Positions 1 through 39,820 of a DNA stretch of 39,820 nt are shown here, in pieces. This DNA comes from a virus. The DNA lies in the IMG/VR virus record IMGVR_UViG_3300044703_000150, positions 1-39,820 of that record; one strand, written 5' to 3'. The notes under the pieces were generated by a model. The model saw only the letters and a program-made list of their open reading frames with translations, was not told the DNA's origin and ran no database searches. The position numbers were made by a program, and so were the translations under genes. Positions within the stretch are counted from its first letter, which is position 1. The number at the start of each line of letters is the position of its first letter.

Positions 1-288
1 TCAGTAGCCGTCGCAGTCCTCGGCGCCGCAGCCGCGGCCGGTGCCGAAGGAGGAGCAGTTCCCGCCGCTGATGCAGGAGCGCTGACGGCGGGTGGGGCGG
101 GCGGTACGGGTGGTACGGGTGGTCTGGACGACGGGGCTGCTGGAGCGGGCGAAGCAAGTGGTGTGCTCGACGGTCCACCGACCGTCGACCTTCGGGCCAA
201 GGTACCCGGTGAGGGCCCTGACGGGGCGGTGGCAGTTGCGGCAGGTCCCCGCGTAGGTGTTCGGCCGGCGGGTGGTGGTGGCGGTCAT
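1..288 (-). CDS. small Cys-rich (zinc-ribbon-like) protein
   Basis: This 95-residue protein has no recognised family. A C-x2-C pair (CRNC, residues 16-19) is followed by a further Cys at about 45 and several Cys near the C-terminus (70-91), so metal binding is plausible. Residues 54-68 are a Thr/Arg-rich linker encoded by short direct repeats of ggtacgggt. The ATG at 288 has a good ribosome binding site (gaggag, 6 nt upstream). Its stop is the first codon of the window, so it is complete. It is the last minus-strand gene beyond the lysis module and is separated from it by a plus-strand gene. Function unknown. Confidence 0.6.
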   Translation of the reverse strand: MTATTTRRPNTYAGTCRNCHRPVRALTGYLGPKVDGRWTVEHTTCFARSSSPVVQTTRTTRTARPTRRQRSCISGGNCSSFGTGRGCGAEDCDGY

Positions 289-621
289 CTTGGGCTCCTC
301 GGTCTCTGTCCGACAAGATCAAGGTAGCACGGTGTCCATACCATTGTCCATACCGATTTGCGGGAATCTTTGCAAGCACCGAGCAAGCAGTACCGCCCCG
401 CAACGACAAGAGCGCCCCGCCCCTCCCGAAGGAGAGACGAGGCGCTGGCGGTACAGCAACGTGCTGTGAACGCGGATGCTGCTTCGAGGGGTGGCGTACG
501 CTCCTGCTCCGTCGCTCAACACCATCACGGGGGTTACGTGACCGAGCCAGCCATCCCGGTGCGGATGAACTTCTCGCTACCCGAAGCACTTCGGGACCGA
601 TACTGGAGACGGAGGCACACC
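289..621. promoter_or_regulatory. 333-bp gap between divergent genes, with a 10-bp direct repeat
   Basis: This stretch separates the minus-strand gene ending the window from the short plus-strand gene. No convincing protein is seen, although the plus-strand frame of the next gene is open back to a GTG at 538. The sequence tgtccatacc occurs twice, at 333-342 and 345-354, one helical turn apart (12 bp). This could be an operator or promoter element for the minus-strand gene, whose start lies about 45 bp away. Base composition is less GC-rich around 311-375 than in the coding regions. A regulatory role is inference only. Confidence 0.35.
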
Positions 622-750
622 ATGACCGAGAGCACCATCACGACCACGGCACAGTGGACGCTCCCTGAGCCGGTGATGCTGAACGACTCGATCACCTACT
701 CCCTCCCGTACGTCGAGGGCCAGCGGTACACGGTCACCTTCGACCGCTGA
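622..750 (+). CDS. short plus-strand protein of unknown function
   Basis: A 42-residue frame starts at ATG 622, chosen because a strong purine-rich ribosome binding site (ggagacggagg) lies just upstream. The same frame stays open to a GTG at 538, which would add 28 residues, many of them Arg. The short form is Thr-rich at the N-terminus and ends in a mixed hydrophobic/aromatic segment (YSLPYVEGQRYTVTF) that could form beta strands. It is one of only three plus-strand genes in the window and converges on the membrane-protein gene ending at 800. No family was recognised, and it may be a lysogenic-conversion or moron gene by position. Confidence 0.5.
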   Translation: MTESTITTTAQWTLPEPVMLNDSITYSLPYVEGQRYTVTFDR

Positions 751-799
751 CAGGTCGACGTCGCACGGCCCCCCCGCAGCGATCCGCCCTACTACGGCG

Positions 800-1168
800 T
801 CACTGCGCGTCCCCGTAGGGGTGCGTCGGGGTCGGGCGGGCATGGTTGGTGCGCCCGAAGTAGAACCCGAGGACGACGAACAGCGCGTTCGTGAGCACCA
901 GCGGGATGTGTTCTGGGTCACGGAACGCCGCGACGATCGTCGCGAGGGTGAGCAGACCGGCGATGACCGCCTGCATCCGCTCCCACAGCGCGTTGATCTG
1001 GTTCTTCCGCGACGCCGCGAGCATGTCGGCGGACACGCGGGCCAGCGCTGCGGTCAACGCCGCCTCGACATCCGTGCTGGCGACCAGCGCGGCAGCGTCG
1101 ACGGCCGCACCCGCGCTTACCCGCGCCGCTTCGGTCTCCGGTGTCTCGTCCTTTGCGTCAGCGGTCAC
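800..1168 (-). CDS. two-helix membrane protein of the lysis region
   Basis: The protein is 122 residues. Residues 1-60 are an Ala-rich amphipathic helical region. They are followed by two predicted membrane helices at about 66-82 and 88-105, and a short polar, His/Pro-containing tail. The GTG start at 1168 overlaps the stop of the preceding gene by 4 nt (GTGA), so the two are probably translationally coupled. Its place downstream of the endolysin and next to another two-helix protein suggests a holin or anti-holin partner. That role is inferred from topology and position, not from a recognised family. Confidence 0.65.
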   Translation of the reverse strand: MTADAKDETPETEAARVSAGAAVDAAALVASTDVEAALTAALARVSADMLAASRKNQINALWERMQAVIAGLLTLATIVAAFRDPEHIPLVLTNALFVVLGFYFGRTNHARPTPTHPYGDAQ

Positions 1169-1461
1169 GGCTTGGCCTTCTTCTTCCGCCGCGTTCGCGG
1201 GGTGCGCGGGCGGGCGGCTGCGACCGGCGGGACGGCACGCAGGAACCCATGGCCCGACCAGTTCTCCGCGAGGCGCATCACGAAGCAGACGACGGCCGTG
1301 CCGACCGGCATCAGGGCCGTGACCTGCTGCACCGACAGGTGCACGACGCCGAGGGCGAGGAGCGCGTTCAAGATCACGCTGAACGCCCCCGTCTGCGTCA
1401 GCGCACGGGCGGATCCTTGGCCGGCGTCGAGGGCGGGGGACGGCTGGTCGGTGGTAGTCAC
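1165..1461 (-). CDS. putative holin
   Basis: The protein is 98 residues with a polar N-terminus, two hydrophobic helices (about 26-45 and 48-63) joined by a very short turn, and a strongly basic C-terminal tail (residues 83-98, many Arg and Lys). Holins of actinophages commonly look like this: they form holes in the cell membrane at a set time and release the muralytic enzyme. The start is supported by an excellent ribosome binding site (aggaggg, 6 nt before the GTG). It lies two genes after the GH25 endolysin. Holin is the best guess; sequence alone cannot say which of the small membrane proteins here makes the hole. Confidence 0.65.
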   Translation of the reverse strand: MTTTDQPSPALDAGQGSARALTQTGAFSVILNALLALGVVHLSVQQVTALMPVGTAVVCFVMRLAENWSGHGFLRAVPPVAAARPRTPRTRRKKKAKP

Positions 1462-1480
1462 AGTTGCCCTCCTGGGCGGG

Positions 1481-1591
1481 TCATCGCTCGGTGACGCCGA
1501 GCAGGACGAGGAACAGCAGGCACAGGACGAGACCGAGGGTCGGGTCGCCGAACCACGCGACGATGAGCAGCAGGACCGCGAGCGCCCACAT
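1481..1591 (-). CDS. 36-residue membrane peptide between endolysin and holin
   Basis: This very short gene begins at ATG 1591. Almost the whole product is hydrophobic: two membrane segments (about 2-14 and 20-33) flank a GDPT turn, and it ends in VTER. No upstream ATG, GTG or TTG is in frame between it and the endolysin stop. The ribosome binding site is weak, so translation may depend on the endolysin gene, which ends 17 nt earlier. It resembles the small extra membrane proteins often found in actinophage lysis cassettes, which may tune holin timing. No family was recognised. Confidence 0.55.
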   Translation of the reverse strand: MWALAVLLLIVAWFGDPTLGLVLCLLFLVLLGVTER

Positions 1592-1607
1592 CAGGGCTGC
1601 CCATCGG

Positions 1608-2501
1608 TCACGGCAGCACGTAGCCGCGCGCCCGCGCGAGCGCCTGCAGCTCGGCCGCGGTGACGACGACGGCGGGCACCTTCGGCGCGATCCCGGCCTT
1701 GCGTTCGGCGGCGAGGGTGGCCATGTCGTTGACGTGACGCATCCCGCCCGCCCACACGAGGAACTGCGGCGCCGGGTCGCCGGGGTCGCTGGGGCCTTGC
1801 ACAAGCGTCGGCATGTCGTCCTCCACGGGAGCAGGTCGGGGCTTGGGTGCCGGGGTCGGGGCGGGGGTATGGGGCTGGGCCGGGGAGCCGGCGATGAGAC
1901 GCAGCAGGTCGGGCAGCGCGCCGTGGAACACGCTCAGGTCGCAGAAGTCCGGCTGGCCCGGGACTCCGGTGGCATGGTCAGTGAACTGCCACAGGTCGTG
2001 GCGGATCGTCGGCTCCCCGGCGGGCGGGGGCTTGCCGGGTCGCCACGACCGGTGGCCCCGCGGGTAGCGGGCCACCCACAGGGGCCGCGTCACGGCGCCG
2101 ATCTTCTTCCCGCCGTACGCCCAGGTGCGGCAGTCCAACGCGGCGTCGACCCGGCGGCAGAAGTCCTCGTGCCGTGCATCCCACGCCGCGCCCTCGACGT
2201 CGAGGATCGCCCACTCGCCGAGGCGCAACGTGCCGACCGCATCGGTGAACGCCTTGGCCTGGTCGGCAGCCGAGATGCCGTCGCGCCAGAAGTGGTACAG
2301 GCCGACCGCCGCGACACCCGCCCGGTGGGCGCGGTCCCGCTGCTGCACAGCTTCCGCCCGCGGCCGGGCCCGCCCCTCCGTCCACTTGAGAATCACGGCA
2401 GGGGAGAAGCGCGCGTAGGCGGGCCAGTCGGTGATGCCGTGCCAGCGGTTGACGTCGGCGACGAAGATCACGGCAGGCATCCGATGACGTGGACCAGGCA
2501 T
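1608..2501 (-). CDS. endolysin, glycoside hydrolase family 25 muramidase
   Basis: This 297-residue lysin cuts the N-acetylmuramic acid to N-acetylglucosamine bond of peptidoglycan. GH25 hallmarks are visible: DVNRWHG near the N-terminus (Asp16), the catalytic LDVE at 100-103 (Asp101, Glu103), WVARYP at 142-147 and LWQFTD at 170-175. A Pro-rich linker (about 206-227) leads to a C-terminal domain of about 70 residues (228-297), probably for cell-wall binding. No signal peptide is seen, so export should depend on a holin. A second ATG at 2480 would remove seven residues and start just before the GH25 core; both starts overlap the upstream gene. It heads the lysis genes downstream of the tail module. 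Confidence 0.92.
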   Translation of the reverse strand: MPGPRHRMPAVIFVADVNRWHGITDWPAYARFSPAVILKWTEGRARPRAEAVQQRDRAHRAGVAAVGLYHFWRDGISAADQAKAFTDAVGTLRLGEWAILDVEGAAWDARHEDFCRRVDAALDCRTWAYGGKKIGAVTRPLWVARYPRGHRSWRPGKPPPAGEPTIRHDLWQFTDHATGVPGQPDFCDLSVFHGALPDLLRLIAGSPAQPHTPAPTPAPKPRPAPVEDDMPTLVQGPSDPGDPAPQFLVWAGGMRHVNDMATLAAERKAGIAPKVPAVVVTAAELQALARARGYVLP

Positions 2502-2857
2502 GTCGGACTCGGGCTGGGGCTTGGGGTCTTGACCGGCGGGCGCGACGACGCGGAGGACCGCGGGGACGGCGCCGTGCCCGGCTGCGGGGCGCGGTCGCTG
2601 CGGGTCGTCGGCGACGCGGCCGGGGCCGGTCCGCCGGGACGCACGGTGACGTTCACCACCGGGGTGTCAGGGTTGCCGCCGAGGGACTTCACCTGGGCAC
2701 GCAGCCCCGCGACCTCCGCGGCCCGGACCCGGTCCCGGGCGGTCAGCTCGCGCAGCGTCTGCGCCTGCCAGGTCAGCGCGAGCACGCCGCTGAGCAGCGC
2801 GACCAGCACCCCGACCCCGAACCACACCAGCCACGTCCGATCCATGAACCTCGTCAC
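2468..2857 (-). CDS. single-pass membrane protein with coiled coil and Pro/Ser-rich tail
   Basis: The protein is 129 residues from GTG 2857, which overlaps the preceding stop by 4 nt; an ATG at 2845 is an alternative. It has one membrane helix at about 8-27 and a charged helix (about 30-58) likely to form a coiled coil. The second half is low-complexity and rich in Pro, Ser, Arg and Thr, with a final CLVHVIGC segment. The layout of N-terminal anchor plus coiled coil recalls an inner-membrane spanin. A classical spanin is not expected in a Gram-positive host, so this is only a structural analogy. It overlaps the start of the endolysin gene and probably belongs to the lysis set. Confidence 0.6.
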   Translation of the reverse strand: MTRFMDRTWLVWFGVGVLVALLSGVLALTWQAQTLRELTARDRVRAAEVAGLRAQVKSLGGNPDTPVVNVTVRPGGPAPAASPTTRSDRAPQPGTAPSPRSSASSRPPVKTPSPSPSPTCLVHVIGCLP

Positions 2858-3111
2858 CGGCGTCTCTCCTTCGTCAGCAGCGCGTTGAGCCGCCTGATCT
2901 CCTGCTCTTGCGCGTCGGCCCGCTGCCGGAGGTCGGTAAGCAGCGCGGTCAGCGCCTCGTCCTCCACCGTGCGCGGCGCGGCGCGGCGCTTCTCCGCCAC
3001 CCCTTCGCGGTTGCTGCGGCGGGACGACGCGAAGCCCCACGCACCGCCGACCGCCGCCACGGCGACGCCGCCCAGGGCGCTGACGATCGTGGCGCCGATG
3101 TCACCGGCCAC
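2854..3111 (-). CDS. small membrane-anchored coiled-coil protein
   Basis: The protein is 85 residues from GTG 3111. The first 28 residues form a Gly/Ala-rich hydrophobic segment that can span the membrane. The rest is a strongly charged helix (about 30-85) with heptad-like spacing that ends in ERRR. It resembles the membrane protein encoded immediately downstream in having an N-terminal anchor and a cytoplasmic coiled coil. The two genes overlap by 4 nt, so they may act together in lysis. No family was recognised with confidence. Confidence 0.6.
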   Translation of the reverse strand: MAGDIGATIVSALGGVAVAAVGGAWGFASSRRSNREGVAEKRRAAPRTVEDEALTALLTDLRQRADAQEQEIRRLNALLTKERRR

Positions 3112-3130
3112 ACGTCAGCCCCCCGTCCGT

Positions 3131-3147
3131 CATTCCGCGCGGGAATG
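3131..3147 (-). terminator. short hairpin after the 59-residue gene
   Basis: The arms cattcc (3131-3136) and ggaatg (3142-3147) form a perfect 6-bp stem around a 5-nt gcgcg loop. It sits 1 nt beyond the stop codon at 3149 on the minus strand. No T-run follows, so it may be a weak terminator or an mRNA-stabilising structure between tail and lysis genes. Confidence 0.3.
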
Positions 3148-3148
3148 C

Positions 3149-3328
3149 TCAGGGCTGGTGCACTGAGCAGGCGAACACCGGATGCGTGTGATCGGCGCCG
3201 TGGGCCTCGGTCTCGGCGCAGGACTCGTCCTCGCAGGGCTCGGCGCGCTGCGAGACAGCCGGCGCGGTGCAGCCGGGGGCCGCGATGCAGAGCCAGCGGC
3301 CTTCCTCGTCGCGGACGGGCGGCGTCAC
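3149..3328 (-). CDS. small Cys/His-rich protein
   Basis: The protein is 59 residues from GTG 3328, which overlaps the stop of the tail-fibre-like gene by 4 nt (GTGA). It contains five Cys (14, 20, 32, 37, 54) and three His (43, 47, 49, with a further His at 57), enough for one zinc site, and has many acidic residues in the middle. Similar short Cys-rich proteins often sit between tail and lysis genes of actinophages. No function can be assigned. Confidence 0.55.
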   Translation of the reverse strand: MTPPVRDEEGRWLCIAAPGCTAPAVSQRAEPCEDESCAETEAHGADHTHPVFACSVHQP

Positions 3329-3867
3329 GGGTGCAGGTACCTGACGTGGAGGAGTGCGGCGGTCACGTTGAGGTTCCCTCCCGAGGTCTGCTGCGCGAGA
3401 ATCTCGACGTAGTCGCCGACCACCGTGCACTGCACCGGGACGGTGAGCGTCAGCGCCGTGCTGTTGGCGGCACCGGCCGGTGCCTGGATGACTTGACGCC
3501 CCGCCGGGCCCGTGCCGTTGACCCCGACGGTGAGCAGGCGGTTGCCGGTCGCGTTCGCGGCGAACGTCACGGTCAGGGACACGATGTGCCAGCCCAGGGT
3601 CTGCATGAGGTAGCGGGACGTGTTGGTCACCGTCGAGTGGCCGGAGGCCGAGTCGGCCTCCTCCGTGTCGAGCAGGAGCGCGGCCTGGACGGCCGTGGTG
3701 AGCGTCTGCGCGGCCGTCAGGCGGCCGACGAAGAAGTCGACTCGGCCCTGCCCGCCCGTGGGGGCCAGGCCCTGCAACTGCTGGATCGAGTCGCGCCAGG
3801 TGTTGTGGTTGGCGGCTGTCGGCTTCGTGTTGGCGACGGCCGTGTACGGGGTGGGAAGGGTCGCCAC
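3325..3867 (-). CDS. putative minor tail / receptor-binding protein
   Basis: The protein is 180 residues. The first 45 residues are mostly polar and may trimerise or attach to the tail. The remainder is rich in Thr, Val, Ala and Asn with alternating hydrophobic residues, which suggests a beta-sandwich. The C-terminus (VEILAQQTSGGNLNVTAALLHVRYL) has the pattern of a TNF/C1q-like jelly roll common at the tips of phage fibres. GTG 3867 has a strong ribosome binding site (aaggag, 8 nt away). It is the last tail gene before lysis, following a likely terminator, so it is the best candidate for host-surface contact. Fold and role are inferred. Confidence 0.6.
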   Translation of the reverse strand: MATLPTPYTAVANTKPTAANHNTWRDSIQQLQGLAPTGGQGRVDFFVGRLTAAQTLTTAVQAALLLDTEEADSASGHSTVTNTSRYLMQTLGWHIVSLTVTFAANATGNRLLTVGVNGTGPAGRQVIQAPAGAANSTALTLTVPVQCTVVGDYVEILAQQTSGGNLNVTAALLHVRYLHP

Positions 3868-3890
3868 GCGGGCTCTCCTTCCGGGGGCAG

Positions 3891-3918
3891 AGGAAAGAGA
3901 CCCCGCGCGGCGAGGTCT
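3891..3918 (-). terminator. terminator-like hairpin after the LamG tail gene
   Basis: The arms agacc (3898-3902) and ggtct (3914-3918), with an inner cgc/gcg pairing, form a GC-rich hairpin. On the minus strand it is followed by a T-rich stretch (ctttcct, 3897-3891). It lies in the 79-bp gap between the 643-residue tail gene and the receptor-binding-like gene, whose own ribosome binding site comes right after. A partial terminator that lowers expression of the fibre and lysis genes would fit. Confidence 0.45.
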
Positions 3919-3946
3919 AGATGAGGCGAGCGGTCAGGTGGGTCGG

Positions 3947-5878
3947 TCAGTACGCGAGCGGGTACGAGACGTTCGCGCCCGCGCCCTCGATGTAGCCGAA
4001 GGTCGCGTCCTCGTAGACGAAGAAGTCGGAGACCCCCGACCCGGCCGGTGAGAGCTGCCAGGTGGTCGTCCAGGTGCCGTCGCCCGGGGCGTTGTGGTCG
4101 ATCGACTCGATGAAGAAGTCGGCGCTGATGTCGGGTGCGGAGCCGGTGTGCCGCTTCACCGTGATCCGGTCGCCGATCTTGCGCCCGAGGGCGTGCGGCC
4201 ACAGCGCCGTGTTGGACGAGGGCCGGATCGTGATGGCCTCGACGCGCAGGTGCGGGTCCTTGTAGGCGCCGAGCAAGAAGTTCGCGCGGTCCGTGGCCTG
4301 CGCGTCGGTGTCGACGCCGATGGTCTGGCTCAGCGGGCTTGCGCCGAAGTAGTGGGCCTGGCTCGTGGCGTCCTCGACGTGGACCGTGGCGCCGCCCGTG
4401 CGGTCCAGGGTGACGTCGTTGTAGATGAGCGTGTTGTCGAAGTCGAACGCCACGTCCTCATAGGGCAGTTCGCCTGGGCCGTCGCCGAACGTCGCCTGGC
4501 TTGCGGCGTTGAACCGCGCAGACCGCTGGCGGAAGGTGACCTTGCCATCGGGAGCGATGAAGAGGTTGCCTCCCTCCCACTCGGCGAGATCGCCGAGCGC
4601 CTGCGCCACCTTCGTGCCGTCGACGGAGTAGTCGCCCACGGTTGAGGCTCCGGTGTCGATGTCACGGGCGGCGGCGGGCCAGCCGACCGAATCCAGGTAG
4701 CGTCCCGCGCGGGTTCCGGTCGCGTCGCCCGGATAACCCAGCCCGGCATTGTAGTGGGCAAGGACGCGTGCGGCCGACAGGGCCGAGTCGTACACCGCGG
4801 CGTGAGCGTAGGTGCCGGTCAGGTAGGTCAGGTTGCGGGTGCCGCCCAGGTCGAGCGTTGCGGCTGGGTACCTTGGTGCGACTGCGGTCGCCGACACGTC
4901 GGACCCGACGGCTACGCCGTCGACGTATAGCACGAGAGTCTTTCGTGCCGCGTCGACAGTCTGAACCAGGTGATGCCACGCGTTGTCCACGATCGAGGCG
5001 GGGGAGACCGCTGAGATAACGGCGCCCCCGGAATAAGGATCGGAATACCCTGCGCTCACAATTCCGCTCGCGCTGAGTGCAAGTCCCGCCTGATATCCCC
5101 CGTAAGCGCCGTCGCGTTGCAGGAATAGGTCGCCGCCGACGGCCGGAGCAGCCGCGAACTTGGCCCACACCTCCATCGTGGACGCTCCCGCCAGGCTGAC
5201 GATCGGTGGCAGGGGCAGCAGATCGCCTGCGGTCAGGAGACCGCCTGCGGTTAGGGTAAGCGCGGTCGCGCCCGCCACCGGGCCATCCGTTCCGAACGCG
5301 AATGCGCCAGGGCCGTTCTTGGATTCCAGGGGGGCGGCTGGTGGCAACCCGGCCCCGGACATGTCCCCTGCGGACGTGCTGCCGCTCGCCTCGCGCAGGG
5401 GGAAGTACGCGGTCGGTCCATCCGCCACGACCTCGGCTTGATACAGCGAAGGCAGGGGCGCTCGCGACAACGGCGAGCACGCATCGACGCACGTCAGCGC
5501 GACGACCCCCAGGAACCCCGCCGCGACCCAGGCCTGCGGGTATCGCTCTGCGAATCCTGTCCACACGTCGTACGTCACCCCGTTCCAGACCGCCTGCCGG
5601 TTGTACCGGCGCATCGGCAACAGCGACTTCCCGCCGGAGTTCAGCGGCGACGTGGTGTTCGTCGGGTCGAACCGGCCGTCGGTGTTCTCCACCGCCACGG
5701 TAGCAGTGCCGGTGTCCGTGCGGGCCAACTCGTAGGTACGGCCCGAGTGGCAGGAGAAGGCCGTGACCAGCGACTTGCCGTTGGCGTCCACCAGCGTCGT
5801 CCAGGTCGTGACCGCCGACGTCGGGTCGTTCGTGACGTCCATGCGGTCGGTGATGACCGGCCAGTTGGCGTTCGTCAT
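3947..5878 (-). CDS. minor tail protein with inserted LamG-like (concanavalin-A-like) domain
   Basis: The protein is 643 residues. The start (ATG 5878) overlaps the tape-measure stop by 4 nt. The N-terminal part (about 1-135) looks like a tail-hub segment, with repeated Thr/Asp-rich strands and VENTDGRFDPTN. Residues of about 150-375 form a LamG/concanavalin-A-like lectin module: PTAYFPLREASG at its beginning, then STMEVWAKF, NAWHHLVQT, LVLYVDGVAVG, and YDSALSAARVLAHYNAG at its end. The C-terminal part (about 400-643) again looks like a hub or distal tail domain, with IGDRITVKRH and WTTTWQLSPAG. The lectin-encoding DNA (about 4750-5470) is visibly less GC-rich than its surroundings, which suggests a swapped module. 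A role in binding host-surface sugars is inference. Confidence 0.8.
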   Translation of the reverse strand: MTNANWPVITDRMDVTNDPTSAVTTWTTLVDANGKSLVTAFSCHSGRTYELARTDTGTATVAVENTDGRFDPTNTTSPLNSGGKSLLPMRRYNRQAVWNGVTYDVWTGFAERYPQAWVAAGFLGVVALTCVDACSPLSRAPLPSLYQAEVVADGPTAYFPLREASGSTSAGDMSGAGLPPAAPLESKNGPGAFAFGTDGPVAGATALTLTAGGLLTAGDLLPLPPIVSLAGASTMEVWAKFAAAPAVGGDLFLQRDGAYGGYQAGLALSASGIVSAGYSDPYSGGAVISAVSPASIVDNAWHHLVQTVDAARKTLVLYVDGVAVGSDVSATAVAPRYPAATLDLGGTRNLTYLTGTYAHAAVYDSALSAARVLAHYNAGLGYPGDATGTRAGRYLDSVGWPAAARDIDTGASTVGDYSVDGTKVAQALGDLAEWEGGNLFIAPDGKVTFRQRSARFNAASQATFGDGPGELPYEDVAFDFDNTLIYNDVTLDRTGGATVHVEDATSQAHYFGASPLSQTIGVDTDAQATDRANFLLGAYKDPHLRVEAITIRPSSNTALWPHALGRKIGDRITVKRHTGSAPDISADFFIESIDHNAPGDGTWTTTWQLSPAGSGVSDFFVYEDATFGYIEGAGANVSYPLAY

Positions 5879-8217
5879 GCCGTCAGTCCGTTCGTGATCG
5901 CTCGCCGGCCCTGCCGCAGCGCGTGGCGCTGGACGGTCTCGTAGACGGTCTTGCCGTCGAGGTTCAGCACGGTGTGGACCCAGGTGTCCCCGCCGCCCCC
6001 AACACCCTGGGGGGCGCCGCCGTGGCGCAGCATGTCGCGGGACAGCACGTACTCGCCGCCGTGCACGACCGCGAGACGCGGCTGGCCCGGGTAGCCGGGC
6101 ACCGGCCCGCCGTCGGCGAACCCGAGCCACTTGCCCGCCTTGCCGAGCGCACCGCCGACCGCACCCGTGACCTTCCCGATGCCGCCGGTCAGGTCGCCGA
6201 CCGCCCGCTTGATCGCCTCGAAGATGGGCCGCAGCACGTCCCAGACCTTCTCGACCGCGGTCTGGATGCCGTGCCAGACGCCGTGCCAGATGTCGCGCAG
6301 GACCCGGACCTCGGCACCGATGACCCGCAGGCCCTTGTCCACGATGAAGCCGAACACCGGCTTGAGGAAGTCGTCCCAGATCGCGTGCAGCACCTTCCCC
6401 GCGATCCGCAGCTCCGGCTCCCAGACGTGCCGCCAGAGCCAGAGCACGACCGCGATCACGCCGTGGATGGTGGCGATGAGCGAGTCGAAGATCGGCTTGA
6501 GGACCGTGGTCCAGACGAGGTGCGTCACGGCCTTGATCCCGGTCCAGACCCCGCGCCAGTGCTTGATCAGCACGCCGAGGACCAGGCCGAACGGGCCGCC
6601 GATGATCGTCAGGATCAGGGTCAGGTGATGGGTGACGAAGTCGATCGCGTCCTTGGTGATCGACTTGATGAAGTTCCAGATCGTGCGCCAGTTGCGGTAG
6701 ATGAGATAGCCCGCCAGCACGACGGCGCCAATGGCGAGAATCCAGGGCAGGGCCGCGAGGGCCATCGAGGCGAACGCGCTCACGGCCGAGACCGCGACGG
6801 CGGCGAAGCCCGCGACCTGCTCGGCGACCCAGACGGCCGCCGTCGCGATCATCTTGGCGTAGGAGGTGACGCTCGCCGCCGCCGCGATGACGAGCTTGTA
6901 GATGTAGGCGCCGATCGCCGCGACCAGCACGGTGCCGATCACGCCGGCCAGCACCTTCGCCACCGTGGAGTGGCGCTCGAACCAGCGGGCCACGCGCAGG
7001 GTCTTGTCCGCGACCGTGGTCAGGACCGGGATGAGGCGCAGCCCCAGGTTCTTGAGCAGGTCGGAGACGCGGGCGTGGAGAATCTGCACCTTGCCGGCGA
7101 ACGTCTCGCCGAACGCCGTCGCCGCGCCCTTCGTCCGGTTGCGCAGGCCCTCGATGATCTGCCCGCCGGAGGTCTGGAGCCCGTTGAGCTTCTCCTGCGC
7201 GGTCCTGACCTTGTCCTGCGCGCGGGCGAGCGCGTCCGCGGACACCACGGAGCGGCCCGACCGGCCCTGCACCCGGGCCAGTACCTCCGCATAGGCGGCC
7301 TGCGCGGCGGCCAGCGCACCCGAGCCGGTGACGGTCTGGCTCGCATGCGCGTTGACCCGCGCCAAGGTCTGGGAGTAGGCGAGCTGCGCCCGGGAGAGCG
7401 CCTGCGTGTCGGCGACCGAGCGGACCTTCTTGGCCGAGATGCGCTCCTCGGCCTGGGAGACCCGCTGCTGCGCACGCTCGATCGCCTGCATGTCCGCGAG
7501 CGAGCGGCCCCGCGTAGTCGACGCCCCGGCCTCGACCTGCTCCAGGTGCGCCTTCGCGCGGGCGAGCGCGTTCGCGTCCGCGACGGACGTGCCGTGCGCG
7601 GTGTGGCTCTTGCCGAGCAGCGCCTGGTAGGCCTCCTGGGCCTTCGCCAGCGCCTTCTGCGCGGCCGCGACCTTCGCCGCCCCGCCCGCGACGACCGGCA
7701 GGTCGATGCCGAGCTGCTTGAGCGGCCGGAGCTGGCCGTTCGACGCCTTGCCGACCGCCACCGCGGCGTCGGCGAGGTCGATGTTGCGCAGCCGCGCGAG
7801 GTTCACCGCGTCCCCGAGCAGCCCCATGGCCTTGCGGGGGTCGTTCGTCGCCGTCGTGAGCCGGGCCAGCGCCTCCTCGACCTGGGCGTTCGTGTAGCCG
7901 AGGGCCTCGAACTGCGCGTTCGCGCTCTTGACCTTGCGGCCGAAGTCCTCCGTCGCCTTGCCGGTGTTCTTGAGCGCGGTCTCGAGGTGCGCGTGCGCGA
8001 CCTCGTACTGGTCCGCCATGTGCAGGGCCGCGCCACCGACCCCGATCGCCGCCGTGCCGAGCCCGAGCAGCGCGCCCTTGCCCGCCGACGCGAGCTTGTC
8101 GAAGGAGCCCGCGCCCTTGTGCGAGAGGTGGTCGATCTCGTGAGACGCCTCGCCGAGCTTGGCCTTGAACTCCCCGATGTTCGCCTTGAGCTCCACGAAC
8201 ACCGGGGGCAGGGCCAT
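5875..8217 (-). CDS. tail tape measure protein
   Basis: The 780-residue protein sets tail length and helps DNA entry. Features in order: a helical N-terminus with a Gly/Ala-rich hydrophobic segment (44-66); a conserved tape-measure domain (about 70-180); six 28-residue tandem repeats (185-352); a helical region; several long hydrophobic stretches (about 405-500) typical of the membrane-active part; then Trp-rich helices and a polar C-terminus that includes VPGYPGQPRLAVVHGGEYVL, a motif often seen in phage tape measures. At roughly 1.5 angstrom per residue it implies a tail near 120 nm. The ATG at 8217 has a good ribosome binding site (ggaggt). It follows the gpG/gpGT chaperone and gp10-like genes. 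Confidence 0.93.
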   Translation of the reverse strand: MALPPVFVELKANIGEFKAKLGEASHEIDHLSHKGAGSFDKLASAGKGALLGLGTAAIGVGGAALHMADQYEVAHAHLETALKNTGKATEDFGRKVKSANAQFEALGYTNAQVEEALARLTTATNDPRKAMGLLGDAVNLARLRNIDLADAAVAVGKASNGQLRPLKQLGIDLPVVAGGAAKVAAAQKALAKAQEAYQALLGKSHTAHGTSVADANALARAKAHLEQVEAGASTTRGRSLADMQAIERAQQRVSQAEERISAKKVRSVADTQALSRAQLAYSQTLARVNAHASQTVTGSGALAAAQAAYAEVLARVQGRSGRSVVSADALARAQDKVRTAQEKLNGLQTSGGQIIEGLRNRTKGAATAFGETFAGKVQILHARVSDLLKNLGLRLIPVLTTVADKTLRVARWFERHSTVAKVLAGVIGTVLVAAIGAYIYKLVIAAAASVTSYAKMIATAAVWVAEQVAGFAAVAVSAVSAFASMALAALPWILAIGAVVLAGYLIYRNWRTIWNFIKSITKDAIDFVTHHLTLILTIIGGPFGLVLGVLIKHWRGVWTGIKAVTHLVWTTVLKPIFDSLIATIHGVIAVVLWLWRHVWEPELRIAGKVLHAIWDDFLKPVFGFIVDKGLRVIGAEVRVLRDIWHGVWHGIQTAVEKVWDVLRPIFEAIKRAVGDLTGGIGKVTGAVGGALGKAGKWLGFADGGPVPGYPGQPRLAVVHGGEYVLSRDMLRHGGAPQGVGGGGDTWVHTVLNLDGKTVYETVQRHALRQGRRAITNGLTA
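7162..7665 (-). repeat. six tandem 84-bp (28-residue) repeats inside the tape measure gene
   Basis: Residues 185-352 of the tape measure consist of six consecutive 28-residue units with no gaps. Each has an AL-x-x-AQ core at positions 5-10 (ALAKAQ, ALARAK, AIERAQ, ALSRAQ, ALAAAQ, ALARAQ), a helical middle, and in most copies an Arg/Gly/Ser-rich end (GRSL, VRSV, SQTV, GRSV). Twenty-eight residues is four heptads, so a continuous coiled coil with regular polar breaks is likely. The copies have diverged in sequence, so this is an old expansion rather than a fresh slippage product. Confidence 0.85.
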
Positions 8218-8223
8218 GGCGCG

Positions 8224-8637
8224 CTACCTCCGGTGGATGGCCCGCGACCAGGCGCGGGCGTGAATCTCTCGGATGCGCGGCAGCACCGCGTCGTAGGCGC
8301 CGGCCATGACCTTGTGGCTGGCCTCGACCTTGCCCGCGTAGAGGCGGACCCGCGGGCCGCGCGGGCCGACCATGAGCGAGTAGCCGCCGAGCGGCTCGCG
8401 CTTGAGCCGCTTCGAGGAGTGGATGGCCCGCTTGTAGAGGCCGGCCTCGACGTCCTTGCGGTCGCCGCGGTAGACCGGGGCGCGGCGGCGCGCCTCGCGC
8501 TTGACCTGCCGCCCGCTCTCGCGCAGCGCCCACATGGTGCCGCGGTCGGCGCGGCGCTGGATGTCGCGCAGTCCCTTGCGAGTCGCCTGGCTCGCGATCC
8601 GAAACGAGACGAGGAGGGAGGGACCGCCGCTAGCCAC
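8224..8637 (-). CDS. HK97 gp10-like tail/connector protein
   Basis: The protein is 137 residues from GTG 8637, overlapping the end of the gpT reading frame by 8 nt. The sequence has a helical Arg/Lys-rich N-terminus, a central APVYRG ... LYKRAI segment, a strand pair (YSLMVGPRGPRVRLYAGKVE) and a C-terminal helix (MAGAYDAVLPRIREIHARAW). This pattern matches HK97 gp10-type proteins, which usually help connect head and tail. That gene normally comes before the tail tube; here it lies between the tail chaperones and the tape measure, so either the order is rearranged or the protein does another tail job. Confidence 0.6.
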   Translation of the reverse strand: MASGGPSLLVSFRIASQATRKGLRDIQRRADRGTMWALRESGRQVKREARRRAPVYRGDRKDVEAGLYKRAIHSSKRLKREPLGGYSLMVGPRGPRVRLYAGKVEASHKVMAGAYDAVLPRIREIHARAWSRAIHRR

Positions 8638-9222
8638 GCCGGTTCGCCTCCTGCTGCCGCTCGTGGTCGGTGAACACGTCGTCGATGCGGAGCATCCAGT
8701 CGAGCTGCACAGCCGGGCAGTCCGCGATCTCGTCGGTGTTCCACCCGAACGCCTTCGCGGCGCGGTAGTCCCGCAGGTACGGGGGGAGGAGATGCGCGGG
8801 GACCTGGAGCCCGTCGAGCGCGTTCCTCAGACGCTCGACGGCACGGTAGGGGACGCGGGGTCGGGGCTGACGCCGAAGTTCGGCAGCAGCCGGTCGAGGA
8901 ACGGCGCCGTCGCGTCCTGGAGGGCGTCGTAGACCTCGCCGGGCAGGTCACCCAGCGTCTCGACGCTCACGGGCGTCTCGTACGACCAGTCCTTGACGAG
9001 CGCGACGATCAGCGCGTCGTTGAGGTCGTACATGAGCTGGATGCCCACCGCGCCCAGCGCGGTCGCGGCCCCCGCCTCGTCCTTGGCCTGCACGGCCGCG
9101 GTGAGGCCGGGGGCGTTGAGCGCACGGCCGGTGATCGCCCCGATGGGCCGCCGCAGCCGCTCCGGTACCTCCTCCGGACGGCGCAGGGTGGCCCACATGT
9201 CCCCAGGCAGGTCGATCTTCAC
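8630..9222 (-). CDS. tail assembly chaperone, -1 frameshift product (gpGT-like)
   Basis: The -1 frame relative to gpG is open from 8947 to a TAG at 8630-8632 and has no useful start of its own. After the gpG stop (8827) it encodes about 65 further residues, including PAHLLPPYLRDYRAAKAFGW, then NTDEIADCPAVQLDWMLRI and VFTDHERQQEANRRG. That looks like a genuine gpT domain that recruits tail tube subunits. Slippage must occur between 8947 and 8829. I see no classical X-XXY-YYZ heptamer there; C-rich sites such as tcc-cct (8853-8848) are possible. The fusion would be about 195 residues; coordinates here ignore the one-base shift. Confidence 0.7.
8827..9222 (-). CDS. tail assembly chaperone, short form (gpG-like)
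   Basis: The protein is 131 residues from GTG 9222 (ribosome binding site agggag). It lies between the tail tube and tape measure genes, exactly where siphoviruses encode the gpG/gpGT chaperones that coat the tape measure during tail assembly. It is mostly helical and acidic in its second half (VSVETLGDLPGEVYDALQD), with a Pro/Ser-rich C-terminus. A second reading frame (-1) overlaps its end and continues to 8630 with clearly protein-like sequence, as expected for a programmed frameshift. Confidence 0.82.
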   Translation of the reverse strand: MKIDLPGDMWATLRRPEEVPERLRRPIGAITGRALNAPGLTAAVQAKDEAGAATALGAVGIQLMYDLNDALIVALVKDWSYETPVSVETLGDLPGEVYDALQDATAPFLDRLLPNFGVSPDPASPTVPSSV

Positions 9223-9239
9223 AGGTGCTCCCTAACTAG

Positions 9240-10214
9240 CTAGTTGGCGTACGGCGCGCCGGCAGACGCGTTCTGGAGGGTGATCTTGATCGGCGAGTAG
9301 CCGCCGGACGCGCCCACGTCGGTGGTGTTCGCGATGGCCTCGTACGTGCAGTCGATGGCCACGTAGTCCCCGCCGCGGTCGATCGTCGCGACGTGGAAGA
9401 GCGCCTTCGTCATGTGCAGCTTGAGCTGCGTCAGGGTCGCGCCCGCGCCCTGGGTGAAGTTGAAGTCCAGCACCTGCTGGGTCGAGGCGAGGAAGTCCGT
9501 CAGGCGGGAGTCGTCCTCCATGATGAACTTCGCCTTGCCGGCGACCGTCAGCGACCCGGCGAAAATCTTGTACGGGGCCTGGGTGCCATCGGCAGTCATG
9601 AGGGGCGAGACGTTGCGCTTGATCGAGCACTCGCCCTCCAGCAGCGTCGCCACCGTGCCGCCGCCGACCGTGGTGGTGATGCCCCACCCGTAGGCGGGGG
9701 AGACGGTGGTGAAGGCGGCGATCGGGGTCGCGGCGGTCGCGGAGAGCAGGGACACGCCCTTCGCGTCGTACTCGATCAGCCCCTCCCCGTTGAACTTGAA
9801 CGTCAGCTCGCTGGCCAGCCACGCGGCGTAACGGCGGGCGTTCGTGACGTCGAAGTCGGTGAGGGTCATCGAGGTCGGCTGCCCGTCGCCGGAGTTCAGC
9901 AGCGCGAACGCGTGCGAGTACGGGGCGGCGGCGGTCGTCGACACGACGTCGCCGAGGATCGCCGAGCAGGGCCAGCCGATCTGATCCGGGTACACGTCGC
10001 CGCCGAAGTCGAACGTCGAGTACGCCTGGCCCTGGACGTGGCCGTAGGTCTCCGCCATCGAGCCCCGCAGCCCCTTGTCCCACAGGGGCGCGACGATGTC
10101 CTGGGGCTGGATGGACCGCACCGGGATGTAGGCGGTCGCGGCAGCGGACGTCCCGCGGGTCGCCTCCTTGGCGACGCCGAGGAACGAGCGGAAGGTGGGG
10201 TTCGGGCTCGGCAT
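9240..10214 (-). CDS. major tail tube protein
   Basis: The protein is 324 residues with no signal or membrane segment, rich in Thr, Ala and Gly, with alternating strand patterns. It begins with NPTFRSFLGVAKEATRGTSAA, a start typical of actinophage tail tube proteins, followed by YIPVRSIQPQDIVAPLWDKG, FDFGGDVYPDQIGW and a central strand-rich part. Tube proteins polymerise as hexamer rings around the tape measure. The ATG at 10214 has a good ribosome binding site (aggag). The preceding gene's stop overlaps that site. Position directly before the gpG/gpGT pair supports the call. Confidence 0.88.
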   Translation of the reverse strand: MPSPNPTFRSFLGVAKEATRGTSAAATAYIPVRSIQPQDIVAPLWDKGLRGSMAETYGHVQGQAYSTFDFGGDVYPDQIGWPCSAILGDVVSTTAAAPYSHAFALLNSGDGQPTSMTLTDFDVTNARRYAAWLASELTFKFNGEGLIEYDAKGVSLLSATAATPIAAFTTVSPAYGWGITTTVGGGTVATLLEGECSIKRNVSPLMTADGTQAPYKIFAGSLTVAGKAKFIMEDDSRLTDFLASTQQVLDFNFTQGAGATLTQLKLHMTKALFHVATIDRGGDYVAIDCTYEAIANTTDVGASGGYSPIKITLQNASAGAPYAN

Positions 10215-10223
10215 CGGGGTCTC

Positions 10224-10700
10224 CTAGATTCGGGCGCGGACGTGAAGGAAGAGGGTCGCGACGGTGAAGCGGCCGAGCGGCTGGCCGTCGTCGCCCTCGG
10301 GGATGGACGACTCGTAGTCGCAGGAGACGGGGACGGCGCGGATGTTGACGGTGCCGCCGACCGTGGGGTCCACACGCAGCGCCGCGATGACGAGGTCGAC
10401 CAGGGCCGCGCACCGCTCGAACACCAGGCGGGCCTGGTCGCCGCCGCGGAACACCGACACGACGACCTCGACCGTGTAGCCCTCCTCCAGCGCCCCGGCC
10501 TGCATGTTGCCGACCATCGCGGAGGTCGTGATCTCGCGGCGCACGTCGCCGACGAACACGACGTCGTTGTGCTGCTGGCCGGCAAGCGGCTCGTCGTAGG
10601 AGACGAGGATCTCCGGGTCGGCCGCGATCGTGGCGTCGGTGGAGATCATGGTGACGAGGCCCGACTTGACCGCCGTGACCGTCGAGGACGGGACGGTCAC
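10224..10700 (-). CDS. head-tail or tail terminator-like protein
   Basis: The protein is 158 residues from GTG 10700, overlapping the preceding stop by 4 nt. It is made of alternating strands and helices: VEVVVSVFRGGDQARLVFERCAALVDLVIAALR in the middle and RFTVATLFLHVRARI at the end. This resembles tail terminator / neck proteins that cap the tail tube next to the head. It sits between the gp6-like connector and the tail tube gene, the usual place for a terminator. The family is not certain from sequence alone. Confidence 0.6.
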   Translation of the reverse strand: MTVPSSTVTAVKSGLVTMISTDATIAADPEILVSYDEPLAGQQHNDVVFVGDVRREITTSAMVGNMQAGALEEGYTVEVVVSVFRGGDQARLVFERCAALVDLVIAALRVDPTVGGTVNIRAVPVSCDYESSIPEGDDGQPLGRFTVATLFLHVRARI

Positions 10701-11347
10701 GCGGCGCCGAGGCCGATCTCGTCGGCGAGCAGGTCCATCGCCGCCGGCGGAATCCAGTACCGCGACGCGAAGCCCTGCGCGCTGTCGTCCCCGCCGCCGT
10801 ACACCCCGCCGCGGAACGCGGGGGAGACGGGCCGTTGGCCCTTGCGGAAGATGTTGGCGAGCATCAGCTCCGCCGCCTCCTTGAAGTGCGCGGCCACCGA
10901 CGCCGTGTCGGGGTAGCGGCCGGCCGTGTAGGTGGCGACGACGTTCAGCGCCCCGCTGGCGAAGTTCGCCGCGTTGCCGCTGGCCCGGCGCAGCACCTTC
11001 CCGGTGTAAAGACCGGCGCGCGCCCGGTCGGGCTCGAGGAGGTAGCCGGTCGCGGGCCTGCTGAGGTTCGACTCGGCGGCGAGCACCGTCGGGGTCAGGG
11101 TGCTGTACTCGGTGATGCTCGTGACCGAGACGACGGGGCGGCTGTCCAGCTCGATCCACGCCTGCCCGCCGTCGTGCGTCTCGCCCGTGACCAGCCGCGC
11201 CACCACGGGGCCACACAGGGAGTCGAGCCGCCGCGAGATCGCCGTCACGTAGGTGGGCAGCCGGGCGTCCTGGGTGGCGTCCGCGGAGTCGAGCGCGACC
11301 GCGAGCCGCGCCTCCGCGATCGTCAGGACGTCGAGGACGTCGCTCAC
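10697..11347 (-). CDS. head-tail connector protein (gp6-like)
   Basis: The protein is 216 residues from GTG 11347 (GTGA overlap with the preceding small gene). It starts with a helical stretch (VLDVLTIAEARLAVAL), followed by YVTAISRRLDSLCGPVVAR, typical of gp6/gp15-type adaptor proteins that bind under the portal. A strand-rich middle (SVTSITEYSTLTPTVL) and a long C-terminal helix (AHFKEAAELMLANIFRKGQ) follow. In most phages this gene directly follows the capsid gene; here the glycosyltransferase cassette separates the two. Confidence 0.72.
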   Translation of the reverse strand: MSDVLDVLTIAEARLAVALDSADATQDARLPTYVTAISRRLDSLCGPVVARLVTGETHDGGQAWIELDSRPVVSVTSITEYSTLTPTVLAAESNLSRPATGYLLEPDRARAGLYTGKVLRRASGNAANFASGALNVVATYTAGRYPDTASVAAHFKEAAELMLANIFRKGQRPVSPAFRGGVYGGGDDSAQGFASRYWIPPAAMDLLADEIGLGAA

Positions 11348-11493
11348 GTCTCGCCGTCCAGCGTGAGGTCGCCCACCGTGCGGAACGTCGGCTGCGGTGC
11401 CAGTCGCCACGCGAACGGCACCGCGCGCAGCTCCTCGCCGAACTCCAGCGGGAGCAGGACGGGACGGTTGACGGGCGCCACGTCGTCGCTCAT
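11344..11493 (-). CDS. 49-residue protein between cassette and connector
   Basis: This short gene starts at ATG 11493 and overlaps both neighbours by 4 nt (ATGA with the glycosyltransferase stop, GTGA with the connector start). Both junctions follow the rule seen throughout this genome, which is the main support for it. The product is acidic at the N-terminus, then LLPLEFGEELRAVPFAWRL and PTFRTVGDLTLDGET. No family was recognised. It could be a small head protein, or part of the cassette by position. Confidence 0.6.
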   Translation of the reverse strand: MSDDVAPVNRPVLLPLEFGEELRAVPFAWRLAPQPTFRTVGDLTLDGET

Positions 11494-12035
11494 GCGGCCC
11501 AACTCCCGTTCCCGTAGCCGTGCCCGAACCGGTAGGAGACGGTGTGCTCATGCGTGCAGGCGAACCGCGCGCCCTGGGCCAGCCAGGACCGCCACGTCGT
11601 CCAGTCGACCCACGCCCCGGGCGGCGCCTGGGCGAACCCGCCCCAGGCCAGCACCTGCTCGCGGCGGGCCATCACGGTCGACGGCGGGAACCAGTTCGTG
11701 TGGCGCAGGTCGTCGTAGTCGCAGTGGTGGCGCTCGATGGAGGACTCGGGCCGGCCGACCAGCCGGAAGCTCGCCACTGCGACGTCGCAGTCGAGCGCCG
11801 ACCCGGCGGCGAGGTGTCCGGGGTCCCAGAGGTCGTCGTCGTGCAGGAACGCCACCCACTCGGTGGACGCCGCGCGGACCAGCCGGTTCATGTTCGCGGC
11901 CTCGCCGACCACGCGCGGGTCGACGCCGATGAGCACCGCGTCCGGCTGGAGGGTCTGCGCCCGCACCGACGCGAGCGCCTCGGCGAGCAGGGTGTGGCGC
12001 TCCGGGAGGCTGACTACGCAGACGGTGACGGACAT
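11490..12035 (-). CDS. glycosyltransferase family 2 (GT-A fold)
   Basis: The protein is 181 residues. The N-terminus has the GT2 pattern: a beta strand VTVCVVSL, the PERHTLLAEALASVRAQTL helix, then a strand DAVLIGVDP, and NMNRLVRAASTEWVAFLHDDD containing the metal/nucleotide-binding acidic motif (Asp66-Asp68), followed by LWDPGHL. A later VMARREQVLAWGGF matches the acceptor side of the domain. It is short for the family, so it may act on a small acceptor or with a partner. It is the last gene of the cassette; ATG 12035 lies within the end of the previous gene (22-nt overlap). The substrate cannot be predicted. Confidence 0.82.
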   Translation of the reverse strand: MSVTVCVVSLPERHTLLAEALASVRAQTLQPDAVLIGVDPRVVGEAANMNRLVRAASTEWVAFLHDDDLWDPGHLAAGSALDCDVAVASFRLVGRPESSIERHHCDYDDLRHTNWFPPSTVMARREQVLAWGGFAQAPPGAWVDWTTWRSWLAQGARFACTHEHTVSYRFGHGYGNGSWAA

Positions 12036-12748
12036 GGGTCGTACACCAGCCCCTCCGCGCCGAGAAGGGTCAGCCACTCGCGGTGCAGCGCCTCGTCGCC
12101 GAGGGCCCCGAGCGTCCGCCAGTGCGCACCCGTCGACTCGGGCAGGTCCGTCGCCGCCAGCGCCGCGCGGCCCTGGCGGACCTTCCGCCGGAACTGCTCC
12201 CACGTCCGGTACTGGTAGTGCCGGACCACCAGCCCTGACGCTCTCGGGCCAGGACGGTCCACGCCGTGGTTGCCGTCGTGCAGCACGGCGCCCGGGTGGT
12301 GGCGGAAGGCCACGACCGGCAGCGGCTCGGGAGTGGCCTCGCGCCACCGGATGCGCCGGACCGGGTCCGGGTCGTCGCCGTCGTCGGGCTGGGGCAGGTA
12401 GTCGAACACCGTCGCGAGCAGCACGTCCGCGGCCGTGGACGCGAAGGCGCGCGCGAGCGTGCCGGACTCGCCGCTCCACAGCTCGTCGGCGTCGAACGGG
12501 ACGATCCAGTCGCCCGGCTCGCAGTGCCGCCGGACGAGGGCCGTCATCTTCGCGCCCTGGTAGTGCGCGGGGTCGTGGTCGTCCACGACCGTCAGCGGAA
12601 GGCCCAGCCCGTCGATGACGTCCCGCGTCCCGTCGGCCGAGCCGTTGTCCGCGACGACGAACCGTTCGATGCCCTGCGCGGCGTGGTGGCGCAGCGTCGC
12701 CTCGATGATGTCGGCCTCGTCGCGGACCATCGCGACCCCGACGATCAT
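12014..12748 (-). CDS. glycosyltransferase family 2-like (GT92 / Glyco_tranf_2_4 type)
   Basis: The protein is 244 residues. MVRDEADIIEATLRHHAAQG (7-26) is the classic start of this group. It is followed by FVVADNGSADGT (30-41), and FDADE (85-89) supplies the DXD metal site. A later HYQYRTWEQFRRKVRQGRAAL helix-rich region is also typical, and a His before it (GNHGV) may help bind metal. No membrane segment is present, so it should act in the cytoplasm on a soluble acceptor, in keeping with virion proteins as targets. It joins its neighbours by 1-nt and 22-nt overlaps. Confidence 0.85.
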   Translation of the reverse strand: MIVGVAMVRDEADIIEATLRHHAAQGIERFVVADNGSADGTRDVIDGLGLPLTVVDDHDPAHYQGAKMTALVRRHCEPGDWIVPFDADELWSGESGTLARAFASTAADVLLATVFDYLPQPDDGDDPDPVRRIRWREATPEPLPVVAFRHHPGAVLHDGNHGVDRPGPRASGLVVRHYQYRTWEQFRRKVRQGRAALAATDLPESTGAHWRTLGALGDEALHREWLTLLGAEGLVYDPCPSPSA

Positions 12749-13323
12749 CAGATGTGCCAGCCGCGCCCGCGCTCGACGCCGTCATGGACGACGGGCGCGA
12801 ACGAGCGGTCGCCGTAGAAGCCGAACGAGTAGCCGGCGGCCAGCGCGCGGGCAGTGAACTCCGACTCGTCGCTCGTCCAGCCGAGCTCCAGCACGCGGCG
12901 CGGGACGAGGCAGGGGTTGAGGGAGAACAGCCGGCGGGTCTCGATCCAGCCCTCCCGGTCCGTGTAGTCCTCGGGGTGCATCTCGATGATCCCGCCCGCG
13001 GCCCGCTCCTCGACCGAGAACGCGGGGCGGCGCAGGACGAGCTGTGCGAGGCGCGGCGTCTCCGCGAGGATCGCCGCCATGTCGAGCAGGTTCACGTCGG
13101 CGACGAAGCGGAAGTCCTCCTCGACGTGGAACAGGTAGTCCCAGCCCTCGGCCAGCGCGCGGCCCCATGCCGCGCGGACGGCACCCGACAACCCGAGCCG
13201 GTGGTCTCGGTCGTCGACCACGAAGTAGTCGGCCCAGCCGATGACGTGCTCGCCGAAGGACCGCTGGCAGTCCGGCAGGTAGCGGTCCTCGCGGTCGGAC
13301 ACGAAGGCGACGCCGATCGTCAC
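12748..13323 (-). CDS. glycosyltransferase-like protein (GT-A)
   Basis: The protein is 191 residues from GTG 13323. It opens with TIGVAFVSDREDRYLPDCQ and has a nucleotide-sugar-type layout: YFVVDDRDHRLG (33-44), then AVRAAWGRALAEGWDYLFHVEEDFRF, where Glu68-Glu69-Asp70 replaces a standard DXD. Further on are RRLFSLNPCLVPRRVLELGW and a C-terminal FYGDRSFAPVVHDGVERGRGWH. It resembles small phage GT2 proteins. The overlap with the next gene is 1 nt (TGATG). The enzyme family is fairly clear, the donor and acceptor are not. Confidence 0.75.
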   Translation of the reverse strand: MTIGVAFVSDREDRYLPDCQRSFGEHVIGWADYFVVDDRDHRLGLSGAVRAAWGRALAEGWDYLFHVEEDFRFVADVNLLDMAAILAETPRLAQLVLRRPAFSVEERAAGGIIEMHPEDYTDREGWIETRRLFSLNPCLVPRRVLELGWTSDESEFTARALAAGYSFGFYGDRSFAPVVHDGVERGRGWHI

Positions 13324-13325
13324 GC

Positions 13326-13892
13326 TCAACGCGCCGGCACCCCCTTGACTGTCGTCCCGCTGGGGACGTGGCCGACGACGACCGCGCCAGCCCCTGCGAC
13401 GACCCCGGCGCCGACGGTGACGAGGTTGCGGACTGTCGCGCCCGCGCCGAGCAGCGAGCCCGGCCCGATCGCGACGTCGCCGCAGACCGTCACCCCGGGA
13501 GCCAGCGTGGTGAACTCCCCGACCGTGCACCGGGTCAGGTGGGACCCGGCACCGACGTGGACGTGGTCGCCGATCCGCACCTCGCAGAGCAGCGACACGA
13601 ACGGCCCGATGACGACGCCCTTGCCGAGGCGGCAGCCGGGACCGACGTAGGCGGTGGGGTGGACGAGTGCCTCGTGCGGCCGCCAGCCGAGCGCCGTGAC
13701 CCTGCCGACCATGGCGGCGCGCGCGGCCGGGTCGTTGATCCCGACGATGTAGCCGTGCTGGACCCCCTGGACCGGCTCGCCCACCTCGGGGTTGTCGTCG
13801 TGGACGTACACGGACGCCACGTCTCCGTGCACCGCGCGGACGACGGCGGCGACGTCGCGGCCGTGGCCGCCGCCGCCGACGATGACCGTCAC
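13326..13892 (-). CDS. PglD/NeuD-like sugar acyltransferase with left-handed beta-helix
   Basis: The protein is 188 residues. The N-terminal nucleotide-fold domain starts with VIVGGGGHGRDVAAVVR (GGGGHG at 6-11). From about residue 78 there are hexapeptide-repeat turns: HPTAYVGPGCRLGKGVVIGP ... CEVRIGDHVHVGAGSHLTRC ... TTLAPGVTVCGDVAIGPGSL. This is the trimeric left-handed beta-helix of acetyl-CoA-dependent sugar N- or O-acetyltransferases. His118 (SHLT) lines up with the catalytic His of PglD-type enzymes. It lies inside the glycosyltransferase cassette, so it probably acetylates the sugar that is transferred. The GTG start overlaps the preceding stop by 4 nt. Confidence 0.88.
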   Translation of the reverse strand: MTVIVGGGGHGRDVAAVVRAVHGDVASVYVHDDNPEVGEPVQGVQHGYIVGINDPAARAAMVGRVTALGWRPHEALVHPTAYVGPGCRLGKGVVIGPFVSLLCEVRIGDHVHVGAGSHLTRCTVGEFTTLAPGVTVCGDVAIGPGSLLGAGATVRNLVTVGAGVVAGAGAVVVGHVPSGTTVKGVPAR

Positions 13893-15319
13893 GGCAGGTC
13901 CGCGCCGAAGTCCGGGTGCCGGGCCAGGAACAGCGACGCGGGGTCGAGGTCCCACTTCGCGGCGAACGCCTTCTCGTCCAGCCGTGCCTCGCCCAGCCGC
14001 TCACCGGTGGTCGAGCCGTTCGGCTCCAGGTGCTCGACGGCCGTGCCCCCGACCGTCACGACGTGCTTGCCGAGCGCGCGCGCCTGGGCTTCCAGGTCGG
14101 AGTCCCCGTACCACCAGCCGAATTGCTGGTCGACGTCGAGGGCGGACTCGCCGCGGAGCATGAAGCAGAACCCGGCCATGGACCGGCCCTCGGTGATCTG
14201 CGCCTGGCCGGGTTCGAGGTCGAGGCCGTGGACGTTCGGGTAGGCGAGGGCGATGTCGGGGTGCGCGCGCAACGCCCGGGCGAGCTGGCCGAGGGTGCCG
14301 GGCGGGACGCGCAGGTCGTTGTTCAGGACGGCGACGTTGCAGACCGGCGAGCGGCGGCGCGCCTCGGCGATGCCGTGCGCCCACATGGCGTGCAGGGGCC
14401 AGCCGGTGGCGTCGACGTGCTCGACGTGTCCGCCGTCGACGGCGTCCCGGTAGGAGGGTGCGGAGCCGTTGTCGTACAGCAGGACGGTCACGCCCTCGCC
14501 CGCGAGGTCGGCCAGGAGGTCGCGGGTCATGGCGTGGCGGTCGCGGCCCGGCACCACCACGTAGGTCGGGACCTCGGCCGGCGCGGGGCGCAGCGACTCG
14601 AAGAGCGCCGCGGTCGCGACGAAGGACTTCTGATGGCCAATCTCGATCGACGTGTCGACGTGGACGGGGAAGCCGAGCGAGCCCGCCCGCAGGCAGAAGG
14701 TGATGTCCTCGGAGATCACGTCGTCGTAGTCGGGGTAGAGCGTCTCGGCGAACCACGTCCACGGCTTCCGCCAGCGACCCGAGGACTCCATCGCCTCCAG
14801 GACGCTGCGATGCACCAGCAGGCAGGCCGCTCCGGTCGCCGCCACGGCCACGACGGCGTCACGCGGGTAGTCATGGTAGACGACCGTGCGCGGCGGTGTG
14901 TCGTCGTTCGTCCCGTACAGGGTCGGGGTGAGGGTCAGGACGTTGTCGTGCTCCTGCGTGACCCGGAAGCAGAGCCCGCCGACGATCGGGCGGGTCACGG
15001 GATCGGCCGATCGCAGGAGCCGGTCGAGGGTGTCGGGCGCGAAGTCCATGTCGGCGTCGATGAGCCACAGCCACGCCGCGTCCGTGGCGAGGAAGTCGCG
15101 GACGACACTGTTGCGCGCCGTCGTGATGTTGGCGCCGGACGCCATGTCGAGGGTGCCGGCGACGACCCGGCGGGCCGCGAACGAGTCGCGGACCAGCAGG
15201 TCGACCAGCGAGCGGTGGAACCGGGCCCCGACGTGGTCCGACGGGTGGAGGTAGGCGACGATGACGCTGTCGCGGCGGAACGACTGCTCCGCCCGGGCAG
15301 GCTTGCGCTGCTTGCTCAT
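13889..15319 (-). CDS. bifunctional tandem glycosyltransferase (two GT-A domains)
   Basis: The protein is 476 residues with two glycosyltransferase domains. Domain 1 (about 15-245): VIVAYLHPSDHVGARFHRSL, then WLWLIDADMDF with the DAD metal site (88-90), a GG-LCFRV strand, SEDITFCLRA (203-212) with the catalytic acidic pair, and IGHQKS (His229). Domain 2 (about 250-476): TYVVVPGRDRHAMTRDLLAD, LLYDNGSAPS, NVAVLNNDLRVPP (Asp335), GDSDLEAQARALG (406-418) and a metal-type His (VEHLEPNGSTTG, His430). It has no membrane segment. ATG 15319 has a ggggag ribosome binding site. It is the first gene after the hairpin that follows the capsid gene. Two domains could build a disaccharide on a virion protein. 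Confidence 0.85.
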   Translation of the reverse strand: MSKQRKPARAEQSFRRDSVIVAYLHPSDHVGARFHRSLVDLLVRDSFAARRVVAGTLDMASGANITTARNSVVRDFLATDAAWLWLIDADMDFAPDTLDRLLRSADPVTRPIVGGLCFRVTQEHDNVLTLTPTLYGTNDDTPPRTVVYHDYPRDAVVAVAATGAACLLVHRSVLEAMESSGRWRKPWTWFAETLYPDYDDVISEDITFCLRAGSLGFPVHVDTSIEIGHQKSFVATAALFESLRPAPAEVPTYVVVPGRDRHAMTRDLLADLAGEGVTVLLYDNGSAPSYRDAVDGGHVEHVDATGWPLHAMWAHGIAEARRRSPVCNVAVLNNDLRVPPGTLGQLARALRAHPDIALAYPNVHGLDLEPGQAQITEGRSMAGFCFMLRGESALDVDQQFGWWYGDSDLEAQARALGKHVVTVGGTAVEHLEPNGSTTGERLGEARLDEKAFAAKWDLDPASLFLARHPDFGADLP

Positions 15320-15337
15320 GTGGCTCCCCAGGTTGTG

Positions 15338-15375
15338 CGGGCGGGGGTCGCACCTGGGGGAACGACCCCCGCCCG
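15338..15375 (-). terminator. perfect 13-bp hairpin between capsid gene and cassette
   Basis: cgggcgggggtcg (15338-15350) pairs perfectly with cgacccccgcccg (15363-15375) across a 12-nt loop. It lies in the 65-bp gap after the major capsid stop and before the ribosome binding site of the tandem glycosyltransferase. No T-run follows on the minus strand. It is very stable and would either terminate part of the transcription, keeping capsid mRNA far more abundant than cassette mRNA, or protect the capsid mRNA 3' end. Confidence 0.65.
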
Positions 15376-15384
15376 GCTTGTGTG

Positions 15385-16959
15385 CTAGACGCGCAGCAGG
15401 CGGAACGCGTCGTTGACCACGACGTCCGCGCCGGTACGCCACGTCGCGTACCAGCCGACCTGGCCGGTCGGGCGCTGGTTCGGGCCCTTGACGAGCGGCT
15501 CGTAGACGAGGCTCACGCCGATCCGGTCGGCGATGAGGTACTGCTTGAAGTCGCCGAGCAGCAGGACGTCGTCGTTCGAGGCCGTCGCGGCGGACAGGCT
15601 CGACGGCATGTCCGAGGCCTGGCGGGCGTCGTAGCCGATCATCTTCGGCGGCAGGCCGCCCCCGAAGTCCACCCAGAACGTGCCCGTCAGCGGGCCCGAG
15701 CCGGTCGCGAAGAACCGCGCCTGGTTGTAGATGGCCTTGTTGGCGAGGAACGTCGCGTTGGCCCGCCAGCGCGGGGAGAGGGCGTTGTCGAGCGCGACCA
15801 CGTCCACGGCGCCGAACGCGCCGTTGGTCATCGCCGCGACGCGCGACGCCGTGACGCCCGAGATCGCGGCGATGACACCGTGCGGCTGCGTGGTGCCGTT
15901 GCCGTTGGTGAACGCCGCCGCCTCCAGGCGGTCCTTGGCGTCCGCGATCAGCATGCCGACGTCGGACTCGATGTTCGAGTCCTGGAGGAACTCGAACGAC
16001 GCCTGCAAGTACGCGTCTGCCTTGAAGCAGGTGACCGACGGCTGCGCGAACGTGGGGCTGCCGTCGGCGGCCTCCGCGGCCTCCGCGGTCCACTCCGCGG
16101 TGACGCCCGCGGACGTCACACCGTGCCAGACGTTCTGCGTCGTCTGCACGACCCGGGCGAGGCTGCGGATCGCGTTCGACGTGCCGGCGTTCGTCAGGAT
16201 GATCGTCGGGTCGAGCTCGAACGGCAGCAGGTAGCCGCCGTTCGCGGACGCGAGCGCCATCGCGGCGCGCATCGCGTCCCGCTCCTCGCCGTCGAGCATG
16301 TAGGGCTGGACGCCGCGCAGCGCCTGGCGGAAGGCCGTCCGGTAGGCCGGGCGGCCGGTCGTGAGGATGTGGATGGCGGCGCCGGCCGGGTCGTCGACCA
16401 GCTCCAGCGTCCGCGTCGCGGCCTCGCGGACCTCGTCGGGGACCCGCTTGGGCAAGTCCTCGATGGCGTCCATGGCACGCGAGACCAGCTCGGTGCGGAC
16501 CGAGTCCTGGTCGAGCATCGGGTTGGTCCGCAGGTGGTCGATGTCGTAGGTCTTGGAGCGGTCCCGGGTCTCCCCGGTGTCGTCCACGGACGAGCCCGGG
16601 GTGCGGTTGCCCGGCTTGAGGCTCGCGCTGCGGATCGACTCCATCTTCTCGGCCCGCTCGGCGAGCGGGATGCGCTCGGCCGAGAGGGTGTCCCACTCGG
16701 TGATGAGTGCCGTGGCGCGCTCGGCGTCGGTGGCCCGCGCGGTCTCGATGGCGGTCAGGTCGTCGCCGGACTTGCCCTCGATCTCGGCGGTGCGGGTCGC
16801 CTCGGTGGTCTCCAGGGTGGTCAGCTCGTCGCGGATCGCGGCGAGGCGGGTGTCGATCTGCTCCAGGCGGGTCGGGGCGCCGCCTGCGATCGGGTAGATG
16901 GGCCGGCCGTCGAGGTAGCCGATGGGCCGCTTGAAGCGGCTCAGGCGGGTCGCGTTCAT
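15385..16959 (-). CDS. major capsid protein, HK97 fold, with N-terminal delta domain
   Basis: The protein is 524 residues. Residues of about 27-130 form a long charged coiled coil (TRLEQIDTRLAAIRDELTTL onward) that matches the scaffolding delta domain normally removed by the prohead protease. The HK97 capsid core follows, with GGYLLPFELDPTIILTN, the strand-rich EWTAEAAEAADGSPTF segment, the SFEFLQDSNIESDVGMLIA helix, LEAAAFTNGNGTTQPHGV, and a C-terminus GDFKQYLIADRIGVSLVYE. At 524 residues it is long for a subunit. The start ATG 16959 overlaps the protease stop by 4 nt. It is a likely target of the glycosylation cassette encoded just downstream. Confidence 0.95.
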   Translation of the reverse strand: MNATRLSRFKRPIGYLDGRPIYPIAGGAPTRLEQIDTRLAAIRDELTTLETTEATRTAEIEGKSGDDLTAIETARATDAERATALITEWDTLSAERIPLAERAEKMESIRSASLKPGNRTPGSSVDDTGETRDRSKTYDIDHLRTNPMLDQDSVRTELVSRAMDAIEDLPKRVPDEVREAATRTLELVDDPAGAAIHILTTGRPAYRTAFRQALRGVQPYMLDGEERDAMRAAMALASANGGYLLPFELDPTIILTNAGTSNAIRSLARVVQTTQNVWHGVTSAGVTAEWTAEAAEAADGSPTFAQPSVTCFKADAYLQASFEFLQDSNIESDVGMLIADAKDRLEAAAFTNGNGTTQPHGVIAAISGVTASRVAAMTNGAFGAVDVVALDNALSPRWRANATFLANKAIYNQARFFATGSGPLTGTFWVDFGGGLPPKMIGYDARQASDMPSSLSAATASNDDVLLLGDFKQYLIADRIGVSLVYEPLVKGPNQRPTGQVGWYATWRTGADVVVNDAFRLLRV

Positions 16960-17693
16960 GAGGTGATGCCTCTCGTGCGGAGTGCGGAGTGGAGGAAGGC
17001 CCACGGGTCGCGGGCCTGCACAACCCCGTCCGAGGGCGCCCCAGCGGCGTCGGTGCGGGCGACCGGCGAGCCCTGATCGGGGGCTGCGGCCGAGAGAAGG
17101 GTCAGAAGTTCCGCGCGCTGCGTGGCGTCGAGGTCGCGGAGGCTGGAGGCCAGCTCCTCGGTGCGGACACCGAGGATTTCGGCCGTCTTGTAAACGGGAA
17201 GGATGCCGGGGCCGAACTCGCGCATCCGGACCTTCGGCCGCGTGATCGTGTCGAGCCCCCCGGCCCGGCCCCGGGCCCGGCGGGAGCCGGAGAACTCGCC
17301 GCGGAAGGACTGCCCGGTCACGTCGCCGTTCTCGATCATGGCGAGCACTTCGTCCGCGAGCGGGGTCCGGTTGTAGCGGGTGCGGGTGAACACGCCCTTG
17401 GCGTCGGCCCGGACCTCCAGCGGCTTGCCGAGCGGCGTCGCGAATTTCTCGGACGGCGTCCGGTAGATGGTCATGCCGTGGTTGAACAGGACGATGAAGC
17501 GGTCGAAGTCGTCGCGGATCGTGTCGTCGAACGACCCCGGGGCCAGCACCTCGTTGTAGTGGCCGTCGCGGTCCTGCACCTCGGCCGGGACGCCGAACAC
17601 GGCCGCGTAGGCGTCGACCGTGCGCCCGTCGCCCGTCGATGCGACGCGGCACTCCTCCAGGGCGAACGTGCGCTCGTAGAGGTCGCTCATCAC
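16956..17693 (-). CDS. HK97-type prohead protease (peptidase S78 / U35 family)
   Basis: The protein is 245 residues. The fold start VDAYAAVFGVPAEVQDRDGH (26-45), EVLAPGSFDDTI (48-59) and FNHG with catalytic His72 are clear. The nucleophile is Ser129 in GQSFRGEFSG. The enzyme trims the capsid delta domain during head maturation. About 70 C-terminal residues are less conserved and Ala-rich. The start may be GTG 17693 (GTGA overlap with portal) or the adjacent ATG 17690 (TGATG). Gene order portal-protease-capsid is standard. Confidence 0.93.
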   Translation of the reverse strand: MMSDLYERTFALEECRVASTGDGRTVDAYAAVFGVPAEVQDRDGHYNEVLAPGSFDDTIRDDFDRFIVLFNHGMTIYRTPSEKFATPLGKPLEVRADAKGVFTRTRYNRTPLADEVLAMIENGDVTGQSFRGEFSGSRRARGRAGGLDTITRPKVRMREFGPGILPVYKTAEILGVRTEELASSLRDLDATQRAELLTLLSAAAPDQGSPVARTDAAGAPSDGVVQARDPWAFLHSALRTRGITS

Positions 17694-19021
17694 GTCTCCT
17701 GGGGTACGGGGGGCTTGACCGGGGGCGGGGGCTTGACCGGCGGCTTGGACTCGTTCCCGGCTTCCGGGCTGGGGGCGCCGGGCGCCGAGTACGCCTGGGC
17801 GCCGGGGAAGAACACGTCGCCGGTCGGCGGCAGGTCGGCCAGGCCCTTGCCTGTCGCCGCGACCTTCGCCGCCGACGCGCGGTCCCCGCCCGCGCGGACC
17901 AGCTCGGAGTACGTCTGCGCCTGGGCGAGGACGATCTGCGCCCGGTCCAGCTCGGCCTCGCGCAGCGCCGGGACGTCAGAGGTGTCGAACCACAGCTCGG
18001 AGCCGTCCGGGACCGCTACGAGCGGGGAGAGCGCGGCGCACATCGAGCGCCAGAGCGCGAACGCCTTCTGATCCGCGAACGCCCGGCGGGCCTGCGCGTA
18101 GTTGCTGTACGTGGCCGCGCTCAGACCCTCCTTGAGGCCGGCGACGATGCCGGGCACGCCCGCCGCGACCGCGATCCGGTTCTCTCCGGCGGCCTGGACG
18201 GCGTCGAAGGACATCTGCTGGAACGTGTTGCCGATCACCGTGTAGTCGGCGCCGAGGTCCAGCACGAGCGTCTTGTACGCGTTCGACGGTCCGGCGTGAC
18301 GGTCGGCGATCCGCTCCTGCACCGCGTCCATCGTCGCCTGCTGGAGCTTCTGCTTGTAGACGATGAGGCTGTTCGGGGTCGCGGCGTTGTCGAAGAACGC
18401 GGCCTTGTGCGCGGTCATCGCCGTGTCGGCGTTGATCTCCCGAACCACGGGGGTCAGCCACGACATCCCGCGGTAGTTGGCCAGCGGGTCGGGGACCGGG
18501 CTCCAGTGGCACATCTCATCGACCGGGACGAACACCTCGGCCTGCGGGAACCCGGTGTCGGTGACGGTCGGCGCGTAGACGTAGCCGATGACCTCGCGGA
18601 CACCGTCAGGGTCCCCGGGGTCGACGAAGGAGACGATCGTCACCCAATCCGGCCTGAGCCGCTCCAGCCGCCCGCCGGCCTCGCGCACGTAGGCGTTGCC
18701 CGCGAGGGAGGCGTCCTGCTCCATCCTGGTGATGAGCTCGCCCGTGGTGCCGTTGGGCCACGGCTTCTCCAGCACCGCGAGGCTCGGCGTGCCGTAGAGG
18801 TGCTTGTCGGTGCGGTCGCGGTACTGGAACGTGATGCCGGAGAGGATGTCGGCGCGGACGCCGATGACGCCGAACACGATCGGGTTGCCCGCGTAGCCGT
18901 CGCGCGCGTAGGACTGGAACGAGGTCAGCATCCGCTCGGCGTTCGGCCCGCCGTAGGTGGTCACGAACGCGGCAGAGGACGCGTTCGCGGGGTTGAACCG
19001 GAGACGGTCCCAGAGCCTCAC
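17690..19021 (-). CDS. portal protein, HK97 family
   Basis: The protein is 443 residues from GTG 19021. Twelve copies of a portal form the DNA entrance of the head. Portal-type features: GNPIVFGVIGVRADILSGITF near residues 45-65, GTPSLAVLEKPWPNGTTGELI, RLERLRPDWVTIV, the NYRGMSWLTPVVREINADTAM segment, and GVPGIVAGLKEGLSAATYSNYAQARRAF (about 300-330) before a C-terminal helical clip. The end is Pro-rich and repetitive (KPPVKPPPPVKPP). The start codon overlaps the stop of the small membrane protein gene by 4 nt. Confidence 0.94.
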   Translation of the reverse strand: MRLWDRLRFNPANASSAAFVTTYGGPNAERMLTSFQSYARDGYAGNPIVFGVIGVRADILSGITFQYRDRTDKHLYGTPSLAVLEKPWPNGTTGELITRMEQDASLAGNAYVREAGGRLERLRPDWVTIVSFVDPGDPDGVREVIGYVYAPTVTDTGFPQAEVFVPVDEMCHWSPVPDPLANYRGMSWLTPVVREINADTAMTAHKAAFFDNAATPNSLIVYKQKLQQATMDAVQERIADRHAGPSNAYKTLVLDLGADYTVIGNTFQQMSFDAVQAAGENRIAVAAGVPGIVAGLKEGLSAATYSNYAQARRAFADQKAFALWRSMCAALSPLVAVPDGSELWFDTSDVPALREAELDRAQIVLAQAQTYSELVRAGGDRASAAKVAATGKGLADLPPTGDVFFPGAQAYSAPGAPSPEAGNESKPPVKPPPPVKPPVPQET

Positions 19022-19194
19022 CTACGGACCGCTGCCCGGGGCTGCTCGCCGTCGTCGGTCAGCAGCCCCCACGCGAGCAGTGCGCCGCCGAGGAGCCCCA
19101 CGGCGAAGATCGCCGGCAGGAGGACCAGCACCGCGCCGGAGGCGACGAGCAGCAGCAGGGCGCCGAGCGCCGACACGACTCCGCGGACCAGCAC
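19018..19194 (-). CDS. 58-residue two-helix membrane protein between terminase and portal
   Basis: GTG 19194 has a very good ribosome binding site (aaggag, 6 nt upstream, right after the terminase TAA). The stop overlaps the portal start (GTGA). The product has two hydrophobic helices, about 6-25 and 27-44, then a charged tail DDGEQPRAAVRR. Membrane proteins at this position are found in some actinophages, but their job is unknown; anchoring packaging to the membrane or superinfection exclusion are guesses. Confidence 0.65.
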   Translation of the reverse strand: MLVRGVVSALGALLLLVASGAVLVLLPAIFAVGLLGGALLAWGLLTDDGEQPRAAVRR

Positions 19195-19204
19195 GAAGGG
19201 CTCC

Positions 19205-20821
19205 TTACGCGAACGTGACGGACGGCTCGGCGTCGAGCGACCAGCCGTCCTCGATGGCCTGCGCGCGCGCCCGGTGGGCGAGGACGGCCGCCACAGTGGC
19301 GTCGATGTGGCCCGTGTTCTTCTTGACCAGCCGCAGGTAGTGGCCCTCGGCCGCCTCGCCCGGGCGCGGCTTCTTGCGCGACCCCTTGGTCAGCGCCGTG
19401 TCGTGGACGTGCTGGGTCAAGACCATGTCCCCGTCGTGCGTGATCTCGCCGGCCCGGAACGCGGTCAGGAACCCGTCGATCGCGGCGTCCATCCGCTGCT
19501 CGACGTTGGTCGGGAACGCGACGATCTGATCCGGCCAGCGGGCCGCCCACTCGCCGTTGACCTCGTCCTGCCACTTCCACGGGTCCGCGAACAGGTACGG
19601 GACCACGTAGGTGTCGAACGTCCGCTCCAGGACGTCGAGCACGTCGGACTTGGAGACGTACCAGTCGCCCTCGTGGTGGGCGGGCCGCTGCCAGAACCCG
19701 ACGCGGAACAGACGTGCGTCCGAGAGCCGCGACGCCCACAGGGCCGTGCCGTCCGTGCCCTTGCTCGCCCCGCCCTTGGAGCCGTCGAAGCCGAGCGCGA
19801 TGACGTCGCCGGGCTCGAGGCCGTCCTCGTCGCCGGTGCGTGCCCGCCGCTCCCACTCCAGCGGGTCGAGAAGGTCCGAGGAACCGACGACGATCCGGTT
19901 GCCGAAGAACCGCTGCGCGTCGGCGGGGTCGGTCGCCGGGTCGTGAATCTCCTGCATGATCCGGTCCGGGTCGACCCAGCCGTCCGGGTCGCGCCCGTCG
20001 CCGTGACGGATCGAGTCGCCGTAGACGTGGATGACCTCGCGGCGCAGCGCGGCGTCGTCGGCCAGCAGCTCGGACCAGGGGGTCAGCGACCCCGGCCGGT
20101 CATCGATGTAGACGCCGGGCGCCTTCGCTTCCGCGGTGCGCTGCGCGACGGAGTTCTCCGCCGGGTCGTAGGCGTTCGTGTTCTCCATCCACCGGCCGCC
20201 CATGCCGGCGGTGTTGCGGCGCATGTTCGCCGCGAGCTTGAGCCCGCCCGAGGACTGCACCCACAGGTGGGTCTCGCCGAGCGAGCCGAACGTCAGCCGC
20301 TGGCCGAGCCGCGACCGGCCCGCCGAGGTGACGGGCTCGATCTTGCCGCCGTCCGGCAGGTTGACCCGGGTCTCGCCCGGGTCGAGCCCGACAAGATCGG
20401 CCAGCGGGCCGCGGGTCAGCATCGTGAAGATCGGCCGGAAGGTGTTGTCGGTCTGATCCTCGGAGACGGCCGCGCACTGAATCCAGGGCGTCCTCCACGG
20501 CCGACCGACCGGCTCGCCGTCCGCGTCCCAGCCGGCCGGCAGCGCCGGCCCGAGACCCTCGCCGAGGATGACCGTTGCCGCGAAGGGGTCCTTGCCCCAC
20601 TTCTGCGCCCGCCGGAGCTGCGACCCGTAGTAGGCGAAGCGGCCGCTCGTCGGGTCGAGCCGGTAGAAGTTCAGGAGGAAGCGCAACTGCTCGTCGGTGA
20701 GGAAGAACGGGTCGCCGAGCCGGTCGCCGTCCGGCACGATGCACTGGCTCTCGATCCAGTCGGCCATCAGGTAGCCGAGGCTCGGGAACTCCCCAGGTTC
20801 GCTAGGACCCCGCCACGGCAT
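19205..20821 (-). CDS. terminase large subunit (ATPase and nuclease)
   Basis: The 538-residue packaging motor subunit. The N-terminal ATPase has a Walker A-like RRAQKWGKD (71-79). The C-terminal nuclease domain starts with ALGFDGSKGG (Asp346) and continues with FADPWKWQDEVNGEW, PTNVEQRMDAAIDGF, GDMVLTQHVHDTALTKGS and KKNTGHIDATVAAVLAHR, the usual acidic and histidine positions of actinophage terminases. It cuts concatemeric DNA and pumps it through the portal. The gene starts inside the end of the small subunit gene (20-nt overlap) and is followed by a small membrane protein and the portal. Confidence 0.93.
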   Translation of the reverse strand: MPWRGPSEPGEFPSLGYLMADWIESQCIVPDGDRLGDPFFLTDEQLRFLLNFYRLDPTSGRFAYYGSQLRRAQKWGKDPFAATVILGEGLGPALPAGWDADGEPVGRPWRTPWIQCAAVSEDQTDNTFRPIFTMLTRGPLADLVGLDPGETRVNLPDGGKIEPVTSAGRSRLGQRLTFGSLGETHLWVQSSGGLKLAANMRRNTAGMGGRWMENTNAYDPAENSVAQRTAEAKAPGVYIDDRPGSLTPWSELLADDAALRREVIHVYGDSIRHGDGRDPDGWVDPDRIMQEIHDPATDPADAQRFFGNRIVVGSSDLLDPLEWERRARTGDEDGLEPGDVIALGFDGSKGGASKGTDGTALWASRLSDARLFRVGFWQRPAHHEGDWYVSKSDVLDVLERTFDTYVVPYLFADPWKWQDEVNGEWAARWPDQIVAFPTNVEQRMDAAIDGFLTAFRAGEITHDGDMVLTQHVHDTALTKGSRKKPRPGEAAEGHYLRLVKKNTGHIDATVAAVLAHRARAQAIEDGWSLDAEPSVTFA

Positions 20822-21380
20822 CCGGGTCGACCGCCTTCAACCGCCGCGACCTCGCGACCGGCTTCTGCGCACGCTGCTCCGCGACCTCGTCCTCGACGAC
20901 CTCCCAGCGCAGGCGCAGCATCGCCAACGGCGAGAGACCGAGCCGGTCGGCGAGCTGCCGCGCCTCCTTGGACGCGTCGAGGTCGCCCTGCTCGCCCAGC
21001 ACCTTCCACCGGACGTACTGCGCGACCTCGCGAGTCCAGCGCAGCCGCTCCCAGGCCGTGGCCTGGGGAGTGGCCCACAGCGCCGTCCAGAGCGCAGCCT
21101 CCTGCGTCTCGCCGCCCCGGACCTTCGCCTGCAGGACGCACAGTCGCTCGCGGCATCGGGTCAGGGCCGACCGCTGGGACTTCGTCGCCTCACCGGCCTC
21201 GACGACGACGGAGAGCAGCTCGACCTCGGCGGACACGGCGTCGACCTGAGCCAACAGCGTGACGTTCGGCGGCAGGGGCCAGTCCGGCACGGGACCCGTA
21301 CGGCCCTCCGCGGGGAGTCGCGTGAAGATCGGGGCCGCGTTGCGCCGGCGGGCGTTGGGGCTCGGAGGGGGCCCGGGCAT
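20802..21380 (-). CDS. terminase small subunit
   Basis: The protein is 192 residues, helical and charged. Its position directly before the large terminase and its pattern fit a small subunit that recognises the packaging site: basic Pro-rich N-terminus, VSAEVELLSVVVEAGEATKSQRSALTRCRERLCVLQAKV, an Ala/Trp-rich middle, and LGLSPLAMLRLRWEVVEDEV followed by a basic tail. Its start has the best ribosome binding site in the region (aggaggt, 4-5 nt upstream of ATG 21380). Family assignment is partly positional. Confidence 0.75.
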   Translation of the reverse strand: MPGPPPSPNARRRNAAPIFTRLPAEGRTGPVPDWPLPPNVTLLAQVDAVSAEVELLSVVVEAGEATKSQRSALTRCRERLCVLQAKVRGGETQEAALWTALWATPQATAWERLRWTREVAQYVRWKVLGEQGDLDASKEARQLADRLGLSPLAMLRLRWEVVEDEVAEQRAQKPVARSRRLKAVDPDAVAGS

Positions 21381-21486
21381 CGCGACCTCCTACGCGCGTG
21401 CGCGCGGCCTGCGGTACCCGTACACACTGCGAGAAGCCTTCGCTGCGGGTCGGGTGGCGTGTGGGTTCCGCGATCGACCTGGGGTT

Positions 21487-21825
21487 CTACGCGGGGTGTC
21501 GTGCGCCTCTGCTCTCGTTGCAGGGGCGGCAGGCGGGCACGAGGTGGGCGTCGGTCAGTGGCCGTCCCTCGCGGCGGAGCTGGGCCAGCGGGGGGACGTG
21601 GTCTGCGGTCGTGGCCGGTGCCCCGCAGTAGGCGCAGGACGGGGCGCTGGCGAGCAGGTCGGCGCGTGCGCGCTGGTAGGCGCTGTCGTAGCCCCGCGCT
21701 GTGGTGGTGCCACGCGCCTGGTCTCGCTGCTGCTGGCGGGCCAGGCGGCAGGGGGTGCAGTAGGTGCCGTCCCTGGTCAGGCCCTGGCAGGACAGGCAGG
21801 GGGTGAGGGCGGCCGTGGCCTGGTC
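21487..21825 (-). CDS. HNH endonuclease next to terminase, no normal start codon
   Basis: The frame gives 112 residues with an unmistakable HNH signature: paired Cys CLSCQGLTRDGTYCTPC near the start, RGTTTARGYDSAYQRARADL, then CAYCGAPATTADHVPPLAQL with the His-Asn type core and LVPACRPCNESRGARH. HNH proteins beside terminase genes are known to help DNA cutting at packaging in HK97-type phages. The frame is open from 21987 but has no ATG, GTG or TTG upstream of the HNH core. It is +1 relative to the gene ending at 21824, whose stop context is ggc-tga-c. A +1 frameshift, an unusual start or a sequence error must explain it; the coordinates assume entry at that stop. Confidence 0.7.
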   Translation of the reverse strand, partial: DQATAALTPCLSCQGLTRDGTYCTPCRLARQQQRDQARGTTTARGYDSAYQRARADLLASAPSCAYCGAPATTADHVPPLAQLRREGRPLTDAHLVPACRPCNESRGARHPA

Positions 21826-22090
21826 AGCCCCTCGTGTACGCAGGCAGGGAGGTGCTGAGGTTCTCCGACGTTCGGAGGCAGACCAGCGCGCAGTCCTGCC
21901 AGCCCACGACCTGGTATATCCAGGTCCCGTTCGCGGCCAGGATGGTGACCACGTCGCCGCTGACCTTGAGGTAGTCGTGGTCGGCGGCTACGACGAGGTC
22001 AAGCGCCAGCAGCATCCGGTCAGGCGCGTGATCTACGTAGAGGTCGCCGTGCCGGAGGGAGAACACCGCGACATCGGCCTGCTGGTCCAC
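21824..22090 (-). CDS. 88-residue protein of unknown function at the head of the late operon
   Basis: The first gene after the hairpin terminator. GTG 22090 has a strong purine-rich ribosome binding site (ggagggggg). The product has alternating strands (VAVFSLRHGDLYVDH, MLLALDLVVAADHDYLKV, DVVTILAANGTWIYQVVGW) and looks like a small beta-rich domain with two Cys (DCALVCLR). No family was recognised. Its last 160 nt overlap the open HNH frame in +1, so a fusion product with the HNH domain is possible. Confidence 0.55.
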   Translation of the reverse strand: MDQQADVAVFSLRHGDLYVDHAPDRMLLALDLVVAADHDYLKVSGDVVTILAANGTWIYQVVGWQDCALVCLRTSENLSTSLPAYTRG

Positions 22091-22113
22091 TGCGACCCCC
22101 CTCCGTGAACGCC

Positions 22114-22149
22114 AAAGCCCGCCACCGACGGTGGACGCAGTGACGGGCT
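22114..22149 (-). terminator. terminator closing the early operon
   Basis: The outer arms agcccg (22116-22121) and cgggct (22144-22149) and inner arms ccacc (22122-22126) and ggtgg (22130-22134) form a two-part stem with one 9-nt bulge. On the minus strand it ends in ttt. It lies between the last early gene and the late operon, so it should separate the two transcripts. Confidence 0.65.
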
Positions 22150-22212
22150 ACGGACGGATTCGGGCAGACTTGTTTCCGGGTAACCGGAGCGTTGCACGGT
22201 GCGACGCTGGGG

Positions 22213-22545
22213 TCACGTAGGCGGGGCCGTGTCCGTTTTGGGCGTGTCGCGTTCGGCCCTCATGTACGAGCCTGGGCAAGACCGTCGGCCGTCCAGGCCC
22301 CTGTGCTCGACCAGGCAACCCCGTTCGATCCGCACCCGCCGCGTTGTCGTGAACTCGCCGACGCAGCAGTACGGGCAAGGCGCGCCGACCTCTTCTCGGG
22401 CGCTCCTCCTGACGTGTAAGCGAACTAAACCGTGCACTCCTTCGGCGGCGGCGGTCATGGCGCGCTCGAACGCCGTGAGGTCCGCCGAGATCGCCGCCTC
22501 TGAGCCGTCGCCGTACGTCAGCCAGATCGTCACGGTCGACGTCAT
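22213..22545 (-). CDS. small protein with Cys motif, last gene of the early operon
   Basis: The protein is 110 residues. ATG 22545 overlaps the preceding TAA by one base (TAATG). The N-terminal half is an ordinary alpha/beta sequence (VTIWLTYGDGSEAAISADLT, then a helix FERAMTAAAEGVHGLV). The second half has CPYCC with further Cys (CLVEH, SCPGSY) and basic residues, suggesting zinc and perhaps nucleic-acid binding. No family was recognised. Confidence 0.55.
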   Translation of the reverse strand: MTSTVTIWLTYGDGSEAAISADLTAFERAMTAAAEGVHGLVRLHVRRSAREEVGAPCPYCCVGEFTTTRRVRIERGCLVEHRGLDGRRSCPGSYMRAERDTPKTDTAPPT

Positions 22546-22739
22546 TAGTAGTACCGCCCTTCGGAGTCGCAGGCATGGCACACGCTCTGCCCGTTGGCCC
22601 AACAGGTCGGACACAGGGCGTCGAAGCCGCACCGGAAACAGGGCGGGATGCGGACCGTGCACGGCGGACTGCATGCGGCTCGGCCGTCGCCGTCGCAGCC
22701 AGAGGCGTGCCTCACGATGCACCGTTGGCATCGGTCCAC
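22545..22739 (-). CDS. 64-residue Cys-rich zinc-ribbon protein
   Basis: Fourteen residues or more of the 64 are Cys or His, arranged in CxxC pairs: CQRC (4-7), CFRC (34-37), CPTC (43-46), CHAC (54-57), plus single Cys between. Two or three zinc sites are likely. GTG 22739 starts inside the end of the preceding gene (28-nt overlap). Small multi-zinc proteins like this are very common in the early regions of actinophages; their roles are unknown, with host-takeover binding proteins as a guess. Confidence 0.6.
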   Translation of the reverse strand: MDRCQRCIVRHASGCDGDGRAACSPPCTVRIPPCFRCGFDALCPTCWANGQSVCHACDSEGRYY

Positions 22740-22882
22740 TCAGTCCCGTAGGCCCTCTCGAACTCGTCGTCGGCGGGGAGCCAGCACACGTCCTCGCCTG
22801 GCAGCCATCGCCAAACTGTCCCGTCGCTCGACCGCCAGAGCGTGGGGTCTGTCAGGTCCGTCATGCGCTCTTCGCCGTTCAC
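22712..22882 (-). CDS. 56-residue acidic Trp-rich protein
   Basis: GTG 22882 (GTGA overlap and a gggag ribosome binding site) is preferred; ATG 22864 gives 50 residues. The sequence has WRSSDGTVWRWLPGEDVCWL, then acidic DDEFERAYGTEW. The DGT-WRW-PG pattern suggests a small beta hairpin domain, as in short phage proteins that follow a strand-turn-strand layout. No function can be stated. Confidence 0.55.
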   Translation of the reverse strand: MNGEERMTDLTDPTLWRSSDGTVWRWLPGEDVCWLPADDEFERAYGTEWTDANGAS

Positions 22883-23340
22883 TGCCACGCTCCCTGCCAG
22901 ACGGTGCGCGAGACGATCGCGAACCCTCCCTCGGGGTCGCGGCGGATGTTCTCGCGCCATTCCGCGAGGTCGAAGGCTGTGAGGGGGCCAGCGACGACGC
23001 CAGCCGAGCGGGCTGCGGCCTCGCGGTTCGCGGGCGGGACGCGCTCGGCGTAGTCGGCGGGGTAGCGGACGGCGTACTGCACGACGGGCGTTACGGCGTC
23101 GAGCAGGGTGACGATCTTGCTCGGCTCAACGGCGGTGAAGTACGCGCCGACGGCAGGGTGCATCGGCACGTCACGCCACCCGCCGTCCTCGCTCGCAACC
23201 TGTCGGCTCGCCAAATACACGAACTGCTCGGGCTCGGGGTGCCGACCCGGCGGCGGTGGCGGTGGGCCACCCCAACGGACTCCGGCGCGTGCCGCCGCAG
23301 CGGCGATCTCGGCCAAGGCTCCCACGTCGTCAGTCGTCAT
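22879..23340 (-). CDS. hypothetical protein, 153 residues
   Basis: ATG 23340 overlaps the preceding stop by 4 nt. The N-terminus is an Ala-rich helix, then a run of Pro (residues of about 26-31). The rest includes FVYLASRQVASEDGGWRDVP, YFTAVEPSKIVTLLDAVTPV and AFDLAEWRENIRRDPEGGF. The phrase about a value at which a limit acts (EPSKIVTLLDA) is seen in many phage early proteins of unknown function. No catalytic motif or Cys cluster is present. Confidence 0.6.
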   Translation of the reverse strand: MTTDDVGALAEIAAAAARAGVRWGGPPPPPPGRHPEPEQFVYLASRQVASEDGGWRDVPMHPAVGAYFTAVEPSKIVTLLDAVTPVVQYAVRYPADYAERVPPANREAAARSAGVVAGPLTAFDLAEWRENIRRDPEGGFAIVSRTVWQGAWQ

Positions 23341-24185
23341 GCGCTCCTCCTGGCCTTCCTCGCGGCGGCTTGGGCCGCCAGGGCGAGGACATCGCCGACG
23401 CGGTACTGAGAGTGTCCCTCGGGGTCGCGGCCGTGCGCCACGAGCTGGCGACGATGCACCCAGGAACGCAGGGTGGCCTCGTTGACCTCGACCCCGTAGC
23501 CGCGCAGCGCCTGGCTGATCGTCGCCGCCCCGGCCAAGGTGTCCTCGGCGAGACGCAGCAGGATCGCCTTGCGCTCGGCGACGTCCCAGCCGGCGCCGCA
23601 GTTCCAGCAGGTCGCCAAGGAGGCGTCGGGGCGGGCGCGGAGCCAGGCGACGCAGCAGCGATCCTCGGCGACGGAGCGGCACGGGCCGAGGGTCAGGTGA
23701 TCGGCCGGGTGGCGGTCGACCTTGCGCTCGGCTCGACGGCTCGCAGCCGTGACGTCGCCGAGCATCTCGGCTGCGGCGTCCAGGCGGCGGATCGTCGCCA
23801 CCCGCTCGGCGAGCCAGCGCGCGCACGCCGCCGAGGTGTCGCGGGGCCAGGCGGAGCACCTGCGGCAGCCTTCCCGGGGGTGCGGGCCCATGTGGCGGCA
23901 CGGGCCGGGCGGCTGCTCGGCGACGACGCGGACCCAAGTCGTCAGCATCCCGTGCATGGCGTGCGCGGCGTCCGAGGCGTCCTCGTCGTAGGGGAGGGGG
24001 ACGTTCGCGGCCTGGCTACCGGATGAGCCGCCGCCGGAGGTCTGACGGGACAGGGTCACGTCCAGCTCGGCGGCGTAGGTGGCGCAGGACAGGAGCGCCT
24101 GGCGGAGGAGGTCCGTGCAGCCGTAGCAGAGGGTCGCGTTGTCCGTCACCGGGACCCGCTGGCAGGCGGTGCAGAGCGGGGTCAT
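23337..24185 (-). CDS. zinc-finger / helix-turn-helix DNA-binding protein
   Basis: The protein is 282 residues. Two CxxC pairs at the N-terminus (CTAC 5-8, CYGC 20-23) and more Cys/His in the middle (CRHMGPHPREGCRRC 96-110) suggest two zinc modules. A third pair CWNC (193-196) precedes a helical stretch. The C-terminus (about 220-270: TISQALRGYGVEVNEATLRS, then WVHRRQLVAHGR and YRVGDVLAL) is a MerR-like winged helix-turn-helix. It is likely an early transcription or replication regulator. Target unknown. Confidence 0.68.
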   Translation of the reverse strand: MTPLCTACQRVPVTDNATLCYGCTDLLRQALLSCATYAAELDVTLSRQTSGGGSSGSQAANVPLPYDEDASDAAHAMHGMLTTWVRVVAEQPPGPCRHMGPHPREGCRRCSAWPRDTSAACARWLAERVATIRRLDAAAEMLGDVTAASRRAERKVDRHPADHLTLGPCRSVAEDRCCVAWLRARPDASLATCWNCGAGWDVAERKAILLRLAEDTLAGAATISQALRGYGVEVNEATLRSWVHRRQLVAHGRDPEGHSQYRVGDVLALAAQAAARKARRSA

Positions 24186-25060
24186 GGCGTGTCCGCCAAG
24201 GCGGTGTCGGCGGGCTCGACGGGCGGGGTGTAGCGGTGCGCCGCTGGTAACTCCAGGTCGCGCGGGTTCTCCGCGGCGTACGCCGCGGCGCGGCGCGCGG
24301 CGCAGGGTACGTCGTGGGCGTGGTCGGCGTGCGCCCAGTCGGTGCCGCGGCGGGCCGTCCACTTCGGCTTGACCGGCTGCGAGCACGTCGCGCAAGGCGG
24401 GTAGCCGCGGGTCGCGAGCGCCGCTTGCATCGCGGCTGCTCGGTTGCGCTGCATGTGCTCCCGTTGCTGCGTGAGTTCCAGGTCGCGGCGCGTCCGTTCG
24501 AGTTCCAGTCGCAGCGCCTGGTCGTCGAGTCCGTCCGACACGAGCAGCCCCTTGGCGTGCGCCTCCGCGCGGGCGCAGCGATGCATGATCGCCCAGAGAA
24601 CGCTCGTAGGCAGGTCGGGCGGGGCGTTACCCTTCGGGGCGCGCTTCTCCCACGAGACGCAGCGGACGGTGCCGAACTTCGGCTCGCCGACGTAGAGCAG
24701 CCCGGAGTCGGCGGGTACCTCCTCGGGTCGTACAAGCCCGGCGGGGACCGCGAACGCGTGGCGGTGCGTGAGGGACCGCCACGTCGTCTGCTTCGCTGGG
24801 TCTCGTACGTCGGTAAGGAAGTCCGAGCGGGTGACCTTCACCTCGACGGCGATGCGCTCGATCTTCGACACGAGCAGCACGTCCACGCGTCGGGTCCACG
24901 CCGCGGGGTACACCTCGCCGAGCGCATCGAAGTCGCCCGCGTCGCGGGCCTTGGCGTACGCCGCGGCCTCTTCGGACTCATGGACGAGTTCGGTCAGGAC
25001 GGCGTACCGGCCGGTGAAGTGCGCGTACAGGGCAGCGTTCACCTCACGGGCGGTTGTCAC
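24182..25060 (-). CDS. PD-(D/E)XK nuclease-like protein (MmcB-like) with zinc motif
   Basis: The protein is 292 residues. RRVDVLLVSKIERIAVEVKV (58-77) gives the nuclease signature Asp60 ... Glu73-x-Lys75, followed by TRSDFLTDVRDPAKQ and LTHRHAFAVPAGLV, the pattern of MmcB-like DNA repair nucleases. A long charged helix comes next (about 180-215), then a zinc-like CATC with a second Cys/His set (DHAHDVPCAARR). It may cut DNA in repair or recombination and could be the nuclease partner of the Rad52-like protein of this operon, since no other exonuclease is seen. The fold call is firm, the role inferred. Confidence 0.72.
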   Translation of the reverse strand: MTTAREVNAALYAHFTGRYAVLTELVHESEEAAAYAKARDAGDFDALGEVYPAAWTRRVDVLLVSKIERIAVEVKVTRSDFLTDVRDPAKQTTWRSLTHRHAFAVPAGLVRPEEVPADSGLLYVGEPKFGTVRCVSWEKRAPKGNAPPDLPTSVLWAIMHRCARAEAHAKGLLVSDGLDDQALRLELERTRRDLELTQQREHMQRNRAAAMQAALATRGYPPCATCSQPVKPKWTARRGTDWAHADHAHDVPCAARRAAAYAAENPRDLELPAAHRYTPPVEPADTALADTP

Positions 25061-25425
25061 GGCGTGGCGCCCGGGGTATCGAGCAGAGGAGCGAGGGCGG
25101 CGCGGAGGTCGGCCAGCGTCGCGGGCCAGCCCCAGGTGAGTTCGCGTGACGGGTCGCCGTCAGGTTTCTGCTCGGCCCATCGGAGGAAGAGCCGCAGCCG
25201 CTCCAGCGCCTCCCGGTCTACCTGCACACCCGCAGGGGGCGGGGCAGGGCGGATCGACTGCCGGATCAGACAACGGGTCGGCTGCTCCACGAACGCGCAG
25301 GGCCAGGTGCCGTAGAGGTCGTGGACCGCCCTGTGCGCGGCGTCGAACTCGACCTCAGTCAGCGGCTCCGGCCCGCCCCCTCCCTCCCGCCAGCCCGGCG
25401 TCCCGCCGTCAGTGCGGTCAGGCAT
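25057..25425 (-). CDS. hypothetical protein, 122 residues
   Basis: ATG 25425 lies 8 nt inside the preceding gene. A Gly/Pro-rich start is followed by a helical domain: EVEFDAAHRAVHDLYGTWPC, CLIRQSIRP, DREALERLRLFLRWAEQKP and LADLRAALAPLLDTPGATP. Two Cys are present. No motif identifies a function. Similar short helical proteins occur in the early operons of Streptomyces phages. Confidence 0.58.
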   Translation of the reverse strand: MPDRTDGGTPGWREGGGGPEPLTEVEFDAAHRAVHDLYGTWPCAFVEQPTRCLIRQSIRPAPPPAGVQVDREALERLRLFLRWAEQKPDGDPSRELTWGWPATLADLRAALAPLLDTPGATP

Positions 25426-25675
25426 CGCGATGGTCCCCTCGCTCGATGCAGTCGGCGGCGTGACGCCAGCCCGCCGACACGGCGTGGTCGGAGTCCCCGG
25501 CCAGCGAGCGCAGCCACGCCACGATCCGTTCCCTCTCGTCGGCCCTACCAGCGGCGTAGGATTCCTCGGCGGCGGCATCCAGCCGTTCTTGCAGCGGCCA
25601 GCCGAGCATCTTCTGGTTGTCCCAGTGGTCGCGAACGTCATCGCGCACCGCGTCTGGCATCTCTGTCGGTGTCAT
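25418..25675 (-). CDS. hypothetical protein, 85 residues
   Basis: A small charged helical protein: a first acidic helix (AVRDDVRDHWDNQKML), then AAEESYAAGRADERERIVAW LRSLAGDS and a His/Cys-containing end (WRHAADCIERGDHRDA). ATG 25675 overlaps the Dcm-like fragment gene's stop by 4 nt. The RADERERIVAWLRSL type helix is common in phage early proteins that have no known role. Confidence 0.58.
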   Translation of the reverse strand: MTPTEMPDAVRDDVRDHWDNQKMLGWPLQERLDAAAEESYAAGRADERERIVAWLRSLAGDSDHAVSAGWRHAADCIERGDHRDA

Positions 25676-25848
25676 GCCGTGTCCTCCAAGGGTGCGGTGG
25701 TCTGCCAGTCGAGCGGCCCGCCGTCGCGGTCCGGCACGCCGCCCGAGTCCCACTCGAACTCCACCGGACGCATGCCCAGCGGCGCGACTCCCTCGTCCCA
25801 GCCACCCGGGCCGGCGAACAGGTCCACGTCCAGCGTCGGGCGGCTCAC
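25672..25848 (-). pseudogene. N-terminal fragment of a cytosine-5 DNA methyltransferase (Dcm-like)
   Basis: The 58-residue product contains LDVDLFAGPGGWDEGVAPLG and RPVEFEWD, which match motif I (the SAM-binding DLFAGPGG loop) and the following strand of C5 cytosine methyltransferases. The sequence then leaves homology and stops. The catalytic Pro-Cys motif and all later motifs are missing, and I see no continuation in the other frames. Both junctions still obey the 4-nt overlap rule, so it may be translated as a small SAM-binding-like protein or may be a decayed remnant beside an intact methyltransferase. Confidence 0.6.
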
Positions 25849-26825
25849 GTTTCCTCCGCGACGAGGACGCCCTGCGCGAACCGCTTGGCTGCCAGGTCGT
25901 GGTAGTCGGCCCTGAGGTCGATCCCGACGTACCGGCGGCCGAGCAACCGGGCCGCCAGACCCGTCGTCCCGGTGCCGGAGAACGGATCCAGCACAGCACC
26001 ATCCGGCCTGCACCCGGCTGCGACGCAGCGTGTCGGCACGTCGAGCGGGAAGGTCGCGTGGTGCCCACTGTCCCGGGCGGGCCGGTTGTTCATCAGCCAG
26101 ACCGAGCGGGCGTTGCGGCCTCCCTTCCCCGGACGGGAGTGGATGCCGACGTTGTTCACGTTGCCCGGCTGGCCCGTCGTGGCTGCGCGGTCGCTGTGCG
26201 CCTCGTACTCGCGGGCGTACCGCTGGTTGTGCGCCTCCTGCTCCGGATCAGACGCCTCGCGGATCGCGTCGGCGTCGTAGAAGTAGCGCGGCCCCTTCGC
26301 CAGCAGGAACACGAACTCGTGGATACGCGTCGGCCTGTCCTTCACGGCCTCCGGCATGACGTTCTGCGGCGCCCACACGTTGTCGCAGCGCAGCAGCCAG
26401 CCGTCGTCGCGGAGCGCGAACGCGACCATCCACGGGATGCCGATCAGGCTCTTGGCGGGTAGCCCCCTGAACCCGCCGACCCCGGACGGGGTGAAGCCGC
26501 GTCCCGCGCGTTGGCCCGTGCTGCCCTGCGTGCCGGTCGGCGACGGGTTGGCGTAGGAGTCGCCGAGGTTCAGCCACAGCGTCCCGTCGTCCGCGAGCAC
26601 CCGCCGGACCTCACGGAACACGTCACGCAGCGTCGCCACGAACTCGTCGGGCGTCGCCTCCATGCCGTACTGGCCGTCCACTCCGTAGTCGCGCTGCCGG
26701 AAGTACGGCGGCGACGTGACGCAGCAGTCCACCGCCGCGTCGGGTAGTTCCCGCAGTACCGCAAGCGCGTCCCCGTGGTACAGCGTCACAGACTCGTCGG
26801 CGTAGTAGGGCACATGAGGGCTCAC
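25845..26825 (-). CDS. DNA methyltransferase, amino-group type (TSPPY)
   Basis: The protein is 326 residues. TSPPY (37-41) is catalytic motif IV, and DPFSGTGTT (280-288) is the SAM-binding motif I near the C-terminus, the order of the beta class. TSPPY is most common in N4-cytosine methyltransferases, but N6-adenine enzymes also occur. It also has GVDGQYGMEATPDEFVATL, LWLNLGDSYANP, and KDRPTRIHEFVFLLAKGPRY. No restriction nuclease is adjacent, so it probably protects phage DNA from host restriction. GTG 26825 overlaps the preceding stop by 4 nt. Confidence 0.88.
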   Translation of the reverse strand: MSPHVPYYADESVTLYHGDALAVLRELPDAAVDCCVTSPPYFRQRDYGVDGQYGMEATPDEFVATLRDVFREVRRVLADDGTLWLNLGDSYANPSPTGTQGSTGQRAGRGFTPSGVGGFRGLPAKSLIGIPWMVAFALRDDGWLLRCDNVWAPQNVMPEAVKDRPTRIHEFVFLLAKGPRYFYDADAIREASDPEQEAHNQRYAREYEAHSDRAATTGQPGNVNNVGIHSRPGKGGRNARSVWLMNNRPARDSGHHATFPLDVPTRCVAAGCRPDGAVLDPFSGTGTTGLAARLLGRRYVGIDLRADYHDLAAKRFAQGVLVAEET

Positions 26826-27193
26826 GACGCCACCGGCCCGTCACCGTCAGTAACCCGCCCGCGCGGCTCTGTCGTTACGTCACGAACCCACGCCCGAATG
26901 CCTGTGACGTTGGTCACGGGGCGACTCTTGGTCACGGGGCGAAGAACGCTGGCCGGTGTGGATCCGGTGGAGCCGGGGTTCGGCTGCGGCAGCGTCGGCG
27001 GCAGGAATCCAGAGCAGGGCGAGAGGGCTCTGGCCGGACCACGCCGCCCGGTTGCCGCGAATGCCGTGCGTCGGGCTGGAGTGTTGGGACTGGAGAACGA
27101 GGTTAGGTGTCTTGTGTCTAGTGTCTGTCCCCGAACGACACCCCGAACGTTCCCTTTGAACGTGCGCCCGAACGTTCGGGCGAACAGCGTCAC
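26822..27193 (-). CDS. Arg/Thr/Pro-rich protein, possibly the frameshifted tail of the initiator-like protein
   Basis: A 123-residue frame starts at GTG 27193 overlapping the upstream stop (GTGA), and its TGA overlaps the methyltransferase GTG. Both ends obey the overlap rule of this operon, which supports it. The composition is low-complexity: repeats such as FGRTFKGNVRGVVRG at the start, then Pro/Ser/Thr-rich sequence and a basic, acidic end. The frame is also the -1 frame of the preceding gene, with a GGGGGGT slippery site at 27205-27199, so it may be its C-terminal extension. Base composition around 27090-27135 is less GC-rich than usual. It is not a recognisable domain. Confidence 0.45.
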   Translation of the reverse strand: MTLFARTFGRTFKGNVRGVVRGQTLDTRHLTSFSSPNTPARRTAFAATGRRGPARALSPCSGFLPPTLPQPNPGSTGSTPASVLRPVTKSRPVTNVTGIRAWVRDVTTEPRGRVTDGDGPVAS

Positions 27194-27245
27194 TTCCCAC
27201 CCCCCTGTTCGGGGGTGCGTTCGGGCGAACGTTCGCCCGAACGCA
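27130..27245. repeat. cluster of perfect palindromes and GAACGTTC boxes
   Basis: Within 116 bp there are three inverted repeats: an 18-bp perfect palindrome (27165-27182), a hairpin with 7-bp arms (caccccc 27198-27204 and gggggtg 27211-27217) and a 30-bp perfect palindrome (27216-27245). The core gaacgttc or a close variant occurs at about 27134, 27144, 27157, 27170 and 27227. The cluster lies in the end of the initiator-like gene and the start of the next. Candidate roles are a replication origin or an operator for a dimeric DNA-binding protein. Confidence 0.6.
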
Positions 27246-27561
27246 GGCGTCGCATGCGTTCCCTCGCCGCCGCCCTCGCCCGCAACGCCCGACCCGACGA
27301 CTCCTGATAGTCCAGATACCTGGCCACCCTGTAGCCGTCCGGGTCGCACTCCCACAAGCCGGCCTTCACCAGCTCGTTCGCGACCCGCGTCGAGGACGAC
27401 GGGGTGAGCATGCGGGCCGCCGCGAAGGACACCAGCCCGTCAGTCGTCTCATGCCCGCAGTGGCAGATCGACGCCACATACAGCCGGAACGCCGCGTCGC
27501 TGAGGTCGATGACCCGCTGCTTGCGGGGCATGTCGTCGTCCAGCCGAACCCACGTCGTCAC
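27190..27561 (-). CDS. winged-helix replication-initiator-like protein
   Basis: The protein is 123 residues from GTG 27561. It matches the N-terminal domain common in actinophage replication proteins: WVRLDDDMPRKQRVIDLSDA, AFRLYVASICHCG, TDGLVSFAAARML, ANELVKAGLWECDPDGYRVA and RYLDYQESSGRALRARAAAR. The helical basic tail ends in GERSPERTPEQ, which is encoded by the 30-bp palindrome. In relatives a longer Ser/Pro/Arg tail follows, which here would need a -1 shift into the next frame. Its neighbourhood to the palindrome cluster fits DNA-replication initiation, which is inference. Confidence 0.68.
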   Translation of the reverse strand: MTTWVRLDDDMPRKQRVIDLSDAAFRLYVASICHCGHETTDGLVSFAAARMLTPSSSTRVANELVKAGLWECDPDGYRVARYLDYQESSGRALRARAAARERMRRLRSGERSPERTPEQGGGK

Positions 27562-27677
27562 CCGGCGCCTCCCCACGACGACGGCAGGCCCGCCATCCGG
27601 ACAAACTCGCGGACGTAGACGTGGCTGTGCGGCAAGCCGAACGCCTCGTCGCACTGACACGCGACCTCGACGCTCAT
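27558..27677 (-). CDS. 39-residue protein with CxC and HxH motif
   Basis: The frame ATG 27677 to TGA 27558 overlaps both neighbours by 4 nt. The product has ACQCDEAFGLPHSHVYVREF, with Cys8, Cys10, His17 and His19 as a possible zinc site, and ends in LPSSWGGAG. No family was recognised. Overlap geometry and ordinary codon use are the support. Confidence 0.5.
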   Translation of the reverse strand: MSVEVACQCDEAFGLPHSHVYVREFVRMAGLPSSWGGAG

Positions 27678-28039
27678 GTCAGGTCCCCAGCAAGAGCGGC
27701 GGCCCACTCCGTCTCCTCACACGCACGCAGCCCCGCCGTGATCCGCCGCTGGGCTTCCTCCAGAGCCGCTCGGGCCTCAGCCATGTCGGCCTGCGCTGCC
27801 TCCATGCCCGAGGTGTAGCCGTCCAAGTGCAGGTGTTCGGCCTCACGCACGACCCCGGGAGAAGCCAGAGCGGTCTCGACGGCCAAGAGGTAGCGGCAGT
27901 CCGCCACTGGACCGCCTGCGGCGCAGCCCTGGAGGACCCCACCGATCCGCTCGGCAGCCGCTCGATGCACGGCGGCGTGCGCCTCCTCGACCGCCTCAGG
28001 AGAGAACAGGGGCGCGGGCTCGCTCGGATGCACGGTCAC
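27674..28039 (-). CDS. hypothetical helical protein, 121 residues
   Basis: The GTG 28039 start lies 1 nt after the preceding stop, with ggggac as ribosome binding site. The sequence is helix-rich and acidic: FSPEAVEEAHAAVHRAAAER, DCRYLLAVETALASPG, GMEAAQADMAEARAALEEAQ and an end ITAGLRACEETEWAAALAGD. A coiled coil is likely from about 80 to 110. No recognised family. Confidence 0.58.
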   Translation of the reverse strand: MTVHPSEPAPLFSPEAVEEAHAAVHRAAAERIGGVLQGCAAGGPVADCRYLLAVETALASPGVVREAEHLHLDGYTSGMEAAQADMAEARAALEEAQRRITAGLRACEETEWAAALAGDLT

Positions 28040-28040
28040 G

Positions 28041-28526
28041 TCAGGTCCCCATCGGGTCGGTACGGGCGATGCGCTCCAGGCGGGCCCGGCCTGCGTCGTC
28101 GGCGGCACGCCAAGCGTGCAGCCAGACCGCCACGCCCTCAGGCCGGTACGTCTCCTCCAGCCAGGCGAGCACGTCCTCGGCGGGCTCGCAGTACCGCCAC
28201 TCGATCCGGGTGATCTCAGTGCCCGGCGTCGCGCCCTTGTGGGTGCGGCAGAAGAAGTCGATGAACCGGGCTGGCGTCCAGCCGGGGAAGCCCTCGGCGG
28301 TGCAGTCCGCGTCGGTGATCAGGTAGAGCGGCTCCCGGCGTACCGACACGACCTCGACCTCAGCGAGGCGGACCAGCGGCTCGCCCTTGCGGCGTCCCAT
28401 CACCTTCCGGCACAAGGTCAGGCGGTCGCCCGGGCGCAGCATCAGCCAGCCGAGTCGCCTCGTGACCGTCTTGGTCCCCGCCACCACGGACGCCTCGGTC
28501 AGGGCCACCGACATGAGGCGGCTCAC
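28041..28526 (-). CDS. ASCH/PUA-like domain protein
   Basis: The protein is 161 residues. GTG 28526 overlaps the preceding stop by 4 nt; ATG 28514 is possible. The N-terminus MSVALTEASVVAGTKTVTRR is followed by LRPGDRLTLCRKVMGRRKG and VRLAEVEVVSVRREPLYLI. This is the typical ASCH order: substrate prompt, RPGDRL turn, strand, then VEVVSV. The end has TEITRIEWRYCE. ASCH domains bind RNA or modified bases, and phage copies are common. Function here is not known. Confidence 0.62.
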   Translation of the reverse strand: MSRLMSVALTEASVVAGTKTVTRRLGWLMLRPGDRLTLCRKVMGRRKGEPLVRLAEVEVVSVRREPLYLITDADCTAEGFPGWTPARFIDFFCRTHKGATPGTEITRIEWRYCEPAEDVLAWLEETYRPEGVAVWLHAWRAADDAGRARLERIARTDPMGT

Positions 28527-29035
28527 GGCGTGGACTTCCAGATCAGCAGGCAGCAGCCGAACGGTGGCCGCTCGTTAGCGCTGATCTCGAGCTGACCCGG
28601 CCGTAGGAACCGCATCCGGCCAGGCAAGAACTCCACGGTCAGACTGGATCCCGGCTTGTCGCGATGCGGCTCCACGAGCCGCTGCCACCACTTCTGCTCC
28701 GTCCGGTTCGCGGGTAGCAGCATGACGATGCCGAGGGTCGACCTGTACTCGGCCCACGCCTTCCGCACCCACGGCTCGATCGCCGAGAACGGCGGGTTGC
28801 ACCACACCCGCTCGCCAGCCCACGACTGCCGCAGGCCGTCCTGCTCCCGGGTGTAGTAGCGGTCGCACTTCGTGTTGTGGGGCGCCGCCGCGACGTCGAC
28901 CGTGAACCGGCCGAACCTCTCCTCGAACACACCGAAGTGCAGGGGATGGGTCTGGCGGTCGTCGACCTCGTCCGCTGCCCCGGCGCGGAGCACCTGCTGC
29001 GGATGGTTCCGGGCGCGCATCCCTAACAGGCTCAC
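28523..29035 (-). CDS. phage DNA N6-adenine methyltransferase (Dam family, PF05869-like)
   Basis: The protein is 170 residues. HFGVFEERFGRFTVDVAAAP (33-52) followed by HNTKCDRYYTREQDGLRQSW and the catalytic CNPPFS (79-84) define the phage Dam-type family, where DPPY is replaced by NPPF. WWQRLVEPHR and the EFLPGRMRF segment follow. It modifies adenine in phage DNA, probably to evade host restriction. This gene and the TSPPY methyltransferase form two separate modification activities in one operon. Confidence 0.85.
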   Translation of the reverse strand: MSLLGMRARNHPQQVLRAGAADEVDDRQTHPLHFGVFEERFGRFTVDVAAAPHNTKCDRYYTREQDGLRQSWAGERVWCNPPFSAIEPWVRKAWAEYRSTLGIVMLLPANRTEQKWWQRLVEPHRDKPGSSLTVEFLPGRMRFLRPGQLEISANERPPFGCCLLIWKSTP

Positions 29036-29370
29036 GCGTCCTCCCCCGCCCGGCAGGAGGCCCGGTGCAGGGCGTACCGCTGAGGCACGTCACCGGGCGG
29101 GAACGCGACCGCGGCGAGGGCCTGGACCCGGCCCCGCTCCACGTAGTAGCCGCCCTGCTCGTCCGCGACCAGCAGCACCGTCCGGGACGAACCGGCCGCT
29201 ACGGAACGGCGGACCTCCCGGCCGCACAGCGGGCAGTCGTAGAGGGTGTTCCCGACCGGCCGCCGTGGAGGGCGCGGGTGCGCGGGCACGGCGGTGGCGG
29301 ACGGGGACCAGGGCAGGCGCGCCGGGATGGAGCGCTTCACAGCCGCTGGTTGTGGTCTGCGGCTGATCAC
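29032..29370 (-). CDS. small zinc-ribbon protein
   Basis: The protein is 112 residues from GTG 29370 (GTGA overlap). The first 40 residues are Pro/Arg/Ala-rich and probably disordered. A zinc site is likely: CPLCG at 46-50 with a C-terminal H-x-x-x-C pattern (LHRASC, His102 and Cys106). Between them a strand pattern TVLLVADEQGGYYVE lies near 64-78. No family name can be given. Confidence 0.58.
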   Translation of the reverse strand: MISRRPQPAAVKRSIPARLPWSPSATAVPAHPRPPRRPVGNTLYDCPLCGREVRRSVAAGSSRTVLLVADEQGGYYVERGRVQALAAVAFPPGDVPQRYALHRASCRAGEDA

Positions 29371-29888
29371 GACGCCCTGCCGGTCGCGCGCCGGTACGCG
29401 CCGCGGCGGCGGTGGTACTCCCGCTCGCCGGCCTCCACATGCGTGGGCACCGGCCAGCCCTGGGCCTGGCAGCGGGCGAACGCGGAGTGTGCGGCCCGGA
29501 GCGCTGGCGTCGACCAGTCCGGCAGCAGCACCGTGCGCGGCCGGTAGCGGCGCGGGGGCGGCGCGGGCTTCGGCGGCGGGACGGCGGTGAGGTGACGGCG
29601 CGGATGCTGGCCCGCAGCGAGGCAGTCCGCCTGCACCGGGCAGCGGCCGCACAACAGGTTCACGGCCAGCCTCAGCGTCTGCTGATCCACGTCGCCCTCG
29701 TCCGGGTCGACCAGCAGCGGATGCTCACTGCGGCACGCCGCTTCGGCCTGCCAGGCGAACGCCGCCAGCCCGCCGGGCTGGACTTCCCCAGCCCCATCCC
29801 GGCGGGCGCCGGACGTCGTTGACGCGACTGTGGCCCGGACCTCGACCGTCAGGGCATCGGGCACCACCTCCTCCCGTAGAGCGGTCAC
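29367..29888 (-). CDS. WhiB-like (Wbl) Fe-S protein
   Basis: The protein is 173 residues. The Wbl pattern is present: AWQAEAACR with Cys52, then LCGRCPVQADCLA giving Cys80, Cys83 and Cys89 (C-x2-C-x5-C). These four Cys normally hold a [4Fe-4S] cluster. The G[VI]WGG turn of bacterial WhiB is missing; the C-terminal half is Pro/Arg-rich (HPRRHLTAVPPP...) and could bind DNA. In actinobacteria and their phages Wbl proteins bind sigma factor region 4 and change host transcription. It is coupled to its neighbours by 4-nt overlaps. Confidence 0.72.
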   Translation of the reverse strand: MTALREEVVPDALTVEVRATVASTTSGARRDGAGEVQPGGLAAFAWQAEAACRSEHPLLVDPDEGDVDQQTLRLAVNLLCGRCPVQADCLAAGQHPRRHLTAVPPPKPAPPPRRYRPRTVLLPDWSTPALRAAHSAFARCQAQGWPVPTHVEAGEREYHRRRGAYRRATGRAS

Positions 29889-30223
29889 GGAGTGGTCCCG
29901 GCGGGTTCACGCGCGGGGAGGTGCGGGGTCGGCTCGGTACAGGTGCAGGTGATCCCGTACTGGAAGTGGCCGGGTGGCGGGTTGGGGCGCTCGCCCGTCC
30001 GGTTGCAGCCCATCGCTCCGCAGTGGGAGCAGTGCGGGTTGCCCTCCTTGGTGAACACCAGGTGCCGGTTCCGCTGGCCCTCCAGGTCGACCTGCACCGC
30101 AGTCGCCCGCGCGAGCCGGACCGCAAGGTCAGTCCGCGCACCCGAGCCGATGTGGAGCAGGTCCGCCTCCTCGTCCAGCACGTCGCGGAGCGCGTGCATG
30201 AGATCGTCGTCGTACTGCGCCAT
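29885..30223 (-). CDS. hypothetical protein with C-terminal zinc motif
   Basis: The protein is 112 residues. A helical, acidic N-terminal part (ALRDVLDEEADLLHIGSGAR, LAVRLARATAVQVDLEG) leads to HCSHCGAMGC (about 64-73) and CTCTEP (about 93), which can bind zinc. It begins at ATG 30223, sharing one base with the stop of the gene before (TGATG). No family recognised. Confidence 0.58.
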   Translation of the reverse strand: MAQYDDDLMHALRDVLDEEADLLHIGSGARTDLAVRLARATAVQVDLEGQRNRHLVFTKEGNPHCSHCGAMGCNRTGERPNPPPGHFQYGITCTCTEPTPHLPAREPAGTTP

Positions 30224-31200
30224 CAGCGCACCTCCGGGTATCCGTCGTGGGACACGCCGTCGAGCAGCCGCCCTGCGGCCTTCTTGCCAACGCGGCTGAC
30301 GAGCGCCTGCGTACGCGACGGCGGTCCTGCGGTCCGCCAGGGCACGACCTCAGCGCTGACCGCGTCGACCAGCGCAACGCGGGCCGGACGGTCCACGAGG
30401 TCCGCGCCCATCGCGCCTGGCCGCCACTCGCCCCACTGCTTGAAGAAGAACGGCACGCCCGCCTCGACGCACTCGTCACGGAGCGTCCGCGCCCACTCCG
30501 GGTGCATCGGACGCGCGCCCGCGCCCGACTCACCGCCGACGATCACCCAGTCGATCCGTCGCAGTCCGTCAAGGTGGTTCGTCACTCCTGGGCGCTCTGC
30601 CCACGGCTGCCATTCCGCCCATCGGAAGGTGACCGGACCGAGCAGCGGCTCGCACGACAGGAACCGCACGGCCGCAGGCGTTCCGAGCAGCGCGGGCACC
30701 CTGATGTCCGCCCACTGCTGCGTCTCGACGGACACGCCGAGCCAGACGTTCGGCAGCGGCCACGTGTAGCCGGTGAACCCGGGCCGGTCGTCGGGCAGGC
30801 ACACGTAGTGCCGGTGGACCGCCTCGCGGAAGTCGCTCGCGTTGAGCAGCGCCCGCATCCTCGCGTGCCGCTTCGTCAGGACCTGGAACGTGTGCTGCGA
30901 CGCGCACGCCATGACCGCGAACACCTGGGCGATGTAGTCGTCGGGCATGGCGTCGTGGAACAGGTCCGACATGGAGTTGACGAAGATGCGTCGCGGCCTC
31001 TTCCACCGCAGCGGCTGGTCCAGCTTCTCCGGGACGACCAGCGGATCGAAGCCCTCCTCGTAGGCGTGGCCCGGCACTCCGCGCCAGCGTTCGGCGAACG
31101 TCTCGGCGTAGCAGTGGTCGCACCCCGCAGAGACCTTCGTGCAGCCGCGCGTCGGATTCCACGTGGCGTCGGTCCATTCGATGCCGCTCTTGTCGCTCAC
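30223..31200 (-). CDS. phage Gp37/Gp68-family protein (DUF5131-like)
   Basis: The protein is 325 residues. IEWTDATWNPTRGCTKVSAG with CDHCYAETFAERW is the family signature, giving Cys20, Cys27 and Cys30 (C-x6-C-x2-C with a Tyr next to the last Cys). Later blocks include RRIFVNSMSDLFHDAMPDDY, FQVLTKRHARM, NVWLGVSVETQQWADIRVP, FLSCEPLLGPV, DWVIVGGESGAGARPMHPEW and PFFFKQWGEW. The three-Cys loop resembles a radical-SAM-type [4Fe-4S] site, so a radical enzyme is possible, but the reaction is unknown. GTG 31200 overlaps the preceding stop by 4 nt. Confidence 0.82.
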   Translation of the reverse strand: MSDKSGIEWTDATWNPTRGCTKVSAGCDHCYAETFAERWRGVPGHAYEEGFDPLVVPEKLDQPLRWKRPRRIFVNSMSDLFHDAMPDDYIAQVFAVMACASQHTFQVLTKRHARMRALLNASDFREAVHRHYVCLPDDRPGFTGYTWPLPNVWLGVSVETQQWADIRVPALLGTPAAVRFLSCEPLLGPVTFRWAEWQPWAERPGVTNHLDGLRRIDWVIVGGESGAGARPMHPEWARTLRDECVEAGVPFFFKQWGEWRPGAMGADLVDRPARVALVDAVSAEVVPWRTAGPPSRTQALVSRVGKKAAGRLLDGVSHDGYPEVR

Positions 31201-31487
31201 GGCTGCGTCCCCACCGGCCGCGCGTCGAGGCGCGTGACCTTGCCGTTGTCCTCCGGATAGGGCCAGAGCACCGAGTCACCGTCGAAGTCGTCCATGTCGG
31301 CCCCGCCGAGCAGACGCAGCACCGCCCGGTTGCTCAGCCCGAGGAGCCGACCGTCACCCCACACCGTCACCGTGTCCCCGTCCGGGTTGTAGACGCCGCC
31401 CGTCCGGCCGCAGGCGCAGTCCAACGGTTCGGCACCGAGCGCGACGAACATGCGTGCGCAGCCCAGCGGGCACGCGAGGAGCTTCAT
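31197..31487 (-). CDS. small protein with Cys motif
   Basis: The protein is 96 residues. The start ATG 31487 overlaps the previous stop (ATGA). N-terminal CPLGCARMF and then DCACGRTGG give four Cys at about 6, 10, 23 and 25, a likely zinc knuckle. A strand-rich part follows (YNPDGDTVTVWGDGRLLGLS) and then VLRLLGGADMDDFDGDSVLW. Unknown role; a nucleic-acid- or protein-binding ribbon is plausible. Confidence 0.57.
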   Translation of the reverse strand: MKLLACPLGCARMFVALGAEPLDCACGRTGGVYNPDGDTVTVWGDGRLLGLSNRAVLRLLGGADMDDFDGDSVLWPYPEDNGKVTRLDARPVGTQP

Positions 31488-31864
31488 GCGGCCCGCCTCG
31501 TCTCGGCCCGTGCGCGGCACACCGGGCAGCGCACGGCACGGCGGGCACGCCGCTCACGCAGTTCGTCGCGGACCGCCCGAGCGAACGCCCACGCGACAGC
31601 CAGGACCACCGCGAGGGCGATCATCAGCGCGAGGCCCGCCGGCTCACCCCACCACGGGTCCTGAGGTCTCACGAGGGCACGCTCGCTTTCGAGAGTCGGT
31701 GAGGTGGCGACAGCGGCGGGTCCGTTGGACCGCCCTATGCCCTCGGAGTCCCCGTGACCTGCCGGGGTGCCCCGCACGCTGTCGCCCGTCGGCCGCGATG
31801 GGAGAGACGCATCCGCCGACGCTCCGGTCGCAACTCCGGAGCCATTCGTGTCCCCGCAGGTCAC
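31484..31864 (-). CDS. single-pass membrane protein with C-terminal CxxC
   Basis: The protein is 126 residues. The first 70 residues are polar, rich in Gly, Ser and Thr. One membrane helix lies at about 77-95 (LALMIALAVVLAVAWAFA). It is followed by a charged helix (RAVRDELRERRARR) and a zinc-type CPVC pair (113-116). A membrane protein in an early operon could act in superinfection exclusion, which is a guess. It overlaps both neighbours by 4 nt. Confidence 0.58.
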   Translation of the reverse strand: MTCGDTNGSGVATGASADASLPSRPTGDSVRGTPAGHGDSEGIGRSNGPAAVATSPTLESERALVRPQDPWWGEPAGLALMIALAVVLAVAWAFARAVRDELRERRARRAVRCPVCRARAETRRAA

Positions 31865-32289
31865 GGCGCCACCTCAGCCGGTGTAACGGCCTTGACGAAG
31901 TCGGGGTGCTGCTTCGCGACGTGCGTCGCGACGTTGGCGAACGTCCGCGAGCAGCAGGGACAGACGCCGTGGGCGGCGCGGCGGCGCTGGCGGGTCAGGT
32001 GGCCTCGGGTCGCGCGCAGGGAGCGCTCGGTCGCCTCACGCTGGTCCCGCTCGTGCGTCGCCGCCGCGTCCATCCGCTCGGCCCGCCGCTCGGCCTCGCG
32101 TCGGAGTCGCTCGGCGCACTCCAGGTCCGACTCGCCCAGGTAATGCTGCCGATGTCCCGTCGGGCAGTACCACCACGCGTGGTCACGGCGACGGTCGCGG
32201 ACGAAGTCCTGGGGCATCGCGAAGTCCATGTGACAGGTGCAGCACTCGATCACCGTCAGGACGTTCGTGTAGGAGTAGGTCGTGGTCAC
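31861..32289 (-). CDS. C2H2-type zinc-finger protein with coiled coil
   Basis: The protein is 142 residues. An N-terminal CCTCHMDFAMP with YCPTGHRQH forms one zinc ribbon (Cys16/Cys19, Cys42, His46). A long charged helix follows (about 55-105). Near the C-terminus CPCCSRTFANVATHVAKQH gives Cys110-x2-Cys113-x9-His123-x4-His128, a classical C2H2 finger. C2H2 fingers are uncommon in bacteria but do occur in phages and Agrobacterium Ros-type regulators. A DNA-binding regulator is possible. Confidence 0.65.
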   Translation of the reverse strand: MTTTYSYTNVLTVIECCTCHMDFAMPQDFVRDRRRDHAWWYCPTGHRQHYLGESDLECAERLRREAERRAERMDAAATHERDQREATERSLRATRGHLTRQRRRAAHGVCPCCSRTFANVATHVAKQHPDFVKAVTPAEVAP

Positions 32290-32657
32290 GCTGTCCGCCT
32301 CTCTCGCAGGGTCGCGACCGCAGCCCTGGCCTCGTCATCGGTCAGCCACGAGGGCAGGAGCCAGCCGGCTTCCGTCGCCGCCCGCGGTTCACGCTCGGTC
32401 CAGTCGTGGCAGCCGCGACACAGGGCCACGACCATCGCGAGGTCCAGCCAGGCGCGGGGGTTACGGGATCGCTTCTGCGGCTCGTGGCCGTCCACCGAGG
32501 GCTCCCGGTTGCACCGCTCGCACACCGGATACAGGGCCAGCAGCGCGTCCCGGAGCGCGCGCCTCTTCGCCAGCAGGATGCGGCGCTTCGCCGACACGCG
32601 TGCCACGCCCCGGGTCGCGGTCAGCGGGGTGTGGCGGGGGAGGGGGACGTAGGTCAC
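32286..32657 (-). CDS. HNH nuclease-like protein
   Basis: The protein is 123 residues. Cys46-x2-Cys49 and Cys80-x2-Cys83 hold the zinc, and the core VDGHEPQKRSRN (56-67) supplies the HNH His58. The following LCRGCHDWTER completes the fold. It has a basic N-terminus. This gene lies in the early region, away from the terminase, so it differs from the HNH frame at 21487 and may act in recombination or as a homing-type nuclease. Function is inferred from the family. Confidence 0.78.
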   Translation of the reverse strand: MTYVPLPRHTPLTATRGVARVSAKRRILLAKRRALRDALLALYPVCERCNREPSVDGHEPQKRSRNPRAWLDLAMVVALCRGCHDWTEREPRAATEAGWLLPSWLTDDEARAAVATLRERRTA

Positions 32658-32977
32658 GAGGCCCTCCGACGTTCGGCGTCGCTCAGTCGGCGATTACGTC
32701 TACGCCTGGCGTCTTGGGCGCGCCTACGCGCCCGCGTCTCTTCTGACTCCCGGGCCCGACTCGCTCGGGACACGGAGGCGTGTGCCTGCTTGCACGGCTC
32801 GCAGCGGCAGCCAGCGCCGTACGCGCTCTCTACCCCGTGGTTCAGGCGCGACGCGGCGAGGCGCTCCGCGCGGTTTCGCGCCACACGCTCGCGCTGGTAG
32901 GTGCAGCACGGGACGCAACGGCAGCCGAACCTGCCGTAGGCCTTCGACGTGCCGTGTCTCAGCAAGTCGGCGCTCAC
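32654..32977 (-). CDS. protein with two tandem HGT-GCRCxxC zinc motifs
   Basis: The 107-residue protein contains an internal repeat: HGTSKAYGRFGCRCVPCCTY (8-27) and HGVESAYGAGCRCEPCKQAH (47-66). Each has the order His-Gly ... Tyr-Gly ... Cys-Arg-Cys-x2-Cys and then a basic helix (RERVARNRAERLAA and SRASRARESEE). The C-terminus is highly Arg-rich. Single copies of this motif are frequent in actinophage proteins; two in one protein suggests duplication. Likely nucleic-acid binding. Confidence 0.63.
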   Translation of the reverse strand: MSADLLRHGTSKAYGRFGCRCVPCCTYQRERVARNRAERLAASRLNHGVESAYGAGCRCEPCKQAHASVSRASRARESEETRARRRAQDARRRRNRRLSDAERRRAS

Positions 32978-33543
32978 GCCGCCTCACCGCCCGCAGCCCC
33001 GCTTGACTCGACGGCTGCGGCGACGATCTCCACCGTGGCCCGTCCCGGCTCCGACTTGCACCAGGCATCGGGGTCGATGCCGAGCGGCACCAGCCCCGAG
33101 CGGGTCCGGTAGCCGGAGACCTGCGCGGACAGCAGGTAGAACCGGATCACGTCGCCGAACAGGGGCAGCAGCGTCTCGTCCACCTCCCCGGTCTCCGGAT
33201 CGGTCGCGAAGCGCACGCCGAGTTCCCTCAGCAGGCCGTCGTGGTCCCACTCGGTGCGATTGCGCCCGCTGCGGCGCTCCACGTGCAGGCCGGCGAAGTC
33301 CAGGACCGGCACCGGCATGACCCGGGCCAGCGCCCGCACGACCCCGGCCTCGGCGCGGGCGAGGGTGACCCGCTGCGCGCGAATCTCCGCCAGGTACAGG
33401 GCCAGGGGGCGGGCTGCGGTGACGCGCAGCTCGGGGTCGGCGTGGCGCTCGGCCAGCGCCATCGCCTCGTCCTCCAGGGCGTGCAGGACGGCGTCATGCT
33501 CGATGGCGCGGACAGCGTCGGCGAGAGCCGCGTAGATCGTCAC
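32974..33543 (-). CDS. hypothetical protein, 189 residues
   Basis: Largely helical at the N-terminus (ALADAVRAIEHDAVLHALED, LALYLAEIRAQRVTLARAEA), with a strand-containing second half: VLDFAGLHVERRSGRNRTEW, LRELGVRFATDPETG, LPLFGDVIRFYLLSAQVSG and LGIDPDAWCKSEPG. A recognisable family was not found. The joint with both neighbours is a 4-nt overlap. Confidence 0.58.
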   Translation of the reverse strand: MTIYAALADAVRAIEHDAVLHALEDEAMALAERHADPELRVTAARPLALYLAEIRAQRVTLARAEAGVVRALARVMPVPVLDFAGLHVERRSGRNRTEWDHDGLLRELGVRFATDPETGEVDETLLPLFGDVIRFYLLSAQVSGYRTRSGLVPLGIDPDAWCKSEPGRATVEIVAAAVESSGAAGGEAA

Positions 33544-34064
33544 GACGCCCCGCCGCAGGGAACCAGCGGGTCGACCATGACCGTGATGGCCTCCGCGCCG
33601 TCAGCATCCGGCTCGCACGGCACCATGCCGTCGTCGTCAGGCCGGACGTAGCGGAACCAGCCACGCGACACCCGGGCGGTCCCGGCAAGCGCCCATGCCT
33701 CCTCGGACGGGATATCCGCCTCGGTCAGCAGGTAGCCAAGGAGGGCGTGCCGGGCATCGTGGTCGCCGACGTGCGAGCCGATGTACCACTGCTGGCCCGC
33801 CTCGTCCTCGACGACCACTGACGCGGCGGCGGGTGACGAGGGCGACTCGCAAGGACGACGCCCAACCAGCCCAGCGTCGTCGCCCTCGTTCTTACCTGGC
33901 TGTCCAGACCCGAGGTCGGTCATGCCGCCCGCGGCGTCGTCGTCCGGGTCAACCTCCGGCGGCAACATCGCCGCGAGGGTGCGCCTGCTCACCGTCGCCT
34001 GGTAGGTCTCCCGGAATGACCACCGGAGTAGAACCTTGTCGTTGCCCTCCGGCCCGCCGGTCAC
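33540..34064 (-). CDS. hypothetical protein, 174 residues
   Basis: The N-terminus VLLRWSFRETYQATVSRRTL suggests a short strand-helix start. The middle (about 38-85) is acidic and Gly/Pro/Ser-rich, probably disordered. The C-terminal part has ASVVVEDEAGQQWYIGSHVG, ALLGYLLTEADIPSEEAWAL and TARVSRGWFRYV, then an acidic end. It starts with a GTGA overlap. The function is unknown; the pattern is common in early operons of this type. Confidence 0.57.
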   Translation of the reverse strand: MTGGPEGNDKVLLRWSFRETYQATVSRRTLAAMLPPEVDPDDDAAGGMTDLGSGQPGKNEGDDAGLVGRRPCESPSSPAAASVVVEDEAGQQWYIGSHVGDHDARHALLGYLLTEADIPSEEAWALAGTARVSRGWFRYVRPDDDGMVPCEPDADGAEAITVMVDPLVPCGGAS

Positions 34065-34318
34065 CGGAGTTCCCCCGCCTTGATCTGACCGACGACGGGC
34101 CGGACCTCTACGACGGTGCGGTCCCGCGGGACCGCTTCCCAGCCATCCGGCAGCAATCGGCAGTCGCGGATGTCGGCGGCAACGACGCTGGCCTTGTAGT
34201 CATCGACGCGCAGGAACAGGTAGATACGCCCGTCCACGGTCGGGCTGGCGACTGCATGCGTCTCCTGCTCCAGCAGCACCGCGAGGGCGTCCACCTCCTT
34301 CGCAGTGAGCACGCTCAT
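34061..34318 (-). CDS. hypothetical protein, 85 residues
   Basis: ATG 34318 overlaps the annealing-protein stop by 4 nt. The sequence starts with a helix (TAKEVDALAVLLEQETHAVA) and continues with strands (GRIYLFLRVDDYKASVVAAD, then CRLLPDGWEAVPRDRTVVEV). Such alternating small proteins follow recombinases in several phages, but no role is known. Confidence 0.57.
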   Translation of the reverse strand: MSVLTAKEVDALAVLLEQETHAVASPTVDGRIYLFLRVDDYKASVVAADIRDCRLLPDGWEAVPRDRTVVEVRPVVGQIKAGELR

Positions 34319-35226
34319 GCGCTCTTCCCCTTCGTGGTCCGGCTCCGGGTGATCTCGTCCAGCAGCGCACCGAGGCCCACGACCCGGTGATCGGGGCGGG
34401 TGATCGGGTGGTCGACCAGGCCCCGGCGGGCGCACTCCAGCGTCAGCCGCGTCAGGTCCGCCTTCGAGGTGCCCTCGGCCTGCGCGGCGCTGTAGATGCG
34501 CTGCGCGACCGTCTCGTCGTCCTCACCCGCAGCGTCCGGCTCGGCTGGTCCGTCCTGGCCGGTGAGGTGCGCCAGGTAGGAGCGCAGGGTGGGCTCGTCC
34601 GCGTCACGGATCGACCCGCCGCTCCATCCCTCGAAGTCGGCAGCGATCGCGTCGGGGTCCATGTCCTGCGCGCGGCCCGCTGCCGCGACCTCGCTACGCA
34701 GCGCCGCCCGAGGGTCGACGGGCGGGTCGATCGGCGGCGGATCGGGCGGGTCGGCGTAGTCGTCGTGGAGGTCCCCGCCCTTGTGCCACAAGTCAAGGGC
34801 GACACCGAAGCGCATCGCGGCGTTGCGAATCGCGTCGCCGATCCGCTGCTTCGGGTCCGGCCCGTCGCCGTAGCCGAGACGGCTGACGCCGCAGACCGTC
34901 AGCCTGATCCACAGACCGCCCGACCGGTCGTAGGCGGGCAGGCCGTCGCAGTCGAGCGCGAGCGGCTCCCACGTCCACCCCGGGTCCACATCGAGCAGGC
35001 GGTCCGTGACGGCGGCATGACCCACGTAATCGAGGTCGATATGTGCGGTCGTCATGTAGTTGCCGCAGCGCGGGCACTTGCTCTTCGCGTGCTCGCCGCA
35101 GACCTTGCCGCGGGCGTCGGTGCAGGCCCGGCAGGTCGCCTTGGGTAGTTTGCCGATCAGCCCGCGCTCAAACGGCTGCCGCAGCACGTCGGCCCAGGCG
35201 AGGGCGGCCTTCGGGTCGGCGCTCAC
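34315..35226 (-). CDS. Rad52-like single-strand annealing protein
   Basis: The protein is 303 residues from GTG 35226 (GTGA overlap). A zinc region lies near the N-terminus (CRAC 32-35, CGEH 43-46, CPRC 51-54). The annealing domain is recognisable: IDLDYVGHAAVTDRLLDVDP (63-82), WTWEPLALDCDGLP, SGGLWIRLTVCGVSRLGYGD (102-121) and RIGDAIRNAAMRFGVALDLW (128-147). The acidic, Pro-rich linker (about 157-175) leads to a helical C-terminus. Such proteins anneal complementary single strands in phage recombination. No obvious 5'-3' exonuclease lies next to it, although the PD-(D/E)XK protein encoded further down the operon could supply one. Confidence 0.78.
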   Translation of the reverse strand: MSADPKAALAWADVLRQPFERGLIGKLPKATCRACTDARGKVCGEHAKSKCPRCGNYMTTAHIDLDYVGHAAVTDRLLDVDPGWTWEPLALDCDGLPAYDRSGGLWIRLTVCGVSRLGYGDGPDPKQRIGDAIRNAAMRFGVALDLWHKGGDLHDDYADPPDPPPIDPPVDPRAALRSEVAAAGRAQDMDPDAIAADFEGWSGGSIRDADEPTLRSYLAHLTGQDGPAEPDAAGEDDETVAQRIYSAAQAEGTSKADLTRLTLECARRGLVDHPITRPDHRVVGLGALLDEITRSRTTKGKSA

Positions 35227-35393
35227 GACGACACCGCGTTCAGAGCCGCGCCGAGGAAGCGGGCGAGGTTCCAGCAGGCGCTTGATGCGCGGACGGTCGC
35301 GGCGATGTAGCAGTGCGCGCAGACACCTTCGGTCGCTGCCGGGTTGGGGCAGCCGGCGGAGCTGCACCGTCGCGGGCCGTGGGGCGCGGTCAC
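35223..35393 (-). CDS. 56-residue Cys-rich protein
   Basis: GTG 35393 and the stop at 35223 overlap both neighbours by 4 nt. The product has RRCSSAGCPNPAATEGVCAHC, so Cys10, Cys15, Cys25 and Cys28 form a zinc-finger-like set, followed by a helix (IAATVRASSACWNLARFLGA). It sits right before the annealing protein and might assist it. Family unknown. Confidence 0.55.
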   Translation of the reverse strand: MTAPHGPRRCSSAGCPNPAATEGVCAHCYIAATVRASSACWNLARFLGAALNAVSS

Positions 35394-35728
35394 GAGGCAC
35401 GGTCCGTGGCGGTGTGGACGGCGTCGAGGACGGCACGGAGTTCGCGGACGCGGCGGGCGTCGCGTTCGTCGTCGCGGCGGAACGCCGCCAGGGACGGCTC
35501 GTGGCGTTGACACGCCGCGTAGCGGTCGTAGAAGTGCCGGGACGGGCCGTGGTCGCAGAACGAGCAGGTGGAGGGCAGGTCGGCCCAGCCGGTGTCCTCG
35601 GGTTCCTGCTCGGCCAGCGCCGTCGCGTCGAGGGCTGCCGCGCAGGACGGGCAGAGGCCGCCGGTCAGGTCGTCAGGAGCGCAGGCGTGTCCGCAGGAGG
35701 CCGTCATCGTGTACTCGGGGGTCGTCAC
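35390..35728 (-). CDS. zinc-finger-like protein, 112 residues
   Basis: The start GTG 35728 overlaps the ParB-like gene's stop. The sequence has CGHACAPDDLTGGLCPSCAA (about 11-30) and CSFCDHGPSRHFYDRYAACQ (about 54-73), so two Cys/His clusters. An acidic linker (ALAEQEPEDTGW) connects them. The C-terminal helix (RRDDERDARRVRELRAVLDA) is charged. It is likely a metal-binding adaptor; its role is unknown. Confidence 0.6.
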   Translation of the reverse strand: MTTPEYTMTASCGHACAPDDLTGGLCPSCAAALDATALAEQEPEDTGWADLPSTCSFCDHGPSRHFYDRYAACQRHEPSLAAFRRDDERDARRVRELRAVLDAVHTATDRAS

Positions 35729-36543
35729 GCCGCGCCGCCGATGACATCTTCCCGCCACCAGGACGGAAGCTTCTTGCCGCCGCGCCCCGCGTTGATGATC
35801 TCCACCGCGGCGGCTGCGACGCAGTGCCCCTTCTGGTTGCCGGTCTGGCGCCGCAGCACCTCGGCCTTGTTCAGTAGGCCGTTGACGCCGCCGTTGACGC
35901 TGCCGAGCTTGACTACCGCCGTCTGCTGGTCGAGGTCGCCGTCGTAGCGCTGGCAGAGCAACGCGATCCCGTCGATGACGGCTGCCTCAAGGCCCGCGTC
36001 GCCGTAGGAATCGGAGATCAGCCGCAGCGTGCGGGCGAGAGTTGCTCCGTTGGACCGCTCGTAGACGCGACGCAGGGTTCCGACTGCCGAGATCGCGCCC
36101 TCGACCCTGTCCTGCGAGACGCGCAGACCACACGCACGGACGACGCGCTCGATGTCGCACTCCATCTGGCGTCCGGCCTGCACACCGACGCGGAACTTCG
36201 CGAACGCGTTGACCGCGAGCACGTCGTTGAGCTTCAGGAACGTCTCGGCCTCCTCGGACTCGTTCAGTCCTTCGTAGGCCCAGCACTGCACCTGCTGGTC
36301 GCCCCAGCCGATCTCCTTCAGGGCAGCGATCCGGTGCTGCCCGTCGATGACGTAGAAGTTGCCGTCCCGGTGGTTCACGGTCGGCGTGCCGAACTGCTCC
36401 AGGTCGAACGACGCGACGATCCGATCGACCCGGGCCTGGTTCAGATCGCGCTGCGCCAGCGGCGACACGCGCATGAGGGAGATCGGCACCCAGCGCAGGC
36501 GGGCCTCCCGCTCGACACGACGCCCCTCCGTGGCCTTGCTCAT
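35725..36543 (-). CDS. ParB-like domain protein
   Basis: The protein is 272 residues. RDLNQARVDRIVASFDLEQF (32-51) followed by GTPTVNHRDGNFYVIDGQHR (52-71) with the DGQHR core and IAALKEIGW is the ParB/sulfiredoxin-like N-terminal fold, which binds CTP or shows nuclease activity in relatives. The rest is helical (CDIERVVRACGLRVSQDRVE, SYGDAGLEAAVIDGIALLCQ). Phage copies of this type are widespread in actinophages and may regulate transcription or segregation of a plasmid state. There is no ParA gene nearby. It overlaps both neighbours by 4 nt. Confidence 0.78.
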   Translation of the reverse strand: MSKATEGRRVEREARLRWVPISLMRVSPLAQRDLNQARVDRIVASFDLEQFGTPTVNHRDGNFYVIDGQHRIAALKEIGWGDQQVQCWAYEGLNESEEAETFLKLNDVLAVNAFAKFRVGVQAGRQMECDIERVVRACGLRVSQDRVEGAISAVGTLRRVYERSNGATLARTLRLISDSYGDAGLEAAVIDGIALLCQRYDGDLDQQTAVVKLGSVNGGVNGLLNKAEVLRRQTGNQKGHCVAAAAVEIINAGRGGKKLPSWWREDVIGGAA

Positions 36544-37295
36544 ACGTCCAACTCCTTCACGAGTCGATTGAGTCGGCGCAGCGACTGGCGCAGCGAGGCC
36601 GTCCAGCCGTCGATGCGCGTGCTGTCGATGCCGGCGAAGTCGATGAGGTCCAGGCCGAGGCAGTAGCCCTCCAGGCCCTGCACGGTCTGCTCTACGATGC
36701 GGTTCGGATCGTGGCGACGGGTCCTGCGGAGCAACTCCGGACGCGTGGTCTTGGGTGGGTCCACGCCCTTCACCTTGCGGACCACGTTGGCGCGGGACAG
36801 GTTCCCCTCGGCCTTCGCCTCTTCGAGCGCGGAGTCGAACTGGTCATCGGAGACGCCGTCCGTCAGCGGGTACGCGGCGTTGCTGAGTTCGTCGCGACCA
36901 AGGAAGTCAGTCGGTCGATCCAGGTGCTGTCCGCGTGCTTCACCTGGATCGGAGCCCCGAACGCCGGGCCTGGGGCGACCACCCACGTCACCGGGCTTGG
37001 CGATCCCGCCCGCTTCCTGTCCACGACGGATCGCAACACCGATGCCACGCTCGGCCCGTCGCACGATCTCGGCCGCCGCCAGCTCGGCGTCGTGGCCCAT
37101 CTGCTTCTGCGCGGTGTAGACGCGGATGGCCTCGGCCTGCGACTTCAGTTCGACGATCTGCTCTATCTCGCCGTGCGCCAGGGCCTGGGCCAGCCACTCC
37201 TTGGCGCGCTCACACGCCAGAACAACGAACGCAGCCGGGTCGGCCGCTGCGTCGAGTGCGGTCGGGTTGGCGGCGAGCACGGCCAGTTCCGTCAC
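36540..37295 (-). CDS. helical protein next to the ParB-like gene
   Basis: The protein is 251 residues from GTG 37295. A long helical part is clear: EIEQIVELKSQAEAIRVYTA, KQMGHDAELAAAEIVRRAER and IGVAIRRGQEAG. It continues with a Gly/Pro-rich region (IAKPGDVGGRPRPGVRGS) and ends with RANVVRKVKGV plus a C-terminal helix (SLRQSLRRLNRLVKELDV). This arrangement is found in Streptomyces phages and plasmids as a partner of ParB-like or replication genes. No enzymatic motif was found. Confidence 0.6.
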   Translation of the reverse strand: MTELAVLAANPTALDAAADPAAFVVLACERAKEWLAQALAHGEIEQIVELKSQAEAIRVYTAQKQMGHDAELAAAEIVRRAERGIGVAIRRGQEAGGIAKPGDVGGRPRPGVRGSDPGEARGQHLDRPTDFLGRDELSNAAYPLTDGVSDDQFDSALEEAKAEGNLSRANVVRKVKGVDPPKTTRPELLRRTRRHDPNRIVEQTVQGLEGYCLGLDLIDFAGIDSTRIDGWTASLRQSLRRLNRLVKELDV

Positions 37296-37732
37296 GACGC
37301 GCCGCCTTGGCCGGGTGCCCGACCGGCAGCGTCCGCGCGCCAGGTCAGCCCCGCGCACGTCGGGCACCCGGGCGCGCAGTCGCCGCCGTCCTCATCGGTC
37401 AGGTGGATCAGGTGCCGCTGCGACCACCAGCCGGGGCACCGGCACTCGGTGCAGGAACTCCGCCACTCGTTCGGTGACGGGTGCTGCGCGAGCGCGTGCG
37501 TGCAGCGGGCGCAGTCGCTCGGGGCCCGCCCGCCCGGTCCCTCTTGTGGTGAGGAGGCGGCGGCGAGAGCGGCACGGAGATCGGCGGCGAGCGCGTCGCG
37601 CCGATCAGCGTCCGTATGGTGCCCGCGATACCCCACAACGATCAGCACCTGGGCCAGCAACGGCAGCAACTCCGCCTCCGGGAGCACGAGCGCCAAACCA
37701 CCCAGCCGTTCCCGCCAGCCCGGCGTCGTCAC
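37292..37732 (-). CDS. zinc-binding-like protein, 146 residues
   Basis: A helical N-terminus (LVLPEAELLPLLAQVLIVVG and ALAADLRAALAAASS) precedes a Cys-rich region with CARCTHALAQHP (about 74-85), CTECRCPGWW (about 93-102) and CAPGCPTC (about 119-126). It may hold two or three zinc ions. GTG 37732 overlaps the neighbouring stop (GTGA). Unknown function. Confidence 0.58.
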   Translation of the reverse strand: MTTPGWRERLGGLALVLPEAELLPLLAQVLIVVGYRGHHTDADRRDALAADLRAALAAASSPQEGPGGRAPSDCARCTHALAQHPSPNEWRSSCTECRCPGWWSQRHLIHLTDEDGGDCAPGCPTCAGLTWRADAAGRAPGQGGAS

Positions 37733-38145
37733 CGGGCACCGCCCCGGATCGCTGTCGCGACACCGTTAAGGGCGACGACGAGCCGAGCGGCGCGGCGCAT
37801 GCGCTCCTGCTTGGCGTCAGCCGCCGTGAACTCGCGGATGGCGAGACTCTTGGCGTAGCCGCGCCGCCGGCCACCGACCGCCCGCGCGGCGGACCTCGAC
37901 TGGCCGGTGAACTCGTGGTCCTTCACGGCGAGGCTTGACGGGGCTGGAATGCCGTCGAGACGCGCGGGCGGGTAGCCGCCGGCCGCGCCGCAGACCACGT
38001 TCCGGCCGCGCGCCGGGGCGACCTCCCACACCGGGCGCGGCTTCTCGCGGGGCACGAGCCCGCCGGAGAGGGTGCGGCGGTGGGTCGGGGTCGTCTCCCG
38101 CTTGCGGGCGGCGCGGCCGGTCAGGCGGATACGGGGCTGGTTCAT
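37729..38145 (-). CDS. basic protein of unknown function, 138 residues
   Basis: ATG 38145 overlaps the HTH gene's stop by 4 nt. Strongly basic: RIRLTGRAARKRETTPTHRR at the start, then an Arg/Gly-rich middle and RMRRAARLVVALNGVATAIR at the end. It has the composition of a nucleic-acid-binding protein, but no recognised domain. Confidence 0.55.
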   Translation of the reverse strand: MNQPRIRLTGRAARKRETTPTHRRTLSGGLVPREKPRPVWEVAPARGRNVVCGAAGGYPPARLDGIPAPSSLAVKDHEFTGQSRSAARAVGGRRRGYAKSLAIREFTAADAKQERMRRAARLVVALNGVATAIRGGAR

Positions 38146-38384
38146 GCGGCACCTCTCTTGGCGCGGCGGGGCACGGACTGAAGGGCCCGCTGGTGGTCGG
38201 CGATGGTCGGCTCGGCGGCCCGGGCCTCGATGGCGCGCAGGTCGGCAGGCGAGAAGCGCACCGAGCGGCCGTAGCGGTGGTGCGGGACCTCGCGGCTGCG
38301 GGCCTGCTCGATGAGCCAGCGGGCCGAGACGCCGAGGTAGGCGGCGGCGTCGGCGGCCGTGAGGCCGCGGTCGGGGGTGGTCAT
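38142..38384 (-). CDS. excisionase-like HTH protein (HTH_17 / MerR-like)
   Basis: The protein is 80 residues. LTAADAAAYLGVSARWLIEQ (8-27) is the helix-turn-helix, followed by EVPHHRYGRSVRFSPADLRA, the wing of the AlpA/Xis type. Near a phage immunity region this is usually an excisionase or an early transcription regulator. No integrase gene is visible in the window, so an Xis role cannot be confirmed. It starts with ATG 38384, with a 4-nt overlap to the previous stop. Confidence 0.74.
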   Translation of the reverse strand: MTTPDRGLTAADAAAYLGVSARWLIEQARSREVPHHRYGRSVRFSPADLRAIEARAAEPTIADHQRALQSVPRRAKRGAA

Positions 38385-38635
38385 GTCCAGCCGCCGACCT
38401 GGGATTCGCCCTCGACCTCACGGGCGAGGCGGGCAGCCGCGACGGCGAGGACCGTGCAGAGGTCGGCGAGGGCGTGGAGGGCCCGACGGGTGGGGCTCTG
38501 GCCGCCGGGCGTGCCGCTCGGTCCGGCGACGGGAGCCAGCCCGTGGGGGGTGCGCGAGGGCGCGGCCGGGGCGGACGCCCGGCGGCCAGAGACTGAGGGC
38601 CAGGGCGGGGCGCCCCGGCTGTACGGGGGGGTCAT
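38381..38635 (-). CDS. hypothetical protein, 84 residues
   Basis: The N-terminal half is Pro/Ser/Arg/Gly-rich and likely disordered. The second half is one helix (RRALHALADLCTVLAVAAARLA). ATG 38635 overlaps the Cro-like gene's stop by 4 nt (ATGA). No family recognised; the reading frame is supported by its overlap geometry at both ends. Confidence 0.5.
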   Translation of the reverse strand: MTPPYSRGAPPWPSVSGRRASAPAAPSRTPHGLAPVAGPSGTPGGQSPTRRALHALADLCTVLAVAAARLAREVEGESQVGGWT

Positions 38636-38886
38636 GCGGCACCCGCTGACGGGTTTCGCTCGGTGATCGACGCGACCGCACGATCGCTCGTGAGAGCCGC
38701 CAGGGGAACGCCGAGTGTATCGGCGATCCGGCGGGCGAGTTCGGGGCTCGGCTGACGCACGCCCTTCTCGATGTTGACGAGGTAGCCGTGGGTGATGCCG
38801 ACCGCGACGGCGAACTTCGAGCCCATCCAGCCGTACGCCTCGCGGAGCGCCCGCAGCGCCGCGCCGTTGAAGGTTGTCTGAGCCAT
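38632..38886 (-). CDS. XRE-family HTH regulator (Cro-like)
   Basis: The protein is 84 residues; ATG 38886 is chosen because the region upstream holds the promoter. ALRALREAYGWMGSKFAVAV with GITHGYLVNIEKGVRQPSPE (31-50) and LARRIADTLGVPLAALT is a complete XRE helix-turn-helix domain. It is the first gene of the early operon and diverges from the repressor, so it is in the position of lambda Cro. Its own promoter (-35 TTGACA, -10 CAAGAT) includes the TTGCC operator pair. Confidence 0.82.
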   Translation of the reverse strand: MAQTTFNGAALRALREAYGWMGSKFAVAVGITHGYLVNIEKGVRQPSPELARRIADTLGVPLAALTSDRAVASITERNPSAGAA

Positions 38887-38893
38887 GCCGCGT

Positions 38894-38922
38894 ATCTTGG
38901 CAAGATCAGGCAAGTATGTCAA
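38894..38922 (-). promoter_or_regulatory. early leftward promoter
   Basis: On the minus strand a perfect TTGACA (38922-38917) stands 17 bp upstream of CAAGAT (38899-38894), a moderate -10. The start codon of the Cro-like gene lies only 8 nt after the -10, so the transcript would be nearly leaderless. It should drive the whole early operon. The spacer contains the operator ttgcctgatcttgcc. Confidence 0.65.
38899..38913 (-). promoter_or_regulatory. operator, leftward copy
   Basis: The minus-strand sequence TTGCCTGATCTTGCC (15 bp) is two TTGCC boxes 10 bp apart. It fills the spacer of the leftward promoter. A further TTGCC box lies at 38936-38932. The same 15-mer with two changes is found at the divergent repressor promoter, in the opposite orientation. 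Binding of the repressor or Cro-like protein here would block early transcription. Confidence 0.55.
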
Positions 38923-39042
38923 GCAGATCATGGCAACTTTCTGCGAGTTCGCGTGTTGCACCCTCTGACCTGCGGAAACGTGCGAATCCTTGCGGTGTAA
39001 CTACACGAGTGGTTTCCAAAGCAACTCGGACCAAGCGGACCT

Positions 39043-39057
39043 TTGCCTGTGCTTGCC
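39043..39057 (+). promoter_or_regulatory. operator, rightward copy
   Basis: TTGCCTGTGCTTGCC on the plus strand matches the leftward operator at 13 of 15 positions. It overlaps the -35 of the repressor promoter (39053-39058), and a further TTGCC lies at 39068-39072 in the spacer. So the two divergent promoters are decorated in mirror image. Confidence 0.55.
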
Positions 39058-39081
39058 TTTTCTCCGCTTGCCGCCCACGAT
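39053..39081 (+). promoter_or_regulatory. repressor promoter (leaderless mRNA)
   Basis: TTGCCT (39053-39058) and CACGAT (39076-39081) are spaced by 17 bp. The GTG start of the repressor follows 7 nt after the -10, so transcription would begin at or next to the start codon. There is no ribosome binding site, as expected for a leaderless actinobacterial phage repressor mRNA. Match to consensus is moderate. Confidence 0.5.
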
Positions 39082-39088
39082 CTTCGCT

Positions 39089-39499
39089 GTGACCGAGGTC
39101 GAGAACTGGAGGCGCCTCGCCGAGCACGTCGTTGCCCGGCGCGCGGCGATGGGACACCGCTCCCAAGCGGCGTTCCAGCAGGCCACCGGGTTCGGGGGGC
39201 GGACGCTCGGAGACCTTGAGCGCGGCGACCGCACCAACTACAGCGGCGCGACGCTGGCCCGGCTTGACCTCGCCCTCGGATGGGCTGTCGGGTCCGCGCG
39301 ACGCGTCCTACGTGGCGGCGATCCGATCGTCTCGCCGAGCGCTCAGTCCACCGAGGTGGACTCCCCTGAGTCGGGCACGGCGGTGCTCCTGACAGAGCTC
39401 ATGGACGAGCTACAGAAGGTCACGCCAGCACAGCGCGAGGCATCCATCCGGATCGCGCTCGACGTTGTCCGCGCTGTCACGGAACAGCAACATGACTGA
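39089..39499 (+). CDS. phage repressor, XRE-like HTH protein
   Basis: The protein is 136 residues from GTG 39089. The N-terminal HTH: WRRLAEHVVARRAAMGHRSQ, AAFQQATGFGGRTLGDLERG and YSGATLARLDLALGWAVGSA (52-70) is an XRE-type domain with a long insertion. The middle is Ser/Glu-rich, and a C-terminal helix (LTELMDELQKVTPAQREASI, RIALDVVRAV) may form a dimer. It is divergent from the Cro-like gene and shares operators with it, so it is the best candidate for the immunity repressor. It lacks a LexA-like peptidase domain, so induction would not follow the lambda CI route. Confidence 0.75.
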   Translation: MTEVENWRRLAEHVVARRAAMGHRSQAAFQQATGFGGRTLGDLERGDRTNYSGATLARLDLALGWAVGSARRVLRGGDPIVSPSAQSTEVDSPESGTAVLLTELMDELQKVTPAQREASIRIALDVVRAVTEQQHD

Positions 39500-39607
39500 T
39501 ACCCCCGCGCTACTGCCGACGCGTGACAGTGTGTCCACTTCACTTGATCGCCCCCGGGTCCAGAACCCTGCTTGGCTGCGGTCCCGTCGACTAACGAGGG
39601 ACGCACC

Positions 39608-39769
39608 ATGCACCTACGGATCATCGCTGCCGACATCGCGGTCGCGGCTATCACTATCGCTCTGCACGGCGCCGACATCACGATCGTTCTACGGCGTGAA
39701 CTTTCTGTCGATGAGTGCGCCGTCGCGCTCACCACGTCGCTCGCCGCGCTACCTCTCGCGCTCCTTCTC
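39608..39769 (+). CDS. truncated reading frame at the contig end
   Basis: ATG 39608 has a gaggga site 6 nt upstream. The 54 codons visible encode RIIAADIAVAAITIALHGAD, RRELSVDECAVALTTSLAAL and a hydrophobic PLALLL. The frame then runs into the poly-G tract at 39770, so the end is lost. It lies 108 bp downstream of the repressor in the same direction. Nothing in the intervening 39500-39607 is clearly coding. Function unknown; it could be the start of a lysogeny-related gene. Confidence 0.4.
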
Positions 39770-39820
39770 GGGGGGGGGGGGGGGGGGGGGGGGGTGTGGG
39801 GGGTTGACCCCCCCCCCCCC
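39770..39820. other. homopolymer artefact at contig end
   Basis: A run of 25 G (39770-39794) is followed by tgtggggggttga and 13 C up to the last base. A high-GC phage would hardly carry such runs; they look like poly-G/poly-C sequencing or assembly errors. The true continuation, probably including an integrase and attachment site, is missing. Confidence 0.8.

Follow-up and report, generated by a model that had tools for sequence, protein, structure and literature searches.

The genes between the major capsid gene and the head-tail adaptor gene of an uncultivated phage, probably an actinobacterial one, form what is probably a cassette for virion glycosylation that is co-expressed with the head genes, in which GTA1, the N-terminal domain of a fused glycosyltransferase (GT), would be the first-sugar enzyme and the capsid protein the likeliest acceptor. 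Glycosylation of the virion, most likely of its capsid, is a well-supported prediction from sequence comparison. The window, which is the whole stretch of 39,820 nucleotides that was analysed (IMG/VR record IMGVR_UViG_3300044703_000150), encodes on the minus strand of this interval a double GT-A protein, a protein with a hexapeptide acyltransferase fold and three further GTs, which overlap at their ends. From the capsid gene to the adaptor gene, the features are:

15385..16959, minus strand: major capsid protein, HK97 fold, 524 aa, the proposed acceptor (Pfam Phage_capsid, 4e-40).
13889..15319, minus strand: GTA, fused double GT-A glycosyltransferase, 476 aa; the N-terminal half is GTA1 and the C-terminal half GTA2 (GT2) (Pfam, PHROGs, AlphaFold).
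13326..13892, minus strand: ACT, PglD/NeuD-like acyltransferase-fold protein, left-handed beta-helix, 188 aa, GTG start (Pfam Hexapep, 2e-19).
12748..13329, minus strand: GTC, GT-A-type, galactosyltransferase-like, 193 aa, TTG start (phrog_3047, 2.6e-4).
12014..12748, minus strand: GTD, GT2-type (Glyco_tranf_2_4), 244 aa (Pfam, 5e-16; 39 viral relatives).
11490..12035, minus strand: GTE, GT2-type, 181 aa (Pfam GT2, 2e-7).
11344..11493, minus strand: open reading frame of 49 codons, coupled to GTE and to the adaptor gene (reading frame; 4-nt overlap at each end).
10697..11347, minus strand: head-tail adaptor (connector), the downstream border of the cassette (phrog_442, 2.7e-14).

The original prediction of four GT genes and an acyltransferase gene at 11490–15319, between capsid and connector, is borne out by the coordinates, the overlaps and the Pfam and PHROGs matches. 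GTA follows the capsid gene after 65 nt, and the genes then overlap by 4 nt (GTA/ACT and ACT/GTC), 1 nt (GTC/GTD), 22 nt (GTD/GTE) and 4 nt (GTE/49-codon frame and 49-codon frame/adaptor). Pfam recognizes GT2 domains in GTA (residues 257–359), GTD and GTE, and PHROGs labels GTA residues 60–238 and GTE as glycosyltransferase; the Pfam search of GTC gave no match. Other Pfam matches in the window are an S78 protease and Phage_tube_2, and the capsid is of the HK97-type Phage_capsid family. No stretch of the five products convinces as a membrane segment (the top Kyte-Doolittle mean over 19 residues is 1.84), which agrees with the earlier claim that they are soluble. The GC content of the block equals that of its flanks, and a recent foreign insertion was rejected on this ground. 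A nucleotide search against phage records found no match, and viral contigs scanned with GTA, ACT or the capsid as single proteins yielded nothing; relatives were recovered by alignment-based scans. The search for similar gene blocks, which had been proposed with the original prediction, revealed that other viral contigs carry orthologous blocks in this position with nearly identical gene order, which excludes a chance arrangement.

The AlphaFold model of GTA comprises two well-formed GT-A domains (mean pLDDT 89.8), as had been predicted for one of the GTs. Its best Foldseek matches in the PDB include the protein-glycosylating COLGALT1, with low full-length TM-scores and a fold from which the acceptor is not readable. 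The GT active-site motifs are intact: D88, D90, E204, D205 and H229 are among the invariant residues of GTA1 in an alignment of 47 sequences, and the acidic motif E70/D72 of GTC is invariant in an alignment of 32 members. Assignment to the GT-A class, defined by fold and acidic metal motif, follows from the AlphaFold model and Foldseek matches for GTA, from these motifs for GTA1 and GTC, and from the GT2 Pfam domains for GTD and GTE. A PDB profile search with GTA1 brought up only ABO-transferase segments, which were weak (E 0.3) and were set aside as evidence.

GTA1 is a member of a phage family of which 390 relatives were detected in IMG/VR and which isolated phages and bacterial genomes almost entirely lack. 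One GTA1, at locus L212, lies in a prophage of Amycolatopsis pretoriensis DSM 44654. The relatives were found with GT patterns alone, and the best 80 of the 390 were kept. Reading upstream from GTA1, the first recognised gene encodes the major capsid protein in 40 of 43 distinct loci (median gap 275 nt), for GTA1-type GTs that were sought by homology to capsid-adjacent seeds; two of the three remaining loci are ordered capsid-connector-GTA1. A scan by capsid sequence, which took no account of GTs, showed one behind the capsid gene in 56 of 69 readable loci and none there in 13. The capsid of the window falls within a clade of capsids whose phages mostly have an adjoining GT. On the capsid trees, capsids with and without GTA1 are separated by a single change in the first set and by about four after the addition of GT-less relatives, compared with about 43–49 in shuffles. 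The original statement that phages normally have no room at this site holds for the nearest isolated relatives, in which the slot behind the capsid is empty, but fails for the uncultivated capsid clade, given the 56 loci above.

In the minimal loci (L021, L030 and L091), GTA1 stands alone between capsid and connector, and therefore a partner GT is probably unneeded. Since GTA1 is often the sole GT behind the capsid, its direct substrate is probably a virion protein. Bigger cassettes, as in the window, contain extra GTs together with an acyltransferase-like protein and, in some cases, a methyltransferase. A GTC-GTD pair fills the same slot, from capsid to head closure, in scaffold-bearing phages with an unrelated capsid family (phrog_283). 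The position of a GT next to the capsid gene could alternatively stem from shared late expression.

In the proposed scheme, GTA1 would take the initial sugar from a nucleotide-sugar of the host and attach it to a virion protein, for which the product of the adjoining major capsid gene is the likeliest candidate, and GTA2, GTC, GTD and GTE would then extend or branch the sugar. Such a modification may shield the particle or alter its surface or stability. The capsid alignment contains no Ser/Thr column that is present in GT-carrying phages and absent from both GT-less sets, and an acceptor site in the capsid therefore cannot be named.

A different virion protein, such as the tail tube, the LamG tail protein or a fibre, is an unlikely acceptor. 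Tail tube subunits of mycobacteriophages are described as glycosylated in PMC12619734 and PMC12363180, the window encodes a LamG tail protein, and a distant GTA1 relative in ct2KA10 stands amid tail-fibre-like genes; however, gain and loss of GTA1 track the capsid gene and the capsid clade. Among the acceptors named at the outset, gene linkage points to the capsid, and neither the tail tube nor the LamG protein is specifically indicated.

Glycosylation of phage DNA, in which stacked GTs and an acyltransferase would decorate a hydroxymethylated base as in hypermodification clusters, is very unlikely. Some phage GTs are known to hypermodify DNA with diverse glycans (in literature to which PMC12619734 refers), and two DNA methyltransferases are encoded in the window; these are of N6/N4 and Dam types, however, and lie distant from the block, and the linkage to the capsid gene would be left unexplained. 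Also against it, a thymidylate-synthase-like base hydroxymethylase (PF00303) was found in none of 34 cassette or GTA1 records in a search whose control worked, and a C5-cytosine methyltransferase (PF00145) scored above the cut-off in one of the 34 and not in the window. Tet_JBP (PF12851) gave no match in the 34 records, but its control was silent too. An equally improbable role is the alteration of host surface glycans. The GT2-type enzymes of the block are typical of superinfection-exclusion and serotype-conversion cassettes, but the block has no membrane-anchored GT or flippase as in gtr serotype conversion and lies within the late head operon across very different phages, outside lysogeny or moron regions.

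Virion glycosylation, as originally predicted, is therefore supported by the GTA1-capsid linkage, by the GTC-GTD pair in the same slot behind an unrelated capsid, and by searches that turned up no genes of the kind required for glycosylating DNA or converting the serotype; the acetylation part of that prediction is weak. Over its full length, ACT resembles 4m98, 7txp and 4ea7 (E 1e-16 to 3e-14), and it was aligned with PglB-ATD, VioB and PerB. It shares with these proteins and PglD a GGGGHG N-terminal motif and hexapeptide coils, whose repeats are readable in the sequence and whose Hexapep match (2.3e-19) indicates a left-handed beta-helix. The PglD_N domain (PF17836) reaches 16 bits against a cut-off of 23.4, and the alignment to 4m98 is full-length. 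In contrast to PglD and PerB, ACT lacks the catalytic His (His125 in PglD) and has a conserved Arg in a coil that is one residue shorter, which makes an acetylated sugar an unsafe deduction and, judged from these residues, a weak idea. The His is retained in 26 of 29 cellular ACT homologues; within the viral set, Arg or Gln occupies its position in cassette members only, and most others have His. The Arg is common to eleven ACT sequences with pairwise identities of 28–71% (median 41%) and otherwise intact coils, which led us to reject mere decay of ACT. ACT may be active even so, because replacing the corresponding His of QdtC reportedly did no more than lower its activity (PMC2943079). ACT may acylate a sugar without the usual histidine, or may act as a sugar- or CoA-binding accessory. 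The AlphaFold model of ACT is too poor (pLDDT 68), and Foldseek yielded no more than marginal matches of PglD/WeeI type, which were set aside.

Nearly every locus examined from a GT family of about 390 uncultivated viral contigs ties the GT to the capsid gene. If the proposed role is true, glycan-coated heads would be a common trait of an unstudied phage lineage and no oddity. GTA1 adjoining the capsid gene provides a sequence marker for picking phages for mass spectrometry, the minimal one-enzyme form opens a way to test which enzyme initiates and on which acceptor, and the altered ACT poses a distinct biochemical question of its own. A wider reading, which we hold to be tentative and rather doubtful, is that a large and almost entirely uncultivated clade of tailed phages carries glycosylated capsids as a standard head trait through a phage-only initiating GTA1, and that its more elaborate members add a decoration through a His-independent (conserved Arg/Gln) acyltransferase, which would be an undescribed sugar chemistry.

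Glycosylated virions are reported for a few mycobacteriophages, including Che8 with its capsid glycans and the virion-glycosylation GTs gp108–gp110 (Freeman et al. 2023, as related in PMC11256854 and PMC12363180). Both Che8 and the window have tightly clustered phage-encoded GTs, those of the window being soluble. The family profile of cassette GTE matches gp108 (5.5e-14), and the 'U' GT of related cassettes matches gp109 (4.8e-21), with a modest similarity at the GT2 level in both cases. In contrast, the Che8 genes are located towards the right genome end, a long way from the capsid gene, no acyltransferase is annotated beside them, and profile comparison found no homologues of GTA1, GTA2, GTC or GTD among the Che8 GTs. 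Separately, gp108 seems, from its sequence, to hold a class I methyltransferase half, and L013 and L184 carry such a methyltransferase as a separate gene; a comparison of these with the gp108 half detected no similarity. The Streptomyces phages KimJongPhill and Zuko have a GTA2-like GT (34% and 32% identity) beside a methyltransferase and a second GT, whereas their GT genes lie near the genome end among tRNA genes, away from the capsid and without GTA1. The GT block of GX15bay (MK557849) differs in its position upstream of terminase and has no acyltransferase annotated in the region examined, but it contains adjacent GTC-like and GTD-like genes (37% and 42% identity) with a methyltransferase and other GTs.

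The block lies between the capsid and head-tail adaptor genes of the window and reads, in transcription order, as follows (GT, glycosyltransferase):

16959-15385, minus strand, capsid, first in transcription order
15319-13889, minus strand, GTA, GT by domain search
13892-13326, minus strand, ACT, hexapeptide acyltransferase fold by domain search
13329-12748, minus strand, GTC, weak galactosyltransferase-like domain match
12748-12014, minus strand, GTD, GT by domain search
12035-11490, minus strand, GTE, GT by domain search
11493-11344, minus strand, 49-codon open reading frame that overlaps GTE at one end and the adaptor gene at the other
11347-10697, minus strand, head-tail adaptor, last

The five genes of the original prediction, GTA to GTE, are thus found on the minus strand at these positions, and none of their products has a convincing membrane helix, in line with the predicted lack of one. 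The stops and starts from GTA to the adaptor overlap by 4, 4, 1, 22, 4 and 4 nt, in that order, so the cassette genes are probably translationally coupled. The GC content of the cassette equals that of its flanks. The 49-codon frame, which has a similar small counterpart at the same place in contig L013, may encode a head or connector peptide that has been overlooked. AlphaFold (alignment of 31 sequences) models GTA as two GT-A domains with a mean pLDDT of 89.8. Collagen galactosyltransferase COLGALT1, bacterial chondroitin/heparosan polymerases and LH3 take the top Foldseek ranks, with viral GTs lower; such matches of a predicted model are evidence for the fold, not for the acceptor.

The isolated phages with the most similar capsids (Gordonia Eyre, Mycobacterium Brujita and Sbash, 37–39% identity) have the connector directly after the capsid, and the slot is empty; an M. 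abscessus prophage has small genes of other kinds there. The search for the block elsewhere, suggested with the original prediction, succeeded: a capsid-alignment scan of IMG/VR retrieved L013, the closest relative, whose capsid is 63% identical and which carries the complete block in the same position. Compared with the window, L013 has the order of GTC and ACT swapped, an additional gene, for a methyltransferase, ahead of GTD, and, between capsid and GTA, a gene (5057-5689) for a zinc-cluster-type protein rich in Cys and His (Pfam Zf_WRKY19 9e-10), which the window lacks. In three other loci of the scan (L021, L030 and L091), the slot holds a single gene, a GT equivalent to GTA1, the N-terminal half of GTA.

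A GTA1-domain alignment found 390 relatives in IMG/VR and only four loci in 84,980 bacterial and archaeal species genomes. Matches in 50,697 phage records were all distant, and the sole find of a profile search in 396 actinobacterial genomes was an Amycolatopsis prophage already known. The best 80 of the 390 relatives were kept, and removal of sequences more than 75% identical left 45 loci, 43 with a recognisable upstream gene. That gene is the capsid in 40 of these 43; in two of the others it is a connector located behind the capsid, and in one a portal, with the capsid not recognised. Capsid and GT lie a median of 275 nt apart. In the reverse test, a scan with an alignment of this clade's capsids that was blind to the GT, the script counted GTA1 within 2.5 kb in 52 of the 69 loci with readable downstream sequence. 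Reading the rows added L216 and L238 (open frame starting before the cut), L275 (2549 nt) and L273 (a GT of the type of GTA2, the C-terminal half), which places a GT behind the capsid in 56 of 69; eight of the 13 without one have the connector at 219–279 nt. On FastTree capsid trees, in which long branches were noted, a single change accounts for GTA1 presence and absence in the first set, and about four do so once GT-less relatives are added; shuffles need about 43–49. D88, D90, E204, D205 and H229 are invariant in 47 GTA1 sequences, as would be expected of active GT-A enzymes. A distant relative in ct2KA10 (L214, 8845-9570) lies among tail-fibre-like repeat proteins, away from the capsid, and may represent a branch with a different acceptor.

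GTC and GTD recur as a pair: about 30 viral contigs that a search with GTD alone retrieved contain both. Because the pair also follows a capsid of another family, phrog_283, in nine of these (L096, L101, L102, L106, L109, L113, L114, L116 and L123, with L113 and L114 looking like near-copies), two unrelated head modules have used the same slot. Scaffold and protease lie upstream in these nine, and head-closure genes follow the pair where readable. Directly after GTD they carry a further GT, 'U' (L106 8750-9424, equivalents in L096–L123), with a DPRFxGWGxED motif that is GT7C-like by eye. In Streptomyces phage KimJongPhill, a GTA2-like GT and a methyltransferase come immediately after gene 110 (L007, 3990-4634), whose product looks by eye like a 2OG-Fe(II) oxygenase; this arrangement would suit the attachment of a sugar to a hydroxylated residue.

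ACYLTRANSFERASE (ACT) can be aligned from end to end with PglB-ATD, VioB and PerB. The predicted acyltransferase fold is upheld; the acetylated sugar is not to be assumed, since the catalytic histidine is missing (coil HLTR-C versus VDHDC in PglB-ATD). PerB entries 4eaa and 4eab differ from each other at exactly this residue. The position is His in 26 of 29 homologues retrieved from 296 actinobacterial genomes. Among 80 viral loci found with the ACT alignment, it is Arg in nine and Gln in three, all adjoining cassette GTs, and His in 48, of which 39 are not beside such GTs. Because the Arg is common to eleven sequences at 28–71% identity, a decaying ACT is ruled out and the residue is a kept feature. 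ACT may still transfer acyl groups, as QdtC mutants of the matching His are reported to be merely reduced in activity (PMC2943079).

Virion glycosylation, with the capsid as probable acceptor, is the best explanation of the block, and we consider it likely. Another virion protein as acceptor is unlikely: the LamG tail protein named in the original prediction does exist (3947-5872, LamG/ConA-like domain, Pfam Laminin_G_3 4e-16), and a search of the capsid for a Ser/Thr position specific to GT carriers found none, but gene linkage favours the capsid. DNA hypermodification by the cassette enzymes is very improbable. In 34 cassette or GTA1 records, a thymidylate-synthase-like hydroxymethylase was absent with a working control, TET/JBP gave no match with a silent control, and a C5 methyltransferase exceeded the cut-off in one, with none in the window; because these records are fragments, such absences are only suggestive outside the window. 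The window's own DNA methyltransferases are of other types and, like a DUF5131 protein, lie outside the structural region:

25845-26825, N6/N4 DNA methyltransferase
28523-29035, Dam-type methyltransferase
30223-31200, DUF5131 protein (Pfam 1.7e-101)

Conversion of host surface glycans has just as little to commend it, as the block lacks both a membrane GT and a flippase and sits within the head operon.

For virion glycosylation, the enzyme kinds and the idea itself are already known; the literature searched holds no earlier description of the tight linkage to the capsid across a large clade of uncultivated phages, of the minimal form with a single gene or of the altered acyltransferase. GTA1, GTA2, GTC and GTD have no counterpart among the proteins compared of mycobacteriophage Che8, whereas the GTE profile matches its GT gp108 (5.5e-14) and the 'U' profile its GT gp109 (4.8e-21). 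In Che8, glycans have been reported on the major capsid protein (PMC11256854; also PMC12363180).
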